A DNA stretch of 64,000 nucleotides, taken from NCBI RefSeq assembly GCF_002117005.1, contig NZ_CP021023.1, positions 1,364,001 to 1,428,000 of the forward strand, read 5' to 3'. This document shows positions 1 to 64,000 of the stretch, in pieces (the first letter of the stretch is position 1; the number at the start of each line of letters is the position of its first letter). The stretch is from Sedimentisphaera salicampi (GTDB taxonomy: Bacteria > Planctomycetota > Phycisphaerae > Sedimentisphaerales > Sedimentisphaeraceae). A model generated the notes under the pieces. The model was not told the origin of the DNA. It ran no database searches and worked only from the letters and a program-made list of their open reading frames with translations. A program made the translations under genes and the position numbers.

Positions 1-1
1 T

Positions 2-1651
2 GGTTTTAAGGTTGCTGTCTTATCGCAGCCCGGATGGAAAAGCGCAGAAGACTTCAAGGCTATAGGCAGGCCCCGCCTTTTCTGGGCAATTACTTCTGGC
101 TCTATAGACAGCAGACTCAATAATTACACCTCTTTCGGGCACAAACGAAAGAACGATGTTTATTCCCCTGCAGGTAAGACCGGCCGGCGGCCTGACAAAC
201 CCGTCCTCACCTATTGCGCACGAGCCAGAGAGGCCTATAAAGATGCTGCAATTGTGATTGGCGGGCTCGAGGCCTCGCTCAGGCGGATGGTTCATTACGA
301 TTATGTGGAAGACAAAATCAAAAAAAGCATCCTCACCGATGCCAAGGCGGATATACTTGTGCACGGCATGGGAGAGCTTGCCGTGGGCGAGATTGCAGAA
401 AAAATCAATGCAGGCTGCTCGAAAGAAGAGCTCGCAGGCATTCAAGGCACAGCATACAATCTGAAAAAAAACGTTCCTTACCCCGAAAAGTTTTTTGAGC
501 TACCATCTTATGAACAGATTCTATCGGACAGCAGTCTTTTTATGCAGGCTCATCTGGAATACCAGAAACGCTGCTGCCCGGATGGGGATGCTGTTGTTCA
601 GGATCAGGGAGCTGGGAAGATAGCAATTATGCCGCCTTCGAGACCGCTCAGCGAGGCTGAGATGGACAGGCTCTACTCGCTTCCCTTTACTAGGCAAACC
701 CACCCTGATTTCAGAAAAGAAGGTGAGGTACCCGCGCTGGAGCCGGTGAAATTTTCGCTTACAACCCACAGAGGCTGCTTTGGGGGCTGTTCATTCTGCT
801 CGATTTACTTTCATCAGGGCAAGCAGATTTCATCTAGATCTCAAAACAGCATCATCAAAGAGCTTGAAGAGCTATCAAAACGCAAAGACTTCAAAGGCAC
901 TGTTCAGGATATCGGCGGGCCAACAGCAAATATGTATGCTATGAAATGCCTCAAGAAAACCCCTTGCAGCAGGCAGAGCTGCATATATCCAAATATCTGC
1001 AAACATCTCGATCACAGCCATGACAAACTCATCTCGCTGATGAAGTCTATCGTAAAATGGAAGAAAGCCGTAAAGGGGAGAAACGCCTTTGTCGCCTCCG
1101 GTGTGCGGTACGATCTGGCAGTAAAATCAGATGAGTACATACGCCTTCTGTGCAGGGAATTTGTAGGCGGGCATCTCAAGGTGGCTCCGGAGCATTTTTC
1201 AAACAACACCCTGAAATATATGGGCAAGCCTAAATTCGGCCTGTTTGAAAAGTTTGAGAATAAATTCAATGAAGAGAGCAGAAAAGCAGGCAGAGAACAG
1301 TATCTTGTGCCGTATTTTATCAGCTCTCATCCGGGCTGCACCAATCAGGACGCTGAGGAGCTCACTGAATACCTCGTTTCAAAGAATATTATGCCGAGGC
1401 AGGTGCAGGATTTCACCCCCTCCCCGCTTTCGCTTTCTACTGCCATGTATGTTTCTGGAGTGGATAAAAATTTCAACCAAATATACACAGCCAGAGGAAT
1501 CTCTGCCAAGAAGATTCAGTTTGCCCTTCTGAGATACTATGAACCGAAAAATTTCAGCCTCCTTTCAAAACACCTTTCCAAGAAGCAGAAATTCAGGCTT
1601 TTAGAGCAAATTAGAAAAAAAGTGAATTATCAAAAGAAAAGGAAACGATAA
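2..1651 (+). CDS. ygiQ: YgiQ family radical SAM protein (5' end outside window)
   Basis: The reading frame is open from base 2, so the start lies outside the window and about 549 C-terminal residues are present. A start at the GTG at 254 would cut a conserved region: bases 2-253 encode typical YgiQ N-terminal motifs such as GRPRLFWAITSG and GKTGRRPDKP. The radical-SAM cluster motif C-x3-C-x2-C (CFGGCSFC) lies near bases 770-800, followed by a Cys-rich stretch near 945-1000. YgiQ (UPF0313) proteins are conserved 4Fe-4S/SAM enzymes of unknown substrate. The TAA stop overlaps the ATG of the Nudix gene by one base (TAATG), which implies translational coupling. Family assignment is secure; function is unknown. 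Confidence 0.93.
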   Translation, partial: GFKVAVLSQPGWKSAEDFKAIGRPRLFWAITSGSIDSRLNNYTSFGHKRKNDVYSPAGKTGRRPDKPVLTYCARAREAYKDAAIVIGGLEASLRRMVHYDYVEDKIKKSILTDAKADILVHGMGELAVGEIAEKINAGCSKEELAGIQGTAYNLKKNVPYPEKFFELPSYEQILSDSSLFMQAHLEYQKRCCPDGDAVVQDQGAGKIAIMPPSRPLSEAEMDRLYSLPFTRQTHPDFRKEGEVPALEPVKFSLTTHRGCFGGCSFCSIYFHQGKQISSRSQNSIIKELEELSKRKDFKGTVQDIGGPTANMYAMKCLKKTPCSRQSCIYPNICKHLDHSHDKLISLMKSIVKWKKAVKGRNAFVASGVRYDLAVKSDEYIRLLCREFVGGHLKVAPEHFSNNTLKYMGKPKFGLFEKFENKFNEESRKAGREQYLVPYFISSHPGCTNQDAEELTEYLVSKNIMPRQVQDFTPSPLSLSTAMYVSGVDKNFNQIYTARGISAKKIQFALLRYYEPKNFSLLSKHLSKKQKFRLLEQIRKKVNYQKKRKR

Positions 1652-2265
1652 TGAACTGGTTAGAGATAGTAAAAGAGCTTAAAACGATATCTCAGGCAGG
1701 CAAGAAATTTGCTAAGGATAATTACGAACTCCAAAGACACAAGGACATAGAGAGGATAGCTGCCCAGATCGGCTCTGAATTTACAGGTAATACAACAGAG
1801 CATATTCTTGATATGTTTCAGAGCGATACAGGCTACCCCACCCCGAAAGTTGACAGCAGAGGCGTTATAATTGAAGACGACAAGGTGCTCCTTGTTAAGG
1901 AAATTGAAGACGGCGGCTGGACTCTCCCGGGCGGCTGGTGCGAAAATGGTATGAAGCCTTCTGAGAATGTTGTTCGGGAGGTCTGGGAGGAATCAGGTTA
2001 TCAAACCAGAGCTGAGCAGCTTCTCGCAGTTTTCGATAGAGACAGCCAAGGCCATTTTCCTCCTTATCCGTTCAATATCTACAAATTGTTTTTCCGTTGC
2101 AGAATAGTCGGCGGAAAGCCCGAAGCCAGCGAGGAAACCTCAGATGTAGCATGGTTCAGCAAAGACCAAATCCCGCCCCTCTCTTCCCAGAGGACTACAG
2201 AAAAACAACTGAAGCTTTTCTTTGATATGGCAGGAAGCCAAGAACTCGGAACCTATTTCGACTGA
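1651..2265 (+). CDS. Nudix hydrolase with N-terminal Nudix-associated domain
   Basis: This 204-aa protein has a helical N-terminal region (about residues 1-60) of the kind found in Nudix_N proteins, then a Nudix domain. The Nudix box lies near residues 90-116 (LPGGWCENGM...REVWEESGY). The metal-binding REVWEE core is intact, but the usual Glu of the Gx5E segment is Met here. Members hydrolyse nucleoside diphosphates linked to another moiety; related proteins act on ADP-ribose or CDP-choline, and the substrate cannot be read from sequence. The gene overlaps ygiQ by one base at its start, and its 3' end overlaps the convergent membrane-protein gene by 13 bp. Confidence 0.9.
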   Translation: MNWLEIVKELKTISQAGKKFAKDNYELQRHKDIERIAAQIGSEFTGNTTEHILDMFQSDTGYPTPKVDSRGVIIEDDKVLLVKEIEDGGWTLPGGWCENGMKPSENVVREVWEESGYQTRAEQLLAVFDRDSQGHFPPYPFNIYKLFFRCRIVGGKPEASEETSDVAWFSKDQIPPLSSQRTTEKQLKLFFDMAGSQELGTYFD

Positions 2266-2624
2266 TTCGATATCATTACATCTGCAATACCCTTCAGAAG
2301 GAACGCTCCGCCCGGAGCGGGGAAAACGTAAAATGTTTCACCAAGAGGTATTACGCCGTTTTGAATTATATAGAGCGTGTAGTATATCAAAGCGCAGATT
2401 ATCGTAATACTTCCGCCTAAGATAGGTCTAGTCCAGCCGAGAACCATCCCCACAACGATTCCAACTGGAAAAAAGATAAACATTACAATAGCCATTGCTG
2501 ACATACCTTCAAAACGAAGCCCTCTGTCAGCAGTGAGGGCTGTAATCAAGATAATAACAGCAACACTTGAGAGTCTTGCGGCTATTTCAAGAAAATTGCG
2601 AAATTTTTCAGCATTCGTGGCCAT
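2253..2624 (-). CDS. Small hypothetical integral membrane protein
   Basis: This 123-aa protein has about three to four hydrophobic segments (near residues 17-33, 42-62, 67-88 and 100-115) and no charged catalytic motif. It resembles the small uncharacterised inner-membrane proteins annotated as DUF families in many bacteria. I do not recognise a specific function. Its 3' end overlaps the Nudix gene tail-to-tail. The neighbouring lipoprotein gene lies upstream on the same strand, 25 bp away, so the two may be co-transcribed. Confidence 0.7.
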   Translation of the reverse strand: MATNAEKFRNFLEIAARLSSVAVIILITALTADRGLRFEGMSAMAIVMFIFFPVGIVVGMVLGWTRPILGGSITIICALIYYTLYIIQNGVIPLGETFYVFPAPGGAFLLKGIADVMISNQSK

Positions 2625-2649
2625 AACTACCTAGATTTAAATAACACTG

Positions 2650-3171
2650 CTAATCCCAAAATTCAAGTTTCCCGTTCTTGAAGTAAAATTTCCTCTCGTT
2701 GAACAAGCCCTCCGTCCAAACCTCAAACATTTCGCCCTGGTCGTTTTCAAATTCGTTGATGTTTGTAGGTTCGCCTCTGCTCGCTTTGAACTGCTCCTTT
2801 GTCATTCCCTTTTTATAACTGCCCTGGAGGATCAGTTCTTTCATATCTTTGCTCAGAAAATGTGATTTTACATAATCCATTCTTCGCTTATTCTGCTTCT
2901 TAAGGTACTCCGAGGAAGCATTAAGTTCGCGTTTTTCAAGCTGTTCGGGATTGTGGTTGTATTGCTTCTGGATATATTCTTCTATCCTTTTTTTGTCGCC
3001 TTCATCTACAGCCCTGCTGTGCAGATTCCAAAGCTCCTGTTCGGTTTCAGCATTAGCGATCGCTTTGCTGAGGGGAAGGTCTATAGTTCCCTGCTCTGTT
3101 ACAACTGTATAATGATTCTCGCAGCCGAGGAGAACCAGGAATGCTGTGATTAGTATTAACGCTCTTGTCAT
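2650..3171 (-). CDS. Hypothetical lipoprotein
   Basis: The 173-aa product begins with a lipoprotein signal peptide ending in the lipobox LLGC (Cys17), so the mature protein is probably lipid-anchored. The rest is hydrophilic and Lys/Glu-rich. The C-terminal part (about residues 115-170, with GMTKEQFKASRGEPT and a final FYFKNGKLEFWD) looks like the SmpA/BamE-type fold seen in many small lipoproteins: a G-M-T-K/x-EQ helix, a G-x-P turn and a final strand. That similarity is an impression and is not proven. Confidence 0.72.
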   Translation of the reverse strand: MTRALILITAFLVLLGCENHYTVVTEQGTIDLPLSKAIANAETEQELWNLHSRAVDEGDKKRIEEYIQKQYNHNPEQLEKRELNASSEYLKKQNKRRMDYVKSHFLSKDMKELILQGSYKKGMTKEQFKASRGEPTNINEFENDQGEMFEVWTEGLFNERKFYFKNGKLEFWD

Positions 3172-3254
3172 AATTAGTACCTTCGAAAATCAGGACGCTA
3201 TTATAAGGGTGAATATTTATATTTCAAGTTACTTATATTAAACATAAATTAATT

Positions 3255-5090
3255 TTAGCTTATTTGCGGAAACAGCATCGCCTCAGAGAATTCCATCTGG
3301 AAATCGGTATCAACAGAAAGCTCAACGTGTTTAATCTCCCTGCAGTCTATTTCGAGCTTTTCTTTTGCGGAGCTGTCCAGCAGAACCCTTTTAACGCCTG
3401 CAAGAGCCGCATTCCCGATGCTGCTGATTCTTGAAACGCAGCCAGTAGATTCGCACGGAAGCAAACCCGCTCTGCACGCATTTTCAACATTCAGAAAGGC
3501 CCCAAACCCCCCTGCAAGGAGAACCTCGTCTAATTGAGAAAATTTCAGACCTCTCCTTTTAAGAAGAATGTTTATACCGGCTCTTATAGCCCCTGCCGCA
3601 AGCTGAAATTCCCTTATATCCCTTTGTGTTATTGATACGTGTTTAGAGCCCGAATCGCTCAAAACAAATTCCATTTCCCCGTTTTTCTTCTGAATCCTTG
3701 ACTGAATTCCGTCCGGAAAGCTTTCAGGCTTATCGGTGAAATGCCCCATCATATTGATTACCCCCGCTTCAAGCATGCAGGCTATTGCATCTATAAGCCC
3801 GCTGCCGCAAATACCTTCCGGCTCCCCGCTTCCGATGCAGCCGCAGTTTATATCGCCTCCGTCAAGGCTGCATTCATCAACAGCTCCGGTGTCTGCACGC
3901 ATCCCGCAGGAGATCTTAGCACCCTCCAGCGCAGGACCGGCAGCAGTCGAGGCGGCGGTTATTTCGCCGTAATTGTTCAGCACAATCTCCCCGTTTGTTC
4001 CAATATCAACGAGAAGCTGAAGCTTCTGCTTTTCGCTGTTTAAGTTTGCAGCTGCTATGCAGGCAGTGGTATCTCCTCCGAGAAATCCCCCTATAACAGG
4101 CATAAGATAAACATCTCCTTCAGGGAACAAGTTTTTCAGGCCAACCTCCTTTGCCTTTAGCAGAGTGCCTCTTCCAAGGACATTTATAAACGGAATCTTT
4201 CCCAAATTTGAACAGTTTATACCCGCAAAAAGCTGGAGCATTGTTGTATTCCCCGCAACGAAAAGAGAATACACCGTTTCCGGCTCAATCCCTGATCTCA
4301 CGCAAAGCCGGCTGATAAGTTCATCTATCTGCGAAACAATCACATCAGAAATATCCTTGAGATTCTCGCTGCTCTGTGAGCTGTAGTTTATTCTGGAAAG
4401 AACATCTGCCCCGTATCCGCCCTGTTCATTACCCGCAGAGACAGAATCAACAGATTCACCCGTACTTAGATTCACAAGCTCTCCCGCTATTGTTGTGGTT
4501 CCAATATCGAAACATACCGCAAATAAGGACTGCGAGGCTTGCCCTCTTTTGAGTGTTAGAATTTGGCTGCCCACCATTACCGCCCTGAAAGAATCTTCCC
4601 CGCTCGCTGTTATATCTGCTAATTCTCTCAAAATTGATAAATCATAACTCGCTCCGGGGAGCTTTTCCTCAAGGAGGCCGGAATAGCTCTTCTCGCAGCC
4701 GAGCTCGAGCTTTGGAATCTTAACATCTTTAACGCCAAGAGCTGGCTGAAACTTCAATTCCCCATTTAGTACCCCAGTTGATAATATCTTTGATTCGGTC
4801 TTTTTTTCTTCGGCTTGAACTGCCAAATCACCTTCCGGAACAGCCTTGCAAGCCAGCCTGAAGCCTTTTTCAAGCTCTTCAGGTGAAAGGAATTTTCTCT
4901 CTTCCGCAGTGATCCGGGTTTGGCCTGATTTGATAAGAACTCTGCATTTTCCGCATAAGCCCATACCGCCGCAAGGTGAATTGATGTACACGCCGGCCTT
5001 CTTGGCAGCATCAAGGACTGTTTCCCCCCTGTTTATATGCACGCTGTGTTTGTGATTTAAAAATTTAACCTGAATTAAGGAATCTTCCAT
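3255..5090 (-). CDS. 2Fe-2S ferredoxin/ASKHA-domain reductive activator of corrinoid proteins (DUF4445/RACo-like)
   Basis: This 611-aa protein has an N-terminal plant-type 2Fe-2S ferredoxin domain (ligands C40, C46, C49 and C81) followed by a linker and an ASKHA-fold ATPase region of the RACo middle/C-terminal (DUF4445) type. ASKHA signatures include FDIGTTTIAGELV, VAGNTTM, VDIGTNGEIVL and VLLAGGFGAFLN. Such proteins use ATP to drive reduction of inactive Co(II) corrinoid to Co(I) in methyltransferase systems, as in RACo/AcsV and RamA-type activators. No corrinoid protein or methyltransferase gene lies next to it, so its partner must be encoded elsewhere. The gene has its own 458-bp upstream region containing an 18-bp perfect palindrome. 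Confidence 0.88.
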   Translation of the reverse strand: MEDSLIQVKFLNHKHSVHINRGETVLDAAKKAGVYINSPCGGMGLCGKCRVLIKSGQTRITAEERKFLSPEELEKGFRLACKAVPEGDLAVQAEEKKTESKILSTGVLNGELKFQPALGVKDVKIPKLELGCEKSYSGLLEEKLPGASYDLSILRELADITASGEDSFRAVMVGSQILTLKRGQASQSLFAVCFDIGTTTIAGELVNLSTGESVDSVSAGNEQGGYGADVLSRINYSSQSSENLKDISDVIVSQIDELISRLCVRSGIEPETVYSLFVAGNTTMLQLFAGINCSNLGKIPFINVLGRGTLLKAKEVGLKNLFPEGDVYLMPVIGGFLGGDTTACIAAANLNSEKQKLQLLVDIGTNGEIVLNNYGEITAASTAAGPALEGAKISCGMRADTGAVDECSLDGGDINCGCIGSGEPEGICGSGLIDAIACMLEAGVINMMGHFTDKPESFPDGIQSRIQKKNGEMEFVLSDSGSKHVSITQRDIREFQLAAGAIRAGINILLKRRGLKFSQLDEVLLAGGFGAFLNVENACRAGLLPCESTGCVSRISSIGNAALAGVKRVLLDSSAKEKLEIDCREIKHVELSVDTDFQMEFSEAMLFPQIS

Positions 5091-5548
5091 TTTTGATTAA
5101 CCTCGATTTATTCGCCCTGTTTTAATAAACGACATTCCGCATATTAACCAATTCAACTTAGGAGTCAACCACAATTAACAAGCCTCAGGTAAAAGTCGAT
5201 TAAATCTTCAGGCCTGTTTTAGCGGCCCTATTCTACGGCTATTTCGATAACGTTAACAGAAAAAAATAAAATTTCCCAAATCCCTAAATCCACTCGCCAT
5301 TTTGGAGAACTATTCCGGAAACACTGTCAAGTGTAAACACTTGATTTAACTGTTTTTTTCCGCTTGAAGAATTTTTGCTGTACGTTTCTTGCAACAATAT
5401 GGTAAATTAAATTTCACAGTGTTGTAGTGTAAGATATAGGGCTCTGTGAAAAGCAGATTTGCTGACGCTTGCGGTTGGCCATAGTGGCTGCCTGCAAGCG
5501 CAGCTGGCCTGTTTTGGAAATTACTTGAGATTCGCCCCAATATCTGCT
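5091..5548. promoter_or_regulatory. 458-bp intergenic region with an 18-bp perfect palindrome (candidate operator)
   Basis: This stretch holds no convincing gene. It contains the perfect inverted repeat TCAAGTGTAAACACTTGA at 5327-5344, typical in size and symmetry of a dimeric repressor site (LacI-like operators often centre on TGTAAACA-type cores). It lies upstream of the corrinoid-protein activator gene (minus strand) and downstream of the GH43-like gene. A hairpin (CGCTTGC near 5467, GCAAGCG near 5494) sits just beyond the GH43-like stop codon but has no T-tract. Regulatory function is inferred. Confidence 0.45.
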
Positions 5549-6670
5549 TTAAGGCGCAGCCTGACCCCAGTATTCCCCTTCAGGTTCGATTTCTTTCGGC
5601 GCCTCAGGCAGTGCAGACCTTTCGTAGCTGAGCTGGTTCTCGCTGAATTTAAGCTCTGTGCACTGCAAAAACATTATCCTGTTTTCAGGCGGATTGGCCT
5701 GATAGCTTATGCTGTAATCTCGGTACGGCTCGGTATGATAAAAAGCGAGACACCTTCCGCGGCTTACTATGAAGCTTGCATGCCTTCCCTTTGTATCATC
5801 GAACAGTTTACTGCTCGGTGCAAACATAAAGCTCCCTGCATACTTCCAGTTTGAGCAGTCCTTTGAGCTCCATAGGTAAGGATCTGTACTGAGCCAGTAC
5901 CTGCCTTTCCAATAGAAGGGATACGGCGCTTCCTGATAGCCGATTCTTTTCTCAGCTGCTTTGGGGTGGCCTTTGCCAACAGGCAGGAGGCTGTCCTTGT
6001 GCATCAAGAATTTCTTCTTGCGGTTGTTTATATCGCCTCCTGCAAGGCCTTTTTTCTCCCAGTTCAGAAGGTCCTCTGATTCGGCGCGGAATATGCCGGA
6101 ACGCTTTTTCCCGCTCTCGGGCTTATACATATTGCGATAATACATAATCCATTTGTCGCCCTTCTTGAGAAGACCTGCATCAATTGCACCATCATCCTGC
6201 AAAACCCAGTCAACAGAAGCAGACTTCCAGCCGTTTAACAGATCATCCGCGGGAGCTATGTAATGCTTTATGCCTGATTTACCGCTGCCCCAAAATCCTT
6301 CCGTCCCTTCTTTATAGGTAACGAACATATGATACTTATCGCCGTCTTTAATTATCGCAGGAGCCCAGCAGGTGTAGGGGGCATTTTTTGTCCCGCCTTT
6401 GCCGTCGAGCTTGCAGTACCCGAGAAACTTCCAGTGGATTAAATCATCAGAAAAGGCCACACCAAGGGGAGTTCCCCCGTTCACGTTATCCTTCAATACC
6501 CGCCGGCTGTTGTAGAATATCCACCATTGCTGTTTCTGCTCATTCCATACGATTTCAGGGTCTGCACTGCCGAAATTTCTCGTATCAACGTACAGCGGCG
6601 CTGGTATTTTGGCTGCTGATAATATGCCCGCAAAAAGCAAAAGAACGCAAAAAGCTTCTTTGAGTCTCAT
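5549..6670 (-). CDS. Secreted GH43/GH117-like five-bladed beta-propeller glycoside hydrolase
   Basis: This 373-aa protein has an N-terminal signal peptide (about residues 1-19). Repeated Trp/Asp-rich blades are typical of clan GH-F and related propellers (PEIVWNEQKQQWWIFYNS, FSDDLIHWK, SEDLLNWEK, SSKDCSNWK). The expected acidic triad is visible: Asp in SADPE near residue 36 (base), Asp in DDGAIDAGLL (pKa modulator) and Glu in YQEAPYP (acid). Substrate cannot be assigned; arabinan, xylan, galactan and agar-oligosaccharide activities all occur in such propellers. It probably acts outside the cytoplasm, in keeping with the other CAZymes in the window. Confidence 0.8.
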   Translation of the reverse strand: MRLKEAFCVLLLFAGILSAAKIPAPLYVDTRNFGSADPEIVWNEQKQQWWIFYNSRRVLKDNVNGGTPLGVAFSDDLIHWKFLGYCKLDGKGGTKNAPYTCWAPAIIKDGDKYHMFVTYKEGTEGFWGSGKSGIKHYIAPADDLLNGWKSASVDWVLQDDGAIDAGLLKKGDKWIMYYRNMYKPESGKKRSGIFRAESEDLLNWEKKGLAGGDINNRKKKFLMHKDSLLPVGKGHPKAAEKRIGYQEAPYPFYWKGRYWLSTDPYLWSSKDCSNWKYAGSFMFAPSSKLFDDTKGRHASFIVSRGRCLAFYHTEPYRDYSISYQANPPENRIMFLQCTELKFSENQLSYERSALPEAPKEIEPEGEYWGQAAP

Positions 6671-6748
6671 AAAATATCCTTCTTAAAAAAACTAATTTTC
6701 CAAAGTAGATATCCTAAGACCCGACTTTTTACAACTTTTCTTCCAACA

Positions 6749-7123
6749 TTATATTTCGACGCCTCTGTCCTTGAGCTCTTTGGATTTCTTTATTGAGCAG
6801 TTTTCGCAGCGGAATTCCGGGGCTGCCTCAGATTTGTTGTAATTTTTAGCCTTAACCAGCCGATAGCCTCGGGAAATTTTTCCGCAGTCTGCACATTTAA
6901 TATTTTCCTCCACCTGCCACGATGCGGCAAGCTTGCGTGACTGGAAAATAAATTTATCCACCCAGAAAAAAATCAGCCCGCCGATTAAATTCGATATTAT
7001 CGTTGCAACAACAGTTCCTGTCGAAGCAAGAAAATAAAGGCAGCCGGCCAGAAGAGGCGAGGATAGCTGCCAGCGCAATAGATACAGAAAATAACGTTTA
7101 AAATTTACTTCAATTTTCATCAA
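6749..7123 (-). CDS. Small membrane protein with C-terminal zinc ribbon
   Basis: The 124-aa product has two hydrophobic segments (about residues 12-34 and 36-60), including GGLIFFWVDKFIF. A soluble tail follows with two CxxC pairs (CADC and CENC), a likely zinc ribbon. I do not recognise a named family; the membrane half recalls short GtrA-like or cobalt-transport-type membrane pieces found in planctomycetes. Function is unknown. It lies about 196 bp downstream of the TM2-like gene on the same strand. Confidence 0.62.
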   Translation of the reverse strand: MMKIEVNFKRYFLYLLRWQLSSPLLAGCLYFLASTGTVVATIISNLIGGLIFFWVDKFIFQSRKLAASWQVEENIKCADCGKISRGYRLVKAKNYNKSEAAPEFRCENCSIKKSKELKDRGVEI

Positions 7124-7319
7124 TTGCTCCTTTCCTTTTCAAGCGGACAAATAATCCCGCTTTCCTTATATAATAATTGGGAATTTGCTTAGAATCAGAA
7201 GGAGCGATTGTAAGGGATTATAAGCTTATTGCAAGCTCAACCAGAGGATTTCAAATTATCCTGACAGTTCTTCTAAAGTTCGATTGTTTCTTGGAGGGGA
7301 ATATCCCTGATTAGAATTG

Positions 7320-7739
7320 TTAATAAGGCTCTCTGCCGGTTATTGAGGAGTAAATCTGCTCTTTGATCTTATTATTGTAGTGTTTAACGATTATCTGCGA
7401 TCTAAAAAGCTGATGCAGCTCGAAGGTTAGTATCCCAGCAACGAAGAGAGTACCAAGAATCTGCTCACCCAAAACAAACATAATTATTCCCGCTGTAGAT
7501 ATCGCTATATTAAGCAGGCCAAGCATCCATTTACCGAGGTAGAAGTGGTGCAGGCCGGCAATTATGATATAATTCAAAACAGCGTAGGTATCGGGGTCTT
7601 TTATCTTGCTGTTTGCCCTTTTGTAGAATTCAAACCGCTTATCGCTGCTAAGCTCGCCAACCCTTTTCCGCAGCGTCTTATCCCTCTGGAGCACTTCTTC
7701 CTGTTTGAGAATCCACATAAATCTCAGCCCCGCATTCAC
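7320..7739 (-). CDS. TM2-domain-like membrane protein
   Basis: This 139-aa protein contains the TM2-type pattern near residues 60-100 (AGLHHFYLGKWMLGLLNI), with two transmembrane helices separated by a short turn. The flanking regions are hydrophilic. TM2 proteins are widespread small membrane proteins without a defined biochemical role. The start codon overlaps the stop of the upstream DUF4177 gene by 4 bp, so the two genes are almost certainly co-translated. Confidence 0.72.
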   Translation of the reverse strand: MNAGLRFMWILKQEEVLQRDKTLRKRVGELSSDKRFEFYKRANSKIKDPDTYAVLNYIIIAGLHHFYLGKWMLGLLNIAISTAGIIMFVLGEQILGTLFVAGILTFELHQLFRSQIIVKHYNNKIKEQIYSSITGREPY

Positions 7740-7948
7740 CTTCCGAGCGTGATAATTATCGCCTCACGCGTCCAGAAGAGCAGGAATCGCTTCGCTTCAA
7801 CAATCTGAAACACCACCTGCCAGCCTTCTGCCGCCTCCATATTCAGCCTTGCTTCCATCTTGTCTGTAGGGATTCCTGATGCCCCTAAAAAGATAGTACC
7901 TACACCGCTCTCAACAACTGTAATAACCTTATACTCATTGTAAGCCAT
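7736..7948 (-). CDS. DUF4177 family small protein
   Basis: The frame can start at 7966, but the internal ATG at 7948 is preferred. AAGGAA lies about 6 bp before it, and the resulting 70-aa protein begins MAYNEYKV like other DUF4177 members. The pattern (YKVITV..., ...EAAEGWQVVFQIVE...) matches this short alpha/beta family, whose function is unknown. It overlaps the TM2-like gene by 4 bp. The pair is the first coding unit downstream of the 16S rRNA terminator. Confidence 0.7.
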   Translation of the reverse strand: MAYNEYKVITVVESGVGTIFLGASGIPTDKMEARLNMEAAEGWQVVFQIVEAKRFLLFWTREAIIITLGR

Positions 7949-8078
7949 TTTCTGTTCCTTAATCATTTATACGACCTATAAGTAATAAAACTAATAAGAC
8001 AAATAACTTCCCAAAGCATTCCTTTGCATTTGTGTCTTATACGTCTTACCGGCAATTATATCATATTTCTTCAGAAAT

Positions 8079-8115
8079 CAAAAAAAGCCCGATGCAGTTA
8101 AGCACCGAGCTTTAA
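8079..8115 (-). terminator. Rho-independent terminator of the 16S rRNA unit
   Basis: On the minus strand, arms at 8111-8102 and 8095-8086 form a 10-bp stem with two G-U pairs and a 6-nt loop, followed by a run of T residues. It ends transcription about 105 nt beyond the 16S 3' end. No 23S, 5S or tRNA gene lies between. Confidence 0.75.
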
Positions 8116-8133
8116 AATTCTTATCAGGGCACT

Positions 8134-8148
8134 GAATCGTTAAGGAGT
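8134..8148 (-). promoter_or_regulatory. 16S rRNA processing stem, 3' arm
   Basis: In the 16S trailer, 8134-8148 is complementary to the leader segment 9917-9930 (14 pairs with one bulged base), so the two ends of the precursor can pair as in RNase III-processed rRNA precursors. Complementarity is seen in sequence; processing is inferred. Confidence 0.55.
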
Positions 8149-8211
8149 CTGACGTAAAAGGCTAAGCAGCTAAAATTTCGGCATAATTGCCATACTGCTT
8201 AGTTTTTCATC

Positions 8212-9755
<1,544 letters not shown>

Positions 9756-10063
9756 AAATCCTTATCTCATCAATCTCACTGTAAAAGCGATTTTGTGTGA
9801 TTTTATTTTTTACGGATGCTTCACACTCCAGTTTCTCGCAAGGAGTATGATTTATAACACACCTGTGTTATTATTTTCTGCCTCCCAATATCCAGTGCGA
9901 GCCGAATATCAGGGGCACTCCTAACGATTCTGGTCTGTACCCTGTTAAGTTTTTAATGAGCTCCTCGCGTTTAAGCGAGAAATACTATAATACTGCAAAG
10001 AATTGTTTTTTCAAGTCTTATCTAAGAAAAATAAGAAATTTTTAGTCTCATCGCAAACATTTA
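9756..10063 (-). promoter_or_regulatory. 16S rRNA promoter and leader
   Basis: This 308-bp gap contains, on the minus strand, a -35 TTGAAA (10014-10009) and a -10 TATTAT (9992-9987) with a 16-bp spacer, preceding a leader of about 220 nt. The leader contains a small hairpin CTCGC/GCGAG near 9961-9978, the 5' arm of the processing stem (9930-9917) and an inverted repeat ATAACAC/GTGTTAT (9854-9871). No protein gene is visible. Confidence 0.6.
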
Positions 10064-10450
10064 TCAAATTTCAATTCCCGCAACTGCGTAGGCGGCGGCT
10101 ATCTGGGAGGTATGAGATATGCTCAGGGATATACTGGTGAGACGCATTTGGTCTGCTCTAACTGCAGTTTGGCCGTAGAGATTCACTACAGGCCGACCTA
10201 AGCTGTCCGCATCTGTTTCCACGTCTTTCCAGCTCATACCGCCGCGGAGCCCGGTGCCGAGGAGTTTGAAAACCGCCTCCTTTGCGGCAAATCTTCCAGC
10301 AAGCTTTTCCGGAGTTTTGCGGTTGTCTCCAGCAAGTTTGATTTCTGTTTCCGTGAAAACCCGCCTGCGGAAATGCTCGCCGTGTTTTTCAAGCATATCT
10401 TTTATTCGAGAAATTTCTACAAGATCAATCCCGTTCAAGAGCTTAATCAA
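10064..10450 (-). CDS. acpS: Holo-[acyl-carrier-protein] synthase
   Basis: The 128-aa length is typical for AcpS, which transfers 4'-phosphopantetheine from CoA to a Ser of apo-ACP in the cytoplasm. Signature motifs are present: GIDLVEISRI with the metal-binding Asp near residue 9, RFAAKEAVFKLLGTG with the catalytic Glu near residue 58, and SLSISHT near the C-terminus. The ATG overlaps the stop of the upstream parvulin lipoprotein gene by 4 bp, so they form an operon. Confidence 0.96.
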   Translation of the reverse strand: MIKLLNGIDLVEISRIKDMLEKHGEHFRRRVFTETEIKLAGDNRKTPEKLAGRFAAKEAVFKLLGTGLRGGMSWKDVETDADSLGRPVVNLYGQTAVRADQMRLTSISLSISHTSQIAAAYAVAGIEI

Positions 10451-11532
10451 CCTTCGGTGCTCCTTACATACGCTTGACGGATGCAGAATTCAATAAACCC
10501 GTTTGCTTCGCTTATTTTTGCCTGCTCGAAGAGCTCTTTCAGAATATTGTTCATTTTTTCAGAGCGGCGTTTCATTCTTATGAATTTTTCTATCTCGTCC
10601 TGCACTTCTGAAAGTTTTTGGTAGCCGGCTTCCTGCTTTTTATCAAGCTTAACAACAAAGAAGTTTCCGTTATTCTCAATCACTTCAGATATTTCCCCTT
10701 CTTCGAGCTTTTTCAGCTCCTCAGCGAGAACATTGTATGGCTGCGCGAAGGATGAAGGATCTGAAGTTTCCCATTTGCCTCCCTGAGAAGCTTTGATGCC
10801 TCCGGAGAATTTTTCGACCGCATCTGCAAAGCTCATCTCCCCTTCTATTGCAAGTTTGGCTAAAGACGCCTTTTTCTCAGCGTTTTCCTCAGATTCAGGC
10901 ACATGAATGAGAGTAAATTTATATTCGGGCTCAACCTTAAATTTGTCTTCCTTATTATTTTCGTAGAACTTTTCAATCTCCTTGAAAGTTACCGAATCGC
11001 TCTTTTCAAATTCAGCAGTGAAATAGTTTTGGATGAGCATTTTTCTTCTTTTATCTTCTTTGAATGTCTTCCAGTGGTAGCCGGACTCAGCCAGCTGAGA
11101 CTGGATCTTTGAATAATCGTAGTCTGACTCGGCAAGCATCCTTCGAACCTCCTTGTCCACAGCCTTATCCAGCATACCGTCTTCCTCCAGCACTTCCTCC
11201 GGCACCTTACCCGCTGCTTTTTCATAGATGAGTATATCGGATATCTGCTCTGTAACGAACTGGCGGACATACGGGTAAACCTGCTGCTTGTACTGCTGAT
11301 AGCTGGAAGCTTTGATCTGGCCGGAAAGCGAAACAAGCTTTGAAATAATAAGCTCGGAGGAAATGGTCTGATCTTTTACAGAAAGCACCATCCCGCCTGT
11401 GGGCTCTGGTACGGGTCTTTTGGCGAGCTCCTGATATTTTGCAATCTCTGCGTCTGTATAGGCTTTTTCCTTATTTCCTCCACATCCGTTCAGGAAAATT
11501 GCGGCAGCAAGGATAAATGCAAATGTTTTCAT
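10447..11532 (-). CDS. PpiC/parvulin-type peptidyl-prolyl isomerase lipoprotein (SurA/PrsA-like)
   Basis: The 361-aa precursor has a lipoprotein signal with lipobox LNGC (Cys17). A SurA-N-like helical region covers about residues 50-180. A parvulin domain covers about 203-305, including the core strand YKFTLIHVPESE, the segment SFADAVEKFSGG...QGGKWETSDPSSF, and EGEISEVIENNGNFFVVKL. It is likely an extracytoplasmic folding factor for exported proteins, which fits a genome rich in large secreted enzymes. The stop overlaps acpS by 4 bp. Confidence 0.87.
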   Translation of the reverse strand: MKTFAFILAAAIFLNGCGGNKEKAYTDAEIAKYQELAKRPVPEPTGGMVLSVKDQTISSELIISKLVSLSGQIKASSYQQYKQQVYPYVRQFVTEQISDILIYEKAAGKVPEEVLEEDGMLDKAVDKEVRRMLAESDYDYSKIQSQLAESGYHWKTFKEDKRRKMLIQNYFTAEFEKSDSVTFKEIEKFYENNKEDKFKVEPEYKFTLIHVPESEENAEKKASLAKLAIEGEMSFADAVEKFSGGIKASQGGKWETSDPSSFAQPYNVLAEELKKLEEGEISEVIENNGNFFVVKLDKKQEAGYQKLSEVQDEIEKFIRMKRRSEKMNNILKELFEQAKISEANGFIEFCIRQAYVRSTEG

Positions 11533-11883
11533 TTCTTACCTCATTAGCTTTTTCAAAAAGTTTACGGGAATTTTAGTTTTTTGGCCTGTTTTTTCAATTC
11601 TAATTATTCCCCGCCTTTCAAGTCACGTCAGTTTGAATTCAGTTCTCAATAATAAAACAGCTATGCTCAAAGCAATCAAATCATCGGGCGGACGGAAAAA
11701 AACTTGTAAAATGCCGGCATTTGCAATAAGATAACCAAGAGTAAAGCTGGAGGGGTTGATTATTAAGCAGCTTTTGGTTTGAGTTTCATAATGGATTTTT
11801 AATCAATCCCGCACAACATTCTTACGCTAAATACTAAAACTCAGCTTGCTCGAAATTACAATTATTTAAAGGGGATTCCAGTT
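11533..11883. promoter_or_regulatory. 351-bp divergent intergenic region with a 14-bp palindrome
   Basis: This region separates the minus-strand parvulin-acpS operon from the plus-strand hypothetical gene. It holds no convincing ORF. A perfect palindrome AAATGCCGGCATTT lies at 11709-11722 and could be an operator. A Shine-Dalgarno-like AAAGGGGA sits at 11868-11875, ahead of the TTG at 11884. Confidence 0.4.
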
Positions 11884-12279
11884 TTGGGAAGAAGTGTTAT
11901 TTCATTATTAGTGCTGCTGGCTGTTTCAGTGCAATGCATATCGAAACAAGCCGACCCGCGGGATAAGTGCAGAGAGCTTCCAGATAAGGAACTTAAGCCT
12001 ATTAAGCTCAAGGTGCTCTGCGAAAAAGATATCCTGGGTGAAAGAAATTGCAGAGAAAACCTCAGACAAAAAAAACATGCGCAGCAGACTTTATTCGTTG
12101 ACAAGGTGTTCTGCAGGAGCTTCTTTACTGTGCTAAACCCTTACCTGCCGGAAAAAGAATTTCTTCCGGAAAAGCAGCTTCTCAATTTCGACACCAGATT
12201 CACAAAAGAAGCAAAAGAGCCCTTTTCAATACCGATACCAGAAATATACAGCAAAGACGAAACTATTTTAGAGCTTTAG
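11884..12279 (+). CDS. Hypothetical secreted protein
   Basis: This 131-aa ORF starts at a TTG with AAAGGGGA 8 bp upstream. The N-terminus (MGRSVISLLVLLAVSVQC) looks like a signal peptide. The rest is Lys/Glu-rich with three further Cys residues. I recognise no family. It could be a genuine lineage-specific gene; the signal-like N-terminus and ribosome binding site favour this. The ORF ends 27 bp before the convergent cyclophilin stop, and a short hairpin (12291-12304) lies between. Confidence 0.45.
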   Translation: MGRSVISLLVLLAVSVQCISKQADPRDKCRELPDKELKPIKLKVLCEKDILGERNCRENLRQKKHAQQTLFVDKVFCRSFFTVLNPYLPEKEFLPEKQLLNFDTRFTKEAKEPFSIPIPEIYSKDETILEL

Positions 12280-12306
12280 AAAACGTTCTCCCTGCAAAAG
12301 CAGGTT

Positions 12307-12801
12307 TCAAACAAAACAGGCAGTTTCAAGAGTAACCGTCTGCAAAGGTACATCATCATGGAAGCCTTTTCTGCCGGTCTCCAGCTCTGCTATTTTATCA
12401 ACCACATCCATTCCTTCTATAACTTCGCCGAAAGAGGCATAGCCGGGATTGCCCGGGGCATAATTAAGGAAATCGTTGTCTGCGTGGTTAATGAAGAACT
12501 GTGATGAAGCGCTGTCCGGGTCTGACGTGCGTGCCATAGACACCGCCCCTCTTTTGTTCTTCAGTCCGTTGTCTGATTCCAGCTTTATAGGGGCTTTGGC
12601 CCGTTTCTGTTTCATATCCGGCGTAAATCCGCCTCCCTGCACCATAAAGCCCTTAATAACGCGGTGAAAGATTGTGCCGTCGAAAAAACCCTCTTCAACG
12701 TACTCGGCGAAATTTCCCGCTGTTACAGGTGCACTCTCAAAGTTCAAACGCAGCTTGATATCACCAAGACTGGTTTTCAATAAAACGGTATCTTTGTTCA
12801 T
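12307..12801 (-). CDS. Cyclophilin-type peptidyl-prolyl cis-trans isomerase
   Basis: The 164-aa protein is a single cyclophilin domain of bacterial PpiB size without a signal peptide, so it is probably cytoplasmic. Key motifs are visible: [14 protein letters not shown] with the catalytic Arg near residue 47, the Gln that follows, and SSQFFIN near residues 100-106. It catalyses Xaa-Pro isomerisation. It lies 30 bp downstream of trxA on the same strand, so both may be transcribed together as a folding/redox pair. Confidence 0.95.
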
Positions 12802-12831
12802 ACTACTTTTCTAAGCTTAATTTTTATCGTT

Positions 12832-13158
12832 TCAGACGAGCGAATCGAGCACGTCGGTTACATCGTCTTTCGAGACAAGCCCAACCCACTGCTTCTGCAC
12901 CTGCCCCTCCTTGAAGAGGATGACAGTAGGTATAGAAGAGATGTTGAATTTCATCGCAGCTTCTCTGCTCTGGTCGGTATCCACTTTGCATACCTTTGCC
13001 TTGCCTTTGTATTCCTCTGCGATTTCATCAATAATCGGCCCGAGCATTTTACAGGGTCCACACCAAGGCGCCCAGAAATCCACCAGCACGGGCATATCCG
13101 AACCATTAACTACTTCATCAAATTCCTGGTCAGTAAGCGCAATAGTATTTTCGCTCAT
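12832..13158 (-). CDS. trxA: Thioredoxin
   Basis: The 108-aa protein carries the classical WCGPC active site (Cys33 and Cys36) in FWAPWCGPCKMLGP and the cis-Pro loop ISSIPTVILF. It is a cytoplasmic dithiol-disulfide oxidoreductase of standard length. A Shine-Dalgarno-like AGAGGT precedes the ATG. The divergent promoter region (13159-13408) is shared with the two-component system, but the Pho-box-like repeats lie close to the latter. Confidence 0.97.
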   Translation of the reverse strand: MSENTIALTDQEFDEVVNGSDMPVLVDFWAPWCGPCKMLGPIIDEIAEEYKGKAKVCKVDTDQSREAAMKFNISSIPTVILFKEGQVQKQWVGLVSKDDVTDVLDSLV

Positions 13159-13313
13159 ATTTAACCTCTATTCATTTGAGTTATTGTTTTTATAAACATC
13201 TTTCTGAATTTTAAGCTAAACAAACCGCAATGTCAAACGCAAACAACGTTCATTAGCTTCTTTGAATACATATATAAATTATATCTCCCAATGTTCGGGA
13301 GAATCGCAATAAT

Positions 13314-13356
13314 CTAACCTTTTGCTAACAAACTGCTAATATTAACGCTTTATTAT
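13314..13356 (+). promoter_or_regulatory. Pho-box-like direct repeats and promoter of the phoB-like gene
   Basis: Three pentamers CTAAC, CTAAC and CTAAT start at 13314, 13325 and 13336, an exact 11-bp register. The last ends at 13340, and a -10 box TATTAT starts at 13351, leaving 10 bp between. There is no good -35 box, as expected for activator-dependent promoters. The layout equals that of E. coli Pho boxes (11-bp repeats ending about 10 bp before the -10). It suggests autoregulation by the downstream regulator. The same arrangement recurs at 56382-56435. Confidence 0.6.
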
Positions 13357-13408
13357 TTGTTTTATTGTGTTATATTATGATAATGCTAAGAAGGATTCAA
13401 AACGTAAT

Positions 13409-14104
13409 ATGGAAAAACAAAAGATTCTGGTAGTAGAAGATGAGGCTGATGTAAGAGAGCTGCTTTGTTACAATCTCAGGGCAAACGGATTTGAGGTTGA
13501 GACTTGCGGAGACGGCAGGCTGGCGATGGATAAAATTGAAGAATGGAAGCCGAATTTGGTACTTCTTGATTTAATGCTCCCCGGGCTGGACGGCTTCTCA
13601 GTATGCCGCAAACTCAAGAATGAATCTCAAACTTCCGGCATCAGGGTGATTATGCTCACAGCAAGAGGCGACGAGGCAGATATAGTTACCGGGCTGGAGC
13701 TCGGGGCTGATGACTATATAACAAAGCCCTTCAGTCCTAAGGTGCTTATAGCGAGGATAAATGCAGTACTTCGAAGGCCGGGGAGAACCTCTGGAACCGG
13801 GGAAAAGGATTCAGGCCTCTTAAAGGTGCATGAGATTGAGATTGACACGAGGAAATATCAGGTTTCGGTTTCAGGTAAGCCCTGCAAACTTACTTCTACA
13901 GAATTCCGCCTTCTCTGCTTTCTTGCAGCAAGGCCGGGATGGGTATTTACTCGATACCAGATTGTTGACGCCGTACACGGGGCAGACTATCCCGTAACAG
14001 ACCGCTCGGTTGATGTACAGGTAGTAGGGCTCAGGAAAAAACTTGGAGAAGCAGGGAAATATATAGAAACCGTACGCGGCGTTGGATACAGATTTATAGA
14101 ATAA
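13409..14104 (+). CDS. phoB: OmpR/PhoB-family response regulator
   Basis: The frame opens at a GTG at 13367, but that is only about 11 bp past the -10 box. The ATG at 13409 gives the normal 231-aa length and N-terminus (MEKQKILVVEDEADVRELL). The receiver domain (about 5-120) has the phosphoacceptor Asp54 in LVLLDLMLPGLDG, the conserved Thr (MLTARG) and Lys (TKPFSP). A winged-helix Trans_reg_C domain fills about 140-230 and ends VRGVGYRF. It is followed by a PAS-containing histidine kinase, as in phoB-phoR pairs. The PhoB assignment rests on this layout and on the Pho-box-like repeats upstream, so it is probable rather than proven. Confidence 0.88.
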   Translation: MEKQKILVVEDEADVRELLCYNLRANGFEVETCGDGRLAMDKIEEWKPNLVLLDLMLPGLDGFSVCRKLKNESQTSGIRVIMLTARGDEADIVTGLELGADDYITKPFSPKVLIARINAVLRRPGRTSGTGEKDSGLLKVHEIEIDTRKYQVSVSGKPCKLTSTEFRLLCFLAARPGWVFTRYQIVDAVHGADYPVTDRSVDVQVVGLRKKLGEAGKYIETVRGVGYRFIE

Positions 14105-14178
14105 AAATAACATCTAAAGAGCTGTAAAAGCAGTTTTGCCTTATCAGCTTTAATTGATTCTTAAGGGCGGCGCGGCTT

Positions 14179-15960
14179 ATGAAGAAAAAAAGCATCTTTT
14201 GGCGGTTCTTCCGCACTGTTTTAGCAGTAGTTTTTCTATCATTATTATTTTGTTTCATTTCCCTTGAAAAATCCGTCAGCCAAGTTTCAGCAGAATTCAG
14301 CAAGAAAAACCTTTCAAACGCAGCATCTCTGGCAGAAAAAGTTCTCCAAAGCGCAGTTGAAAACCTTGATTATGAAAAAATGGAGAGCATTTGCATAACC
14401 TTAGGCAATAAAACAGATCTTAGATTTACAATAATCAACCGTCAGGGAAACGTGCTTGCAGACAGCAGTACTACCCCCTCAGGCCTTAAAAACTATTCAG
14501 ATAATCCCCATTTTATTCAAGCTATTGAAAACCGGAAGCAAAAAGAAGAAATTTACACACCCGAAAATGAAGAACCGATGTGCATCTATACTGCCGTTGA
14601 GACCTCGAATAACGAAAGTTTTATACTAAAATGCTGCCGCAGGCAAAGCCTCTCCTCGCAGTACTCTGCAATTATCGCCTCTGCTATGCTTAAAATATCA
14701 GGCGTTTCCCTTCTTATAGCAGCAATTTCATCTGCTTTTCTTGCTAACGTAACAATAAGACCACTGATAAAAATGAGAAAAGGCGTGATAGATTTTGCCG
14801 AGGGCAAGCTCGATAAAAAACTCGAAATACCGGAAACCCACGAGATGGGAAGTCTTGCAAAGAGCCTCAACAATATGGCAAGAGAGCTCGACAAAAAGAT
14901 CGCCCAAATCACAGAACAGCAGGCGAGCCAGGAGGCGATTCTTACAAGTATGGTTGAGGCGGTTGTCGCTCTGAGCAACAAAAAGGATATTATAATGGCC
15001 AACAAGGCTGCTGTGGAACTTTTCGGCCTTCAGGAAGGTTATATCGGCAATTACTATGCCAATCTTATTCGTAACACAGATTTTCAGACGGCAATAGAAA
15101 ACACCACAAAAGAGGGCTCATCGAAAAGAGAAATCGTTTTGATGAGAAACAACAATGAATTCATACTCCACCTTCAGGGAACTGTGCTGAAAAACCCTTC
15201 CGGAGAAACTATCGGTTCTCTCTACGTTCTCAACGATGTAACAGAAATCAAAAGGCTTGAGGCAATAAGAAAAGATTTTGTGGCTAACGTTTCACACGAG
15301 CTGAAAACCCCTGTAACCTCAATTAAGGGCTTTGCTGAGATGCTTGAAGACGGCGGAATAAGCAGCCCCGAGGATCAGGCGAAATTCATAGGCATAATAG
15401 CTCGCCAAACGCAGAGGCTCGAGGCTATAATAGAAGACCTTCTTTCCATCTCCAAACTCGAACAAAAAGGTGATCAGCTCAGGGTTGATATTGAGCCTGC
15501 TGATATTAGGGATATCGTGATTTCGGCAATGCAGCTGTGCGAAAAAAGGGCATCACAAAAAAACATCTCCATAGAACTGACATCAAGCGGGGACATCCAT
15601 ATTCCCGTTAATCCAAACCTTCTGGAGCAGGCTGTAATGAATCTGGTGGATAATGCAGTAAAATACAGCAGCGAGAATACAGAGGTTCATATAACAATTG
15701 TGCAGGACAGTGATGAGACCAGAATAGCCGTACAAGACCACGGCTGCGGAATCCCGAAAAGCGAGCAGGAACGTTTATTCGAACGTTTTTACCGCGTGGA
15801 TAAAGGGCGAAGCAGAGAATTAGGCGGAACTGGACTTGGTCTTTCAATCGTAAAGCATATCGTCTCCACCGTACACGGGGGCAGGATTACTCTCGAAAGC
15901 ACGCTCAACAAGGGAAGCACTTTCACCATACATCTGCCTAAAAATTCAAAAAATACGTAA
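14179..15960 (+). CDS. phoR: PhoR-type sensor histidine kinase (HAMP-PAS-HisKA-HATPase)
   Basis: This 593-aa membrane kinase has TM1 at about residues 10-32, an extracytoplasmic region of about 130 residues, TM2 at about 165-190, HAMP at about 190-242 and PAS at about 253-360. The HisKA domain has phospho-acceptor His373 in FVANVSHELKTP. The HATPase domain shows the N box (NLVDNAVKYSS), G1 (DHGCGIP) and G2 (GGTGLGLSIVKHI). The architecture equals the PhoR/WalK type of Gram-positives and planctomycetes. It is 74 bp downstream of the response regulator and is presumably its cognate kinase. The signal is not certain, since WalK and PhoR share this layout. Confidence 0.9.
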   Translation: MKKKSIFWRFFRTVLAVVFLSLLFCFISLEKSVSQVSAEFSKKNLSNAASLAEKVLQSAVENLDYEKMESICITLGNKTDLRFTIINRQGNVLADSSTTPSGLKNYSDNPHFIQAIENRKQKEEIYTPENEEPMCIYTAVETSNNESFILKCCRRQSLSSQYSAIIASAMLKISGVSLLIAAISSAFLANVTIRPLIKMRKGVIDFAEGKLDKKLEIPETHEMGSLAKSLNNMARELDKKIAQITEQQASQEAILTSMVEAVVALSNKKDIIMANKAAVELFGLQEGYIGNYYANLIRNTDFQTAIENTTKEGSSKREIVLMRNNNEFILHLQGTVLKNPSGETIGSLYVLNDVTEIKRLEAIRKDFVANVSHELKTPVTSIKGFAEMLEDGGISSPEDQAKFIGIIARQTQRLEAIIEDLLSISKLEQKGDQLRVDIEPADIRDIVISAMQLCEKRASQKNISIELTSSGDIHIPVNPNLLEQAVMNLVDNAVKYSSENTEVHITIVQDSDETRIAVQDHGCGIPKSEQERLFERFYRVDKGRSRELGGTGLGLSIVKHIVSTVHGGRITLESTLNKGSTFTIHLPKNSKNT

Positions 15961-16126
15961 AAATCAGCCTTCCGAAGATATACTAAAGTAATTGCAGAAT
16001 ATATTTTGGTTTTCGGCTTTTTAAAGCTTTTAAGCTTGGATTTTGCGAGATTTAGTTTAACTTCATCTTTTCTGAATCAAAATTTTAATGACTATTACTA
16101 ATTTATGTTTTTAGGAGCTTATTACC

Positions 16127-18043
16127 ATGAAAAAAACACTAATGTTTCTGCTTCTCTCAGCGGCAGTTTGTTTTGGAGGAAAGATTTTCCTCAGCGATCT
16201 GGACATTTCGAATACAAGACAAGGCTGGGGCGAACCAATGAAAGACAAGTCTGTTAACGGCAATCCAATCAAAATCAACGGAAAGACATACAAAAAAGGC
16301 CTCGGCACCCATGCCCACAGCATACTTGAGATAAAAGTGGGCGGAGCGGAAAGATTCAAGGCTCTTGCAGGCATTAATGATGAAGTTATAGGGAACGACG
16401 CTGAAGTTCGTTTTGTTGTGCTTGTTGACGGGGAAAAGGTTTTTACAAGCCGGAAAGTTAAAGAAAATGAAAAACCTGTGGAGATCGATATATCGCTGAA
16501 AGACGCTGATAAAATGGCTTTGGTGGTAGAGCCGGCTGGCTCAATGAACTTCGACCATGCAGACTGGGCGGATGCTCACTTTATGGTATCAGGCAAAAAG
16601 CCCGAAACAATCGGCAGGCCTGAAGAAGAGCCCTATATCCTTACCCCTGCCCCGCCGAAACGGCCTCTTATCAATTCTCCAAAGGTGTTCGGTGTTCGCC
16701 CGGGCTCGCCTGTGCTGTACCATGTTGCTGCAACAGGAAAAAGGCCCATTAAGTTTACTGCATACAAACTCCCCAAAGGCCTAACACTAAACAGTAAAAC
16801 CGGCGATATTCGCGGCTCTCTCAAAAAAGAAGGGACTTATGAATTTACCGTTGCTGCTGAGAATAAATTCGGCAGGGATTCCCGCAAAATACGTTTCGAA
16901 GTTGGTAATACAATCAGCCTTACGCCCCCGCTCGGCTGGAATAGCTGGAATTGCTGGGGCTGCGCAGTAGATGCGGATAAGATCAAGGATGCCGCAGACA
17001 GTATGGTTGAATCAGGGCTGATCAAATACGGCTGGCAGTATATAAACATAGATGACTGCTGGATGAAAGAACCGGGCGAGAATGCCCGCGATGAGGAAGG
17101 AAACATCCTCTGCAACGACAAATTCCCCGATATGAAAGGCCTCGTGGACTACATACACGATAAAGGCCTCAAGGCTGGAACATATATCTCGCCGGGACCT
17201 TGGACATGCCAGAAGCTTGAGGGAAGCTGGGAGCACGAGATGCAGGATGCAATGCAGTTTGCTGAATGGGGCTTTGACTACCTCAAATACGACTGGTGCG
17301 GGTACGGCAGCGTAGCACCAAAGGAAAAGAAGCTCTACGACTACAAGAAGCCGTATATCGTTATGCAGGAATGCCTGAATGAGGCGCCCAGAGATATTGT
17401 TTACAGCCTCTGCCAGTACGGAATGGCTGATGTATGGAAGTGGGGAGCTGAAGTTGGCGGGAACTGCTGGCGAACTACAGGCGATATCAGAGATACTTGG
17501 GGCAGCGTTTCAAACATACTCAATAAACAGAAACCGCTCTATAAATATTCAGGCCCGGGGCACTGGAACGATCCGGATATGCTCGTTGTCGGCGAGGTCG
17601 GCTGGGGGCCGAATCTGCATAAATCAAAGCTCAGCCCGAGCGAACAGTACACACATATAACGATGTGGAGTATGCTCAATTCACCACTGCTTATCGGATG
17701 CGATATGACTAAGCTCGATGATTTCACGCTCAACCTGCTCTGCAACAGAGAGGTGCTTGCGGTAAATCAGGACCCGCTCGGCAGGCAGGCAAGAGTGGTA
17801 AGCTCTGAGAATAAATGCGATGTATGGTTCAGAGAGCTTGAGGGCGGAGATTACGCCGCTGCAATTGTTAATATGGACTATATGCAGAAGCAGTGCGAAT
17901 TTGATTTTGCAAAGGCAGGACTCTCAGGCGAGATTGAAGTGCGCGACCTTTGGCGGCAGAAAAACCTCGGTACATACAGAGGAGTTATCTCATTCAATCT
18001 GCCTTCCCACGGCTGCAGAATGCTGAAAATTACTGAAAAGTAA
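16127..18043 (+). CDS. Secreted GH27 alpha-galactosidase with N-terminal NPCBM domain
   Basis: The 638-aa precursor has a signal peptide (about 1-18), an NPCBM domain (about 19-155, with KKGLGTHAHS), a putative Ig-like domain (about 185-270) and a GH27 catalytic domain (about 275-560, starting at PPLGWNSWNCWG) with a C-terminal beta domain. The nucleophile Asp lies in LKYDWCGYG and the acid/base region in RTTGDIRDTW. Such enzymes release terminal alpha-galactose (or N-acetylgalactosamine) from oligosaccharides and galactomannans. AGGAG lies about 9 bp before the ATG and a terminator follows the gene, so it is monocistronic. Confidence 0.93.
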   Translation: MKKTLMFLLLSAAVCFGGKIFLSDLDISNTRQGWGEPMKDKSVNGNPIKINGKTYKKGLGTHAHSILEIKVGGAERFKALAGINDEVIGNDAEVRFVVLVDGEKVFTSRKVKENEKPVEIDISLKDADKMALVVEPAGSMNFDHADWADAHFMVSGKKPETIGRPEEEPYILTPAPPKRPLINSPKVFGVRPGSPVLYHVAATGKRPIKFTAYKLPKGLTLNSKTGDIRGSLKKEGTYEFTVAAENKFGRDSRKIRFEVGNTISLTPPLGWNSWNCWGCAVDADKIKDAADSMVESGLIKYGWQYINIDDCWMKEPGENARDEEGNILCNDKFPDMKGLVDYIHDKGLKAGTYISPGPWTCQKLEGSWEHEMQDAMQFAEWGFDYLKYDWCGYGSVAPKEKKLYDYKKPYIVMQECLNEAPRDIVYSLCQYGMADVWKWGAEVGGNCWRTTGDIRDTWGSVSNILNKQKPLYKYSGPGHWNDPDMLVVGEVGWGPNLHKSKLSPSEQYTHITMWSMLNSPLLIGCDMTKLDDFTLNLLCNREVLAVNQDPLGRQARVVSSENKCDVWFRELEGGDYAAAIVNMDYMQKQCEFDFAKAGLSGEIEVRDLWRQKNLGTYRGVISFNLPSHGCRMLKITEK

Positions 18044-18070
18044 CCTTGAAAGCCGCTAAAACTAAGATTG

Positions 18071-18107
18071 AAAATGGAGAGGCAGCTTTTGCTTCTCCAT
18101 TTTTGTT
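18071..18107 (+). terminator. Rho-independent terminator after the GH27 gene
   Basis: AATGGAGA (18073-18080) pairs with TCTCCATT (18094-18101), and an inner AGC/GCT closes a TTTT loop; a T-rich tail follows. It lies 28 bp past the GH27 stop. Confidence 0.75.
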
Positions 18108-18203
18108 TACCGAAATCCCGCGAACAAAATTAAATTTAAAACCTACTGAACTTCAGCATTAAAAAAATATTTTTGTTAAAAAGTAAAAATAAAGAAATTT
18201 TAC

Positions 18204-18335
18204 TTGACAATTATCCGTCAGCAGTTAGAATAAGTTCGTAATCATAATTTGATTTTCAATCACATACTCCTTAAAAAATAACACTACAATTTCCAAAACT
18301 TTCCCCAAAGCCGCCTCCCCGGCGGCTTTTTATTT
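18204..18335 (+). ncRNA. Candidate small RNA transcription unit
   Basis: Within a 384-bp gene-free gap (18044-18427), a near-consensus promoter TTGACA (18204-18209), 16-bp spacer and TAGAAT (18226-18231) is followed, about 75 bp after the expected start near 18238, by a strong intrinsic terminator: AAAGCCGCC (18307-18315), 5-nt loop, GGCGGCTTT (18321-18329), T-tract. No ORF fits between. The predicted RNA of about 95 nt is A/U-rich and contains ACUCCUUA, complementary to Shine-Dalgarno sequences. It matches no RNA family I recognise. It could instead be a leader for the downstream 851-aa gene with an attenuator. Confidence 0.4.
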
Positions 18336-18427
18336 TACGTTTGCCGTTTTAGGGTTTATTGAAATAGTGATATATATTATAATTCCTGCGGATTTCCAAG
18401 TTAGGTTAATATCTATAGGCGGGAACA

Positions 18428-20983
18428 ATGGGATATATTAAAAGAATCTGGGTATTCGTTTTAGCTGCTTTCTTCTTTTGCCCTTTGGTAAAGGCTGAAG
18501 ATAAACGCGTGGACTGCTGGTTTGAAACTGCAGAAATTTTCGGGTCTTCTGCAAGCGGAAGCATAATAGAAGAAGGCAGAGGGCAGCGTTTCTCCATAGA
18601 CTATCAGAACAGAAAAGCCGGCGATTTAAGTGTTGTTTACACATCAGACAGCGTTCAGGAAAAGGAAATCGGCTTTATGGTTCCCTCTTATTCAGACTAC
18701 TGGGATGCAGGCCCAGAATGGGAGCTGCATATCTCAATGAAAAGCACCCACTCCGAGCCTACAAGATGGGCAGTAAGCATCGTGGACACAAACGGCGGGA
18801 AAGCCCTTTCTGAGATGGAATCAATCACCACAAACAGCTGGAAGGAAGTTGTGTTCAATTCGGGGCAGTTTAAGCCCTCCTATACAAAATTTGATGAAAC
18901 AAAGCTCAAGACTTTCCAGATAAGAGCGAGGCTGCCGCAGGGCAAGAAGCTCTGGTTCGACGATATATACTTCAAGAAGAAAAACGGCGAGACCCTCGGC
19001 GTTATGGAAAAATCGATCGACCGAAGGATGGCAGAAGCAGGGCAAACAAGGGAGGCGAGGATAGAGGCCGCCATGCGAAGAGCGCAAACTAAATCTCCCA
19101 GTTCCGTACTCAATGCCTATTTTGCAAAGCTTTATCTCGACAGGCAAACCGAATCTATCAACCAGAAACTTTATATTATCTTCACAACGAAAAACTCGGC
19201 AGTACGAAAGCAGTTCGGCATAAACCAGCCGTGGAATCCATACCTCGATTCAATGCTCTTCAGATTCTGGTTCACTTTCAACCGCACCAACGGCAAATAT
19301 AAACGCCTTACAAGCGAAACTCAGAACGCCCTTTTGGATTTGATCTGGGAGCGCAACAGGCGGCGCAATGATATCAACCTCGCCGAAAGGAGCAGCTGGG
19401 ATATCGTGAACAGCGAATCGCTGGATTTATGCTTCAAGAGCGCAGCTCTGCTCTCCTCGCAGATTTTCAAGAACAGAATGGCATACGAATCAAAAGAGTA
19501 TTTCGATTCCGGCAAAGGAGGCGGAGCGGGATACTGGTTCCATATGAACGGCGACATAAAAACCTTCGGCCCGGAGGGAAGGGCTGAACCGAAAGACAGA
19601 AACACAGGAAACAGCGAAGAGCATTACAATGCGTGGGCTGAATTCTTCAAGAAATACATCAAAGAGAGGGCTGATAAAGGATTTTTCATTGCAAACGCAT
19701 CGCCTGTCTACTCCAAATACACAATTAACTACATATATGACATTCACGACTACTGCGAAGACAAAGAGCTCAGAGATCTTTGCGGAAAATTCCTTGATCT
19801 GTACTGGGCAGACTGGCTCCAGGACTGCATCGCAGGCTACCGCGGCGGCGTAAAGATAAAAGATTACGCAGAGCTTGATGCGAGAGTGGATTCAACACAT
19901 CTTATGCTTCAGTATCATTTAGGCGGAGGCGGAACCGCTGAGATAATCACAATCAACCAGCTCCTCTCAGACTACAGGCTCCCCGAGGTGCTTTGGGATA
20001 TGGCCTTAGACCGCCGCAGTCTGGGAGAGTTTGAGTATATCTCAAGAAGGCCGGGAGAAGAAGAAAACAAGCGTCCGCGTCCGCTGGGAGATGAAAGAAC
20101 ATTCCTCTGCGATAAAGAAAGCAGGATAGTAAGATACAGCTGGGTTACGCCCGATTATGTTATGGCAAGCAGGATGACACACCCCTCTGCTGTAATGAAT
20201 CACCTCTCTGCTGCCCCTATGTGGCACGGGGTTCAGTTTAACACCTCACCGCAGGCGATGGTAACCCCCAGAGCAATAAACATAAAAGATGACACGAGCT
20301 GGAATCTATATAAAGAAAGCGGCTATTTCCGCTCAGTCCAGCATAAGAACGTTATGATAACTCAGCAGGCCCGCTCATATATTACAGTGAACCCGGCTTG
20401 GTTTCTGGAGGAAAAGAATAATGATCTGCCAATAGGAATTCATTTCGGAGAAAAGCCGGACAGGATGGTTGAGAAACAGGGCTGGATCTTTATCGAACAG
20501 GGCAATTCCTTCCTCGCTGTGAGACCAGTAAGGAGCTACTACGAGGCCGGCGGAGAATTCGACTACCTCGAAGGGCCGCACGGGCTTGAAAGCAAGCTGG
20601 AAAACCGTTCGTATGAGTGGAACAGTTTGGAGAATATTGCAAAGCTGAAATCAAGCCATTCGCCGATAATCTTCGAAACTGCGCGAAAATCAAACTACTC
20701 CAATCTCACAAAATTTATTCAGCATATAGATATGGCTGAGATAAAGCTTGTGAACGGGATTGTACCCGAGGCTTATTCGGTGGTTTATACTACGACAGAT
20801 ATAAGCGGCAAGGAAATAAAGCTTTATCTAAACGCAGCGAATAACGAGATGCCCAAGATTAACGGTGAGTATCTGGATTACGAGCCGGACAAGCTTTTCG
20901 ACAGTCCATATATGCAGTCTTTATACGACAGCGGCGTTACCAACATAATGTGCGGCGGACGCGACCTCACCCTCAGCTTCTGA
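18428..20983 (+). CDS. Large secreted protein of unknown function, CAZyme-like architecture
   Basis: The 851-aa precursor has a signal peptide (about 1-23). Residues 25-195 form a likely beta-sandwich of CBM/discoidin type (ends LWFDDIYFKKKNG). About 200-560 is alpha-helical with many aromatic and His/Asn/Tyr residues, resembling an (alpha/alpha) toroid. About 565-851 is beta-rich. This three-part layout is shared by polysaccharide lyases of the PL8 and heparinase type, but I cannot place it in a named family and see no diagnostic catalytic motif. Conserved-looking polar clusters include NSEEHYNAW and DIHDYCED. Neighbouring GH27 supports a role in polysaccharide use. Function unassigned. Confidence 0.75.
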   Translation: MGYIKRIWVFVLAAFFFCPLVKAEDKRVDCWFETAEIFGSSASGSIIEEGRGQRFSIDYQNRKAGDLSVVYTSDSVQEKEIGFMVPSYSDYWDAGPEWELHISMKSTHSEPTRWAVSIVDTNGGKALSEMESITTNSWKEVVFNSGQFKPSYTKFDETKLKTFQIRARLPQGKKLWFDDIYFKKKNGETLGVMEKSIDRRMAEAGQTREARIEAAMRRAQTKSPSSVLNAYFAKLYLDRQTESINQKLYIIFTTKNSAVRKQFGINQPWNPYLDSMLFRFWFTFNRTNGKYKRLTSETQNALLDLIWERNRRRNDINLAERSSWDIVNSESLDLCFKSAALLSSQIFKNRMAYESKEYFDSGKGGGAGYWFHMNGDIKTFGPEGRAEPKDRNTGNSEEHYNAWAEFFKKYIKERADKGFFIANASPVYSKYTINYIYDIHDYCEDKELRDLCGKFLDLYWADWLQDCIAGYRGGVKIKDYAELDARVDSTHLMLQYHLGGGGTAEIITINQLLSDYRLPEVLWDMALDRRSLGEFEYISRRPGEEENKRPRPLGDERTFLCDKESRIVRYSWVTPDYVMASRMTHPSAVMNHLSAAPMWHGVQFNTSPQAMVTPRAINIKDDTSWNLYKESGYFRSVQHKNVMITQQARSYITVNPAWFLEEKNNDLPIGIHFGEKPDRMVEKQGWIFIEQGNSFLAVRPVRSYYEAGGEFDYLEGPHGLESKLENRSYEWNSLENIAKLKSSHSPIIFETARKSNYSNLTKFIQHIDMAEIKLVNGIVPEAYSVVYTTTDISGKEIKLYLNAANNEMPKINGEYLDYEPDKLFDSPYMQSLYDSGVTNIMCGGRDLTLSF

Positions 20984-21016
20984 AAGCTGGTTTGCTGGAG
21001 CTGCAGTCGCAAAGCC

Positions 21017-23644
21017 TTAATCGGTGAAGTCTGAGATCTCTTTCTTCACCTCGCTGAGCAGGGTGATAGCCTCAATGGGAGTTAAGTTATTAACGTCAGT
21101 TTCAGCGAGCTTATTCAAAACATCCCTGTGCCTGCTGGAGAAGAGATTCTCCTCTTGGTCTGTGGTTCTGTTACGGCTGAGCTGAGCCCCTTCTGCCTCT
21201 TTTGAAAAGGTGTTTTCAAGGTCTGAGAGTATTTCCTTGCTCCTTCTAACGATCCTCTCCGGCAGTCCTGCAAGCTTTGCAACATGAATGCCGTAGCTTT
21301 TGTCCGTGGCTCCGGGGAGAATCTTATGCAGAAACACCACATCATCCATCCACTCCCGCACAGCCACGTTGCAGTTTTTCACGTTCCTGAGCAGCTCAGA
21401 AAGCTCCACAAGCTCGTGATAGTGCGTTGCGAAAAGAGTCCTGCAGCCGATATGGTTTGCTATATGCTCTGTTACCGCCCATGCAATCGAGAGCCCATCG
21501 TAAGTGCTCGTTCCTCGGCCCACCTCATCGAGAATCACAAGAGAGCGGTCTGTGGCGTTGTTCACGATGTTCGCCGTCTCTGTCATCTCTACCATAAATG
21601 TTGACTGGCCTCTGCTGAGCTCATCGGATGCACCAACACGGGTAAAGATGCGGTCAACCACGCCGATTCTCGCTTCCTTTGCAGGGATAAAGCAGCCCAT
21701 CTGCGCCATGATAACAAGAAGAGCCGTCTGCCGGATATAAGTGCTCTTACCGCTCATATTAGGGCCGGTGATTATCATCACATCCCCGCTTTCGTCGCCC
21801 AGCTCCAGATCGTTGGATACAAACTCACTGCCCAGATTCTCCGCTATCACAGGATGCCTGCCTTCGGTAATCTGTATGGATTTGTCTTCTGTTATCTCAG
21901 GCCGCACATACCCCCTCTGCAAAGAAAGGGCGGCGATTGAGCTGATGCAGTCTGCGGCGGCGATTGAATCGGAGAGCTTCTGAAGCCTTTCCACATAATT
22001 CACCGCCTCGCAGCGGAGGTCATCAAAGAGCCGGTTTTCAAGCTCAAGAGCACGGTCTCTTGCGGTGAGTATCTGCTGCTCAAACTCCTTGAGCTTTTCG
22101 GTGATGTATCTCTCGGCGTTTTTGATTGTCTGCTTTCTTATATACTCCTCGGGCACTTTCTCCTTCATCGAGTTGCTCACCTCGATGTAGTATCCGAAGA
22201 CTTTATTAAAACCCACTTTCAGATTGGCAATTCCGATTCGCTCGGCCTCCTGAGCCTGATACTCAGCCAGCCAGCTGTTCGCATCGCGGGAGAGGCTGCG
22301 GAGCCTGTCGAGCTCTTCGCTGAAGCCCTCCATCACCACGCCGCCGTCTCTTGTGTGACTGGGGCATTCGGGGTTTATCGCCCGCCGGAGCAGATCGGCG
22401 AATTCTTCCATTTTATCGCAGCCATCGGCTATTCGCTGCAGAAGCGGGCTGCTGCACTGCCCGAGCGTTTCTTTTATCGGGCCGACTTTCTCGAGCGTAT
22501 CTGCGAGCATTACAAAATCCTTCGGCCCTGCCCGCATTGTGCTGATTCGCGAGGCAATCCTCTCGAGGTCGGCAAAGTTTTTCAGCTGGCCGGTAACCGA
22601 ATCGAGCAGGTCTTTGTCGGCCGCAAACTCACCGGCGGCATCAAGCCTTCTGTCTATATGCTGCTTATCGCAAAGCGGCATCCTCATCCACGCATTGAAA
22701 AGCCGCCCGCCCATGCCGGTGCGTGTTTTATCAATGCTCCACAAAAGCGAGCCGCGCCGATCTTCGCTGCGGAGAGTGCGCAGGATTTCAAGGCTGCGAA
22801 GGGATGTCTGGTCTATCTGGAGGTAGCAGTTTCGCTCAACAACCTTTATCCCGCGGATATGGCTCAGGGTGGTCTTTTGGGTTTCGTTGAGATATTCGAT
22901 AATTGCCCCTGCCGCTGGGATAATATCAGAGCCTTCCTCAATGCCGAAGCCCTCAAGGTTTTTTGTGCCGAAAAGCTTTGTGAGCGTTCTCATTGCACCG
23001 TTCGGCTCGAAATACCAGCCCGGGCGTTCCGTGATAACCGCATCGCAGCGGGATTTTATCTCGCTTATTATGCGTGCGGCATCATCTCCAAAAAGCTCGC
23101 CCCTTCGCTCGGCTGTAATGCATTCTCTCGGCGAAAGCCGGCAGATCTCGTCGGCCAGCTCTGCCTCAGGCAGCCTCTGCACACAGAATTTGCCTGTAGA
23201 GATATCCAAATAAGCTATCGCCGCAGACTTCCTGCCCAGATGAACGGCGCAGAGGAAGTTGTCCTCCTTCGCCTCGAGCAGGATATCATCGGTAATCGTT
23301 CCGGGCGTTACCACGCGAACCACATCCCGCTTCACAACGCCCTTGGCCTCCTTCGGATCCTCTACCTGCTCGCAAACGGCAACCTTATACCCCGCTTCAA
23401 TTATCTTCTTGAGGTAGTTGTCAACGGCGTGATACGGTATGCCCGCAAGCGGGATGGGAGAGCTGCTGTCTTTCCCTCGGCTGGTGAGAGCTATACCCAG
23501 AACTCGAGAACAGATCTTCGCATCTTCGTAAAACGTTTCATAAAAATCGCCCATGCGAAAAAAAAGCACCGCATCGGGATACTTCTCTTTGAATGAGTGA
23601 AACTGCTTCATCGCAGGCGTTAGTTTTTTATTGTTGGCAGCCAA
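21017..23644 (-). CDS. mutS: DNA mismatch repair protein MutS
   Basis: The 875-aa product has the MutS mismatch-binding domain I with FFRMGDFYETF (the Phe-x-Glu recognition motif is further back in this family), connector and clamp domains, and the C-terminal ABC ATPase with Walker A GPNMSGKST, Walker B VILDEVGRGTST and the HTH-containing tail. I chose the TTG at 23644 because GGGAA lies 6 bp upstream and the N-terminus (LTPAMKQF) then has family length; a more upstream TTG at 23692 would overlap the methyltransferase gene by 10 bp. It acts in post-replicative mismatch repair. No mutL lies nearby. Confidence 0.97.
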   Translation of the reverse strand: MAANNKKLTPAMKQFHSFKEKYPDAVLFFRMGDFYETFYEDAKICSRVLGIALTSRGKDSSSPIPLAGIPYHAVDNYLKKIIEAGYKVAVCEQVEDPKEAKGVVKRDVVRVVTPGTITDDILLEAKEDNFLCAVHLGRKSAAIAYLDISTGKFCVQRLPEAELADEICRLSPRECITAERRGELFGDDAARIISEIKSRCDAVITERPGWYFEPNGAMRTLTKLFGTKNLEGFGIEEGSDIIPAAGAIIEYLNETQKTTLSHIRGIKVVERNCYLQIDQTSLRSLEILRTLRSEDRRGSLLWSIDKTRTGMGGRLFNAWMRMPLCDKQHIDRRLDAAGEFAADKDLLDSVTGQLKNFADLERIASRISTMRAGPKDFVMLADTLEKVGPIKETLGQCSSPLLQRIADGCDKMEEFADLLRRAINPECPSHTRDGGVVMEGFSEELDRLRSLSRDANSWLAEYQAQEAERIGIANLKVGFNKVFGYYIEVSNSMKEKVPEEYIRKQTIKNAERYITEKLKEFEQQILTARDRALELENRLFDDLRCEAVNYVERLQKLSDSIAAADCISSIAALSLQRGYVRPEITEDKSIQITEGRHPVIAENLGSEFVSNDLELGDESGDVMIITGPNMSGKSTYIRQTALLVIMAQMGCFIPAKEARIGVVDRIFTRVGASDELSRGQSTFMVEMTETANIVNNATDRSLVILDEVGRGTSTYDGLSIAWAVTEHIANHIGCRTLFATHYHELVELSELLRNVKNCNVAVREWMDDVVFLHKILPGATDKSYGIHVAKLAGLPERIVRRSKEILSDLENTFSKEAEGAQLSRNRTTDQEENLFSSRHRDVLNKLAETDVNNLTPIEAITLLSEVKKEISDFTD

Positions 23645-23682
23645 ATTAGTTTCCCGTTTTATTAAATGGTAATTCAAGTAAA

Positions 23683-24744
23683 TCAACTGCAAATGCAGTA
23701 ATGCAAGTATTCCACTGTGGAATTTGAAGAATAAACTCTTCCGTTATCGGCCTTGTATCGATTATAATCTTGAGTGAAGCAGCCGTATTTGCCTTTAGCA
23801 GACATAACCTCTCTTATCTCATCACTGCTCATAAGACCTTCATTGTTGTAGCTTAAGAATATATATCTTGCGTTTGCATTTTTAATCAGTTCGCTGAAAG
23901 CCTGCTTAACTTTTCTACGCACGCAGTAATCTGATTTTTGTTCACTGTAATCCCTCAGCCCAGTTTTGCCCTTTATTGCTGGATAATCATATTTTGCTAT
24001 AGTTTCCAGCATGTGATAGTTCGGGGCATACTGCCTTTGATTATAAGGCGGGTCGAGATAAAGAACATCAACTTCCAGGTCAGATATTATATCTTCAACT
24101 TTTTTGTTATAAACCTTATGCTCCCTGTCATTTATCAGCAGCTCAGCAGGCTGAAGCTCAAAGGTTCTTTGAGCAGATTTTTTCAGTTTTTTGAGGAATG
24201 CCCCGTAAACCGAAGCAGTATTTGAGTGTTTGTCGATATTTTCCAAAAGAGAAGCTAAGAGAAAGAAATATTCGCCTTCTGTAATTTTGGCGTTCGCTCT
24301 CCATTCTTCTATCTGGAGCCTGATGGTATCGCATTTCTTTGCGTTTTCGCTTGAATAGTAATTTCTTTCAAACTCCTTGCCTTTTGTTCCTTCAAGAGAA
24401 TAATTATTGAATATAAAGCCCTCAACCAAAGGCAGATTTGAAAGATATCTGCATACAACTTCCTTTCTTTCGGCAGTTTCTGTTTGCCGGATTTCCGGAA
24501 TAATCTCTGCAAGTCCATCAAAGGCAAGATATTTATGGTTTCCGATATAATGTTTATTCAGTGCATAAGAATAATACTGAAAGTCGTTAGCAATAATCGA
24601 ATAGCCAAGCTTTTTGAAATGCGAGCCAACAATTCCGGTACCTGCGAAAATATCGCAGAATAGCTCGCAATCATCTTGTATGATTTGCTTTACAGACGTT
24701 TCAATGAAAGGCAGCAGGGATTTTTTTGAACCTATATAATTCAT
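23683..24744 (-). CDS. D12-class DNA adenine methyltransferase of a type II R-M system
   Basis: This 353-aa enzyme begins MNYIGSKKSLLPFI, typical of D12-class N6-adenine methyltransferases. It has motif I FCDIFAGTGIVG near residue 30-41 and catalytic motif IV DPPYNQRQYAPNYH near residue 233. It transfers methyl from SAM to adenine. It is the last of four genes in a minus-strand island (HNH nuclease, Xre regulator, two methyltransferases), starting 6 bp after its partner. Two methyltransferases of different class with one nuclease are typical of systems recognising an asymmetric (type IIS-like) site, one enzyme per strand. Base composition is visibly more AT-rich than mutS. Confidence 0.88.
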   Translation of the reverse strand: MNYIGSKKSLLPFIETSVKQIIQDDCELFCDIFAGTGIVGSHFKKLGYSIIANDFQYYSYALNKHYIGNHKYLAFDGLAEIIPEIRQTETAERKEVVCRYLSNLPLVEGFIFNNYSLEGTKGKEFERNYYSSENAKKCDTIRLQIEEWRANAKITEGEYFFLLASLLENIDKHSNTASVYGAFLKKLKKSAQRTFELQPAELLINDREHKVYNKKVEDIISDLEVDVLYLDPPYNQRQYAPNYHMLETIAKYDYPAIKGKTGLRDYSEQKSDYCVRRKVKQAFSELIKNANARYIFLSYNNEGLMSSDEIREVMSAKGKYGCFTQDYNRYKADNGRVYSSNSTVEYLHYCICS

Positions 24745-24750
24745 AGCATT

Positions 24751-25557
24751 TTAATTTTTCTTTAGAACCATAACATATTCGTGTTTGAAAATAAAATAAT
24801 CGCTGTTCAAAGCCCTGTATCGCCATATAGTGTTTTTATTTTGCTTAGCCCTGTTACCCGCCATATTTTTGACGATTATGCTTTTAAGAGTTAAACCCCT
24901 GTTCATAGCTTCCTTCATGCAGTAAAATCCAAGAGGAATCCACTGCCCTTTAGTATATTTATCGCCAATAACAATAGAAACATACCTTTTTCTTTCAAGC
25001 AGAGACAAGCTGTTGTCCAAAACTTTACCAAAACGATCTAAGAATATATCAATTGAATCAGAGTTGGAAAGGTCCCTTGAATCATTTGTGAATTTAAGAA
25101 TATCAAAATAAGGCGGATGCAGGATAACGTGAGAAACTTTATTAATGCCTTTAGATGCCAAATATCCTGCAATCTCAGAGAATGCTGCAAAATCAGTGCT
25201 ATCTGCAGCAAGCATATAATTGAAATTCATTTCGGAATAAACGGGAAGCTCTGATTCAAAATTCTTTCCCACATATTCTACTATATCGGGGTTAATGTCT
25301 ATACCGGCAAAGTTTCTGCCCAAAGATTCGCACTCAAATGCTGTCGTTCCGCTGCCCATAAAAGGGTCTAAAACAACCTCACCCTTTTTAGTGTATCTCT
25401 TTATCATTTGACGCGGTATCTGCGGCACAAAATTGCCGTGATAAAAGCCGTTGTGTTTCCCTGAATTATCCCGCCTTTCTATAATCCAAAGGGAGTCTGT
25501 TTCAACATCTTCATATTCCTTCCATCTGGAAAGATCTATATCATTAAACTTTGCCAT
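24751..25557 (-). CDS. DNA methyltransferase (second enzyme of the R-M island)
   Basis: This 268-aa methyltransferase has the SAM-binding motif I VVLDPFMGSGTTAFE near residues 60-74. A motif IV variant HPPYFDILKF near residue 142 has His where the first residue is usually Asp/Ser/Thr. Specificity (N6-adenine or N4-cytosine) cannot be told. The N-terminal HGNFVPQIPRQMI segment is a common target-segment element. Its ATG overlaps the Xre-regulator stop by one base (TAATG), and the D12 methyltransferase follows 6 bp later, so the three are a tightly coupled operon. Confidence 0.85.
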   Translation of the reverse strand: MAKFNDIDLSRWKEYEDVETDSLWIIERRDNSGKHNGFYHGNFVPQIPRQMIKRYTKKGEVVLDPFMGSGTTAFECESLGRNFAGIDINPDIVEYVGKNFESELPVYSEMNFNYMLAADSTDFAAFSEIAGYLASKGINKVSHVILHPPYFDILKFTNDSRDLSNSDSIDIFLDRFGKVLDNSLSLLERKRYVSIVIGDKYTKGQWIPLGFYCMKEAMNRGLTLKSIIVKNMAGNRAKQNKNTIWRYRALNSDYFIFKHEYVMVLKKN

Positions 25558-25793
25558 TACTCATCCTCATCCGCTTGCTCTATCAGCTCTGAAGGGCTTA
25601 CTCCCAGAAAATCTGCTAATTGCTGAATATTACTCTTAACAGGATTAAACTTATCAGACAAGATATTTGAAAGCTGATTTTTAGAAATCCCAAGCATACG
25701 GGCAAGATCTGTGAAAGTATTTATATCTCTATCGGCCATTATCTCTCTAACCCTATATCTATTAACTTTCACTCTCATTATAAACTCTAACAT
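25557..25793 (-). CDS. Xre-family HTH regulator, likely R-M controller protein
   Basis: This 78-aa single-domain helix-turn-helix protein carries the pattern TFTDLARMLGISKNQLSNIL (about residues 26-45) and a following QLADFLGVSPSELIE helix. A start at Met6 is also possible and would give 73 aa. Small Xre proteins inside R-M operons act as controller (C) proteins that time nuclease and methyltransferase expression. Here it lies between the HNH nuclease gene (17 bp upstream) and the methyltransferases (1-bp overlap), which supports that role. No palindromic C-box was identified. Confidence 0.85.
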   Translation of the reverse strand: MLEFIMRVKVNRYRVREIMADRDINTFTDLARMLGISKNQLSNILSDKFNPVKSNIQQLADFLGVSPSELIEQADEDE

Positions 25794-25810
25794 AATCTTG
25801 CCAAAATATT

Positions 25811-26479
25811 TTATGAACTTTTGTCAATTAGTTTCTGTAAGCTCTCACGCCATTTATACGGGTTGTACCAAAAGCATCCAATACAGCCAGCAGGGTCATT
25901 CTCGGTTTTGCCTTTCCATTCTTCTCCGCCTTTATACCAATATTTTATGCCGGGGAAATGGCCTCTTTTACCTGTTTTCAGGCAGTTTTCGCAATGTCTT
26001 GATTTCCAAAGATTATTGCTTCTGCTTAACAATATAAAGTTATCTTTTAGTTCTTCGTCTGAATATTCATCAAAACACTCCTCATTTTTCGCCCATCTCA
26101 CCTGCGGAAATTTATGGTCAATCTCAAGCTCTCTTTCTGAGAGCCGCCTCAGAAGCACCGCTTCTTCAAAATTATAAAGCTGCTTGATTCGTTTGGCTAA
26201 TTTCGAGCGAATACCGTATCTGGCTTTATTAACTTCCAGAATTTCCAGAGATTTCAGCTTTCGATGAAATGTTTGAGCCTCACAACTGGCACAATACATT
26301 CTCTTGTAAAAATTGCCTTTCCCGTCTGTATCCAGCTGAATCCCTTTTTCCTGCCTCCAAACCTGCCAAGTTTTTGCTTGGCCGGATTGAAGCTCACATT
26401 TAGAACAATGCCACCTTAAATCAGACATTGTTTTAAAATCATCATGGCTTATCGTGCCTTCTCTGAATGGGTTTTTCAT
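25811..26479 (-). CDS. HNH-type restriction endonuclease
   Basis: The 222-aa protein has an N-terminal zinc-binding part with CSKC and CASC pairs (about residues 25-67). An HNH nuclease core covers about 115-165: ELEIDHKFPQVRW, then NFILLSRSNNLWKSRHCENC. The catalytic His is in EIDHKFP. A Cys-rich C-terminus with CIGC follows. It is encoded with a C-protein and two methyltransferases, so it is the predicted cleavage subunit; the recognition sequence is not readable. It could be a nicking or Nudix-free HNH homing-like enzyme, but the operon strongly argues for restriction. Confidence 0.82.
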   Translation of the reverse strand: MKNPFREGTISHDDFKTMSDLRWHCSKCELQSGQAKTWQVWRQEKGIQLDTDGKGNFYKRMYCASCEAQTFHRKLKSLEILEVNKARYGIRSKLAKRIKQLYNFEEAVLLRRLSERELEIDHKFPQVRWAKNEECFDEYSDEELKDNFILLSRSNNLWKSRHCENCLKTGKRGHFPGIKYWYKGGEEWKGKTENDPAGCIGCFWYNPYKWRESLQKLIDKSS

Positions 26480-26538
26480 TAGACCAATCCTTAATATAAA
26501 AACGCTCCCATTTTAAGCAAAAAACTCCCTCTTGGCAA

Positions 26539-27696
26539 CTAACTGATAAGGTCGAAGGTGAGTTTTGGGCGGGCAGTTATGAGCTGCTGGATGTTTTCTT
26601 TGAGGCTTCCCTCTTGTGCTGCGATTTTTTCTGTGATTTCAAGCTGGCGGTATGTAAAGCATACAGCATCAGTAACAGTTAAATCTTCCGTGCCGGCGGT
26701 TTGGAGCAGTTTATCGCAAAGCTTATCGATATTGAAGCCGTTTTGTGCGCTGATTTTGATAACTTCGGCCGGCAAGCGGCCTTCCAGTGCTTCAAGCTCG
26801 GGCATATCGGCCTTGTTGATAGCTGTTATAACAGGTGAGGTGAGCCCGAGCTCCTTTCTGTATTCAAGCTGGGCCTGGATATCCTGAGCGGGGTCTAGAA
26901 GCCAGATGATTCCATCGCAGCTTCGGGCAATCTTGAGCGAACGCCTCTGGGATTCTGCATCTATCTCGCAACGGGGCTCTGCGCACAAACCGGCAGTATC
27001 GATAAATTCAATCTGCATATCGGCAAGCCTCGCCCCTGCGCTAACCCAGTCTCTGGTAGTTCCCTGCACATCGGAAACAATCGCCGCCTGATCGCCTGCA
27101 AGGCGGTTGAGCAAGGTGCTTTTCCCGCAGTTGGGCACGCCGGCAATCGCAATCCTCTGCTTCCTGAAATATTTGCGGGCGGCTTGCGAATTATGCAGAA
27201 TGTTTTCTGCCTCGCTAGCGGCTTCTCTGCTGCTGCATTTTACCCAGCCGACGGCTGCTTTTTTGAGCCCTTCCTCCGCCTGAGCCTTAATAATAGCGCA
27301 GGCTTTGAGCGAATGAGTAAAGCAGGAATAAACCTCGGCCTCGAGGCTGATGGCATCGCCGGAGAAAACAGCAAGCTTTTCTCGCAGCATAAATTCACAC
27401 GGCTCGGCAGCTTCAGCGCCCGCTTTCTCGAGCAGGCTCACAATCTGCCTTACTATAATCGGATTGCCGTGGCAGTTTATATCTATCCTACCGGGAGCGA
27501 GGCAGCCGAGAACCACTTCATCCACCTCTCTGCCGCCTTCGCAGATCCTCGCCAGCAGGTGCGATTCGGGCTTGAGCCTCTCAGCTGGTATCCCGCAAGT
27601 CTCGGAGCAGATTCGTTCTGCATCTTTTCCAAAAAGGCTCACGATGGAGATTGCGGCACCGGTTTTAGGCGTTGTAACCGAGGCGAATGTCATCAC
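26539..27696 (-). CDS. MnmE/TrmE-like GTPase lacking the C-terminal catalytic motif
   Basis: This 385-aa protein resembles MnmE in its N-terminal folate-binding-like region (about 1-115) and in the G domain embedded in helices: G1 GVPNCGKST, G2-region GTTRDW, G3 DTAG, G4 NKAD. MnmE is usually about 450 aa and ends with the catalytic C-[IL]-GK motif used in tRNA wobble-uridine modification. Here the protein ends PKLTFDLIS with no such Cys. It may be a divergent MnmE paralogue. It overlaps coaX by 4 bp. Confidence 0.8.
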   Translation of the reverse strand: MMTFASVTTPKTGAAISIVSLFGKDAERICSETCGIPAERLKPESHLLARICEGGREVDEVVLGCLAPGRIDINCHGNPIIVRQIVSLLEKAGAEAAEPCEFMLREKLAVFSGDAISLEAEVYSCFTHSLKACAIIKAQAEEGLKKAAVGWVKCSSREAASEAENILHNSQAARKYFRKQRIAIAGVPNCGKSTLLNRLAGDQAAIVSDVQGTTRDWVSAGARLADMQIEFIDTAGLCAEPRCEIDAESQRRSLKIARSCDGIIWLLDPAQDIQAQLEYRKELGLTSPVITAINKADMPELEALEGRLPAEVIKISAQNGFNIDKLCDKLLQTAGTEDLTVTDAVCFTYRQLEITEKIAAQEGSLKENIQQLITARPKLTFDLIS

Positions 27697-28490
27697 GAAT
27701 CCGGCGTATCTGCGATCTTCTTCTTATACGAAAGCACAATCCCGCTGAGCACCAAATCCTCCACGAAATCATCAACAAACTCGCATTCATCCTTGAAGAG
27801 CCCCGCTGATGCCCCCGTTACTACAGTTTGCGGCCAGCTCCCCAGCTCCTCTGCAAATTTACGCACGGAATACTCAAGAAACCCCGCTGCCATATAGAAA
27901 ACTCCATTGTTCACTGCCTGCTCGGTATTTGCGCCAACAGGCAGAGCAGGCTGCTGCACCTGCACCTCCGGGAGCTTCGCTGTTTCGCTGCTGAGCGCAC
28001 GTGCACAAAGCTCAGGCCCCGGGGCGATCGCCCCGCCGAGGAAATTTCCCTCCCCGTCCACAGCATCCACCGTTACGGCTGTGCCTATATCGGCCACCAC
28101 AACCGGCCCCTGAGCAACGACATACGCCGCCGCTGCCGCCATCACGCGGTCAACGCCGGTATCTGCGGGGAATTCTGTATTGAGCTTTATCGGCAGATCT
28201 ACATCCTTGCCAAGCCCAACCTCAAGCGGCTTCTCATCAATCTGCTCACGGCAGAGCTGCCGGAAGCTTTCTGTCCATTCAGGCTTAACGCTCGAGAAAA
28301 CGATCACACCCTCTTTCCTGCCCTCTGTGGAGCGTTTAGCAACGGGCAGCTTATCCCAACACTGCCTGAGGGCATCAGAAACAGCCTGCGAATCGCCGCC
28401 GCTAACGCTCAGAGAAGGCTGCCTCTCTGCATCTATAAAAAGCCCAAACTTGATATTTGAATTGCCTATATCTACTGCAAGAATATTCAT
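27693..28490 (-). CDS. coaX: Type III pantothenate kinase
   Basis: The ORF can be read from 28550, but the ATG at 28490 gives the family N-terminus MNILAVDIGNSNIKFGLF and 265 aa. ASKHA phosphate motifs are visible: DIGNSNIK, the TGVDR-like segment DTGVDRVMAAAAAY and DIGTAVTVD, with GGAIAPGPEL following. It phosphorylates pantothenate in CoA synthesis in the cytoplasm. Its stop overlaps the MnmE-like ATG by 4 bp, forming a two-gene operon. Confidence 0.94.
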   Translation of the reverse strand: MNILAVDIGNSNIKFGLFIDAERQPSLSVSGGDSQAVSDALRQCWDKLPVAKRSTEGRKEGVIVFSSVKPEWTESFRQLCREQIDEKPLEVGLGKDVDLPIKLNTEFPADTGVDRVMAAAAAYVVAQGPVVVADIGTAVTVDAVDGEGNFLGGAIAPGPELCARALSSETAKLPEVQVQQPALPVGANTEQAVNNGVFYMAAGFLEYSVRKFAEELGSWPQTVVTGASAGLFKDECEFVDDFVEDLVLSGIVLSYKKKIADTPDS

Positions 28491-28731
28491 AATATTAACT
28501 TTACCAAAAAGAGATGTATTTGCTGTGTGCGAAACCGAAAGAAAGAGCATAACAATTCACGAGGTCTTGTCAACTTGACCAACCCGCCGGCAGCACATAA
28601 AAAAGGCTCTATTCTCAATGTAAAGCAATTTTACGCAGGCTGATGGAAATATTTTCTAAAATCATTGCAAAAATGCTTGAAAGATTCGAACTTTTTATTA
28701 GAATTCTCCTCTCTTGCTGGGATTCAGCTTC

Positions 28732-28804
<73 letters not shown>

Positions 28805-28817
28805 CTACTCCGGATTC

Positions 28818-28868
28818 GCCCTTGAGAGTCTCAAAAACGCCAGTTGGGAATTCTCAGGGGCATTTTTA
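28818..28868 (+). terminator. Rho-independent terminator after tRNA-Phe
   Basis: Arms 28818-28827 and 28852-28861 pair over 10 bp with one G-U, followed by ATTTTTAATT. It lies 13 bp past the tRNA. Confidence 0.6.
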
Positions 28869-29168
28869 ATTGCCAAGCGGCTGAAGAGCGCCGATGAGGC
28901 GGCGTATTGGATTGCAGAGGTTAAGCAGAGAATTGGACCCAGTGGACTTGCTGGACTGGGTGAATTTAATACTAATACTGGGTCTTCCCCGCCGGCCGAG
29001 ACAGAAATAGCATTTGCCTATTTGATCGCTAATTCCGCTATCACCCTTATCAACATTGCCTGCGGCCTGCTCAAGAAACAAATCAATTCACTCGCCGAAG
29101 CGTTTGAATCCGAAGGCGGATTTACCGAAAGACTATACGCAACGAGAAAAAAGAAAAAGGGCTCATAA
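28865..29168 (+). pseudogene. C-terminal remnant of a four-helix-bundle suffix-domain protein
   Basis: An open frame through the tRNA terminator reads into KRLKSADEAAYWIAEVKQRIG and then ITLINIACGLLKKQINSLAEAFESEGGF before stopping at 29168. This matches the C-terminal suffix region of the four-helix-bundle (S23/IVP-like) family. The N-terminal half, which normally starts with SEKLLPKHGGYRNLKSF, is absent and no start codon or ribosome binding site fits. It shares a 58-bp identical stretch with the truncated copy at 29329-29472, so both are remnants of related genes. The boundary at the 5' side is approximate. Confidence 0.6.
28881..28938. repeat. 58-bp direct repeat, copy 1
   Basis: Identical to 29377-29434. 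It encodes LKSADEAAYWIAEVKQRIG in both copies. The copies lie 496 bp apart and mark two decayed four-helix-bundle genes. Confidence 0.85.
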
Positions 29169-29328
29169 AGCCCGCCGGCCATCTTTGAAATTCAAGCGAA
29201 AAAAGCCTGCTCAGATTTACCAAATTTTAGAACTCTGCTTCTCCCTTTACACGCCTTAAACCATTGTTATAATTATTTATCAGTTTATTGAAGCAGGGAG
29301 AAATAAGGAATTTCGAAAGACTGGGGAT

Positions 29329-29472
29329 ATGAGCGATAGCGAAAAGCTTCTGCCCAAGCACGGGGGATATCGAAATCTGAAGAGCGCCGATGAGGCGGCG
29401 TATTGGATTGCAGAGGTTAAGCAGAGAATTGGACATTGCATTTCAAATACTAATTTCTACAATAACTATTGA
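29329..29472 (+). pseudogene. Truncated four-helix-bundle suffix-domain gene (N-terminus fused to suffix segment)
   Basis: A 47-codon ORF starts MSDSEKLLPKHGGYRNLKS, the usual N-terminus of four-helix-bundle suffix proteins. It then jumps directly to ADEAAYWIAEVKQRIG, which normally comes more than 100 residues later. It ends after unrelated codons at 29472. The helical core is deleted, so it is non-functional or a short peptide. It keeps a promoter (TTTACA at 29246, 16-bp spacer, TATAAT at 29268). Confidence 0.7.
29377..29434. repeat. 58-bp direct repeat, copy 2
   Basis: Identical to 28881-28938; see that entry. The sequence diverges immediately after base 29434. Confidence 0.85.
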
Positions 29473-29536
29473 GGTTAAAGAAATGTTTATATCAAAAAAA
29501 TATTTGTAATGTTATCAAAGAGTTTTTGGAGTTAAA

Positions 29537-31744
29537 ATGGCTAAAAAATATTATGCTCATTCGAAGCCTGTCAATTTAATTGATAATAAAAGCAGAGAAA
29601 ATTGGCATTTATTAAAAGACCATCTGCAAAGTGTTGCTGAGATTTCCAGTTCTTTTGCGTCTGAGTTCAACTGCAGCAACTGGGGATATTTGATTGGTCT
29701 GCTCCACGACACTGGCAAATATTCAAAAGAATTTCAGGATTATCTCTTAAAAAGCAGTCAATCACCACCGAATAAAAAGCCTTCTATAAAAGTAGATCAC
29801 TCCACAGCGGGCGGACAATACGTAAGTGGAATTGATCCGCAAATAGGGAAATTGTTAGCTTATTGCATCTGCGGGCATCATTCCGGCCTACCCGACGGTC
29901 TGTCCTCTGAAAGTTCATGCTTAAACGAACGCCTTAAAAAAGAAGTTCCTGAATATCATCATGCAGACACAATTAAAAGTAATTTAGACCTTCCAAAAAA
30001 TCCTCCCTTTCCTATTTCGACTGATCGGGCAGGAATTCAATTATTCTTTCTTATTAAAATGCTATTCTCCAGCTTGGTTGATGCTGATTTTTTAGATTCT
30101 GAAAATTTTTTTGACTACAAAAGGACTTCTCTTCGAGGCAGCAATCATACTTTAAGAGATCTCCATCATGCTCTCTCCAACAATATGGACGCTATGCTCA
30201 GTAACGTTCCAGACACAAACATTAACAAAATCAGAAAAGATATTCTGAAAGACTGCATAGAAGCTTCTTCCCTGCCTCCCGGGCTTTTTTCTCTCACCGT
30301 ACCTACAGGCGGAGGAAAAACTCTAAGCTCAATGAGATTTGCACTTGAACATGCAATAAAAAACAAAAAAGAAAGAATTATTTATGTAATACCTTACACA
30401 AATATTATTGAACAGAACGCAGAGGTATTTCGAGAATTTTTACATCCCGATGCAGTAATCGAACATCACAGCAATTTTGAATATGATGATAACGATTTTG
30501 AATACAACAAGGCAAAATTAGCCTCAGAAAATTGGGACTGGCCTGTGATTATAACCACCAGCGTACAGTTTTACGAATCCCTATTTTCAAACAAAACTTC
30601 AAAAAATAGAAAGCTCCATAATATTGTAAACAGTGTAATAATACTGGACGAGGTTCAAAAAATACCATTGGAGTATTTAATCCCATGCATTGAATCGTTA
30701 AGAGAGCTTTCACAAAGCTACAACTGCACAACCGTTTTATGCAGCGCAACACAACCTGCTATTATTAAAAGAAATGATTTTCCTCAAGGGCTGGAAAATG
30801 TAAGAGAGATTGCTAAGTCTCCCAATCAACTGGCTGAAAAGCTCAAAAGGGTTCAAGCGAAATATTTAGGTGTGAGGAACGAAGAGGAAATTGCCGAAGA
30901 GTTATCAAATGCCTCTCAAGGACTATGCATTGTGAATACAAAAAAAACGGCTGCTGAGATTTTTAGGCTGCTCCCTCAAGAAAACTCATACCATTTAAGC
31001 ACAAATATGTATCCTGCCCACAGGCGAAAAGTTCTTGAGGAAATTAAAGGAAGGCTCAATAATCATGAAGCCTGCCTGCTCGTCAGCACTCAGCTTGTGG
31101 AAGCGGGAGTTGATATTGATTTTCCTGTTGTTTACAGAGCCATGGCTGGTTTGGATTCAATAGCTCAGGCAGCAGGAAGGTGCAATAGAGAAGGACGGCT
31201 TGATTGGGGAAAGCTTTTCATATTCGAGCCAGAAAACGGCTGTCCGCCCGGCTTCTTAACTCAAAGTGCTAACGAAACTGTAACCATCCTAAACACTTCA
31301 AAAAAAGAAATTCTTGACCTATCCAATATTGAAGAATACTTTAAAAATCTTTATTGGATTAGTGAAGAGCAGTTGGATAAAGAAGGAATTGTTAAAGAAA
31401 TTGAAGAATCAAAACAAAACCTCAATTTCCCGTTCAAAAAGGTGTCTGAGAACTTTAAATTAATCAAAGATGATACCAAGCCGCTTATTATCCAAAGAGA
31501 TAAGGAAGCAAAAAAACTGATTTCAGAGGTGAATGAATTTGCAAATTTAAGGAAAATTTCAAGGCAGCTCCAAAAATACACTGTTCAGGTTCACCAGAGC
31601 AACTGGGCAAAATTATTTGAATATGGAGCAATCGAAATAGTACAGGATACTTTCCCTGTACTTATTAGAGATGAGCTTTACGATGAAAAAATAGGATTGA
31701 ATTTAGATAACTTAGAAATTGATGCAGGAAAATTGATTGTTTAA
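29537..31744 (+). CDS. cas3: CRISPR-associated helicase/nuclease Cas3 (type I-C)
   Basis: This 735-aa protein has an N-terminal HD nuclease domain (His57-Asp58 in LLHDTGKYS, a further CGHHSG motif near 115). The SF2 helicase has Walker A PTGGGKT at about 256-262 and motif II DEVQ at 371-374, and the second helicase domain shows QLVEAGVDIDFPVVYRAMAGLDSIAQAAGRCNR-type motifs V and VI. It unwinds and degrades target DNA after Cascade binding. TTGGAG lies 8 bp before the ATG. It is the first gene of the cas operon and is clearly AT-rich relative to the flanking chromosome. Confidence 0.96.
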   Translation: MAKKYYAHSKPVNLIDNKSRENWHLLKDHLQSVAEISSSFASEFNCSNWGYLIGLLHDTGKYSKEFQDYLLKSSQSPPNKKPSIKVDHSTAGGQYVSGIDPQIGKLLAYCICGHHSGLPDGLSSESSCLNERLKKEVPEYHHADTIKSNLDLPKNPPFPISTDRAGIQLFFLIKMLFSSLVDADFLDSENFFDYKRTSLRGSNHTLRDLHHALSNNMDAMLSNVPDTNINKIRKDILKDCIEASSLPPGLFSLTVPTGGGKTLSSMRFALEHAIKNKKERIIYVIPYTNIIEQNAEVFREFLHPDAVIEHHSNFEYDDNDFEYNKAKLASENWDWPVIITTSVQFYESLFSNKTSKNRKLHNIVNSVIILDEVQKIPLEYLIPCIESLRELSQSYNCTTVLCSATQPAIIKRNDFPQGLENVREIAKSPNQLAEKLKRVQAKYLGVRNEEEIAEELSNASQGLCIVNTKKTAAEIFRLLPQENSYHLSTNMYPAHRRKVLEEIKGRLNNHEACLLVSTQLVEAGVDIDFPVVYRAMAGLDSIAQAAGRCNREGRLDWGKLFIFEPENGCPPGFLTQSANETVTILNTSKKEILDLSNIEEYFKNLYWISEEQLDKEGIVKEIEESKQNLNFPFKKVSENFKLIKDDTKPLIIQRDKEAKKLISEVNEFANLRKISRQLQKYTVQVHQSNWAKLFEYGAIEIVQDTFPVLIRDELYDEKIGLNLDNLEIDAGKLIV

Positions 31745-31756
31745 TAAGGAGATTTT

Positions 31757-32419
31757 ATGAGCTATGGAGTGAAATTAAAAGTCTGGGGCGATTACGCGCT
31801 CTTTACCCGGCCGGAAATGAAATCCGAAAGAGTAAGTTATGATGTAATCACGCCGTCTGCCGCAAGAGGAGTTTTAGAAGCGGTTTATTGGAAACCGGAA
31901 ATAAAATGGATCATAAAAAAAATTCATGTATTAAAACCTATTCGATTTACCAACATCAGGAGAAACGAAGTTTCTCAGAGAACAAAAAAACCTTCAACCA
32001 GTCTTATAAATAAAGGCGGAACTGATGACAGCTTAGCCCTCTATATTGAAGACTCAAGGCAGCAGAGAGCTTCTATGATTTTGCGGGATGTATCGTACGT
32101 GATAGAAGCATATTGCCAGCTTAATGACCCTGCAGACAGCAACATAGGCAAGCATTTAGATATGTTCAAACGCCGCGCTGCTAAAGGCAAATGTTTTAGT
32201 CAGCCCTATTTTGGATGCAGAGAATTCAGCGCAAATTTCAGGCGGCTTGGAGAAGACGAGGCGATTGCGTCTTCTGAAAATAATGGAGAAAAAGATTTAG
32301 GGTTTATGCTTCACGACTTAGACTACCAAAATAACTATCAGCCCAGATTTTTCCGTGCAGTAATGCACAATGGCATAATTGAAGTTCCTGATTTATTCGC
32401 AGAGGAGGTGAAAACATGA
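31757..32419 (+). CDS. cas5c: Cas5c/Cas5d crRNA-processing protein (type I-C)
   Basis: The 220-aa protein has the Cas5 N-terminal RAMP strand (YGVKLKVWGDYALFTRPEMKSERVSYDVITPSAARGVLEAVYWKP region), characteristic of the I-C type. In this subtype Cas5c replaces Cas6 and cleaves the repeat hairpin to make crRNA. A strong AAGGAG ribosome binding site precedes the ATG. The stop overlaps the start of cas8c by 4 bp. Confidence 0.95.
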   Translation: MSYGVKLKVWGDYALFTRPEMKSERVSYDVITPSAARGVLEAVYWKPEIKWIIKKIHVLKPIRFTNIRRNEVSQRTKKPSTSLINKGGTDDSLALYIEDSRQQRASMILRDVSYVIEAYCQLNDPADSNIGKHLDMFKRRAAKGKCFSQPYFGCREFSANFRRLGEDEAIASSENNGEKDLGFMLHDLDYQNNYQPRFFRAVMHNGIIEVPDLFAEEVKT

Positions 32420-34152
32420 TTATCCAAGAATTGAGCAGATATTACGACAGGCTCAAAGAGAGAGAAGACCTTCAAGTTCCAGAGCCAGGTTTCTCCGTAG
32501 AAAAGATTAACGCTGCTGCGGTTATTGATGAAAACGGAAATCTGAAGCAAGTTAAAGACCTGCAAATTTATGAAAAGAAAAAATCGTATCCAAGGTATAT
32601 GGATGTTCCGCAAAGTTTCGGCCGATCTGGTTCGAAAGCTCATGAGCATCCATTTTTTCTCTGGGATAATACCGGCTTTGTATTAGGAAGCAGCGGCAAA
32701 GATGCAAAGAAAGACAAGCTGAAGTTCGATAATTTCAAAAAACTGCATTTCGATTTACTCGAAAAATGCGAGGAACCTGAAGCAAAAGCCTTACTGAATT
32801 TTTTTCAGAAATGGCAGCCATCTTCAGCTGAAGGTATTGACAACTGGGAAGAAATTGAGGGCAAGAATATAGTTTTCCAGCTTGAAACCAAAAGGGCATT
32901 TATTCATGAAAATCCTGTCATAAGGAAGATATGGTCGGATAATTACAAGAACTTCTTGAGTATTGATTTTTCAGACGGAATATGCTCTGTTACAGGCGAA
33001 GCTGAGCAAATCCCTAATATACACCCTATGCTTGGAGGGGTTAGAGGAGCTCAAAGCAGCGGAGCTGCAATTGTTTCATACAATAAGAGTTCTTTTGAGT
33101 CTTATGGAAAAACACAAAATTACAATTCGTCTGTTGGCAGTAAAGCAGCCTTCAAATACACTACTGCCCTGAAATATCTCCTGAGCTCTAACAGCAGGCA
33201 AAAGATTCAGATAGGTGACGCCACCACAATTTTCTGGTCGGAAAGGCAGAGTGCTGTTGAAGGTATCTTTGGTTTGGTTTTTGAACCATACAATAATGAA
33301 GATTCCGAGAATAAATCTGTAAGAACTTTTCTCGAAACAGTTCGATTAGGAAGAAAGCCGGCTGATATTGAAGAAGGCAACAACTTCTACATCCTCGGGC
33401 TCTCTCCAAATGCTTCAAGATTGTCTGTGCGGTTCTGGCATGTTTCAGATGTTTCTGATATATGTGAAAAAATCGGGCAGCATTTCAGGGATTTACAGAT
33501 AATCCGCAGCTCAGATAAAGACAGCGAATTTCCTTCTCTCTGGCAGATCCTTCGGCAGACAGTAAGCCAGAAATCACATGAAGGCCCGCCTCCTCTGCTT
33601 TCCGGAGCATTGATGATGGCAATCCTAAAAGGAACTGCATACCCTGAACGAATCCTTTCATTACTTATTGAAAGAATAAGAGCTAATGAAAATGTAAATT
33701 ACTGTAAAGCAGCAGTGATTAAGGCTGTGCTTACAAGAAAATCAAGAATTTTTAATAATAACAATTTGGAGGTTGCTATGTCGTTAGACAAAAACAACAA
33801 AAATCCAGCTTATCTGCTGGGGCGTCTGTTTGCAGTGTTAGAAAGGCTGCAGCAAAGCGCTATCGGAAATGCAAATGCTACAATTAAAGACCGATTCTAT
33901 GGCTCGGCTTCTGCCACTCCACGGGCAGTTTTTCCAAATCTTCTAAAGCTCGCCCAGCATCACATTTCCAAATCTGATTATGGAACTTTCTACGATAAAC
34001 TTATCGAGGAGATTGTTTCAGAGGTTTCCGCCTTCCCTGCTCATTTTACAATCGAACAGCAGGGGCTTTTCGCTATAGGCTATTATCATCAAAGACAGGA
34101 CCTGTTCACTAAAAATGAAAAAACTAATAATCAGGAGAATGAAAATGAATGA
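32416..34152 (+). CDS. cas8c: Cas8c/Csd1 large Cascade subunit
   Basis: The 578-aa protein is of usual Csd1 length. Landmarks include [13 protein letters not shown], an N-terminal [15 protein letters not shown] stretch, the mid-protein segment [21 protein letters not shown] and the C-terminal helical region with [23 protein letters not shown]. It recognises the PAM and forms the small subunit by internal translation in some systems (a candidate internal ATG near 33778 follows a TTGGAGG stretch). It overlaps cas5c by 4 bp. Confidence 0.94.
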
Positions 34153-35026
34153 ACCAATTAAAAACCGCTACGAATTTGTTTATCTTTTTGATGTTGAAAA
34201 CGGCAATCCTAATGGCGACCCTGACGCAGGAAATATGCCGAGAATAGACCCTGAAACGCACTTCGGAATTATTACCGACGTGTGCCTGAAAAGAAAAATC
34301 CGCAATTTTGTTGAAATATCCAGCGGAGCCCAGCCGCCAAACGATATTTACGTAAAGGAAAAGGCTGTTCTTTCAAAACAGCAGGGTAAAGCATATCAAG
34401 CGCTGCAGTTCGATAGTAAGAAGGATAAAGGAGCTGAAATTATAAGTCAAGCGAGGCGGTGGATGTGTCAAAACTTTTACGATATAAGAACCTTTGGTGC
34501 TGTTATGAGCCTTAAAGAAAACAACTGCGGACAGGTAAGAGGCCCTGTACAGATAAATTTTGCCAGAAGCATTGATCCGATATGCCCCCTTGATGTTACA
34601 ATCACCAGAATGGCTGTTGCCACAGAAAAAGAAGCTGATTCTCAATCCGGCGATAACAGGACTATGGGACGAAAACAGATCGTTCCTTATGGACTCTACC
34701 GCGTTGAAGGGTACATTTCAGCTCATCTTGCAGCGCAGACCGGTTTTGGCGAAGAAGACCTTGAAATGCTCTGGCAGGCATTGATAAATATGTTCGATCA
34801 CGACCACTCCGCCGCTCGGGGAAAGATGTGCGCAAGAAAGCTTATAGTGTTCAAGCATGATTCTGCTCTCGGAAATGCTCCTGCTCACAAACTGTTTGAT
34901 AAGGTTAAGATTAAGCAGGTTGGAGAAACAAAACCTGCAAGAGAGTTTGAAGATTATGAATTGGAATTGCCCGAAGATGGAAAGCTTCCCGACTTCCAAG
35001 AAGTTACAGTTATAAACAAATTATGA
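34145..35026 (+). CDS. cas7c: Cas7c/Csd2 Cascade backbone protein
   Basis: The ORF opens at 34115, but the ATG at 34145 follows AGGAGA with 7-nt spacing and gives the family start [27 protein letters not shown]. The 293-aa product is a Cas7 family RRM-fold protein that lines the crRNA. Landmarks include [17 protein letters not shown]-like [20 protein letters not shown] and [13 protein letters not shown]. It overlaps the end of cas8c by 8 bp and the start of cas4 by 4 bp. Confidence 0.95.
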
Positions 35027-35706
35027 GCTATTCAGAAGAACAATTTCTCCAACTTTCCGGCTTGCAGCATTATCAATTCTGCAAGCGGCAGTGGGGCCTG
35101 ATACATATTGAGCTTCTATGGGCAGAAAATTTCCTTACTGCAAGCGGAAATTTGCTCCACAGCAGGGTTCACAAAAGAGACACAGAAATGCGTGGCGGCG
35201 TTTTAATGTCCAGAGGTCTCAGGCTCCACAGTTATAAATTAGGTTTGGCAGGGCAAGCTGATATCGTCCAGTTCGAAAGATCTGATTCTTCAAATGATAA
35301 GCTAACTTGTGATTTACCAGCATTTGAAGGGCGTTGGAAGCCTTGTCCTGTTGAATTTAAACACGGCAAACCAAAAATTTCAGCCTGCGATAGAATTCAG
35401 CTATGTGCTCAGGCTGTATGCTTGGAAGAAATGCTTGAAGTGCAGATTGACTTGGGGCAAATTTTTTACGGCAAAACAAGGAGAAGAGAAGACGTTGAAT
35501 TTACTGAACAGTTACGAGATAAAACGGCAGCTTTGGCAAATGAGATTCACAAAGTTTTTGATTTAGGTGTTGTTCCAAAAGTAACTCCTGGGCCTAAATG
35601 CAAAAGCTGTTCTCTTAGAGAATTATGCCTGCCTAAAACGACTGGCATAGACAAAAAGGTAAAACAATATATAGAAAGAATATTGTCTGATGAAACGGAT
35701 GCTTAA
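35023..35706 (+). CDS. cas4: Cas4 exonuclease for spacer selection
   Basis: The 227-aa protein carries the Cas4/AddB-like nuclease fold with catalytic residues in VEFKHGKPK. The four Cys of the 4Fe-4S cluster are Cys19/20-region (QFCKRQW) and [10 protein letters not shown] near the C-terminus. In type I-C it defines PAM and spacer orientation with Cas1-Cas2. The ATG overlaps the cas7c stop by 4 bp, and its 3' end overlaps cas1 by 17 bp. Confidence 0.95.
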
Positions 35707-36718
35707 CACTCTTTTCGTTACTACGCAAGGAGCGTATCTTTCAAAAAAGGGAGACACTGTTCTCGTAAATATTGACAGAGAAGTAAAGCTTAGGGTTCCA
35801 ATTCACACTTTAAGCCAGATAACTTGTTTCGGACAAATATCTATGAGTCCATTTCTAATGGGGCTCTGCGGCGAAAAAGGGGTTTCTGTTTCGTTTCTTA
35901 CAGAAAACGGAAGATTCCTTGCGAGAGTAAATGGGCCGGTATCTGGTAACGTGCTTCTTCGAAAAGCGCAGTTTGAGTTTCAGCAAAAAAACGGCAAAAC
36001 TTCCAAGCTCGCTGGCAAATTTGTTACCGCCAAAATAGCCAACTATAGAGCTGTATTGCAAAGAGCTCTTAGAGATAACCCCGAGAATAAATCTGACGAG
36101 TTAAATAAAGCCTCAAAATATATGAAAAGCTCTGCATTTGTGGCATTAGAATCTGAATCTTTGGATATAATTAGGGGCATAGAAGGGGAAGCAGCAAGGA
36201 CATACTTTTCTGTTTTCGACCACTTAATTCTTTGCCAAAAAGAGGATTTTAAATTTACTTCAAGGTCAAAGAGGCCTCCATTAGACAAAATCAATGCTAT
36301 GCTTTCTTTTGCTTACACCTTGCTGGTAAATGATGTACGATCCGCTTTGGAATCAGTAGGCTTAGACCCTGCAGTAGGCTTTCTTCATTCTTTGAGGCCA
36401 GGAAGGCCGTCTCTTGCTCTTGATATCATGGAAGAATTGAGACCTATATTTGGAGACAGGCTCATTCTATCACTGATAAACAGAAAGCAGATTACATCTT
36501 CTGGATTCAAAAAGACCGAATCTGGGGCAGTGGAAATGAATGAAGAAACAAGAAAATTACTTATCAATGCTTATCAAAAGAGAAAGCAGGATGAGATTAT
36601 ACACCCTTTCACTAAAGAAAAAATCAAGTTTGGCCTTTTACCACACTTGCAGGCAATGCTTCTTGCCAGATTCTTGAGAGCTGAAATGGAAGATTATCCA
36701 CCTTATTTTTGGAAATAA
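35690..36718 (+). CDS. cas1: Cas1 integrase (type I-C)
   Basis: The 342-aa integrase has the usual Cas1 motifs: [21 protein letters not shown] in the N-terminal beta region, the catalytic Glu in [14 protein letters not shown], His in [21 protein letters not shown] and Asp that follows. The start at 35690 overlaps cas4 by 17 bp; a second ATG is at 35699. With Cas2 it integrates spacers at the leader end of the array. Confidence 0.96.
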
Positions 36719-36720
36719 AA

Positions 36721-37011
36721 ATGCTGGTTTTGATTACTTATGATGTAAATACTCAGACAAAAGATGGAAGCAGGAGACTTAGGAAGGTTGCAAAAGCATG
36801 CGAAAATGTAGGGCAGAGGGTTCAAAATTCTGTATTTGAATGCCTGCTTGAACCTGCACAATGGGTTGAATTGAAGGATAAATTGTTGAACTTGGCCGAT
36901 ATGGAAAAGGACAGCCTTAGATTTTATTATCTTGGGAAAAACTGGCAAAGACGTATCGAACATTTTGGATCCAAACCTTCCTACGACCCTGAAGGACCGC
37001 TCATTGTATGA
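36721..37011 (+). CDS. cas2: Cas2 adaptation protein
   Basis: The 96-aa protein starts [19 protein letters not shown] with the conserved Asp near residue 8 and has [18 protein letters not shown]. It forms a dimer that bridges Cas1 pairs. The ATG at 36721 is 2 bp after the cas1 stop. Its stop codon TGA is inside the left arm of the terminator hairpin. Confidence 0.95.
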
Positions 37012-37056
37012 TGCGAACCCCAAGCGCCTACAATTTACTTGGGAGGTTCGCATTTT
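37011..37056 (+). terminator. Rho-independent terminator at the end of the cas operon
   Basis: The arm starting ATGCGAACC at 37011 pairs with the arm ending GGTTCGCAT at 37053, with a small asymmetric bulge and a second part CCAAG/CTTGG, then TTTTT. It separates the cas operon from the array. Confidence 0.75.
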
Positions 37057-37186
37057 TCGTAACTTATTCTTTAACAACTGAATAGAGTTGCATAAAAAAA
37101 GGCTGGTTTTCTTTTTTTATGTTTTGGCTAAGGTTCGCAAATATTGACTTATAAAACCTGATAAATAAACTTGTTACCATTAAGCT
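37057..37186 (+). promoter_or_regulatory. CRISPR leader
   Basis: An AT-rich 130-bp stretch sits between the cas terminator and the first repeat. GGTTCGCA recurs at 37133-37140. It should hold the array promoter and the integration site for new spacers; a precise promoter is not obvious. Confidence 0.65.
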
Positions 37187-39092
37187 GTCGCTCCCCTCAC
37201 GGGGGGCGTGGATTGAAACGCCTTCCGTATAATATCTTTAATTTGATCGTCTGGTCGCTCCCCTCACGGGGGGCGTGGATTGAAACATTTTTTTTCCTTT
37301 CCGATTACCAATATTTTTTGTCGCTCCCCTCACGGGGGGCGTGGATTGAAACTATTCCCTTTCGTTATAGGTTATTCAGCTCATTTTGTCGCTCCCCTCA
37401 CGGGGGGCGTGGATTGAAACTATATGAATCAAACGAAAAGGAAACATTGCATTGGTCGCTCCCCTCACGGGGGGCGTGGATTGAAACGTGTTAGCAGGAC
37501 AACGGGCGGAACTATGCTGTCGCTCCCCTCACGGGGGGCGTGGATTGAAACACCTATGACGGGGTGAGCTACACTGTAACCGGTGGTCGCTCCCCTCACG
37601 GGGGGCGTGGATTGAAACGATTCTTTTTCGTCAACGGTTTTCCACGTTCCTTGTCGCTCCCCTCACGGGGGGCGTGGATTGAAACGATTCTTTTTCGTCA
37701 ACGGTTTTCCACGTTCCTTGTCGCTCCCCTCACGGGGGGCGTGGATTGAAACTTTAAATCGTCAAGGTGTCGTTGGCAAGCAAGCTTGTCGCTCCCCTCA
37801 CGGGGGGCGTGGATTGAAACTTGTTCCCTTTCGTTTTTCGTTTTCTTTATCAGGTCGCTCCCCTCACGGGGGGCGTGGATTGAAACGTTCTGGAACAAAG
37901 ATAATTGGCAGCCGCTTTGTCAGGTCGCTCCCCTCACGGGGGGCGTGGATTGAAACATCCCCAGTCAGTAACTGGTATCCCGTGTCAACGTCGCTCCCCT
38001 CACGGGGGGCGTGGATTGAAACACACCTCAGCAGTTATTGCTGATGACTTGGACAGTCGCTCCCCTCACGGGGGGCGTGGATTGAAACTATTAGTGAGAA
38101 AGCAGCAGCAGATCAGGCCGTAGTCGCTCCCCTCACGGGGGGCGTGGATTGAAACTATTAGTGAGAAAGCAGCAGCAGATCAGGCCGTAGTCGCTCCCCT
38201 CACGGGGGGCGTGGATTGAAACGAAAGTGCTGCATATTGCGCAAGGTATATTACTAGTCGCTCCCCTCACGGGGGGCGTGGATTGAAACCCGCCGCCTTG
38301 CTTAAAGGTAACGGCTTGAGCGGGTCGCTCCCCTCACGGGGGGCGTGGATTGAAACACCTTGTGCGGTATGTGCGGTCTTAGACTTCTGCGTCGCTCCCC
38401 TCACGGGGGGCGTGGATTGAAACAGGTATTGCGTTTCTATTAACGCAATCGAAGACGTCGCTCCCCTCACGGGGGGCGTGGATTGAAACCTGCCCGGAAT
38501 GTTCACAAAGCAGGGGTATCCAGTCGCTCCCCTCACGGGGGGCGTGGATTGAAACACATCTATTGACGATTATCAAGACGCAGTTACTGCGTCGCTCCCC
38601 TCACGGGGGGCGTGGATTGAAACCTTGTGTTGAACAGCGAAGCGAAAGTTGCGGTAGCGTCGCTCCCCTCACGGGGGGCGTGGATTGAAACCTTGTGTTG
38701 AACAGCGAAGCGAAAGTTGCGGTAGCGTCGCTCCCCTCACGGGGGGCGTGGATTGAAACAAGCATACCATCAGGAAGCTGCTGCCCGCAATAGCGTCGCT
38801 CCCCTCACGGGGGGCGTGGATTGAAACTTTGAAAGAGTAGCGTATCCCTCGCTTATTGCTGTCGCTCCCCTCACGGGGGGCGTGGATTGAAACAATCGTA
38901 TTGAGTAAAGACTACAATTTTGTAGGGTCGCTCCCCTCACGGGGGGCGTGGATTGAAACAAAATAGTCTACGTCCGAAAAATCAAAGTTGTTTGTCGCTC
39001 CCCTCACGGGGGGCGTGGATTGAAACAGACCTATATGGAAAAACGGCGGAAACCTTCACGTCGCTCCCCTCACGGGGGGCGTGGATTGAAAC
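37187..39092 (+). CRISPR. Type I-C CRISPR array, 29 repeats and 28 spacers
   Basis: A 33-nt repeat begins GTCGCTCCCC and ends GTGGATTGAAAC. It contains a CCCC-TCAC-GGGG hairpin and occurs at 37187, 37254, 37320, 37388 and so on to 39060, with spacing 64-70 bp (spacers 31-37 nt). All copies read are identical, including the leader-distal one. Three neighbouring spacer pairs are identical: spacers 7 and 8 (37619-37652 and 37686-37719), 14 and 15 (38089-38122 and 38156-38189), 22 and 23 (38624-38658 and 38692-38726). It follows the cas1-cas2 genes directly, and the orientation agrees with I-C repeats ending in ATTGAAAC. Confidence 0.99.
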
Positions 39093-39104
39093 GAAAATTG
39101 CGGA

Positions 39105-39132
39105 TTGAGAAAAAAAGCTGAAGCAGTATAAT
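39105..39132 (+). promoter_or_regulatory. dnaX promoter
   Basis: TTGAGA (39105-39110), 16-bp spacer and perfect TATAAT (39127-39132) lie 12 bp after the last CRISPR repeat. The expected start near 39139 excludes the ATG at 39133 as start codon and supports the ATG at 39169 for dnaX. Confidence 0.7.
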
Positions 39133-39168
39133 ATGCCGCCGGAGAATCAAACATCTAAACGGTGGTTT

Positions 39169-40824
39169 ATGGCTTACACAGTACTTGCAAGAAGATACCG
39201 CTCCCAGCGGTTTGAAGATATAGCTGGGCAGGATGCAATATCCCATACAATCAAGAATGCGATCCTTTCGGAGCGTGTTGCGCATGCGTACCTATTCTGC
39301 GGCACACGCGGTGTAGGGAAAACGACGATGGCCCGCGTTTTGGCGAAGGCTCTGAACTGCCAGAGCGTTGATGCGCCCACAACCGATCCCTGCTGCGAAT
39401 GCGAGAGCTGCGTGGCGATCAATTCTGGCGATGATATAGACGTAATCGAGATCGACGGGGCGAGCAACAACGGCGTTGAAAACATCCGCGACCTGCGTCA
39501 GAATGCGATGTATCGGCCTGCGAGGGGGCGGTATAAGATATACATCATCGATGAGATTCATATGCTCAGCACGGGGGCGTTTAATGCGCTTCTGAAGATT
39601 CTGGAGGAGCCGCCGGCGCATGTGAAGTTTATCTTCGCCACCACCGAGCCGAATAAGGTGCTCCCTACGATACAATCGCGCTGTCAGAGGTTTGATTTCC
39701 GCTCTATTGATCCGCAAACCATCCAGCAGCAGGTGAAGATGGTTTTGGAATCTGAGGGGATTGGCTGCGAGGATGATTTTGCCGTTGCCCTATCCCGCCT
39801 TGCCAACGGCTCTATGCGTGATGCGCTGAGCCTGCTGGATCAGGTTCTCAGCACTGGCGAAAAGAACCTCACACTGGAGGTGCTTGAGAACACCCTCGGC
39901 GAGCCCGGACGGGCAGAGATATCACGTATGACAGAGCTTATGGGCGATTCGGATGCGCCGGAGGTGCTGAAGGTATGCGATGAGCTGCTGAAGAAGGGGA
40001 TGAGCCCTGAGCAAGTTACCGACAGCCTGATAGACAGCTTCCGAGACCTGATGATAACCGCAAGCGCCGGAGCGAAAAATTCGCTTATCGTGCAGACGGC
40101 CGCCGAGGCCGAGCAGACCGAGCGGATTGCGGCGAAATTTGATATTGCCTCGCTTGTGTATGCGGTTACCACGCTGGAGCGGATGCGCGGGGCTGTGAAG
40201 AAATCTGACAACCCAAGGGCAATCCTTGAGGCGGCTCTTATCCGGCTAACGCTGAGCGAGCATTTTATCAACGTGCAGACCCTTGCCCGGCAGATGGCCG
40301 GCGGCGGAGGCGGAAAAAAAAACTCAGCAATGCAGGGCAAACCCGCCGGCGCACGTAAGCCGAGCCTGAAAAAGGCCTTCGCTGAGAAGAGCTCCGCTGG
40401 TGAGAAGCTCGAAGAGGCAGAGAACGTCAGATGCGAGAATCTCGAAGAGCTGAAAGCCCGCTGGGAGGATGTTGTTCGGGAAACAGCGAAGGTTAATATG
40501 AGTCTCGGGGCGAATCTGAGCAATGCCGAGCCGGAGAGCTTTGAAAACGGGAATCTCGTTTTGCTTGCCAAAACTGGGATAACAGGCAGACTGCTTCAAG
40601 CGAAGGCTCAGGATGCTGAGAAGGTGTTCTCGAAGATCCTCGGGGCGAGCGTTGCTGTTAAGGTAAAGCAGCAGGAAACGAGCGGAGAACCTGCAAACAA
40701 ACCCAAAGGGGCGAAGAGCAGCCTCAAAGACCAGAAACAGGCCATGAAGGACCCGGGAGTGCAGAAGATACTCAACACCTTTAACGCTCAGATTATTGGG
40801 ATATCAAGGCCGAAAAATCAATAA
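39169..40824 (+). CDS. dnaX: DNA polymerase III subunit gamma/tau
   Basis: The 551-aa product begins MAYTVLARRYRSQRFEDIAGQD. It has Walker A GTRGVGKTT, the CESC zinc region, sensor motifs (IYIIDEIHMLS, LLKILEEPPAHV) and SRC. The promoter position and family N-terminus choose this start over 39133. The clamp-loader AAA+ part and domain III end near residue 380. An A9 run (40314-40322) after GGGG codons is followed by a -1-frame TAA at 40356 and a +1-frame TGA at 40367, so slippage would yield a gamma-like protein of about 397 aa. It heads a dnaX-recR-DUF1961-rluA-like-rdgB gene string. Confidence 0.96.
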   Translation: MAYTVLARRYRSQRFEDIAGQDAISHTIKNAILSERVAHAYLFCGTRGVGKTTMARVLAKALNCQSVDAPTTDPCCECESCVAINSGDDIDVIEIDGASNNGVENIRDLRQNAMYRPARGRYKIYIIDEIHMLSTGAFNALLKILEEPPAHVKFIFATTEPNKVLPTIQSRCQRFDFRSIDPQTIQQQVKMVLESEGIGCEDDFAVALSRLANGSMRDALSLLDQVLSTGEKNLTLEVLENTLGEPGRAEISRMTELMGDSDAPEVLKVCDELLKKGMSPEQVTDSLIDSFRDLMITASAGAKNSLIVQTAAEAEQTERIAAKFDIASLVYAVTTLERMRGAVKKSDNPRAILEAALIRLTLSEHFINVQTLARQMAGGGGGKKNSAMQGKPAGARKPSLKKAFAEKSSAGEKLEEAENVRCENLEELKARWEDVVRETAKVNMSLGANLSNAEPESFENGNLVLLAKTGITGRLLQAKAQDAEKVFSKILGASVAVKVKQQETSGEPANKPKGAKSSLKDQKQAMKDPGVQKILNTFNAQIIGISRPKNQ

Positions 40825-40841
40825 GAAGCGAGGTTTTAGAA

Positions 40842-41465
40842 TTGCCCGAAAACAACACCACAAACCCCGCCTATACGAAAGCTCTGAATAATCTGATTGA
40901 GAAGTTTGCGGAGCTGCCCGGGATAGGCAGAAAAACAGCGGAAAGGCTTGCTTTTCACGTGCTCAAATCCGATAAGGCCGAGGCGATGGAGCTTGCAAGG
41001 GCTGTGAGCGATGTAAAAACGAAGATAAAGCAGTGCAGGGTATGCTGCAGCTATTCGGAAGAGGATGTATGCCCAATCTGCCAAGATCCCTCGCGGGACA
41101 AATCGACGGTGTGCGTTGTGGAGCAGCCGAAAGACCTAATCAGCCTCGAGAAAACTGGGATATGCAAATGGACGTATCACGTGCTGGGGGGGCATATCGC
41201 CCCGCTGGAGGGCATTGAGCCGGAAGACCTCACGATAGACAAGCTGATAAGCAGAATACGGCAAGGGGAAATCAGGGAGCTTGTGATGGCAACCAACCCC
41301 ACTGTGGAGGGAGATGCCACATCGCTCTATGTTACCAGCCTCCTGCGGGACAGCAGCATCAGAATCACCCGCCTTGCGAGAGGTTTGCCGGCAGGGAGCA
41401 GCATTGAATTTTCGAATAATTCGATTCTCTCGGATGCGATCCTCGGGAGGGATGAGATTGAATAA
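40842..41465 (+). CDS. recR: Recombination protein RecR
   Basis: The 207-aa protein has a helix-hairpin-helix (LPGIGRKTAERLAFHVL), a C4 zinc finger (CRVCCSYSEEDVCPIC) and a Toprim domain (VCVVEQPKDLISLEKTG, ATNPTVEGDAT). It starts at a TTG with CGAGG 8 bp upstream, 17 bp after dnaX. RecR works with RecF/RecO to load RecA at gaps. dnaX-recR adjacency is widely conserved. Confidence 0.96.
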   Translation: MPENNTTNPAYTKALNNLIEKFAELPGIGRKTAERLAFHVLKSDKAEAMELARAVSDVKTKIKQCRVCCSYSEEDVCPICQDPSRDKSTVCVVEQPKDLISLEKTGICKWTYHVLGGHIAPLEGIEPEDLTIDKLISRIRQGEIRELVMATNPTVEGDATSLYVTSLLRDSSIRITRLARGLPAGSSIEFSNNSILSDAILGRDEIE

Positions 41466-41484
41466 GCTTTGCGAAAGGAGCTCA

Positions 41485-42906
41485 ATGAAAGCTGTTAAAC
41501 TTTTGATTTTTATGCTTGCCTGCGGGGCAAGTATGGGGTATGAGGCTAAAATCTGGCTAACGCAGGATGCGGTTAATTCCAAAGGCCTCTCCGATACCGA
41601 ACGGGCGGATGTGTCGGATTTTGTGAGCTACGATATCCTTGATGGCCCGATGAACGGTTCAAAAGCGCTGAAGGCCAAGGAAACGAGTCTGTATTTCTCG
41701 GGCGATTTGAACGTGCCGATTTCTGAAGAAGGTACGTTTATGATTTGGATTCGCCCGCATAAAACGATGCGTACGGGCGAGGGCGAGCCGGAGAATACAT
41801 ACGAGATTGCAGCGGTGGATAAGCTGTTCAAGTTCGATCTTGCAAGATCGGCAAACAAGCTGGACTTCCGCTTTTCATGGGAGAACGGCACAAGCCGCCT
41901 GAACGATATGCACATTCTTCTCCCGGAGATACCGGGAGAGGAGTGGATGCATTTTGCTTTTGTATGGGATGCAGGGGACGGAATTTTCAACTGCTATATA
42001 AACGGAACACCGTATCTGAGGAAATCCCGCCGGCTGAAACAGCTCGACAGCGAAGGAGGCAAAAAGCTCATCATCAACACATCACAGATTGCTGTTTCCG
42101 AATGCAGGCTGTATGACAAGGTTATCGAGGAATCTGCAATCGATCATTACATAGAGCAGCAGAACAGAGGGCAAATGGATGATTATCTCGGGATAATCCC
42201 AACGCGGAAATTCTCACTGCTGGGCTATTTCGGCTCTGAAGACATAGAAAAGGAACTGATCTTCAGCTCCCCCCTGCGGGCTCCAAAAGACGTGAGGGGA
42301 TGGGTGGCAGAAGGGCCTGCGCAGATAAATTTCCGCAAAGACGGACTTGTGCTCGAATCGTCCGTGAAAGATTTTGATTTCGCCACAGGGCACATTACGT
42401 TCTGGTGCTGGGCGAATTTCCCGCCGAATTTTCTTGCAGAGTGGAATGCTCAGGTGCTCAGCGAAAACGGGGCATGTCTGGTGTTTTTCGCTGCAAGAGG
42501 ACAGAACGGCAAGGACGTGTATGATGCGAGCGTTGATTTCAGAACCGGAAGGAGCGAGGATTACACCAACGGCGATATTGATCTATACTCGCTTTCGTAT
42601 TATTCGGATATGCCTCTGGGGGCATCAAGGAATGCCTCGTATCTGAGGCTGAACTCAGGCAGATACCTCGCTGATTTGGGCATACCCGGGATAGATTCGA
42701 AGTCTAATGAAGTGCATAAAATTACCCTTATGCGTGCGGGCGGGCAGATTCAGCTCGCTGTGGACGGATGGGTGATAGTGGATTATCAAGAGGATGAAGA
42801 GCGTTTCGGCAAGCTGCCCACAGCAGGCAAGATTGCCTTCCGACAGCTCAAATGGACAAAGGTGAAATATTCCGATTTCAAGGTTTACAGGCTGAAGAAG
42901 GATTAG
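41485..42906 (+). CDS. Secreted DUF1961 protein with N-terminal LamG-like domain
   Basis: The frame is open from 41314, overlapping recR, but AAAGGAG precedes the ATG at 41485. That start gives a signal peptide (MKAVKLLIFMLACGASMG). The 473-aa protein has a concanavalin-like LamG region (about 25-215, with ALKAKETSLYFSGDLNVP, GEEWMHFAFVWDAG) and a C-terminal DUF1961 domain (about 240-470, with GHITFWCWANFPP, SLSYYSDMPLGASRNASYLRLN). DUF1961 is often found in polysaccharide-degradation loci; its enzymatic role is not settled. Its place inside a replication/repair gene string is unusual. Confidence 0.82.
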   Translation: MKAVKLLIFMLACGASMGYEAKIWLTQDAVNSKGLSDTERADVSDFVSYDILDGPMNGSKALKAKETSLYFSGDLNVPISEEGTFMIWIRPHKTMRTGEGEPENTYEIAAVDKLFKFDLARSANKLDFRFSWENGTSRLNDMHILLPEIPGEEWMHFAFVWDAGDGIFNCYINGTPYLRKSRRLKQLDSEGGKKLIINTSQIAVSECRLYDKVIEESAIDHYIEQQNRGQMDDYLGIIPTRKFSLLGYFGSEDIEKELIFSSPLRAPKDVRGWVAEGPAQINFRKDGLVLESSVKDFDFATGHITFWCWANFPPNFLAEWNAQVLSENGACLVFFAARGQNGKDVYDASVDFRTGRSEDYTNGDIDLYSLSYYSDMPLGASRNASYLRLNSGRYLADLGIPGIDSKSNEVHKITLMRAGGQIQLAVDGWVIVDYQEDEERFGKLPTAGKIAFRQLKWTKVKYSDFKVYRLKKD

Positions 42907-42922
42907 CAAGCGGAGTTTGATT

Positions 42923-43774
42923 TTGCCCGAGAAACACACAATAGAGATACTGCAGGATACATCCGACTTTGCAGCGGTGAATAAGCCTTCGGGGGTTTCT
43001 GTTACCAAAGACCGAAGCGGAGCGGGGAGCATAGCAGAGCTGCTTGCTGGGAAAGTTCAGGCGGGCGAAAAGCTGCGCACTGCCACGCGTTTGAGCAAGC
43101 AGGTGCCCGGGGTTGTGGTGCTTTCGAAGAATATGGATTTCCACAAACGCCTCGCCCGCTCAATCGTGGAAAACACCTCAGCGTCAGTTTACCTTGCAAT
43201 AGTGAATGGATATGTTCCCGAACGGGTTGGGAGAACCGAAACGGGAATCTCAAGAGCGAAAGATCCGGGCAGGATGAAAATCAATGAGAAGAGCGAGGCG
43301 AAAGCTGTTACGCTTTGGCAGCAGATTGCCGATTTCGGCAACCTCTCACTGCTTGCTGTTCGGCCTCTTACCGCAAGGGCTGATCAAATCCGGCTGCACT
43401 TGGATTTTGAGGGTATGCCCCTGGCGATAGACCCGCTCTACGGGAATCCGAAGCCGCTGTATTTATCGGAATTCAAACGCAAGTACAGAAGAAGCCAAAA
43501 GAAAACAGAGCGGCCGATGGTGGAAAACTTAACTCTGCATGCGTATCAGTTTGAGTTTGCACCTGAACTGGGCGGCTTTGCCCCAGCAGCCGCAAAACCG
43601 GAAAAGAAATTCCTCGCTGCGGTTAAAATGCTCGCAAAGCACGCCGGCCCACGCGAGGGGGCGTTCATAAACCCCAAACACTACGAGCAGATAATCAATT
43701 GCGAGCCGCTGGATGAACTTGAAATAATTGAATATGAAGGAAGGGAAGATGGACATACTTCTGGCAACGACTAA
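42923..43774 (+). CDS. RluA-like pseudouridine-synthase homologue lacking the catalytic Asp
   Basis: The preferred start is the TTG at 42923 (GGAG 7-8 bp upstream; another TTG is at 42917), giving 283 aa. The fold motifs of RluA are recognisable: VNKPSGVSV, VVVLSKN, YLAIVNG, LTARADQIRLHLDFEG, IDPLYG. The active-site motif HRLDxxTSG is changed to TRLSKQVPG, with Ser58 in place of the catalytic Asp. Without that Asp the known mechanism cannot work, so it may be an RNA-binding pseudoenzyme. It is coupled to rdgB (26-bp overlap). Confidence 0.82.
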   Translation: MPEKHTIEILQDTSDFAAVNKPSGVSVTKDRSGAGSIAELLAGKVQAGEKLRTATRLSKQVPGVVVLSKNMDFHKRLARSIVENTSASVYLAIVNGYVPERVGRTETGISRAKDPGRMKINEKSEAKAVTLWQQIADFGNLSLLAVRPLTARADQIRLHLDFEGMPLAIDPLYGNPKPLYLSEFKRKYRRSQKKTERPMVENLTLHAYQFEFAPELGGFAPAAAKPEKKFLAAVKMLAKHAGPREGAFINPKHYEQIINCEPLDELEIIEYEGREDGHTSGND

Positions 43775-44378
43775 TGCAGGCAAGATAAGAGATTTTGAGA
43801 TTCTGCTCTCTGGGTTCAGCATAAACTGGCTCTCGCTGAAGGATTTTCCGGAAACTGAAGAGGTGGAAGAAGACGGGAAGACGTTCGCAGAAAATGCTGC
43901 AAGAAAAGCTATTGGTTATGCACGTCAAACCGGAATTCTCACGCTTGCAGATGATTCCGGCCTCGAGATTGATGCGCTAGGCGGAGAACCCGGGATAAAC
44001 AGCGCAAGATTCTCCGGAGCCCATAAAGACCACAGCAGCGATGCATTCCGCATAGATGAGGAGAATATCAAGAAGGTGCTGAGGCTGATGGAGGATGTTC
44101 CGGAGGAGAATCGCTCAGCAAGATTTGTTAGCTCACTATGCCTTGCAGATTCGGAAAAACCGATTCTGGAAGCTGAAGGATTCCTCCCCGGGATGATACT
44201 ACGCGAAAAAAGGGGCAGCGGCGGCTTCGGCTACGACCCAATATTCTACCTTCCCGAGAGAGGAAAGAGCGTGGCGGAGCTGGAAAGAGAAGAGAAGAAT
44301 AAAATATCGCACAGGGCAAACGCCGTGAAGAATATTCGGCCGATGCTCAAAGAATTCCTCAGACGCGGCAGTCTGTGA
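43749..44378 (+). CDS. rdgB: RdgB/HAM1 family non-canonical purine NTP pyrophosphatase
   Basis: The ATG at 43749 has a strong purine-rich AAGGAAGGGAAG just upstream and gives the family start MDILLATTNAGK (209 aa). Motifs: TTNAGKIRDFE, FPETEEVEEDGKTFAENAARKA, LADDSGLEIDALGGEPGINSAR and SGGFGYDPIFYLP. It hydrolyses ITP/dITP and XTP to keep the nucleotide pool clean. The CDS overlaps the RluA-like gene by 26 bp. Confidence 0.95.
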   Translation: MDILLATTNAGKIRDFEILLSGFSINWLSLKDFPETEEVEEDGKTFAENAARKAIGYARQTGILTLADDSGLEIDALGGEPGINSARFSGAHKDHSSDAFRIDEENIKKVLRLMEDVPEENRSARFVSSLCLADSEKPILEAEGFLPGMILREKRGSGGFGYDPIFYLPERGKSVAELEREEKNKISHRANAVKNIRPMLKEFLRRGSL

Positions 44379-44401
44379 TCAAGTGTAAAAATTCTTTTGA
44401 A

Positions 44402-44472
44402 ACGAAAAACAAAAGGGCAATGCAGAACTTCACTCAGCTTTTCAGGCAGGCCTTTGATTCTGCTTTGCCCTT
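44402..44472 (-). terminator. Terminator of the C25 protease gene
   Basis: On the minus strand, arms 44472-44458 and 44427-44413 form a stem of 14 pairs with one T-T mismatch and a 30-nt loop, followed by TTTTGTTTTT. It lies 36 bp past the stop codon of the C25 gene. Confidence 0.6.
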
Positions 44473-44507
44473 AACATTGCGCAGCTTTCAAGCTACATCC
44501 GCTATCT

Positions 44508-47500
44508 CTACTGCCCGCTTGTGAGCCAGTAGTCAGCGAGAATTACGAGGTCTGACTCATCTATGATTCCATCTGAGTTTAAATCGAAATCTGGTTCAAA
44601 CTCCGGCGAGCTTCCGGAAAGCATCCAGCTTGATGCGAATACGCCGAATTCTGTAATCCCAACCCCTTCGGGGCAGAGGAAATCTAAACCATCCCGCTGC
44701 CATTCAAGAATCGGCATTTCCCCGCATCCAGTGCAGAGATACCATTTATCGTTCGTGCCGTCTGAATCTGTGCAGGCGAAATCCCATGCGGAATAAGTAG
44801 CTTTTTCGGTGAGCTCGGAATCAAGCCTGCCCTCGCCTCCAAAGCTTTGGGCTGCGCCGGAAGATTCAGTTCCGTAGAAGCTGGCGTCAACATTTTCCGC
44901 TGCTCCGGCACCTGCAATTCCGTAAGTGTTAGAAGCATTCAGGCTGCCGGCAAAGAGGCAGTTTTGAATAAGGCCGCCGGTGTTGTCTGCTGTTATTCCG
45001 CCAGCATCTTGCACAGCAAAAAGAAAAGCATCAACCCTGCAGTTGGAAATTATGCCCTGATTGAGGCCTGCAATACCGCCTACGGTACTGTAAGGCTGAG
45101 AAACCACTCCCCTTACCACGCAGGAATCTATTGCGCCTTGGTTAATTCCAGCCAATATCCCTGCAACGCTCCCGCCTGAAGACTGGAAGTAAACATCCAA
45201 TGCCAGATTTTTCACTTCCCCGCCTGAGCCGATTTTTCCGAAGAAGCCAATGTTATCGCTGTAGCCCGCATCATACTGAAGGCCGTAGAGCCTGCTGCCC
45301 TGTCCGTTAAATGTACCTTCGAAGGCAGCCTCTTGAGACCCTATTGGAGAAAAGCCGGAAATACTGCCGCAGTCTATATCATTTGCGAGAATGAAGCTCT
45401 TATCGTAATCTGCTGCCCGCATTGACAGCTCCTGAATATGCTGAGCATTTTCTAATATGTATGGGTTTTTAGCAGTTCCCTCGCCTCCGCCGTATGAGTA
45501 AACAGTAGAAACGATTTCAGACTGGGGCGAAACATTCCCGCTTGTATCAACAGCCTCGATATAATAATAAGCGTGTTCGCCGGAGGTTGAAAGATAATCA
45601 ATCACGGATGTAACCTTGAATCCGCCGGCAAAGAAAGAGAAGCCTTCATCCGGACTGCTGGATTTATAGATTCTGTATTGGTCAAGATCGGGTGCAGGTG
45701 AGCTGTCCCAGCCCAGCGAAACGCTTGAACCGCTAACCTGAACATCAAAGCCTGTAACAGCAGGCGGAGCAGTTGAATCGCCTACGCCGGCATATACAAT
45801 TCTCACCTTGTCCAGATGGAAGCCGTCTTCGGCCGCGCCGACTCTGAATGTATAATCTCCCGGGCTGAGCACTTTGGATTTGCAAAGCATAACATCCCAG
45901 TAAAGCGAATCTGCATTGCTTTCCCATAGTTCCGGCTGCTCATCGTCGCCTGTTATGTCAATCCAGAAGGCATCGTTATCTGCAGTAGAGCCGCCTGTTT
46001 CTGTCGGGCGAACAGTAAGCACGAATTTAACTTCGCCTTCGCTTTCAACGCTGAAATCGTACTCAGCCCAGCCTTCCTCAGGCGGAGCGGCGGTGCTTCC
46101 TGTTCCTGCAGCGGGGGTAACATATGCCCCGCCGGAAGCGCTTTCATCCTGAATAACAACCATCGGATAGCTTAACGTATCTGCATCTTCTGCTTCGAGG
46201 TAGAAACGCAGTTTGTCGTTGGTTTTGAAATTCCAAACCGTGCCCTGAACCGTAGGCTGACCATCTTCAACAGTATCTACGCGCCAGTAATAATCAACAA
46301 AAGGCGAGAGCCTTTCAGGCACAGGGAAACTCATTCCGCTGACTCTTCCCAGATAGCAGTCTGAGCTGAGCCCAGCGTTTTGCACTTCGCTTTCGCTGGG
46401 CGAAAGATAAACATCGTATGCCTCGCCGGGCAGCGGGCATTCCCATTTGAGCTCAACATTGAGCTCAGCATTCTGGAAGCCGTTTTCCGGATCAGGATTA
46501 ACTGCGATATTGCTCAAAGCCGCAGATTTTATCTGATCATAGTTAAGCGAATAGTTGTAGATACGCGTATCATCAAGCTGCCCTTCAAAGAATCTGTCTT
46601 CCATATCATCGCGTCCGATTACAGTCCTTCCATTAAAGGTGTTGGGGGTGTGCTCTCTTGTGTTTACCCAGCTCTCCCAGCCGCCGGAAGCGGTGTATTT
46701 GTAGAGCGTTGCCTTATCCGGCTCAATGACCACTGCACCAAATGACCACTCATCCTGAGCGAGATTGAGGCCGGTATTCTGATCCCAGCTGCCCTGACCG
46801 TCCCAGTGATACCTGAGCTGGTTGCCCGATAAGTGCATACCAATTGCATTGCCGTTACGGTTCATCAGGATACCTTTTACCCCTGAGTTTACGCCTGTGG
46901 GCCTTATCCATGAAGTTATGGTAACTGTATCCGTGCTGTAAAGCTCTAAGCCTGTTATATCGGCAAAGTCGTCTGTGCCGTCAAGTTCGACGGCGCCTTT
47001 GTAGAAGCCTTGTGTCCAGCAGTTTACGGTATCCATATTATTCAAAACAGCATCATTATCGCCTGTGCCGGAATCAGCAGCTAAGGCGCCGCTGTTTTCA
47101 TCGAATTTCCAGTGGCCAACAAGAGCAGGCTCCTGCATGTCAACTCTTATTTTTCTCTCTGAGGTCTTGTTGTTTGTTGTATCTGTTATTGTTACAACAG
47201 CGTAGTATATCCCGCCCTCGCTCATCTGAGGAGCATTTGAATCAAGGCTGGCGCTGAGAACAAAATCCCCGCCTGCATCTACAGTGCCGGAAGTATTGTT
47301 AAGGTTGAGCCAGCTCTGGTCGGACTGGGCTGTCCAGTTGTAGGCGGCATCAGAGGTATTCATAAGAGTATATTCCACTGTCCCCTCTGAGAACCAGTCG
47401 AAAGTGTTGTTATCCTCTGTGGTATTCATTAAGCTGAAACTTATCCCTGAACCGTACTCCCCTGCTCTTACCCATACATCTTCAACGGGCGTTATCATCA

Positions 47501-49319
47501 TATCCGGCAGGTCAGAGTAAACTACAACAGATGGATCGCCATACATCGTTGTTCTTTTCTGATTAGCTTCTATACCATACCTAAGAGAATCATCTTTGGA
47601 GATACCGCAGCTCATGCCGGAAAGAACATTTTTGCCGTATTGATATACATTATCATTTCGATCGGTATAATCCCTTTCGCCTGGATGGTAGTAAAGATTC
47701 CTCGATCCGCCGACAGTATTTATTCCGCCGTGTTTAAGGATTGTATATGCAAGATTTCCGCTGTTCTCCGGCCAAGCATTCTGGCAAGACATCTGCCATG
47801 TTGCACCGGGTTTGCTGTCGTCGAGCGAGGGAACGTTCCATGTTCCGATAATCCCGCCTGCAGAAGTCTTGCTGCCGTGGGTTTGCCATAATACAAGCCC
47901 TGCAGGCTCATCTCTCCAAACCTTCCAGCCTTTCTTCTCATCCTTGAGAAACTCCGGCGGAGAAATGCAGCCGTAGTCTTCTTCATAAACTCTTACAGTA
48001 TCGAATCCCTCCGGCTCGGCAAGATTCTCCATTACCTGCTCGCCAAACTGATATACAGGCGTTTTATCATCCAGCGGGACAACCGGCGTGAGCACTTTCG
48101 CCCTCCAGTCGGTATCTTGGGCATTTTCATAATCTATTGTCTTCTGGAGGATATGGTCTAAATCTGCGGGCACCTTGTAATACGGAATGCGCCCTACAGA
48201 TAACTCCCAATAAATATCATCTTCATTTTGTAAGTCTTGAACATTCAGATTGGAATAAAAGTAATCTGTTGGGATATCATCGCTCGGATCTTCTGGCGTA
48301 AATTTATCAATGTTATCATCATACATCAGCATAGGAACATTTCCCGTAGCCGGCTCTGGCCTGCCGATCAAAAGCACATACTGCAAGTCAAGGGAAAGGT
48401 AGTTATCCGCAAGATACTGCCTTATCGCATCAAAACGGGGACGCCCCTTTTCTGTATCTCCGTACTGAGCCTCCTTGATAAGGTGAACAGTAAAACCCAT
48501 TGATTCTTTATGCGCAATAAAATCATCGAGAACCTCGCTGTCCTCGTGAATCTGGTCAACCGTTACTATCGCATAGCCCGGCCCGTCAAGGGTTTCATAG
48601 CTGCTTGTTTTCACGGGTTCTGAAAATTTGCTAAGTTCAGAAGGCGGGATCTGGGCGTCATAGTCAGGACTTAGCTCGTCGAAATTTGCCGCAAGCTTTT
48701 TCACTCTCGGACCGCCCGAGCCGTCGAAGCCCGATTCGCTGAGAGTCTGCGGAGCATTGATCCAGTCAACGCTGTATCTCCCGCCGGCAATAACACTCAC
48801 CTTGCCTGTAACGGGGTTATATTTAACAGCAGGAATAGAAATCTCAACAAGCTTCCATTCACGAAGCTTGCCCTTCGCTGTAATACGAACATCCTCTTCG
48901 GGGAAAACCGCATCTCGCTGGTATATATTCTGATCTCTTCGGTTTTCTATATCGCTGCCCTCAGGCCAGTTGTAGTCATTGCCTGCAGAAGAGGCCATAG
49001 GCGGGGCGGGAACTATGCTGTAATCGCCCTCCAGTTCGCTGTAAACCACTTCACCAGATGCAGTTATGCTGGACATATCAGCATCCGGCTCAACCAGAAG
49101 CGTAACAGCTTTCCATGGAATCTGGGGCTCGCCCGGGGCGTTAATGTACGACCCGCCTTCAAACTTTGGCAGGAAGCCGTCATCAAATTCTTCAAAGGCA
49201 GCTGAAGGGGCAGGAAAACTGCTCCTGCTTTCATCGCCAGAATTAACTATGATTTCTCCGCAAAAGACCGCTGAAGCAGTCAAAAGGACAGCAAATGCAC
49301 AAAAATAAAACTTGCTCAT
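44508..49319 (-). CDS. Secreted gingipain-like (C25) peptidase with LamG, FN3, CBM-like, GLUG-like and dockerin-like modules
   Basis: The 1603-aa precursor has a signal peptide (1-20) and a propeptide-like region to about 245. A C25 catalytic region covers about 250-620 with His481 (WQTHGS) and Cys512 (MSCQNAW) as the dyad. LamG (about 735-930), FN3-like (about 945-1035), a CBM6-like region (about 1040-1170), FN3 (about 1180-1260), a GLUG-like filamentous region (about 1270-1520) and a short C-terminal dockerin-like Ca-binding repeat (DLNSDGIIDESDLVILADYWL-type, about 1580-1600) follow. Boundaries are by eye. It probably acts at the cell surface on protein or protein-polysaccharide material. 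It is monocistronic with its own terminator. Confidence 0.85.
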   Translation of the reverse strand: MSKFYFCAFAVLLTASAVFCGEIIVNSGDESRSSFPAPSAAFEEFDDGFLPKFEGGSYINAPGEPQIPWKAVTLLVEPDADMSSITASGEVVYSELEGDYSIVPAPPMASSAGNDYNWPEGSDIENRRDQNIYQRDAVFPEEDVRITAKGKLREWKLVEISIPAVKYNPVTGKVSVIAGGRYSVDWINAPQTLSESGFDGSGGPRVKKLAANFDELSPDYDAQIPPSELSKFSEPVKTSSYETLDGPGYAIVTVDQIHEDSEVLDDFIAHKESMGFTVHLIKEAQYGDTEKGRPRFDAIRQYLADNYLSLDLQYVLLIGRPEPATGNVPMLMYDDNIDKFTPEDPSDDIPTDYFYSNLNVQDLQNEDDIYWELSVGRIPYYKVPADLDHILQKTIDYENAQDTDWRAKVLTPVVPLDDKTPVYQFGEQVMENLAEPEGFDTVRVYEEDYGCISPPEFLKDEKKGWKVWRDEPAGLVLWQTHGSKTSAGGIIGTWNVPSLDDSKPGATWQMSCQNAWPENSGNLAYTILKHGGINTVGGSRNLYYHPGERDYTDRNDNVYQYGKNVLSGMSCGISKDDSLRYGIEANQKRTTMYGDPSVVVYSDLPDMMITPVEDVWVRAGEYGSGISFSLMNTTEDNNTFDWFSEGTVEYTLMNTSDAAYNWTAQSDQSWLNLNNTSGTVDAGGDFVLSASLDSNAPQMSEGGIYYAVVTITDTTNNKTSERKIRVDMQEPALVGHWKFDENSGALAADSGTGDNDAVLNNMDTVNCWTQGFYKGAVELDGTDDFADITGLELYSTDTVTITSWIRPTGVNSGVKGILMNRNGNAIGMHLSGNQLRYHWDGQGSWDQNTGLNLAQDEWSFGAVVIEPDKATLYKYTASGGWESWVNTREHTPNTFNGRTVIGRDDMEDRFFEGQLDDTRIYNYSLNYDQIKSAALSNIAVNPDPENGFQNAELNVELKWECPLPGEAYDVYLSPSESEVQNAGLSSDCYLGRVSGMSFPVPERLSPFVDYYWRVDTVEDGQPTVQGTVWNFKTNDKLRFYLEAEDADTLSYPMVVIQDESASGGAYVTPAAGTGSTAAPPEEGWAEYDFSVESEGEVKFVLTVRPTETGGSTADNDAFWIDITGDDEQPELWESNADSLYWDVMLCKSKVLSPGDYTFRVGAAEDGFHLDKVRIVYAGVGDSTAPPAVTGFDVQVSGSSVSLGWDSSPAPDLDQYRIYKSSSPDEGFSFFAGGFKVTSVIDYLSTSGEHAYYYIEAVDTSGNVSPQSEIVSTVYSYGGGEGTAKNPYILENAQHIQELSMRAADYDKSFILANDIDCGSISGFSPIGSQEAAFEGTFNGQGSRLYGLQYDAGYSDNIGFFGKIGSGGEVKNLALDVYFQSSGGSVAGILAGINQGAIDSCVVRGVVSQPYSTVGGIAGLNQGIISNCRVDAFLFAVQDAGGITADNTGGLIQNCLFAGSLNASNTYGIAGAGAAENVDASFYGTESSGAAQSFGGEGRLDSELTEKATYSAWDFACTDSDGTNDKWYLCTGCGEMPILEWQRDGLDFLCPEGVGITEFGVFASSWMLSGSSPEFEPDFDLNSDGIIDESDLVILADYWLTSGQ

Positions 49320-49414
49320 CTAATTAAACCTCTTAATAGACGGGATTAGAAATAGTTTTCAGTATAGTGAATTGTAGATATCCTAGAGATGCTGATTTTT
49401 ACATAATATTTTTT

Positions 49415-51997
49415 TCAGTTGAGAAATTCTCTTAAACAATCGGAAATTTGAGAATAGAGGCTTTCAAGTTTCGGCAAGAGCGAACGGGCCTTTTCTGTCT
49501 CTCCGTTTCTCCCGCAGAGTTCCAATTCGAGGCACAGATTAGACAGTTTTTCCGCTGCCACATGCCTTGCAGAGCTTTTAAGACGGTGTGAATAAAGCTC
49601 CAGATCCTTTTGATTGTTCTCGTCAACGGCCTGTTTTATCTTATCTAAGCATAGATAGCCGTCCTCTAAAAACACGCCTGCAAGCTGCTTTGCCATTCCC
49701 TCATCGCCGCATTTTTTGATAAATCTTTCTATAAGGCCGGCAGTATCATCAGAATTTTCCTCTTTAGTTTCTGATTGCGGCGAATCATCATCACCTAAAT
49801 ACTGCTCCAAAGCGCTAATAAGCTTAATTCTGTCTATGGGCTTTGAAAGGTAGTAATCGCAGCCTGCGGCGAGACATTTCTCTCTGTCGCCTTTCATAGC
49901 GTTGGCCGTTAGAGCTATTATCGGGCCGTTCCAGTTTTGCTTGCGGAGCCTCTGTGCTGCCTCGCATCCATCCATCTCAGGCATCTGTACATCCATAAAT
50001 ATGAGCCTGTAAGACTTTTTCATAGCCATATCAACTGCAAGCTGCCCGTTCTCGGCAACATCTACATCAAGCCCCATCTTTTCGAGGTAAATCCTTATAA
50101 GCATCTGATTTGTTGGGCTGTCTTCTGCCACAAGTATGCTGCCGGAGAACTGGTTAGTAAGCTGCTGATGATTTTCGTATGAGGCCTCTTTCAGATTGAG
50201 CCTGTCCATCCTCGCCTGCGAATTAACATCCAACCCAGCAGGTATTGAAAGGGTGAACGTGCTGCCGAGCCCTGGCTCACTGCTGCATTTGAGCTCTCCA
50301 CCCAGAAGGCCTGCGAGTTTCGATGTTACGCTCAGCCCAAGCCCAGTACCCCCGTACTTTCTGGCTGTAGATTCCTCGGCCTGAGTGAATGGGTCGAAGA
50401 TATGCTCCAATTTATCATTGCTTATACCAACCCCAGTATCTTCTACTGCGAAAGAGATCCAGTCATCGCCGTTTTTCCTGAACGTTGAGACGATTATATG
50501 AACATGGCCGGAGTTGGTGAATTTAACCGCATTGCTGCAAAGATTTATCAGGCACTGATTCAGCCTGTGCTGATCTGAAACTATATTGGCAGGGATTGCG
50601 CCGTTTTCAATGATGCCGAATTCAAGCTTCTTCTCTTTAACCTTCTGATAAATGATTGATTCCACATTATTGAGAAGCCGGCCAAGAGAAAATTCGTTTA
50701 CATCAACCTTCATTCTTCCCGCTTCGATTTTAGAGAAATCGAGTATATCATTTATAAGCTCAAGAAGAGATTCGCCGCTGATGCTTATCTTTTCAACATA
50801 GCTTCTTGCCTCTCCGGGCAGGTTAAATTCCCTCAAAAGATCGCAGAATCCTATAATTGAATTCATCGGAGTTCTTATTTCGTGGCTCATATTTGCAAGG
50901 AATCTCTCCTTGGCACGGTTTGCCTCCTTGAGCTGTTTTTCCGCGTTTTCTCTTGCCCTTATTTCCTTCTCTTTAGAAGCAGTTGATAAATGCAGCTTCC
51001 TGTTTAAAAGCACAAGCCAAACAAATACAAGACCAAGAACAAGACCTGCAAAGAGAATGAAAAATATTGAATTTCTAAAATTCTTAAAGACCTGCGCGAG
51101 AGTAACTTTCCCGTGCATTTCATAAGGCTTATATCTGATCTCTCTGAGGCATTCACGAACTGATTTGTAATGGCTTGGTACTGTCCATCCGCCGATATTA
51201 GCCTGAACGGCAGCATTATGCCCTTCCGGCATATTCAAAAGAGCAACCGTAACCCGCTTGGAAACAGTTGCAGGGATATGTTCAAGTGCTGAGAAAGGCC
51301 ATTCAGGATAAGTTTCAGTGGAATGAAGGAACGGAAGATCTTCGTTTGTGCAAGATTCAACTATCTTAAAATCGTCAAGATTTATTTTTCCCTCAGCCGC
51401 AAGCCGCTCCAGACTGTTGCTTCGAACAATCCCTGCATCTGCAGAACCCTGCTGAACAGAATAGACAACTTTATCATGGCTGCCTGTGAAGCTCAGCGAG
51501 CTGAAATCCCCGGGCACATCAAGGCCGTCAGCCACAAGCTCTCGTTTTACAGCAAGCCATCCTCCAAAGGAATTCCTGTCAACAGCGGCAATGTGAAGGC
51601 CTTTTAAGTCTCGAAATCTTTCAAAGCTTTTGTCTTTAAGGCAGAAAACAATGCCGGCAAAGCTGTTTATGTTTCCCGCAGGGCTTTTGTTTACGAGTGT
51701 GGCCAATCTTTTAACGTGATAATTGTATTCCAGATTTACATACACAGCTGGATTTGCCAGAACGAAATCCACCTGTCCGCTTTTAACAGCTTCCTCAATT
51801 TCATTAAAATCTAAAGGAACTATTCCGAAAGAATCTGACTCGAATTGATCACTGAGATACCCGCCCGTGGCAGACCATCTCTCCAGACATTTGGCATCCC
51901 CCCGTTTTGCAAGCACACCTATTTCATAATCATCGGCCTGAGCGGCGGCTGCCAAAAAGACGAGAAAAAGGAATATAATATTCACCGGTTTTCCCAT
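49415..51997 (-). CDS. Hybrid sensor histidine kinase with PhnD-like periplasmic sensor, REC and HPt domains
   Basis: The 860-aa protein has a signal peptide/TM (1-21), a PhnD-type periplasmic binding domain (about 23-275, with ANPAVYVNLEYNY and SFAGIVFC), TM at about 303-327, and HisKA with His372 (FLANMSHEIRTP). HATPase shows NLCSNAVKFTN and GGTGLGLSV; REC has Asp669 (LIFMDVQMPEMDG); a C-terminal HPt domain has His804 (LYSHRLKSS). It is a multistep phosphorelay kinase. PhnD-type sensors bind phosphonate or other small oxyanions (TtrS binds tetrathionate), so the ligand is open. It is divergent from the AroC-like gene across 235 bp; no partner response regulator lies near. Confidence 0.9.
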   Translation of the reverse strand: MGKPVNIIFLFLVFLAAAAQADDYEIGVLAKRGDAKCLERWSATGGYLSDQFESDSFGIVPLDFNEIEEAVKSGQVDFVLANPAVYVNLEYNYHVKRLATLVNKSPAGNINSFAGIVFCLKDKSFERFRDLKGLHIAAVDRNSFGGWLAVKRELVADGLDVPGDFSSLSFTGSHDKVVYSVQQGSADAGIVRSNSLERLAAEGKINLDDFKIVESCTNEDLPFLHSTETYPEWPFSALEHIPATVSKRVTVALLNMPEGHNAAVQANIGGWTVPSHYKSVRECLREIRYKPYEMHGKVTLAQVFKNFRNSIFFILFAGLVLGLVFVWLVLLNRKLHLSTASKEKEIRARENAEKQLKEANRAKERFLANMSHEIRTPMNSIIGFCDLLREFNLPGEARSYVEKISISGESLLELINDILDFSKIEAGRMKVDVNEFSLGRLLNNVESIIYQKVKEKKLEFGIIENGAIPANIVSDQHRLNQCLINLCSNAVKFTNSGHVHIIVSTFRKNGDDWISFAVEDTGVGISNDKLEHIFDPFTQAEESTARKYGGTGLGLSVTSKLAGLLGGELKCSSEPGLGSTFTLSIPAGLDVNSQARMDRLNLKEASYENHQQLTNQFSGSILVAEDSPTNQMLIRIYLEKMGLDVDVAENGQLAVDMAMKKSYRLIFMDVQMPEMDGCEAAQRLRKQNWNGPIIALTANAMKGDREKCLAAGCDYYLSKPIDRIKLISALEQYLGDDDSPQSETKEENSDDTAGLIERFIKKCGDEGMAKQLAGVFLEDGYLCLDKIKQAVDENNQKDLELYSHRLKSSARHVAAEKLSNLCLELELCGRNGETEKARSLLPKLESLYSQISDCLREFLN

Positions 51998-52232
51998 TTT
52001 TTCTCCGTAATTGGTTATACTACATCATAACACGTATCATCATAACCTGCATAAAGCCGAAAGCAAACATTTTTATGACGCAAATAAAGGTTACTCCTTC
52101 AGTTAATGGCCGCTATAACCACGATACGTTTCTGTTTACAGTAACTTAAAAAAACTTATAATCTGAGAGGTTTATTAAAAGCATAGCGTAATTTTAGGGA
52201 AAGATTATTATCTTATATATTGGAGTAATGAA

Positions 52233-53567
52233 ATGCTTGGATGCCATACAGGAAGAAATTTTCAGGTTAGCGTTGCAGGGGGTTCTTATCAGGACGGGCT
52301 TACATCTATGATTCACGGCTGCCCGCCCGGAATGAAAATCACCGAAAAAGAAATCTACGGCGACCTCCTTCTAAGAAAGCCCGGGGCAGATGAGCTCTCA
52401 AGCCCTCGAAAAGAGCCTGACCTGCCGATAATTTACAGCGGTATAAACAGCGCAGATACAGTGGAAGGGGCAGGCAACGCTTTCCTCACGAACGCAACGC
52501 CGCTTACTATTCTTATCCCAAACCTCGACAGGCACTTCATACATATAAAGCAGTATCAGGATACCAACAGAACGCCCCGCCCGGGACACGCATCCTACGC
52601 AACGTTTATGAAATACGGCCAGTCCGATGATGCTATCGGAGCGGGCATATTCAGCGGCCGCTACACCTCCACAATCGTAGCGGCGGGATATGTGGCCAAG
52701 AAGATTCTCGGTGAGCTGGGGATAAATGTATTCTCCTTTGTACGTGAGGCTGCGGGAGTGCAGTGTCCGGAGATGGATTACGAAGATATTTACCAGTTTA
52801 CGCAGCGATACAAAGAAATGCGCAAAAACTACGACCCATTCTACCAGCAGATCTACGAAAAACAGCGAATACGCACAGAGATGCGGTTTCTCGAGAAAAT
52901 GGCCGTTTTAGCAGAGGTGGAAAATGAAATAGACAAGATCAGGGCTGACGGGGAAGAGATGGAGCCTGAAAAAATCAAATCCGAATACGATGTGCACCAT
53001 ATCCTCTGCTGCCCGGACTACAAAGCAGCCTGCGAGATGGTTGAGGCGTGCGGAAAAATCACCAAAACCGGTGATTCCTCCGGCGGGATTGTGGAAGTGG
53101 CAGCTACCGGAATGCCCACAGGCCTCGGCGAGCCGGTATTCAGCAAACTCGATGCGGAGCTGGGCAAGATGCTCGGAATCGGAGCTGTTAAGGGAGTTGA
53201 GATTGGAGCAGGATTCAAGGCCAAGGATATGACAGGCCACCAGTGCAACGACCAAATCAGAAGCGAAAACGGCAAGGTAGTGTTCGATTCAAACAACGCC
53301 GGCGGAATCACAGGCGGAATCTCAAGCGGACAGAACCTCATTGCAAGGCTCGCTATAAAACCAACACCCACAATTGACAAAGACCAGCATACGATCGATA
53401 AATACACCCTTAAGAACACAAAGCTCTCGGCTATCACAAGAAGAGATCCCACAATCGTAGGGAGAATATGGCCGGTGGCTGAAAACTACACCGCAATAGT
53501 ACTGCTTGATAATCTTATGAGCTTATATGGACAGAAAACCCTAATGGACAATCTCGGTAACAGCTGA
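52233..53567 (+). CDS. Divergent chorismate-synthase-like protein (AroC family)
   Basis: The 444-aa protein has the AroC fold signatures: DGCPPGMKI, RPGHASYATFMKYGQ (His region kept), GLGEPVFSKLDAELG, GVEIGAGF, NNAGGITGGISSGQ. The hallmark GESHG is changed to AGGSYQDG (Tyr19 where the catalytic His lies), GGRSSARET to GIFSGRYTST, SNHAGG to SNNAGG and RHDP to RRDP. It is longer than usual (about 360) by a charged helical insert near 195-245. It may be a genuine but diverged chorismate synthase or a different flavoprotein. A ribosome binding site TTGGAG precedes the ATG. Confidence 0.8.
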   Translation: MLGCHTGRNFQVSVAGGSYQDGLTSMIHGCPPGMKITEKEIYGDLLLRKPGADELSSPRKEPDLPIIYSGINSADTVEGAGNAFLTNATPLTILIPNLDRHFIHIKQYQDTNRTPRPGHASYATFMKYGQSDDAIGAGIFSGRYTSTIVAAGYVAKKILGELGINVFSFVREAAGVQCPEMDYEDIYQFTQRYKEMRKNYDPFYQQIYEKQRIRTEMRFLEKMAVLAEVENEIDKIRADGEEMEPEKIKSEYDVHHILCCPDYKAACEMVEACGKITKTGDSSGGIVEVAATGMPTGLGEPVFSKLDAELGKMLGIGAVKGVEIGAGFKAKDMTGHQCNDQIRSENGKVVFDSNNAGGITGGISSGQNLIARLAIKPTPTIDKDQHTIDKYTLKNTKLSAITRRDPTIVGRIWPVAENYTAIVLLDNLMSLYGQKTLMDNLGNS

Positions 53568-53595
53568 AATTTACATCTTCCCTGCATATATACCG

Positions 53596-53622
53596 AAGCC
53601 GGCAATTCCAGCCGGCTTTATA
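53596..53622 (+). terminator. Terminator of the AroC-like gene
   Basis: AAGCCGGC (53596-53603), 7-nt loop, GCCGGCTT (53611-53618), then TTATAAT. The stem is strong but the T-tract is short. Confidence 0.55.
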
Positions 53623-53773
53623 ATGTTATAGTGATTACACGCAGACTTCATTTATCCCGATACACACTTGGGAAAACACCTTCTGGAGAAACCAAGGTTT
53701 ACAGACAAAGAAAGCTTGCGGCACACAGAAGCGGAGCTCAAGTTTCCGCCATTTTGTGGAACTGCTGAATCAA

Positions 53774-54568
53774 TTATCTGCGTTTTCTTCTGAGCATAAT
53801 CAGACCGCTGCCGAGCAGAGCGAGTGTTGCCGGCTCGGGTACAGTGCTGAAGCTGTTTAACGTGTATTCGAGGTCGTAGTTTTCTGAGCAGATATGCAGG
53901 CCAACCGCTTCCACCTTCGCCATGTCTATATCGGTGCTTGTGCCGTTGCCCAGTTTGGCGAATTCAACTTCGAAAGCCATTGGATTGCTCTCGCTTATCA
54001 AATTGTAGTTTGTATCCATCCATGAATTCGCTTCTGTATTTGCATTGTACTGATAAAGGCTGCTCTGACCTTCCATTTTTACAGTCAGGAGCACATCATT
54101 GAAAAAAGCAACCCCTGAATCTCCTTCATCAGCGTGTACAAATTCAATGCTGAATGCATCTGCCCCGCCTGCTGTTAAGTCTTGCGAGGGGGATAGCGAA
54201 TCATTGAACGGATCATCATCAAGGTGATTTCCCCATCCGGCAAGGCCGTCGTAGCTTAGATAAATGCTTGGGGCTGCTTTATGGTTTGTAGTAACTGCAA
54301 ATAGGCCGTTTGATATATTGGCAGTTGATCTGCCATCTGCCTCTGAAGATTCGCAGCCAACGCTTCCATCTCTTACTCCGCCCAGAACGTTTAAACCATT
54401 ATTGCTCCACTCGGACTGATTACCCTGGCTTGTTTTGGTTACGTTCCCCTCGCTGAAGTCATCAATCATCACATACTCTGCATTTGCGTAAGACACCAGC
54501 AGAATAAATGCAACAAGAGCAAACACACTTTTGAGAATACTTTTTTCGTTAGAATCTTTAATAAACAT
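53774..54568 (-). CDS. PEP-CTERM sorting-domain secreted protein
   Basis: The frame can start at 54652, but the ATG at 54568 has AAAGG upstream and starts just before the signal peptide (hydrophobic segment ALVAFILLVSYANA). The 264-aa protein has a lectin-like/beta-rich body and ends with a PEP-CTERM tail: VPEPATLALLGSGLIML then RRKRR. Such proteins are exported and sorted by an exosortase, which must be encoded elsewhere. The substrate or role of the body is unknown. Confidence 0.82.
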   Translation of the reverse strand: MFIKDSNEKSILKSVFALVAFILLVSYANAEYVMIDDFSEGNVTKTSQGNQSEWSNNGLNVLGGVRDGSVGCESSEADGRSTANISNGLFAVTTNHKAAPSIYLSYDGLAGWGNHLDDDPFNDSLSPSQDLTAGGADAFSIEFVHADEGDSGVAFFNDVLLTVKMEGQSSLYQYNANTEANSWMDTNYNLISESNPMAFEVEFAKLGNGTSTDIDMAKVEAVGLHICSENYDLEYTLNSFSTVPEPATLALLGSGLIMLRRKRR

Positions 54569-55104
54569 AATCCAACCTTTCAATTTTGCCCGCTGAAAAC
54601 CTTTTTTAGTTACATACTGGATAAGGCCAGCGGCTGTTCTTAAGATAAACAAAGCCTTTACTTCAAGGCCTTACTCCAATTGTATACAATAAAAAAAAGT
54701 TTAAACCAAAAAATACTCTCTTAAAAATAAAAATTGGGATAATACCCTAAAGAACTCCCTCGCTTCAAACCTGTGTGCGACAAATTTTTTGTCCACTTAT
54801 TTCGTCCGCCGCAGGCGGACTACATGCGTGGCTCGGTTTAAACATTAGTATCGTGAAATCGCTGCGTAGTACTAACGACAATCAGAGCCGCACGTGGAGT
54901 CCGCCGAAGGCGGACAGAACAAGCGGATAGATTCGGCTTTAATATAGCTTTGCAAAAAAATATTGCCTCTCGCCTCAAACCTCCTGGAGCTATTATTTGC
55001 TTGACTATTAATTCTATTTAAATAAACTTGCCTGAGTTTGTAGTACGTTCCGAAGTGCGTATATACGTATATATTTAACGTTTAATATTATAGGAGATTG
55101 AACT
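54569..55104. promoter_or_regulatory. Intergenic region upstream of gapA, mostly non-coding
   Basis: This 536-bp gap between the PEP-CTERM gene and gapA contains the REPIN/MITE-like element (54793-54926) and AT-rich DNA. Upstream of gapA lies ATATACGTATAT (near 55060) and a Shine-Dalgarno TAGGAG at about 55093. No gene was seen. Confidence 0.5.
54793..54926. repeat. REPIN/MITE-like inverted-repeat element, 134 bp
   Basis: The left arm 54793-54834 and right arm 54885-54926 (42 bp each) are inverted copies with 31 of 42 positions matching. Each contains a perfect hairpin GTCCGCC-NNN-GGCGGAC (54804-54820 and 54899-54915). An inner TTAGTA/TACTAA pair adds symmetry. It has no ORF. Two inverted REP-like hairpins around a short core is the plan of a REPIN. 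Confidence 0.65.
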
Positions 55105-56127
55105 ATGGCAACAAAGGTTGCGATCAATGGTTTCGGTCGAATCGGAAGAGCTGTAGCTCGTGTTATCCTCCAGAACAAAGACCTCGGTCTTGATCTGGTA
55201 GCTATCAACGATCTTGCAGACCCCAAGGCTCTTGCTCACCTGTTCAAATATGATACAGTTATGGGCAAATGGGAAGGTGAAGTTTCAGTAAGCGGAGATG
55301 GGCTTGTTGTAAACGGCAAGGACATCAAGGTTACTGCTGTTAAGAGCCCTTCTGAACTCCCATGGAAAGAGATGGGCGTAGATATCGTTCTTGAATCTAC
55401 AGGCATCTTCCGCACAAAAGAAGGCCCGAAAGGCGGCTACGGCGACCACATCAAGGCCGGTGCTAAGAAAGTTGTTCTTTCTGTACCAGCTAAGGATGAG
55501 ATCGACGGGACAATCGTTCTGGGCGTAAACGACTCAGACCTCACAAAAGACATCGACTGCGCATCAAACGCAAGCTGCACAACAAACTGCCTTGCACCGG
55601 TAGCTAAGGTTCTCAACGACAGCTTCGGCATCAAGAGAGGCCTTATGACAACTATCCACGCATACACCAACGACCAGAACGTTGGCGATATGATCCACAA
55701 AGACCTCCGCAGGGCTCGCGCTGCAGCAGACAACATCATCCCCACCACAACAGGCGCTGCAGTTGCTGTAGGCAAGGTTATCCCTGATCTCAACGGCAAA
55801 CTCAACGGCGGAGCTATGCGTGTTCCGGTAATCGACGGCTCATGCGTTGACCTTACAGTAGAGCTCGGCAAAGACGTTACTGCTGAAGACGTGAATGCTG
55901 CTGTTAAAGCGGCTGCTGATGGCCCAATGAAGGGCGTTATGGCTTACTGCGAAGACCCGATCGTATCAAGCGATATCGTCGGCGATCCGCACTCAAGCAT
56001 CTTCGATGCTCTGAGCACAATGGTTATCGACGGCAATATGGTGAAGGTAATCTCATGGTACGACAACGAATGGGGCTACTCAAACCGCGCAGCAGATCTT
56101 ATGAGCAAGATGGCTTCTATGCTGTAA
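55105..56127 (+). CDS. gapA: Glyceraldehyde-3-phosphate dehydrogenase, type I
   Basis: The 340-aa protein has the NAD-binding start [15 protein letters not shown], the catalytic Cys in [12 protein letters not shown] near residue 154, the His in the [10 protein letters not shown] stretch and [11 protein letters not shown] near the C-terminus. It catalyses oxidative phosphorylation of glyceraldehyde 3-phosphate in glycolysis. The codon use is strongly biased towards a small codon set, as expected of a highly expressed gene. A terminator follows. Confidence 0.98.
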
Positions 56128-56157
56128 ATCAGGCTTGATGCTTGAAAATCAGAATGC

Positions 56158-56188
56158 AAAGCGGGTGAGCTGAGCTTGCCCGCTTTTT
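56158..56188 (+). terminator. Terminator of gapA
   Basis: AAAGCGGG (56158-56165) pairs with CCCGC and the following TTT (56179-56186) around an AGCTGAGCT-containing loop, then more T residues. It lies 30 bp past the gapA stop. Confidence 0.7.
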
Positions 56189-56349
56189 CAATGCGCATCT
56201 TTGGCAGCACTCCTCTCTAAAAGTTTCAAAATACAATTATAGCCTAAAAGTGGAAGACCTTAGGCTACAAATCAAATCTTACCCTTTCTTCAAGCTCAAG
56301 CAGAGCAAAGGCCGGCAGGCGGCAGCAAATTTATCAAACTTCCATCGGA

Positions 56350-56435
56350 GTTAGGCTTGAGTTAGCGAAATATTTGCGATTCTAACTATTTGCTAACAAT
56401 ATCCAAATTACAGCCTAACAATCTGCAATTATAAA
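56350..56435 (+). promoter_or_regulatory. Pho-box-like repeats and promoter of the porin gene
   Basis: CTAAC pentamers start at 56382, 56393 and 56415, with the weaker CCAAA at 56404, all in an 11-bp register. The last repeat ends at 56419 and a -10 TATAAA starts at 56430, 10 bp later. Upstream, GTTAG (the reverse complement) occurs at 56350 and 56361, again 11 bp apart. The layout matches the phoB-like promoter at 13314-13356. Confidence 0.6.
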
Positions 56436-56482
56436 CTTAATAATTTCCTAATTTTAAGCAAACATCAGAAAGGTTTAACGAA

Positions 56483-57688
56483 ATGCAGATTAAGACTAAG
56501 CTCGCAGCGGCCGCTTTTTGTGCAGTGATACTGAGCAGCGGATTCGCTTCAGGAAGTGCCGAAGAGATCGAGATGCTCCGTGAGGAGATAGCTAGCCTGA
56601 AGGAAAGGCTCAGCAAAATTGAAAGCTCCCAGCAAGCTCAGCAGGAGAAGACAGCAGAAATTGAAGAAAGCTTCGCCTGGGCGAGAGATTTGGAGCTCAG
56701 CGGAGATTTCCGCTACCGCTATGAAAATATCAATGCCGAAGGCAAAGACAACAGAGACCGCAACAGAATAAGGGCGAGAATCAGCCTGAAGGCGATTATT
56801 ACCGATCAGATAAGCTATCATATGCGTCTTGCAAGCGGGAGCGACGATCCCACCTCTGCGAATCAGTCTTTAGACGGGGGTTTTGCGAGCAAGGATTTCT
56901 GGCTGGACAGGGCTTACATGAAATGGCGGCCTTCAGAAAGCTGGGAGCTTAATCTCGGTAAAACATCCAACCCGTTTTTCCGTCCGGGCGGAAGCCAGCT
57001 TCTATGGGACAGCGATGTAAATCCCGAGGGGGCTGCAATCAAATACAGCGGCAATCTCGGCGAAGCGAGGATTTTCGCAAATGCAGGCGGCATGTGGGTT
57101 GAAGAAAACAGCAGCGATGTTGATCAGGACCTCTTCGGTATGCAGGCAGGATTCGAAACCAAAATAGGTGAAACTGGGCTTTTGGCAGGCGCTGGATACT
57201 TCGATTACGGCAACGTTGAGGGCTCAAAAACGTTTTACACGGTAAACAACAGTGGCGGGAACTCCACCTTCACAGACGCAGGCATCGAAAAATACATCTA
57301 CGACTACAACCTCTTCGAGGCTTTTGCGGAGATAAGCCTGCCCACAGAATTTCCCGTAACGCTGTTCGGCGACTACGTTCTCAACACCGCCTCGGACGTA
57401 GAGGAGGATACAGGCTGGCTTGCGGGCGTTGAGTTTGGCAGGGCAAAGAAGAAGGGCGATATGGCCCTCAGCTACAACTACCGCGACGTAGAGGCGGATG
57501 CGGCGATGAGCGCATTTACAGACTCAGACTTCCTCGGCGGGAGATTAGGCGGGGACGGCCACAAAATACAGGCCAAATACGCCCTCAACAAAAATGTTTC
57601 GCTGGCAGCGGCATTTATCACAGGCGAAATATCAGAGCCTGAGCTCAGCTACGACCGTTTACAGCTCGATTTGAAGCTTAAATTCTAA
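56483..57688 (+). CDS. Outer-membrane porin with N-terminal coiled coil
   Basis: The 401-aa precursor has a signal peptide (about 1-26), a coiled-coil segment (about 28-60, heptad-rich in Glu/Leu) and then a beta-barrel rich in alternating aromatic/charged strands, with FRYRYENIN, KDFWLDRAYMKWRP and a final LQLDLKLKF ending in an aromatic residue. It resembles the putative porin families of planctomycetes and Proteobacteria. A coiled coil before a barrel is also seen in OprP/OprO-like proteins. The Pho-like promoter suggests a role in phosphate uptake, which is inference. Confidence 0.8.
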   Translation: MQIKTKLAAAAFCAVILSSGFASGSAEEIEMLREEIASLKERLSKIESSQQAQQEKTAEIEESFAWARDLELSGDFRYRYENINAEGKDNRDRNRIRARISLKAIITDQISYHMRLASGSDDPTSANQSLDGGFASKDFWLDRAYMKWRPSESWELNLGKTSNPFFRPGGSQLLWDSDVNPEGAAIKYSGNLGEARIFANAGGMWVEENSSDVDQDLFGMQAGFETKIGETGLLAGAGYFDYGNVEGSKTFYTVNNSGGNSTFTDAGIEKYIYDYNLFEAFAEISLPTEFPVTLFGDYVLNTASDVEEDTGWLAGVEFGRAKKKGDMALSYNYRDVEADAAMSAFTDSDFLGGRLGGDGHKIQAKYALNKNVSLAAAFITGEISEPELSYDRLQLDLKLKF

Positions 57689-57816
57689 ATATTCTCAGAC
57701 GACCGGCATCTGTTTAACCCTGCAAACGCCTTAGCTGTGCTTGCATTAAACAAGAGCTGAAATATAATTCTGCCCGTGCTTTCAGCTCAAAAATTAATTC
57801 TAACGGAGATTTACAG

Positions 57817-58806
57817 ATGCCGGTTGATATTGATAAAATCAATGCTCAAATCGAGGAAAAAAGCAGTATTATAGAGCCTCTTCTTTCGGAGGCTTCAAAG
57901 GCGGTTATCGGGCAGAGGTATATGCTGGAGAGGATGCTTATAGCAATCCTCTGCGACGGGCATATACTGCTTGAAGGTGTACCCGGGCTTGCCAAAACCA
58001 CCGCAGTTACCGCTCTTTCGCAGGCGATTAAGGCCGATTTCAGGAGGATACAGTTCACTCCCGACCTTCTCCCAGCAGACCTAACCGGAACGCAGATTTA
58101 CAGGCAGTCTGACGGGCAGTTTTACACCCGCAAAGGGCCTGTATTTGCGAATATAATCCTTGCAGATGAAATCAACAGGGCTCCGGCCAAGGTGCAGAGC
58201 GCCCTTCTGGAGGCGATGCAGGAAAAGCAGGTTACCATAGGCGACGAAACTTATCAGCTCCCACAGCCGTTCCTCGTTCTCGCCACGCAGAATCCGATCG
58301 AGCAGGAAGGTACGTACCCGCTCCCTGAAGCCCAGCTCGACAGGTTTATGCTTAAGATAAGCGTGGGTTATCCCACAAAAGAACAAGAACGGCAGATCCT
58401 CGATCTCAAAACAAACCCGAAGGCCGCAGAGGCGATCAATTCAGTGATCTCGCCCGATTCGATATTCCAGCTCAGAGAGGTGATCTCGCAGATATACATA
58501 GACCAGAAGGTGAAGGATTATATCGTGGAGGTGGTTCATACCACACGCCACCCATCTGTTATCAACGCAGACCTCGCTTCACTGATCAATTTCGGCTCCT
58601 CCCCGAGGGCTACAATCGCCCTTGCCCTTGCAGCCCGAGCTCAGGCCTTCCTCAAGGGCAGAGGATACGTAACCCCGCAGGATGTAAAAACCATCGGGAT
58701 GGACGTACTGCGGCACAGGATCATCGTAAGCTATGAGGCCGAGGCGCAGGAGATCACCAGCGAGGATGTGGTGAAGATGATATTCGATAATGTGGAAGTG
58801 CCGTAA
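57817..58806 (+). CDS. MoxR-family AAA+ ATPase
   Basis: This 329-aa AAA+ protein has Walker A GVPGLAKT (near 52), Walker B ILADEINRAP, sensor-1 VLATQNPIEQEGTYPLPEAQLDRF and a C-terminal helical lid. MoxR ATPases act as chaperones for VWA-domain proteins. GGAG lies 8 bp before the ATG. The gene begins a four-gene operon with DUF58, BatD-like and BatA-like products. Confidence 0.95.
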   Translation: MPVDIDKINAQIEEKSSIIEPLLSEASKAVIGQRYMLERMLIAILCDGHILLEGVPGLAKTTAVTALSQAIKADFRRIQFTPDLLPADLTGTQIYRQSDGQFYTRKGPVFANIILADEINRAPAKVQSALLEAMQEKQVTIGDETYQLPQPFLVLATQNPIEQEGTYPLPEAQLDRFMLKISVGYPTKEQERQILDLKTNPKAAEAINSVISPDSIFQLREVISQIYIDQKVKDYIVEVVHTTRHPSVINADLASLINFGSSPRATIALALAARAQAFLKGRGYVTPQDVKTIGMDVLRHRIIVSYEAEAQEITSEDVVKMIFDNVEVP

Positions 58807-58841
58807 GGAACACCGCAGCCGGCTTTTTAGCGGTATCAGCT

Positions 58842-59729
58842 ATGTTAGATAAAGACCTCACAGCAAAAATAAAGCGGATTCAGTTCTACACCTCGCACCT
58901 TGTAAGCGCAAGCTTCGCTGGCGAATATGAAAGCGTATTCAAAGGGCGCGGAATTCAGTTTGAGGACGTACGTGAATACGTCCCGGGCGATGATGTTCGG
59001 GATATAGACTGGAATGTAACTGCAAGGGAATTGAAGCCGTATGTGAAGCGGTTTGTGGAGGAACGCGAGAACACGGTGATCCTCGCTGTGGACGTTAGCG
59101 CTTCCGGAGAATTCGGCACTAATCACCGCAAGAAGAACGAGCTGGCCGCTGAGATTTCCGCTGTGCTTGCATTCGCTGCCACGAGGAACAATGATAAGGT
59201 GGGGCTGCTGATGTTCTCAGACAGAATCGAGCTTTTTGTCCCGCCGAGGAAGGGCAGAAAGCACGTTCTTCGAATAATACGCGAGATCCTGAGCTTCTCA
59301 GGCGAGGGAGTGGGAACGGATATATCATCCGCTGTGGATTATGTTGGCAAGATCGCCAAGAAACGCGCCACCGTTTTCCTCATCTCGGATTTCCCCCTGC
59401 CCTCCGCAGAAGACAGCTACATCCGTCCGCTTAGCCTGCTAAAGAGAAGGCATGATGTTGTGGGGATATGCGTTCAGGACAGGATGGAAAAGAGGCTCCC
59501 CGCAGCGGGGCTTATAGACCTTCAAGACCTCGAAACCGGCAAGACAATCACAGTTGACTGCTCAGACAAGGGGCTTCGAAGAAGGTTTGAAGAAATGTCT
59601 CAAAGGAGAAACGAAGAGCTCCAGACAGAGCTCAGAGGGGCAAAAATCGATTTTATAAACGTGGAAACAGGCGAGCCGTACATCAACGATTTTATCAAAT
59701 TCTTTCATATGCGGAGAAAACGCAGATGA
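58842..59729 (+). CDS. DUF58 protein with VWA-like fold
   Basis: The 295-aa protein has the DUF58 signature GRGIQFEDVREYVPGDDVRDIDWNVTAR near residues 30-57 and a VWA-like stretch with VILAVDVSASGEF. It is the standard partner of MoxR. It lies 35 bp after MoxR and overlaps the following gene by 4 bp. Confidence 0.93.
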   Translation: MLDKDLTAKIKRIQFYTSHLVSASFAGEYESVFKGRGIQFEDVREYVPGDDVRDIDWNVTARELKPYVKRFVEERENTVILAVDVSASGEFGTNHRKKNELAAEISAVLAFAATRNNDKVGLLMFSDRIELFVPPRKGRKHVLRIIREILSFSGEGVGTDISSAVDYVGKIAKKRATVFLISDFPLPSAEDSYIRPLSLLKRRHDVVGICVQDRMEKRLPAAGLIDLQDLETGKTITVDCSDKGLRRRFEEMSQRRNEELQTELRGAKIDFINVETGEPYINDFIKFFHMRRKRR

Positions 59730-60709
59730 TCAGAAGGGCTTTTTTTGCAATACTTATCGCAGGGTTTGCCTGTTTTGCCGCCGAGCTGAAGCTCTCAAGC
59801 GAAACGATAGAGGCCTCGCTCACCATTGATAAAACCCAAATCTCCTACGGAAGCAGCGCTGAGGCGGAAGTGGGATATTCAGCTAAAGGCGAGGAAGTTA
59901 TCAGCAGGGCGAAGCTTGAGCCCGGCAGTGATAAAATAACGCTCCACGAAAAATCCAGATCTGGCTCAAGGCTCGTTTACGAGATTGAACCCGAACAGAC
60001 CGGAAGCTTTGAGGTTTTGTTCAAATTTGTTTATACGGATTTCGAAGATCAGGAAGTGGTGCAGCCATTCGGAAAGATAGAGTTTGAGGTGTCTTCAGCT
60101 CTCTCAGATGAAGAGAAAAGCACGCTAAAAAACAAGGGAGCGGAAAAGCTCGTTAACAAGATAAGCCCCGAGCCAGAGCCTGCGGAGGTGCCGATAAACA
60201 AGCTTGCTGTTGCAGCCGGGGCAGCAGGGCTTGCACTTGCAGCTGCGGGGATATGGCTCTATATCTCAAAACGGAAAAAGAATGCCTTGCAAGAGGTTAA
60301 ATACGTTCTTCCCCATAAATCCGCTTACAAATTCCTCGAAGCGCTGAAATTCCGCAATCTCCCGCAAAACGGGCAGATGAAGGAGTATGTTTATATCCTC
60401 AGCAATCTTTTGAGAAGCTATATTCAAGTTCGTTTCAGCCTCCCGGCAACCGATATGACTACCGAGGAATTTCTCGAAGATGCCGCTGAGAGGGGTATAT
60501 TCTCCGCAGTGCAGAACAAAACCCTGCAAAGCTTTCTTGAAAAGGCCGATCTGGTGAAGTTTGCCGGGTTCTCACCTTCGATTGACCAGGCCGAAGAAAT
60601 GATGGATTCGGCGAAGGATTTCATACGAACAACCGAAGATTATAATTTCCTCGTACCAGAGAAAGATGCGAAAACCATAGGCAAACCGCTGGAGGCTGAA
60701 GATGTTTGA
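59726..60709 (+). CDS. BatD-like membrane protein
   Basis: The 327-aa precursor has a signal peptide (about 1-19), an extracytoplasmic beta-rich region (about 20-150), a TM helix (about 157-178, LAVAAGAAGLALAAAGIWLY) and a cytoplasmic helical tail of about 140 residues resembling the tail of BatD/DUF4381-type proteins. The position between DUF58 and the VWA gene in the operon supports BatD-like function. The identity is by context. Confidence 0.75.
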   Translation: MIRRAFFAILIAGFACFAAELKLSSETIEASLTIDKTQISYGSSAEAEVGYSAKGEEVISRAKLEPGSDKITLHEKSRSGSRLVYEIEPEQTGSFEVLFKFVYTDFEDQEVVQPFGKIEFEVSSALSDEEKSTLKNKGAEKLVNKISPEPEPAEVPINKLAVAAGAAGLALAAAGIWLYISKRKKNALQEVKYVLPHKSAYKFLEALKFRNLPQNGQMKEYVYILSNLLRSYIQVRFSLPATDMTTEEFLEDAAERGIFSAVQNKTLQSFLEKADLVKFAGFSPSIDQAEEMMDSAKDFIRTTEDYNFLVPEKDAKTIGKPLEAEDV

Positions 60710-61763
60710 ATTTCACAGCCCCCTTGCCTTCCTTCTGTTTGGCGTTTTGTTTCTCCTCCTCGTTTGGAAAAGGCTGAGGGGCGGGAAACAGAAAAGCTTT
60801 ATAAGCTATTCGGATATCAGCATTTTCTCCGGCTGCGGGACAGGCTGGAGAACGAGACTGGCATGGCTGCCGGATTTTCTGCGTGCTGCGTGCCTTGTAC
60901 TTCTTGTTTTTGCGGCCGCAAGGCCGCGGGAGGGTACTGAGCTTTCGAACGTGTCAACTGAAGGAGTTGCTATGCAGCTTGTTGTTGACCGCTCCAGCAG
61001 TATGAACGAACCGATGGTTTATGAGGGGCAGAAGATAAGCCGATTCGACACTGTGAAGATGGTTATCGAAGATTTCATTACAGGCGGCAAGGGGAACCTT
61101 GAAGGCAGAAGGGGCGATATGATTGGACTCGTATCTTTCGCAAGGTATCCAGATACGCTCTGCCCGCTCGTACTCACTCACAACATCCTGATCGATTTTC
61201 TAAAGCAGTCTGAAACGGTGAAATACAAGCAGGAAGACGGCACCGCTATTGGGGATGCAGTGGCACTTGCAGCAGCACGCCTGCAGCAGGCTGAAACACA
61301 GATATCCGAAACCTCCGAAAAGCTCACCGGCCAGGAGGTTAGCAATAATTTTGAGATTAAGAGCAAGGTTATCGTACTTCTTACAGACGGGATGAACAAT
61401 GCCGGCGAGAGGACGCCCGAAGAAGCCGCAGAGCTGGCAAAAAAATGGGGGATTAAGATTTATGCAGTTGGGATAGGCTCAAATATGCCCCAAAGATCAA
61501 TCTTTGATATCGCAAGAGCCAAAATAGATGAAAGACTGCTCAACTCAATCGCAGACAAAACCGGCGGCTTCTATGCCCGCGCCGACAGCCCCAAGCAGCT
61601 AAGAGAAATTTACGAGAAAATCGACCGCCTCGAGGAAACCGAAATCAAATCCGTTGCATACTACAACTATGCAGAGAAATTCCAGCCCTTCGCCCTTGCT
61701 GCCTTCGCTGCTCTTTTGCTGGAAATTATCCTAAGAACAACTCTACTTAGAAAACTGCCTTAA
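60702..61763 (+). CDS. BatA-like VWA-domain membrane protein
   Basis: The 353-aa protein has an N-terminal TM helix pair (about 8-18 and 55-70), a von Willebrand A domain with MIDAS motif DRSSSMNEP near 95 and LLTDGMNNAG, and a C-terminal TM helix. It corresponds to BatA of the Bacteroides aerotolerance operon. No BatB or BatC gene follows. It overlaps the preceding gene by 8 bp. Confidence 0.93.
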   Translation: MFEFHSPLAFLLFGVLFLLLVWKRLRGGKQKSFISYSDISIFSGCGTGWRTRLAWLPDFLRAACLVLLVFAAARPREGTELSNVSTEGVAMQLVVDRSSSMNEPMVYEGQKISRFDTVKMVIEDFITGGKGNLEGRRGDMIGLVSFARYPDTLCPLVLTHNILIDFLKQSETVKYKQEDGTAIGDAVALAAARLQQAETQISETSEKLTGQEVSNNFEIKSKVIVLLTDGMNNAGERTPEEAAELAKKWGIKIYAVGIGSNMPQRSIFDIARAKIDERLLNSIADKTGGFYARADSPKQLREIYEKIDRLEETEIKSVAYYNYAEKFQPFALAAFAALLLEIILRTTLLRKLP

Positions 61764-61946
61764 ACCTTGTTTTGCGAAAAATTTGCTAGAACGTCCCATT
61801 AAGTGAGTCTAAAAAGAGGGTTCCTTTTCTAAGCATAAATGCTGAAAAAATCCTTCAGACACACAATTCGGGACACTGCCTTTCAAATTGTAAAAATCCT
61901 TTACAAAGTATCCCGTCAAACCCCTGCCGAGGTAAAATTACTGCTT

Positions 61947-64000
61947 CTAAGCATCATCATTTAACACATTTTTATGATTATATTTGTAGGTATTGCTGTG
62001 AAAATCTATATTTGGATTGATTACAGCTTCCCCCTTAGGGGTAACCGTTAGCGGACGACGGCTTCCCGAGAAGGTGTTTTTATAAATTTCCAAATTACGC
62101 ATGCATTCACGCTTGTCCTTGTCCATGATAAATTGAGGCATTTGCTCGCCTGATATATAATTGTTTCTAAACTCAATATTCTCTATTAAGTAGTAGTCTG
62201 GGTAATGCGGGTCTGTTACAGGACTCCATTTCAAGAAGCATTCGTTTCCGCGTACGTTATTGTCCCTTACAACATTTTTCATATTGAAAGAATGCCATGT
62301 GTGCTGAGCGATATCCCGGCCGAGCTGCAGGAATGTTTCGGCATTTTCCACAACATTGCCGATAATCCTGTAGCCGGAACCGTTGTAACGGAGGTTTCGG
62401 ACAATATTGGATTTCCCTCTGCCCTGGGCATAAACGAATATATCGTATTCGCCGCTTGCGGTATTATCTGATATCAGCGTGTTGGCGTTGGTAAGAGACA
62501 TCGCCACACCCTTGCGGCCGACAAATTCGTTTCCGTGAATCACAACATACTGGCTGTTTCGCTGGAAAGCCGAATAAGGAGCCATATCGTTGTTAGTCAT
62601 ATTCAAAATGCCTGCATGCTGGATATCCGGCCCGAAATAACAGTTTATAACACCGGCATTATGTATTCCGTCAAGATACAAGCCGTTCTTTGCTTCGAGG
62701 AAACGACAGTTTCTAAACCATGCATTGTCGCTATTGGAGGTGATATTAACCGTTCCCGGATGGCTGAGTGCATCTTGATCGTAGTTTCGAAAGGTGCAGC
62801 CCTCAAATAGTATATCGCATCCGTGGCGCCATATCATCGCAGTATCTGCCTTGCCCATACCATCGAAGGTCAGACCTTTAAAGTAGAAGTTTCCTGGCGG
62901 GTTGCTGAGGGTGCCCTTGTCGGCATACTCCATACTGGAAAAGCCGAAGATCATCTTATCACACTTGATAACAGCTCCGTTAGAAACGAAGTGAAGGTCT
63001 CCGCGTCTGAGAATAAGCATCGAGCCGGTAAAGTCGTAGTAATTCTTTTCCCTTTGCAGCGGAGCGGTGATGTGGTATGGCCCGTACTTCTTGTCGAAAA
63101 AGAGTGTTCCACCGGTTTTGGGAATTTCTTTTAGCGCCTCGGCGATTCCCGCCGTAACTGAAGATGGATTTTGCTTCCAAATCTCTCCAACATTTACAAC
63201 AGGGTCAGGAGACTGGATTTCTTTTTCGAAATAATTACTGGATTCCGGGTTGTAAATATGCCTTGACCACCACTGCTCAACATCCTCTCCGAAGCCGACA
63301 GGATTAAACGGAACACCTCCTGTTTTACGGGAATTAACTTTAACCTCCCGAAATGCAACTTCCGAAGTCTTGCAGCCTTCATGGAATGCTGCCGCTTTTA
63401 GATTGGCGTTTCCGTGGAGGCGAATTGGGCCAAATACCTCGGGGCTGTAAAGTGTCGGTTCTGAGCCGTCAATAGTGTGCCTGATTACCGCGTTGGGGGT
63501 TTCAGTCCTTATTTCAGCAATTATAGGTCCTTCATCGCCCCCACCCCTGAGCTCAATTTTAGGTGTAGAAACCTGTTTTATTTCGCCATTGGCAGGGACA
63601 AGCGAAACATCATCTACCCAAACCTTTTCTCCCTCACCGATATCCCAAATCAGATAGATCCGACCTCTCTGGAAATTATTTGGTGTGGTAAATTTTGCAG
63701 AGACTTTTGTCCAATTAGATTCCTTGACCCATTTTGTTTTTGTTAGAGTGAGTTCAGCTGGGCTTATTTGTTTGAAAGAGGCGTGAACGCCTTTTCCGCC
63801 GCCTTTTACATCTCCAGCTAGATGTACGCTCAAGATGTATTCAGTTCCGGCAAGCAGTTTGATGTTATCGGAACCTGTGTAGGAAAACCCGTAGCGAGTA
63901 GATGTTTCGCCTTTGGAGGGGCCATCAATCCGCATGGAAAGGAGTCCCGAGTGGGTTTTCTCCGAATCGAATTTCACTTCCGGGTTGTTGTGCCAGTATT
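61947..64000 (-). CDS. Beta-helix (pectate-lyase-like) secreted protein, 5' end outside window
   Basis: The frame is open to the right edge (YWHNNPEV precedes the GTG at 63977), so the true start is beyond 64000. From the visible N-terminal side: a CBM4_9-like sandwich, a chitobiase/hexosaminidase C-terminal-like domain (TPNAVIRHTIDGSEPTLYSP), and a long right-handed beta-helix (about residues 290-640) with repeated short strands and N-rich turns (FRNCRFLEAKNGLYLD). It is likely a polysaccharide lyase or hydrolase. Substrate unknown. Confidence 0.8.
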   Translation of the reverse strand, partial: YWHNNPEVKFDSEKTHSGLLSMRIDGPSKGETSTRYGFSYTGSDNIKLLAGTEYILSVHLAGDVKGGGKGVHASFKQISPAELTLTKTKWVKESNWTKVSAKFTTPNNFQRGRIYLIWDIGEGEKVWVDDVSLVPANGEIKQVSTPKIELRGGGDEGPIIAEIRTETPNAVIRHTIDGSEPTLYSPEVFGPIRLHGNANLKAAAFHEGCKTSEVAFREVKVNSRKTGGVPFNPVGFGEDVEQWWSRHIYNPESSNYFEKEIQSPDPVVNVGEIWKQNPSSVTAGIAEALKEIPKTGGTLFFDKKYGPYHITAPLQREKNYYDFTGSMLILRRGDLHFVSNGAVIKCDKMIFGFSSMEYADKGTLSNPPGNFYFKGLTFDGMGKADTAMIWRHGCDILFEGCTFRNYDQDALSHPGTVNITSNSDNAWFRNCRFLEAKNGLYLDGIHNAGVINCYFGPDIQHAGILNMTNNDMAPYSAFQRNSQYVVIHGNEFVGRKGVAMSLTNANTLISDNTASGEYDIFVYAQGRGKSNIVRNLRYNGSGYRIIGNVVENAETFLQLGRDIAQHTWHSFNMKNVVRDNNVRGNECFLKWSPVTDPHYPDYYLIENIEFRNNYISGEQMPQFIMDKDKRECMRNLEIYKNTFSGSRRPLTVTPKGEAVINPNIDFHSNTYKYNHKNVLNDDA

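Follow-up and report, generated by a model that had tools for sequence, protein, structure and literature searches.

A widespread clade of probable chorismate synthases with tyrosine in place of the active-site histidine

The window analysed here, a stretch of 64,000 nucleotides from the chromosome of Sedimentisphaera salicampi, carries a divergent chorismate synthase gene, here named aroC-Y. Its product is very probably a genuine chorismate synthase, converting EPSP to chorismate and phosphate with the aid of reduced FMN, and belongs to a clade that is deeply separated and has tyrosine in place of the otherwise invariant active-site histidine. With the same high confidence, the gene is regarded as a second, separately transcribed chorismate synthase gene that accompanies a normal shikimate kinase-chorismate synthase (AroK-AroC) fusion in this genome. 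The first-pass annotation had left a choice between a diverged planctomycete chorismate synthase and a new FMN-dependent enzyme; the former is favoured here, with the amendment that the clade is not confined to planctomycetes.

Chorismate synthase, which completes the pathway to aromatic compounds, has long been studied as a drug target, and its flavin mechanism is unusual. A literature search, whose coverage left out most subscription journals, returned no description of a Tyr-type or second chorismate synthase, and the Tyr clade is apparently an undescribed, widespread branch of this enzyme. If the proposed assignment is correct, a clade in which the Tyr form is the sole enzyme would show that the phosphate-side histidine is not essential, and would provide natural material to settle the identity of the phosphate proton donor and the real chemistry of the enzyme. 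Moreover, there would be hundreds of genomes for which annotation from signatures, or predictions of auxotrophy, may be mistaken, and in some of these the clade draws attention to a shikimate kinase that is missing.

The aroC-Y locus and its product

The aroC-Y gene is probably transcribed as a single gene, since it is equipped with its own ribosome-binding site, a promoter-like site and a 3' hairpin, and since both neighbours, encoding a hybrid histidine kinase (upstream) and a PEP-CTERM protein (downstream), lie on the opposite strand. The hairpin was found by reading the sequence and was not called by the scan. The features of the locus and the clade-specific additions to the protein are as follows (window coordinates):

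52135..52162, plus strand: promoter-like site TTTACA-16-TATAAT, near consensus (11/12), the count of such sites in the region being not above chance
52222..52225, plus strand: ribosome-binding site GGAG, read from the sequence, with the ATG 7 bases further on
52233..53567, plus strand: aroC-Y, divergent chorismate synthase gene; open reading frame of 444 codons plus stop
52530..52571, plus strand: loop specific to the clade, R100-H-F-x-H104-I...N112-R113, running into the active site, with H101 and H104 invariant
52794..52988, plus strand: helical insert of ~65 residues (188-252), identified by alignment and absent from canonical enzymes
53596..53618, plus strand: terminator-like 8-bp hairpin, AAGCCGGC/GCCGGCTT, directly after the stop codon and followed by a weak T tail

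The divergently oriented hybrid sensor kinase (window 49418-51997) contains receiver and Hpt domains and a periplasmic, phosphonate-binding-like sensor (PF12974). Elsewhere in the window, a type I-C-like CRISPR locus (29537-39094) encodes proteins with Pfam matches to Cas3, Csd1 (Cas8c) and Cas1, with probable Cas5, Cas7 and Cas4 genes lying between them, and its array (37184-39094) comprises at least 29 repeats, with some spacers duplicated. A 16S rRNA gene is located at 8218-9755 on the minus strand, and no 23S or 5S rRNA gene was found within the same 64 kb, indicative of unlinked rRNA genes.

Membership of the chorismate synthase family was evident from a full-length match to Pfam Chorismate_synt PF01264 (E 8.5e-93; score 311 against a cut-off of 27) and from a match to NCBIfam TIGR00033 aroC (305.6 bits; cut-off 212.2), while the score against NF003793 (318.6) was slightly below the cut-off of 321. 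All solved relatives retrieved by sequence search were chorismate synthases. An AlphaFold (AF2) model (pTM 0.85, mean pLDDT 79), built with 74 sequences of the clade, exhibited the beta-alpha-beta fold of chorismate synthase, and comparison with the PDB yielded 28 matches at E<=0.001 (E 1.7e-21 to 2.1e-11), chorismate synthases without exception; the AroC fold claimed from the sequence at first pass is thus borne out. Low confidence (pLDDT <50) was seen at residues 54-57 and 101-118, stretches that include active-site loops. The window protein also matches signature PS00788, and standard automatic annotation would already label it a chorismate synthase. Signatures PS00787 and PS00789, by contrast, were matched by none of the 105 complete clade members, compared with 19 and 29 of 32 canonical sequences, respectively; the version of PS00787 used is strict, as its 19/32 canonical matches indicate.

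The greater length of the protein and its helical insert, both reported previously, were confirmed by alignment, which resolved the additional length into three inserts of 10-12 residues near position 73, 3-5 residues near position 100 and ~65 residues at 188-252. In the region of the last of these, the model predicts confident helices at 183-200, 202-209, 219-230 and 245-252.

Replaced and retained active-site residues

For comparison of the active site, a canonical set of 32 sequences (31 canonical proteins plus 1QXO) was used, and residue roles and numbers of known enzymes are those of S. pneumoniae (1QXO) unless stated, His10 of S. pneumoniae being His17 of N. crassa. The corresponding motifs of the window protein read G16-G17-S18-Y19-Q20, F140-S-G-R-Y-T145, S353-N-N-A-G-G and R403-R-D-P406. 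The codons of the principal active-site segments are located as follows:

52281..52292, plus strand: G17-S18-Y19-Q20, with Tyr at the invariant His10/His17 of GESHG and the Ser (S9/S16) kept
52578..52595, plus strand: R116-P-G-H119-A-S121, with the EPSP-binding Arg and FMN-N1 His kept and the conserved Asp (D112) replaced by Ser
52650..52667, plus strand: F-S141-G-R143-Y-T, counterpart of SSARET, with the catalytic Ser and phosphate-binding Arg kept
53439..53450, plus strand: R403-R404-D405-P406, counterpart of RHDP/RSDP, with the EPSP-binding Arg and catalytic Asp kept

Of the positions fixed in the 32 canonical sequences, only four were consistently swapped in the clade, namely E8 to G, H10 to Y, G11 to Q and D112 to S. 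The replacement of the active-site histidine by Tyr19, as noted at first pass, was found to be a property of the entire clade, with Y19 and Q20 present in 105/105 complete members and histidine in 32/32 canonical sequences. S121, H101, H104 and R404 are likewise invariant across the 105 proteins, and 48 clade-specific invariant positions were counted in total. The joint replacement of E8, H10, G11 and D112 suggests, from the alignment, that these residues make up one local network.

Conversely, all 105 proteins keep S18, R48, R59, R116, H119, S141, R143, K376, R403, D405 and R411, which include the counterparts of S9 (S18), R39 (R48), R107 (R116), H110 (H119), S132 (S141), R134 (R143), K311 (K376), R337 (R403) and D339 (D405) in the alignment to 1QXO. 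By this mapping, every EPSP-binding arginine named in PMC11633415 has a counterpart in the window protein. The earlier statement that several FMN and substrate contacts are affected was therefore overstated, as none of the EPSP-binding arginines is lost and the catalytic Ser, His110 and Asp339 are likewise kept. The SSARET motif is indeed altered, to F-S-G-R-Y-T, with its catalytic Ser and Arg nevertheless kept. Two further changes had been read correctly and are not unusual: SNNAGG or TNNxGG is also found in normal enzymes (5z9a, 1qxo), and the position of the H of RHDP, which is R in the clade, is S or T in the solved chorismate synthases 1qxo (RSDP), 1q1l (RTD) and 1ztb (RSD). The G preceding RHDP, replaced by T in the clade, is also variable among solved enzymes.

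Overall, the window protein resembles AroC (PF01264, TIGR00033; 1QXO, 1UM0, 2O12, 7RCA) in its fold, in Ser9/Ser132, the FMN-N1 His110, Asp339, Lys311 and the EPSP-binding arginines, and in the slot that Tyr-type genes occupy beside aroA. It differs in the changes of GESHG to GGSYQ, HAD to HAS and SSARE to FSGRY, in its inserts (~10, 3-5 and 65 residues) and in an identity of only ~37% to canonical enzymes. The core chemistry would also be shared with the bifunctional chorismate synthases of fungi and mycobacteria, which have their own flavin reductase; whether an enzyme itself reduces FMN with NAD(P)H is not predictable from sequence (PMC2386126).

In the canonical mechanism, flavin N1 receives its proton from His110, and a conserved Asp, mutation of which causes a 300-600-fold loss, primes N5 (PMC3509576, a review). 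The leaving phosphate has been proposed to be protonated by His17, a residue (His11 in M. tuberculosis) that, together with the Asp, is stated to occur in every known species (PMC2386126). Another account gives a conserved histidine as the proposed phosphate proton donor and adds that an arginine cannot be excluded (PMC12697075). Read with these literature-assigned roles, the residue comparison indicates that the clade retains the flavin-side residues and the substrate ligands, and that the swapped residues are precisely the acid proposed for the phosphate side and those around it. In the Tyr clade, reduced FMN and EPSP would accordingly bind as in 1QXO, His119 would protonate flavin N1, and Asp405 would prime N5, acting through water. 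The proton for the leaving phosphate may come from Tyr19, which is the simplest option, or from His101 or His104 of the loop that just precedes the active-site Arg116-His119 segment; an arginine or water may also supply it. The model does not discriminate among these donors, the loops concerned being below pLDDT 50.

Distribution of the Tyr form and the case for chorismate synthase activity

Relatives of the window protein at 66-77% identity were found throughout the order. A hand count of 59 genomes identified 39 with the Tyr form only (some as fragments), 7 with both forms (this genome and six other relatives), 12 with canonical AroC only (one a fragment) and 1 with neither. In a phylum-wide sample, the Tyr form was present in 17/392 genomes, and a scan of GTDB genome contigs revealed at least 301 places that encode a clade relative. 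The records of the best 80 of these 301 places are labelled Planctomycetota, Lentisphaerota, Fibrobacterota, Spirochaetota, Omnitrophota, Ratteibacteria, Armatimonadota and Myxococcota, with the proviso that metagenome bins may carry a wrong phylum label. Among 30 genomes from this wider scan, 4 of which (by coordinates) are G008, G034, G041 and G042 of the 59-genome set, 26 were without a canonical member, including the closed chromosomes CP070715 and CP070728.

When 43 clade and 32 canonical proteins were put into one tree, the two groups were separated by a fully supported and very long stem branch (2.6 changes per column), at which long branches meet, so that the root was not placed. Phyla are partly intermixed within the clade, suggesting, on the basis of the tree, horizontal transfer of the Tyr form. 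Mean internal identity was 71% for the clade, indicative of strong constraint, versus 47% for the canonical set, which was drawn more widely.

The Tyr form is probably functional, since many bacteria appear to carry no other version. In 21 genomes of the order, aroA is located <=400 bases upstream of the Tyr-type aroC, and the same arrangement was observed at 28 of the 71 wider-scan loci with enough flanking sequence, with some overlap between the two sets. The aroA product, EPSP, is the substrate of chorismate synthase. In G002, which encodes canonical AroC only, the canonical aroC occupies the same slot beside aroA. TrpE/PabB-type chorismate-binding enzymes were detected in 37/37 genomes tested, most of which are without canonical AroC, and we know of no other kind of chorismate synthase. 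By gene content and aroA context, the chorismate synthase step of these chorismate-using genomes is thus filled by the Tyr form, and the Tyr-only genomes, often with aroA next door, favour a chorismate synthase over a new function.

The S. salicampi genome (3.19 Mb, one contig) contains two members of the family. The second aroC with GESHG, whose presence the first-pass annotation had proposed to check, was found as a 530-residue AroK-AroC fusion (L001) with normal GESHG and RHDP, a result that by itself would favour a new function for aroC-Y. The window protein shares 39% identity with this fusion and differs from it in these two motifs and in having no shikimate kinase domain; both belong to the same family and presumably catalyse the same reaction. 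In this genome, the Tyr form could be a redundant, slowly eroding leftover that contributes little after gain of the fusion (or the reverse). We consider this a tentative possibility; it concerns this genome alone and is compatible with the clade-wide chorismate synthase explanation. Consistent with erosion, the sole congener of S. salicampi in the set encodes the fusion and not the Tyr form, and the window gene is an orphan, distant from aroA. Its product furthermore has a terminal branch of 0.32, versus 0.13 for its sister L004, and deviates at 5 of the 213 columns that are >=95% conserved, versus a clade median of 1. However, the reading frame is intact, preceded by its own ribosome-binding site and promoter-like site, all active-site positions are kept, and the other genomes with both forms are without surplus deviations (1-2 sites). 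A mild relaxation of the window copy is possible, given that a normal AroC is also encoded in the genome; a pseudogene is not indicated. A synteny comparison with the sister species, covering 400 kb around the guessed position of the locus, yielded no matching genes, a result compatible with either gain or loss.

A more far-reaching alternative is that the ligand of the Tyr clade, EPSP or an enolpyruvyl sugar acid similar to it, is turned into another product, with normal AroC supplying chorismate. An alanine mutant of the replaced histidine was reportedly impaired in N. crassa in the Kitzing 2004 work. The loss of a residue stated to be present across all known species (PMC2386126), the very long stem, as might follow a change of function, the 48 clade-specific invariant positions and the seven genomes with both forms are all in line with such a shift. 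Against it, no other chorismate synthase was found in 39/59 relatives and 26/30 wider-scan genomes, the tested Tyr-only genomes keep TrpE/PabB-type enzymes, many have aroA adjoining, and the EPSP ligands are unchanged. We therefore regard this alternative as unlikely, and the Tyr form probably does not catalyse a new reaction.

Shikimate kinase and AroA in Tyr-only genomes

A further point against the chorismate synthase assignment is that the EPSP route is not fully accounted for, as 13 of the 23 tested Tyr-only genomes were without a recognisable shikimate kinase. These are the two closed chromosomes, G440 (CP070715) and G458 (CP070728), together with G010, G018, G019, G026, G030, G034, G041, G045, G051, G056 and G058. 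A PF01202 search of the 13 genomes at E up to 1 returned only short sub-cut-off matches, most of them at the model's P-loop end, and no match to archaeal-type shikimate kinase exceeded the cut-off in these genomes. All of them hold aroA and Tyr-type aroC, and TrpE-type enzymes were present in all eleven tested for them.

One reading is that in Tyr-only, kinase-less bacteria the last part of the shikimate pathway is modified, for example by another C3 activating group or a new kinase, and that the change of His to Tyr reflects the altered leaving group rather than ordinary EPSP chemistry; we judge this to be quite improbable. The active site of the Tyr protein is identical in genomes with and without the kinase, so a non-homologous kinase is more likely than an altered substrate, and there may be a third kind of shikimate kinase.

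The AroA proteins of this lineage (36 loci of L046-L124, encoded beside Tyr-type aroC, and L186-L205) have Glu at the position of E. coli Ser197, without exception at the 36 loci, and mostly Val in place of Lys411; the same is seen in genomes with canonical AroC. Ser197 of E. coli AroA is a ligand of shikimate 3-phosphate. A phosphate-free pathway was nevertheless rejected, since the Glu also occurs in genomes with both shikimate kinase and canonical AroC; the substitution is thus a trait of the lineage that is not linked to the Tyr form.

That a normal aroC is merely missing from the metagenome bins that make up most of the set (in which G014 is without any family member) is very unlikely indeed, given that many bins are 93-99% complete, that the closed chromosomes CP070715 and CP070728 hold the Tyr form only, and that the pattern recurs in about 60 genomes.

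Variation in copy number and arrangement was also observed among relatives. G051, G452 and G465 each encode two Tyr-type aroC copies and no canonical one, while at G044:C121:19987-24228 (L203) aroA, an AroK-AroC fusion and a Tyr-type aroC lie in one row, with the two chorismate synthase forms in tandem.
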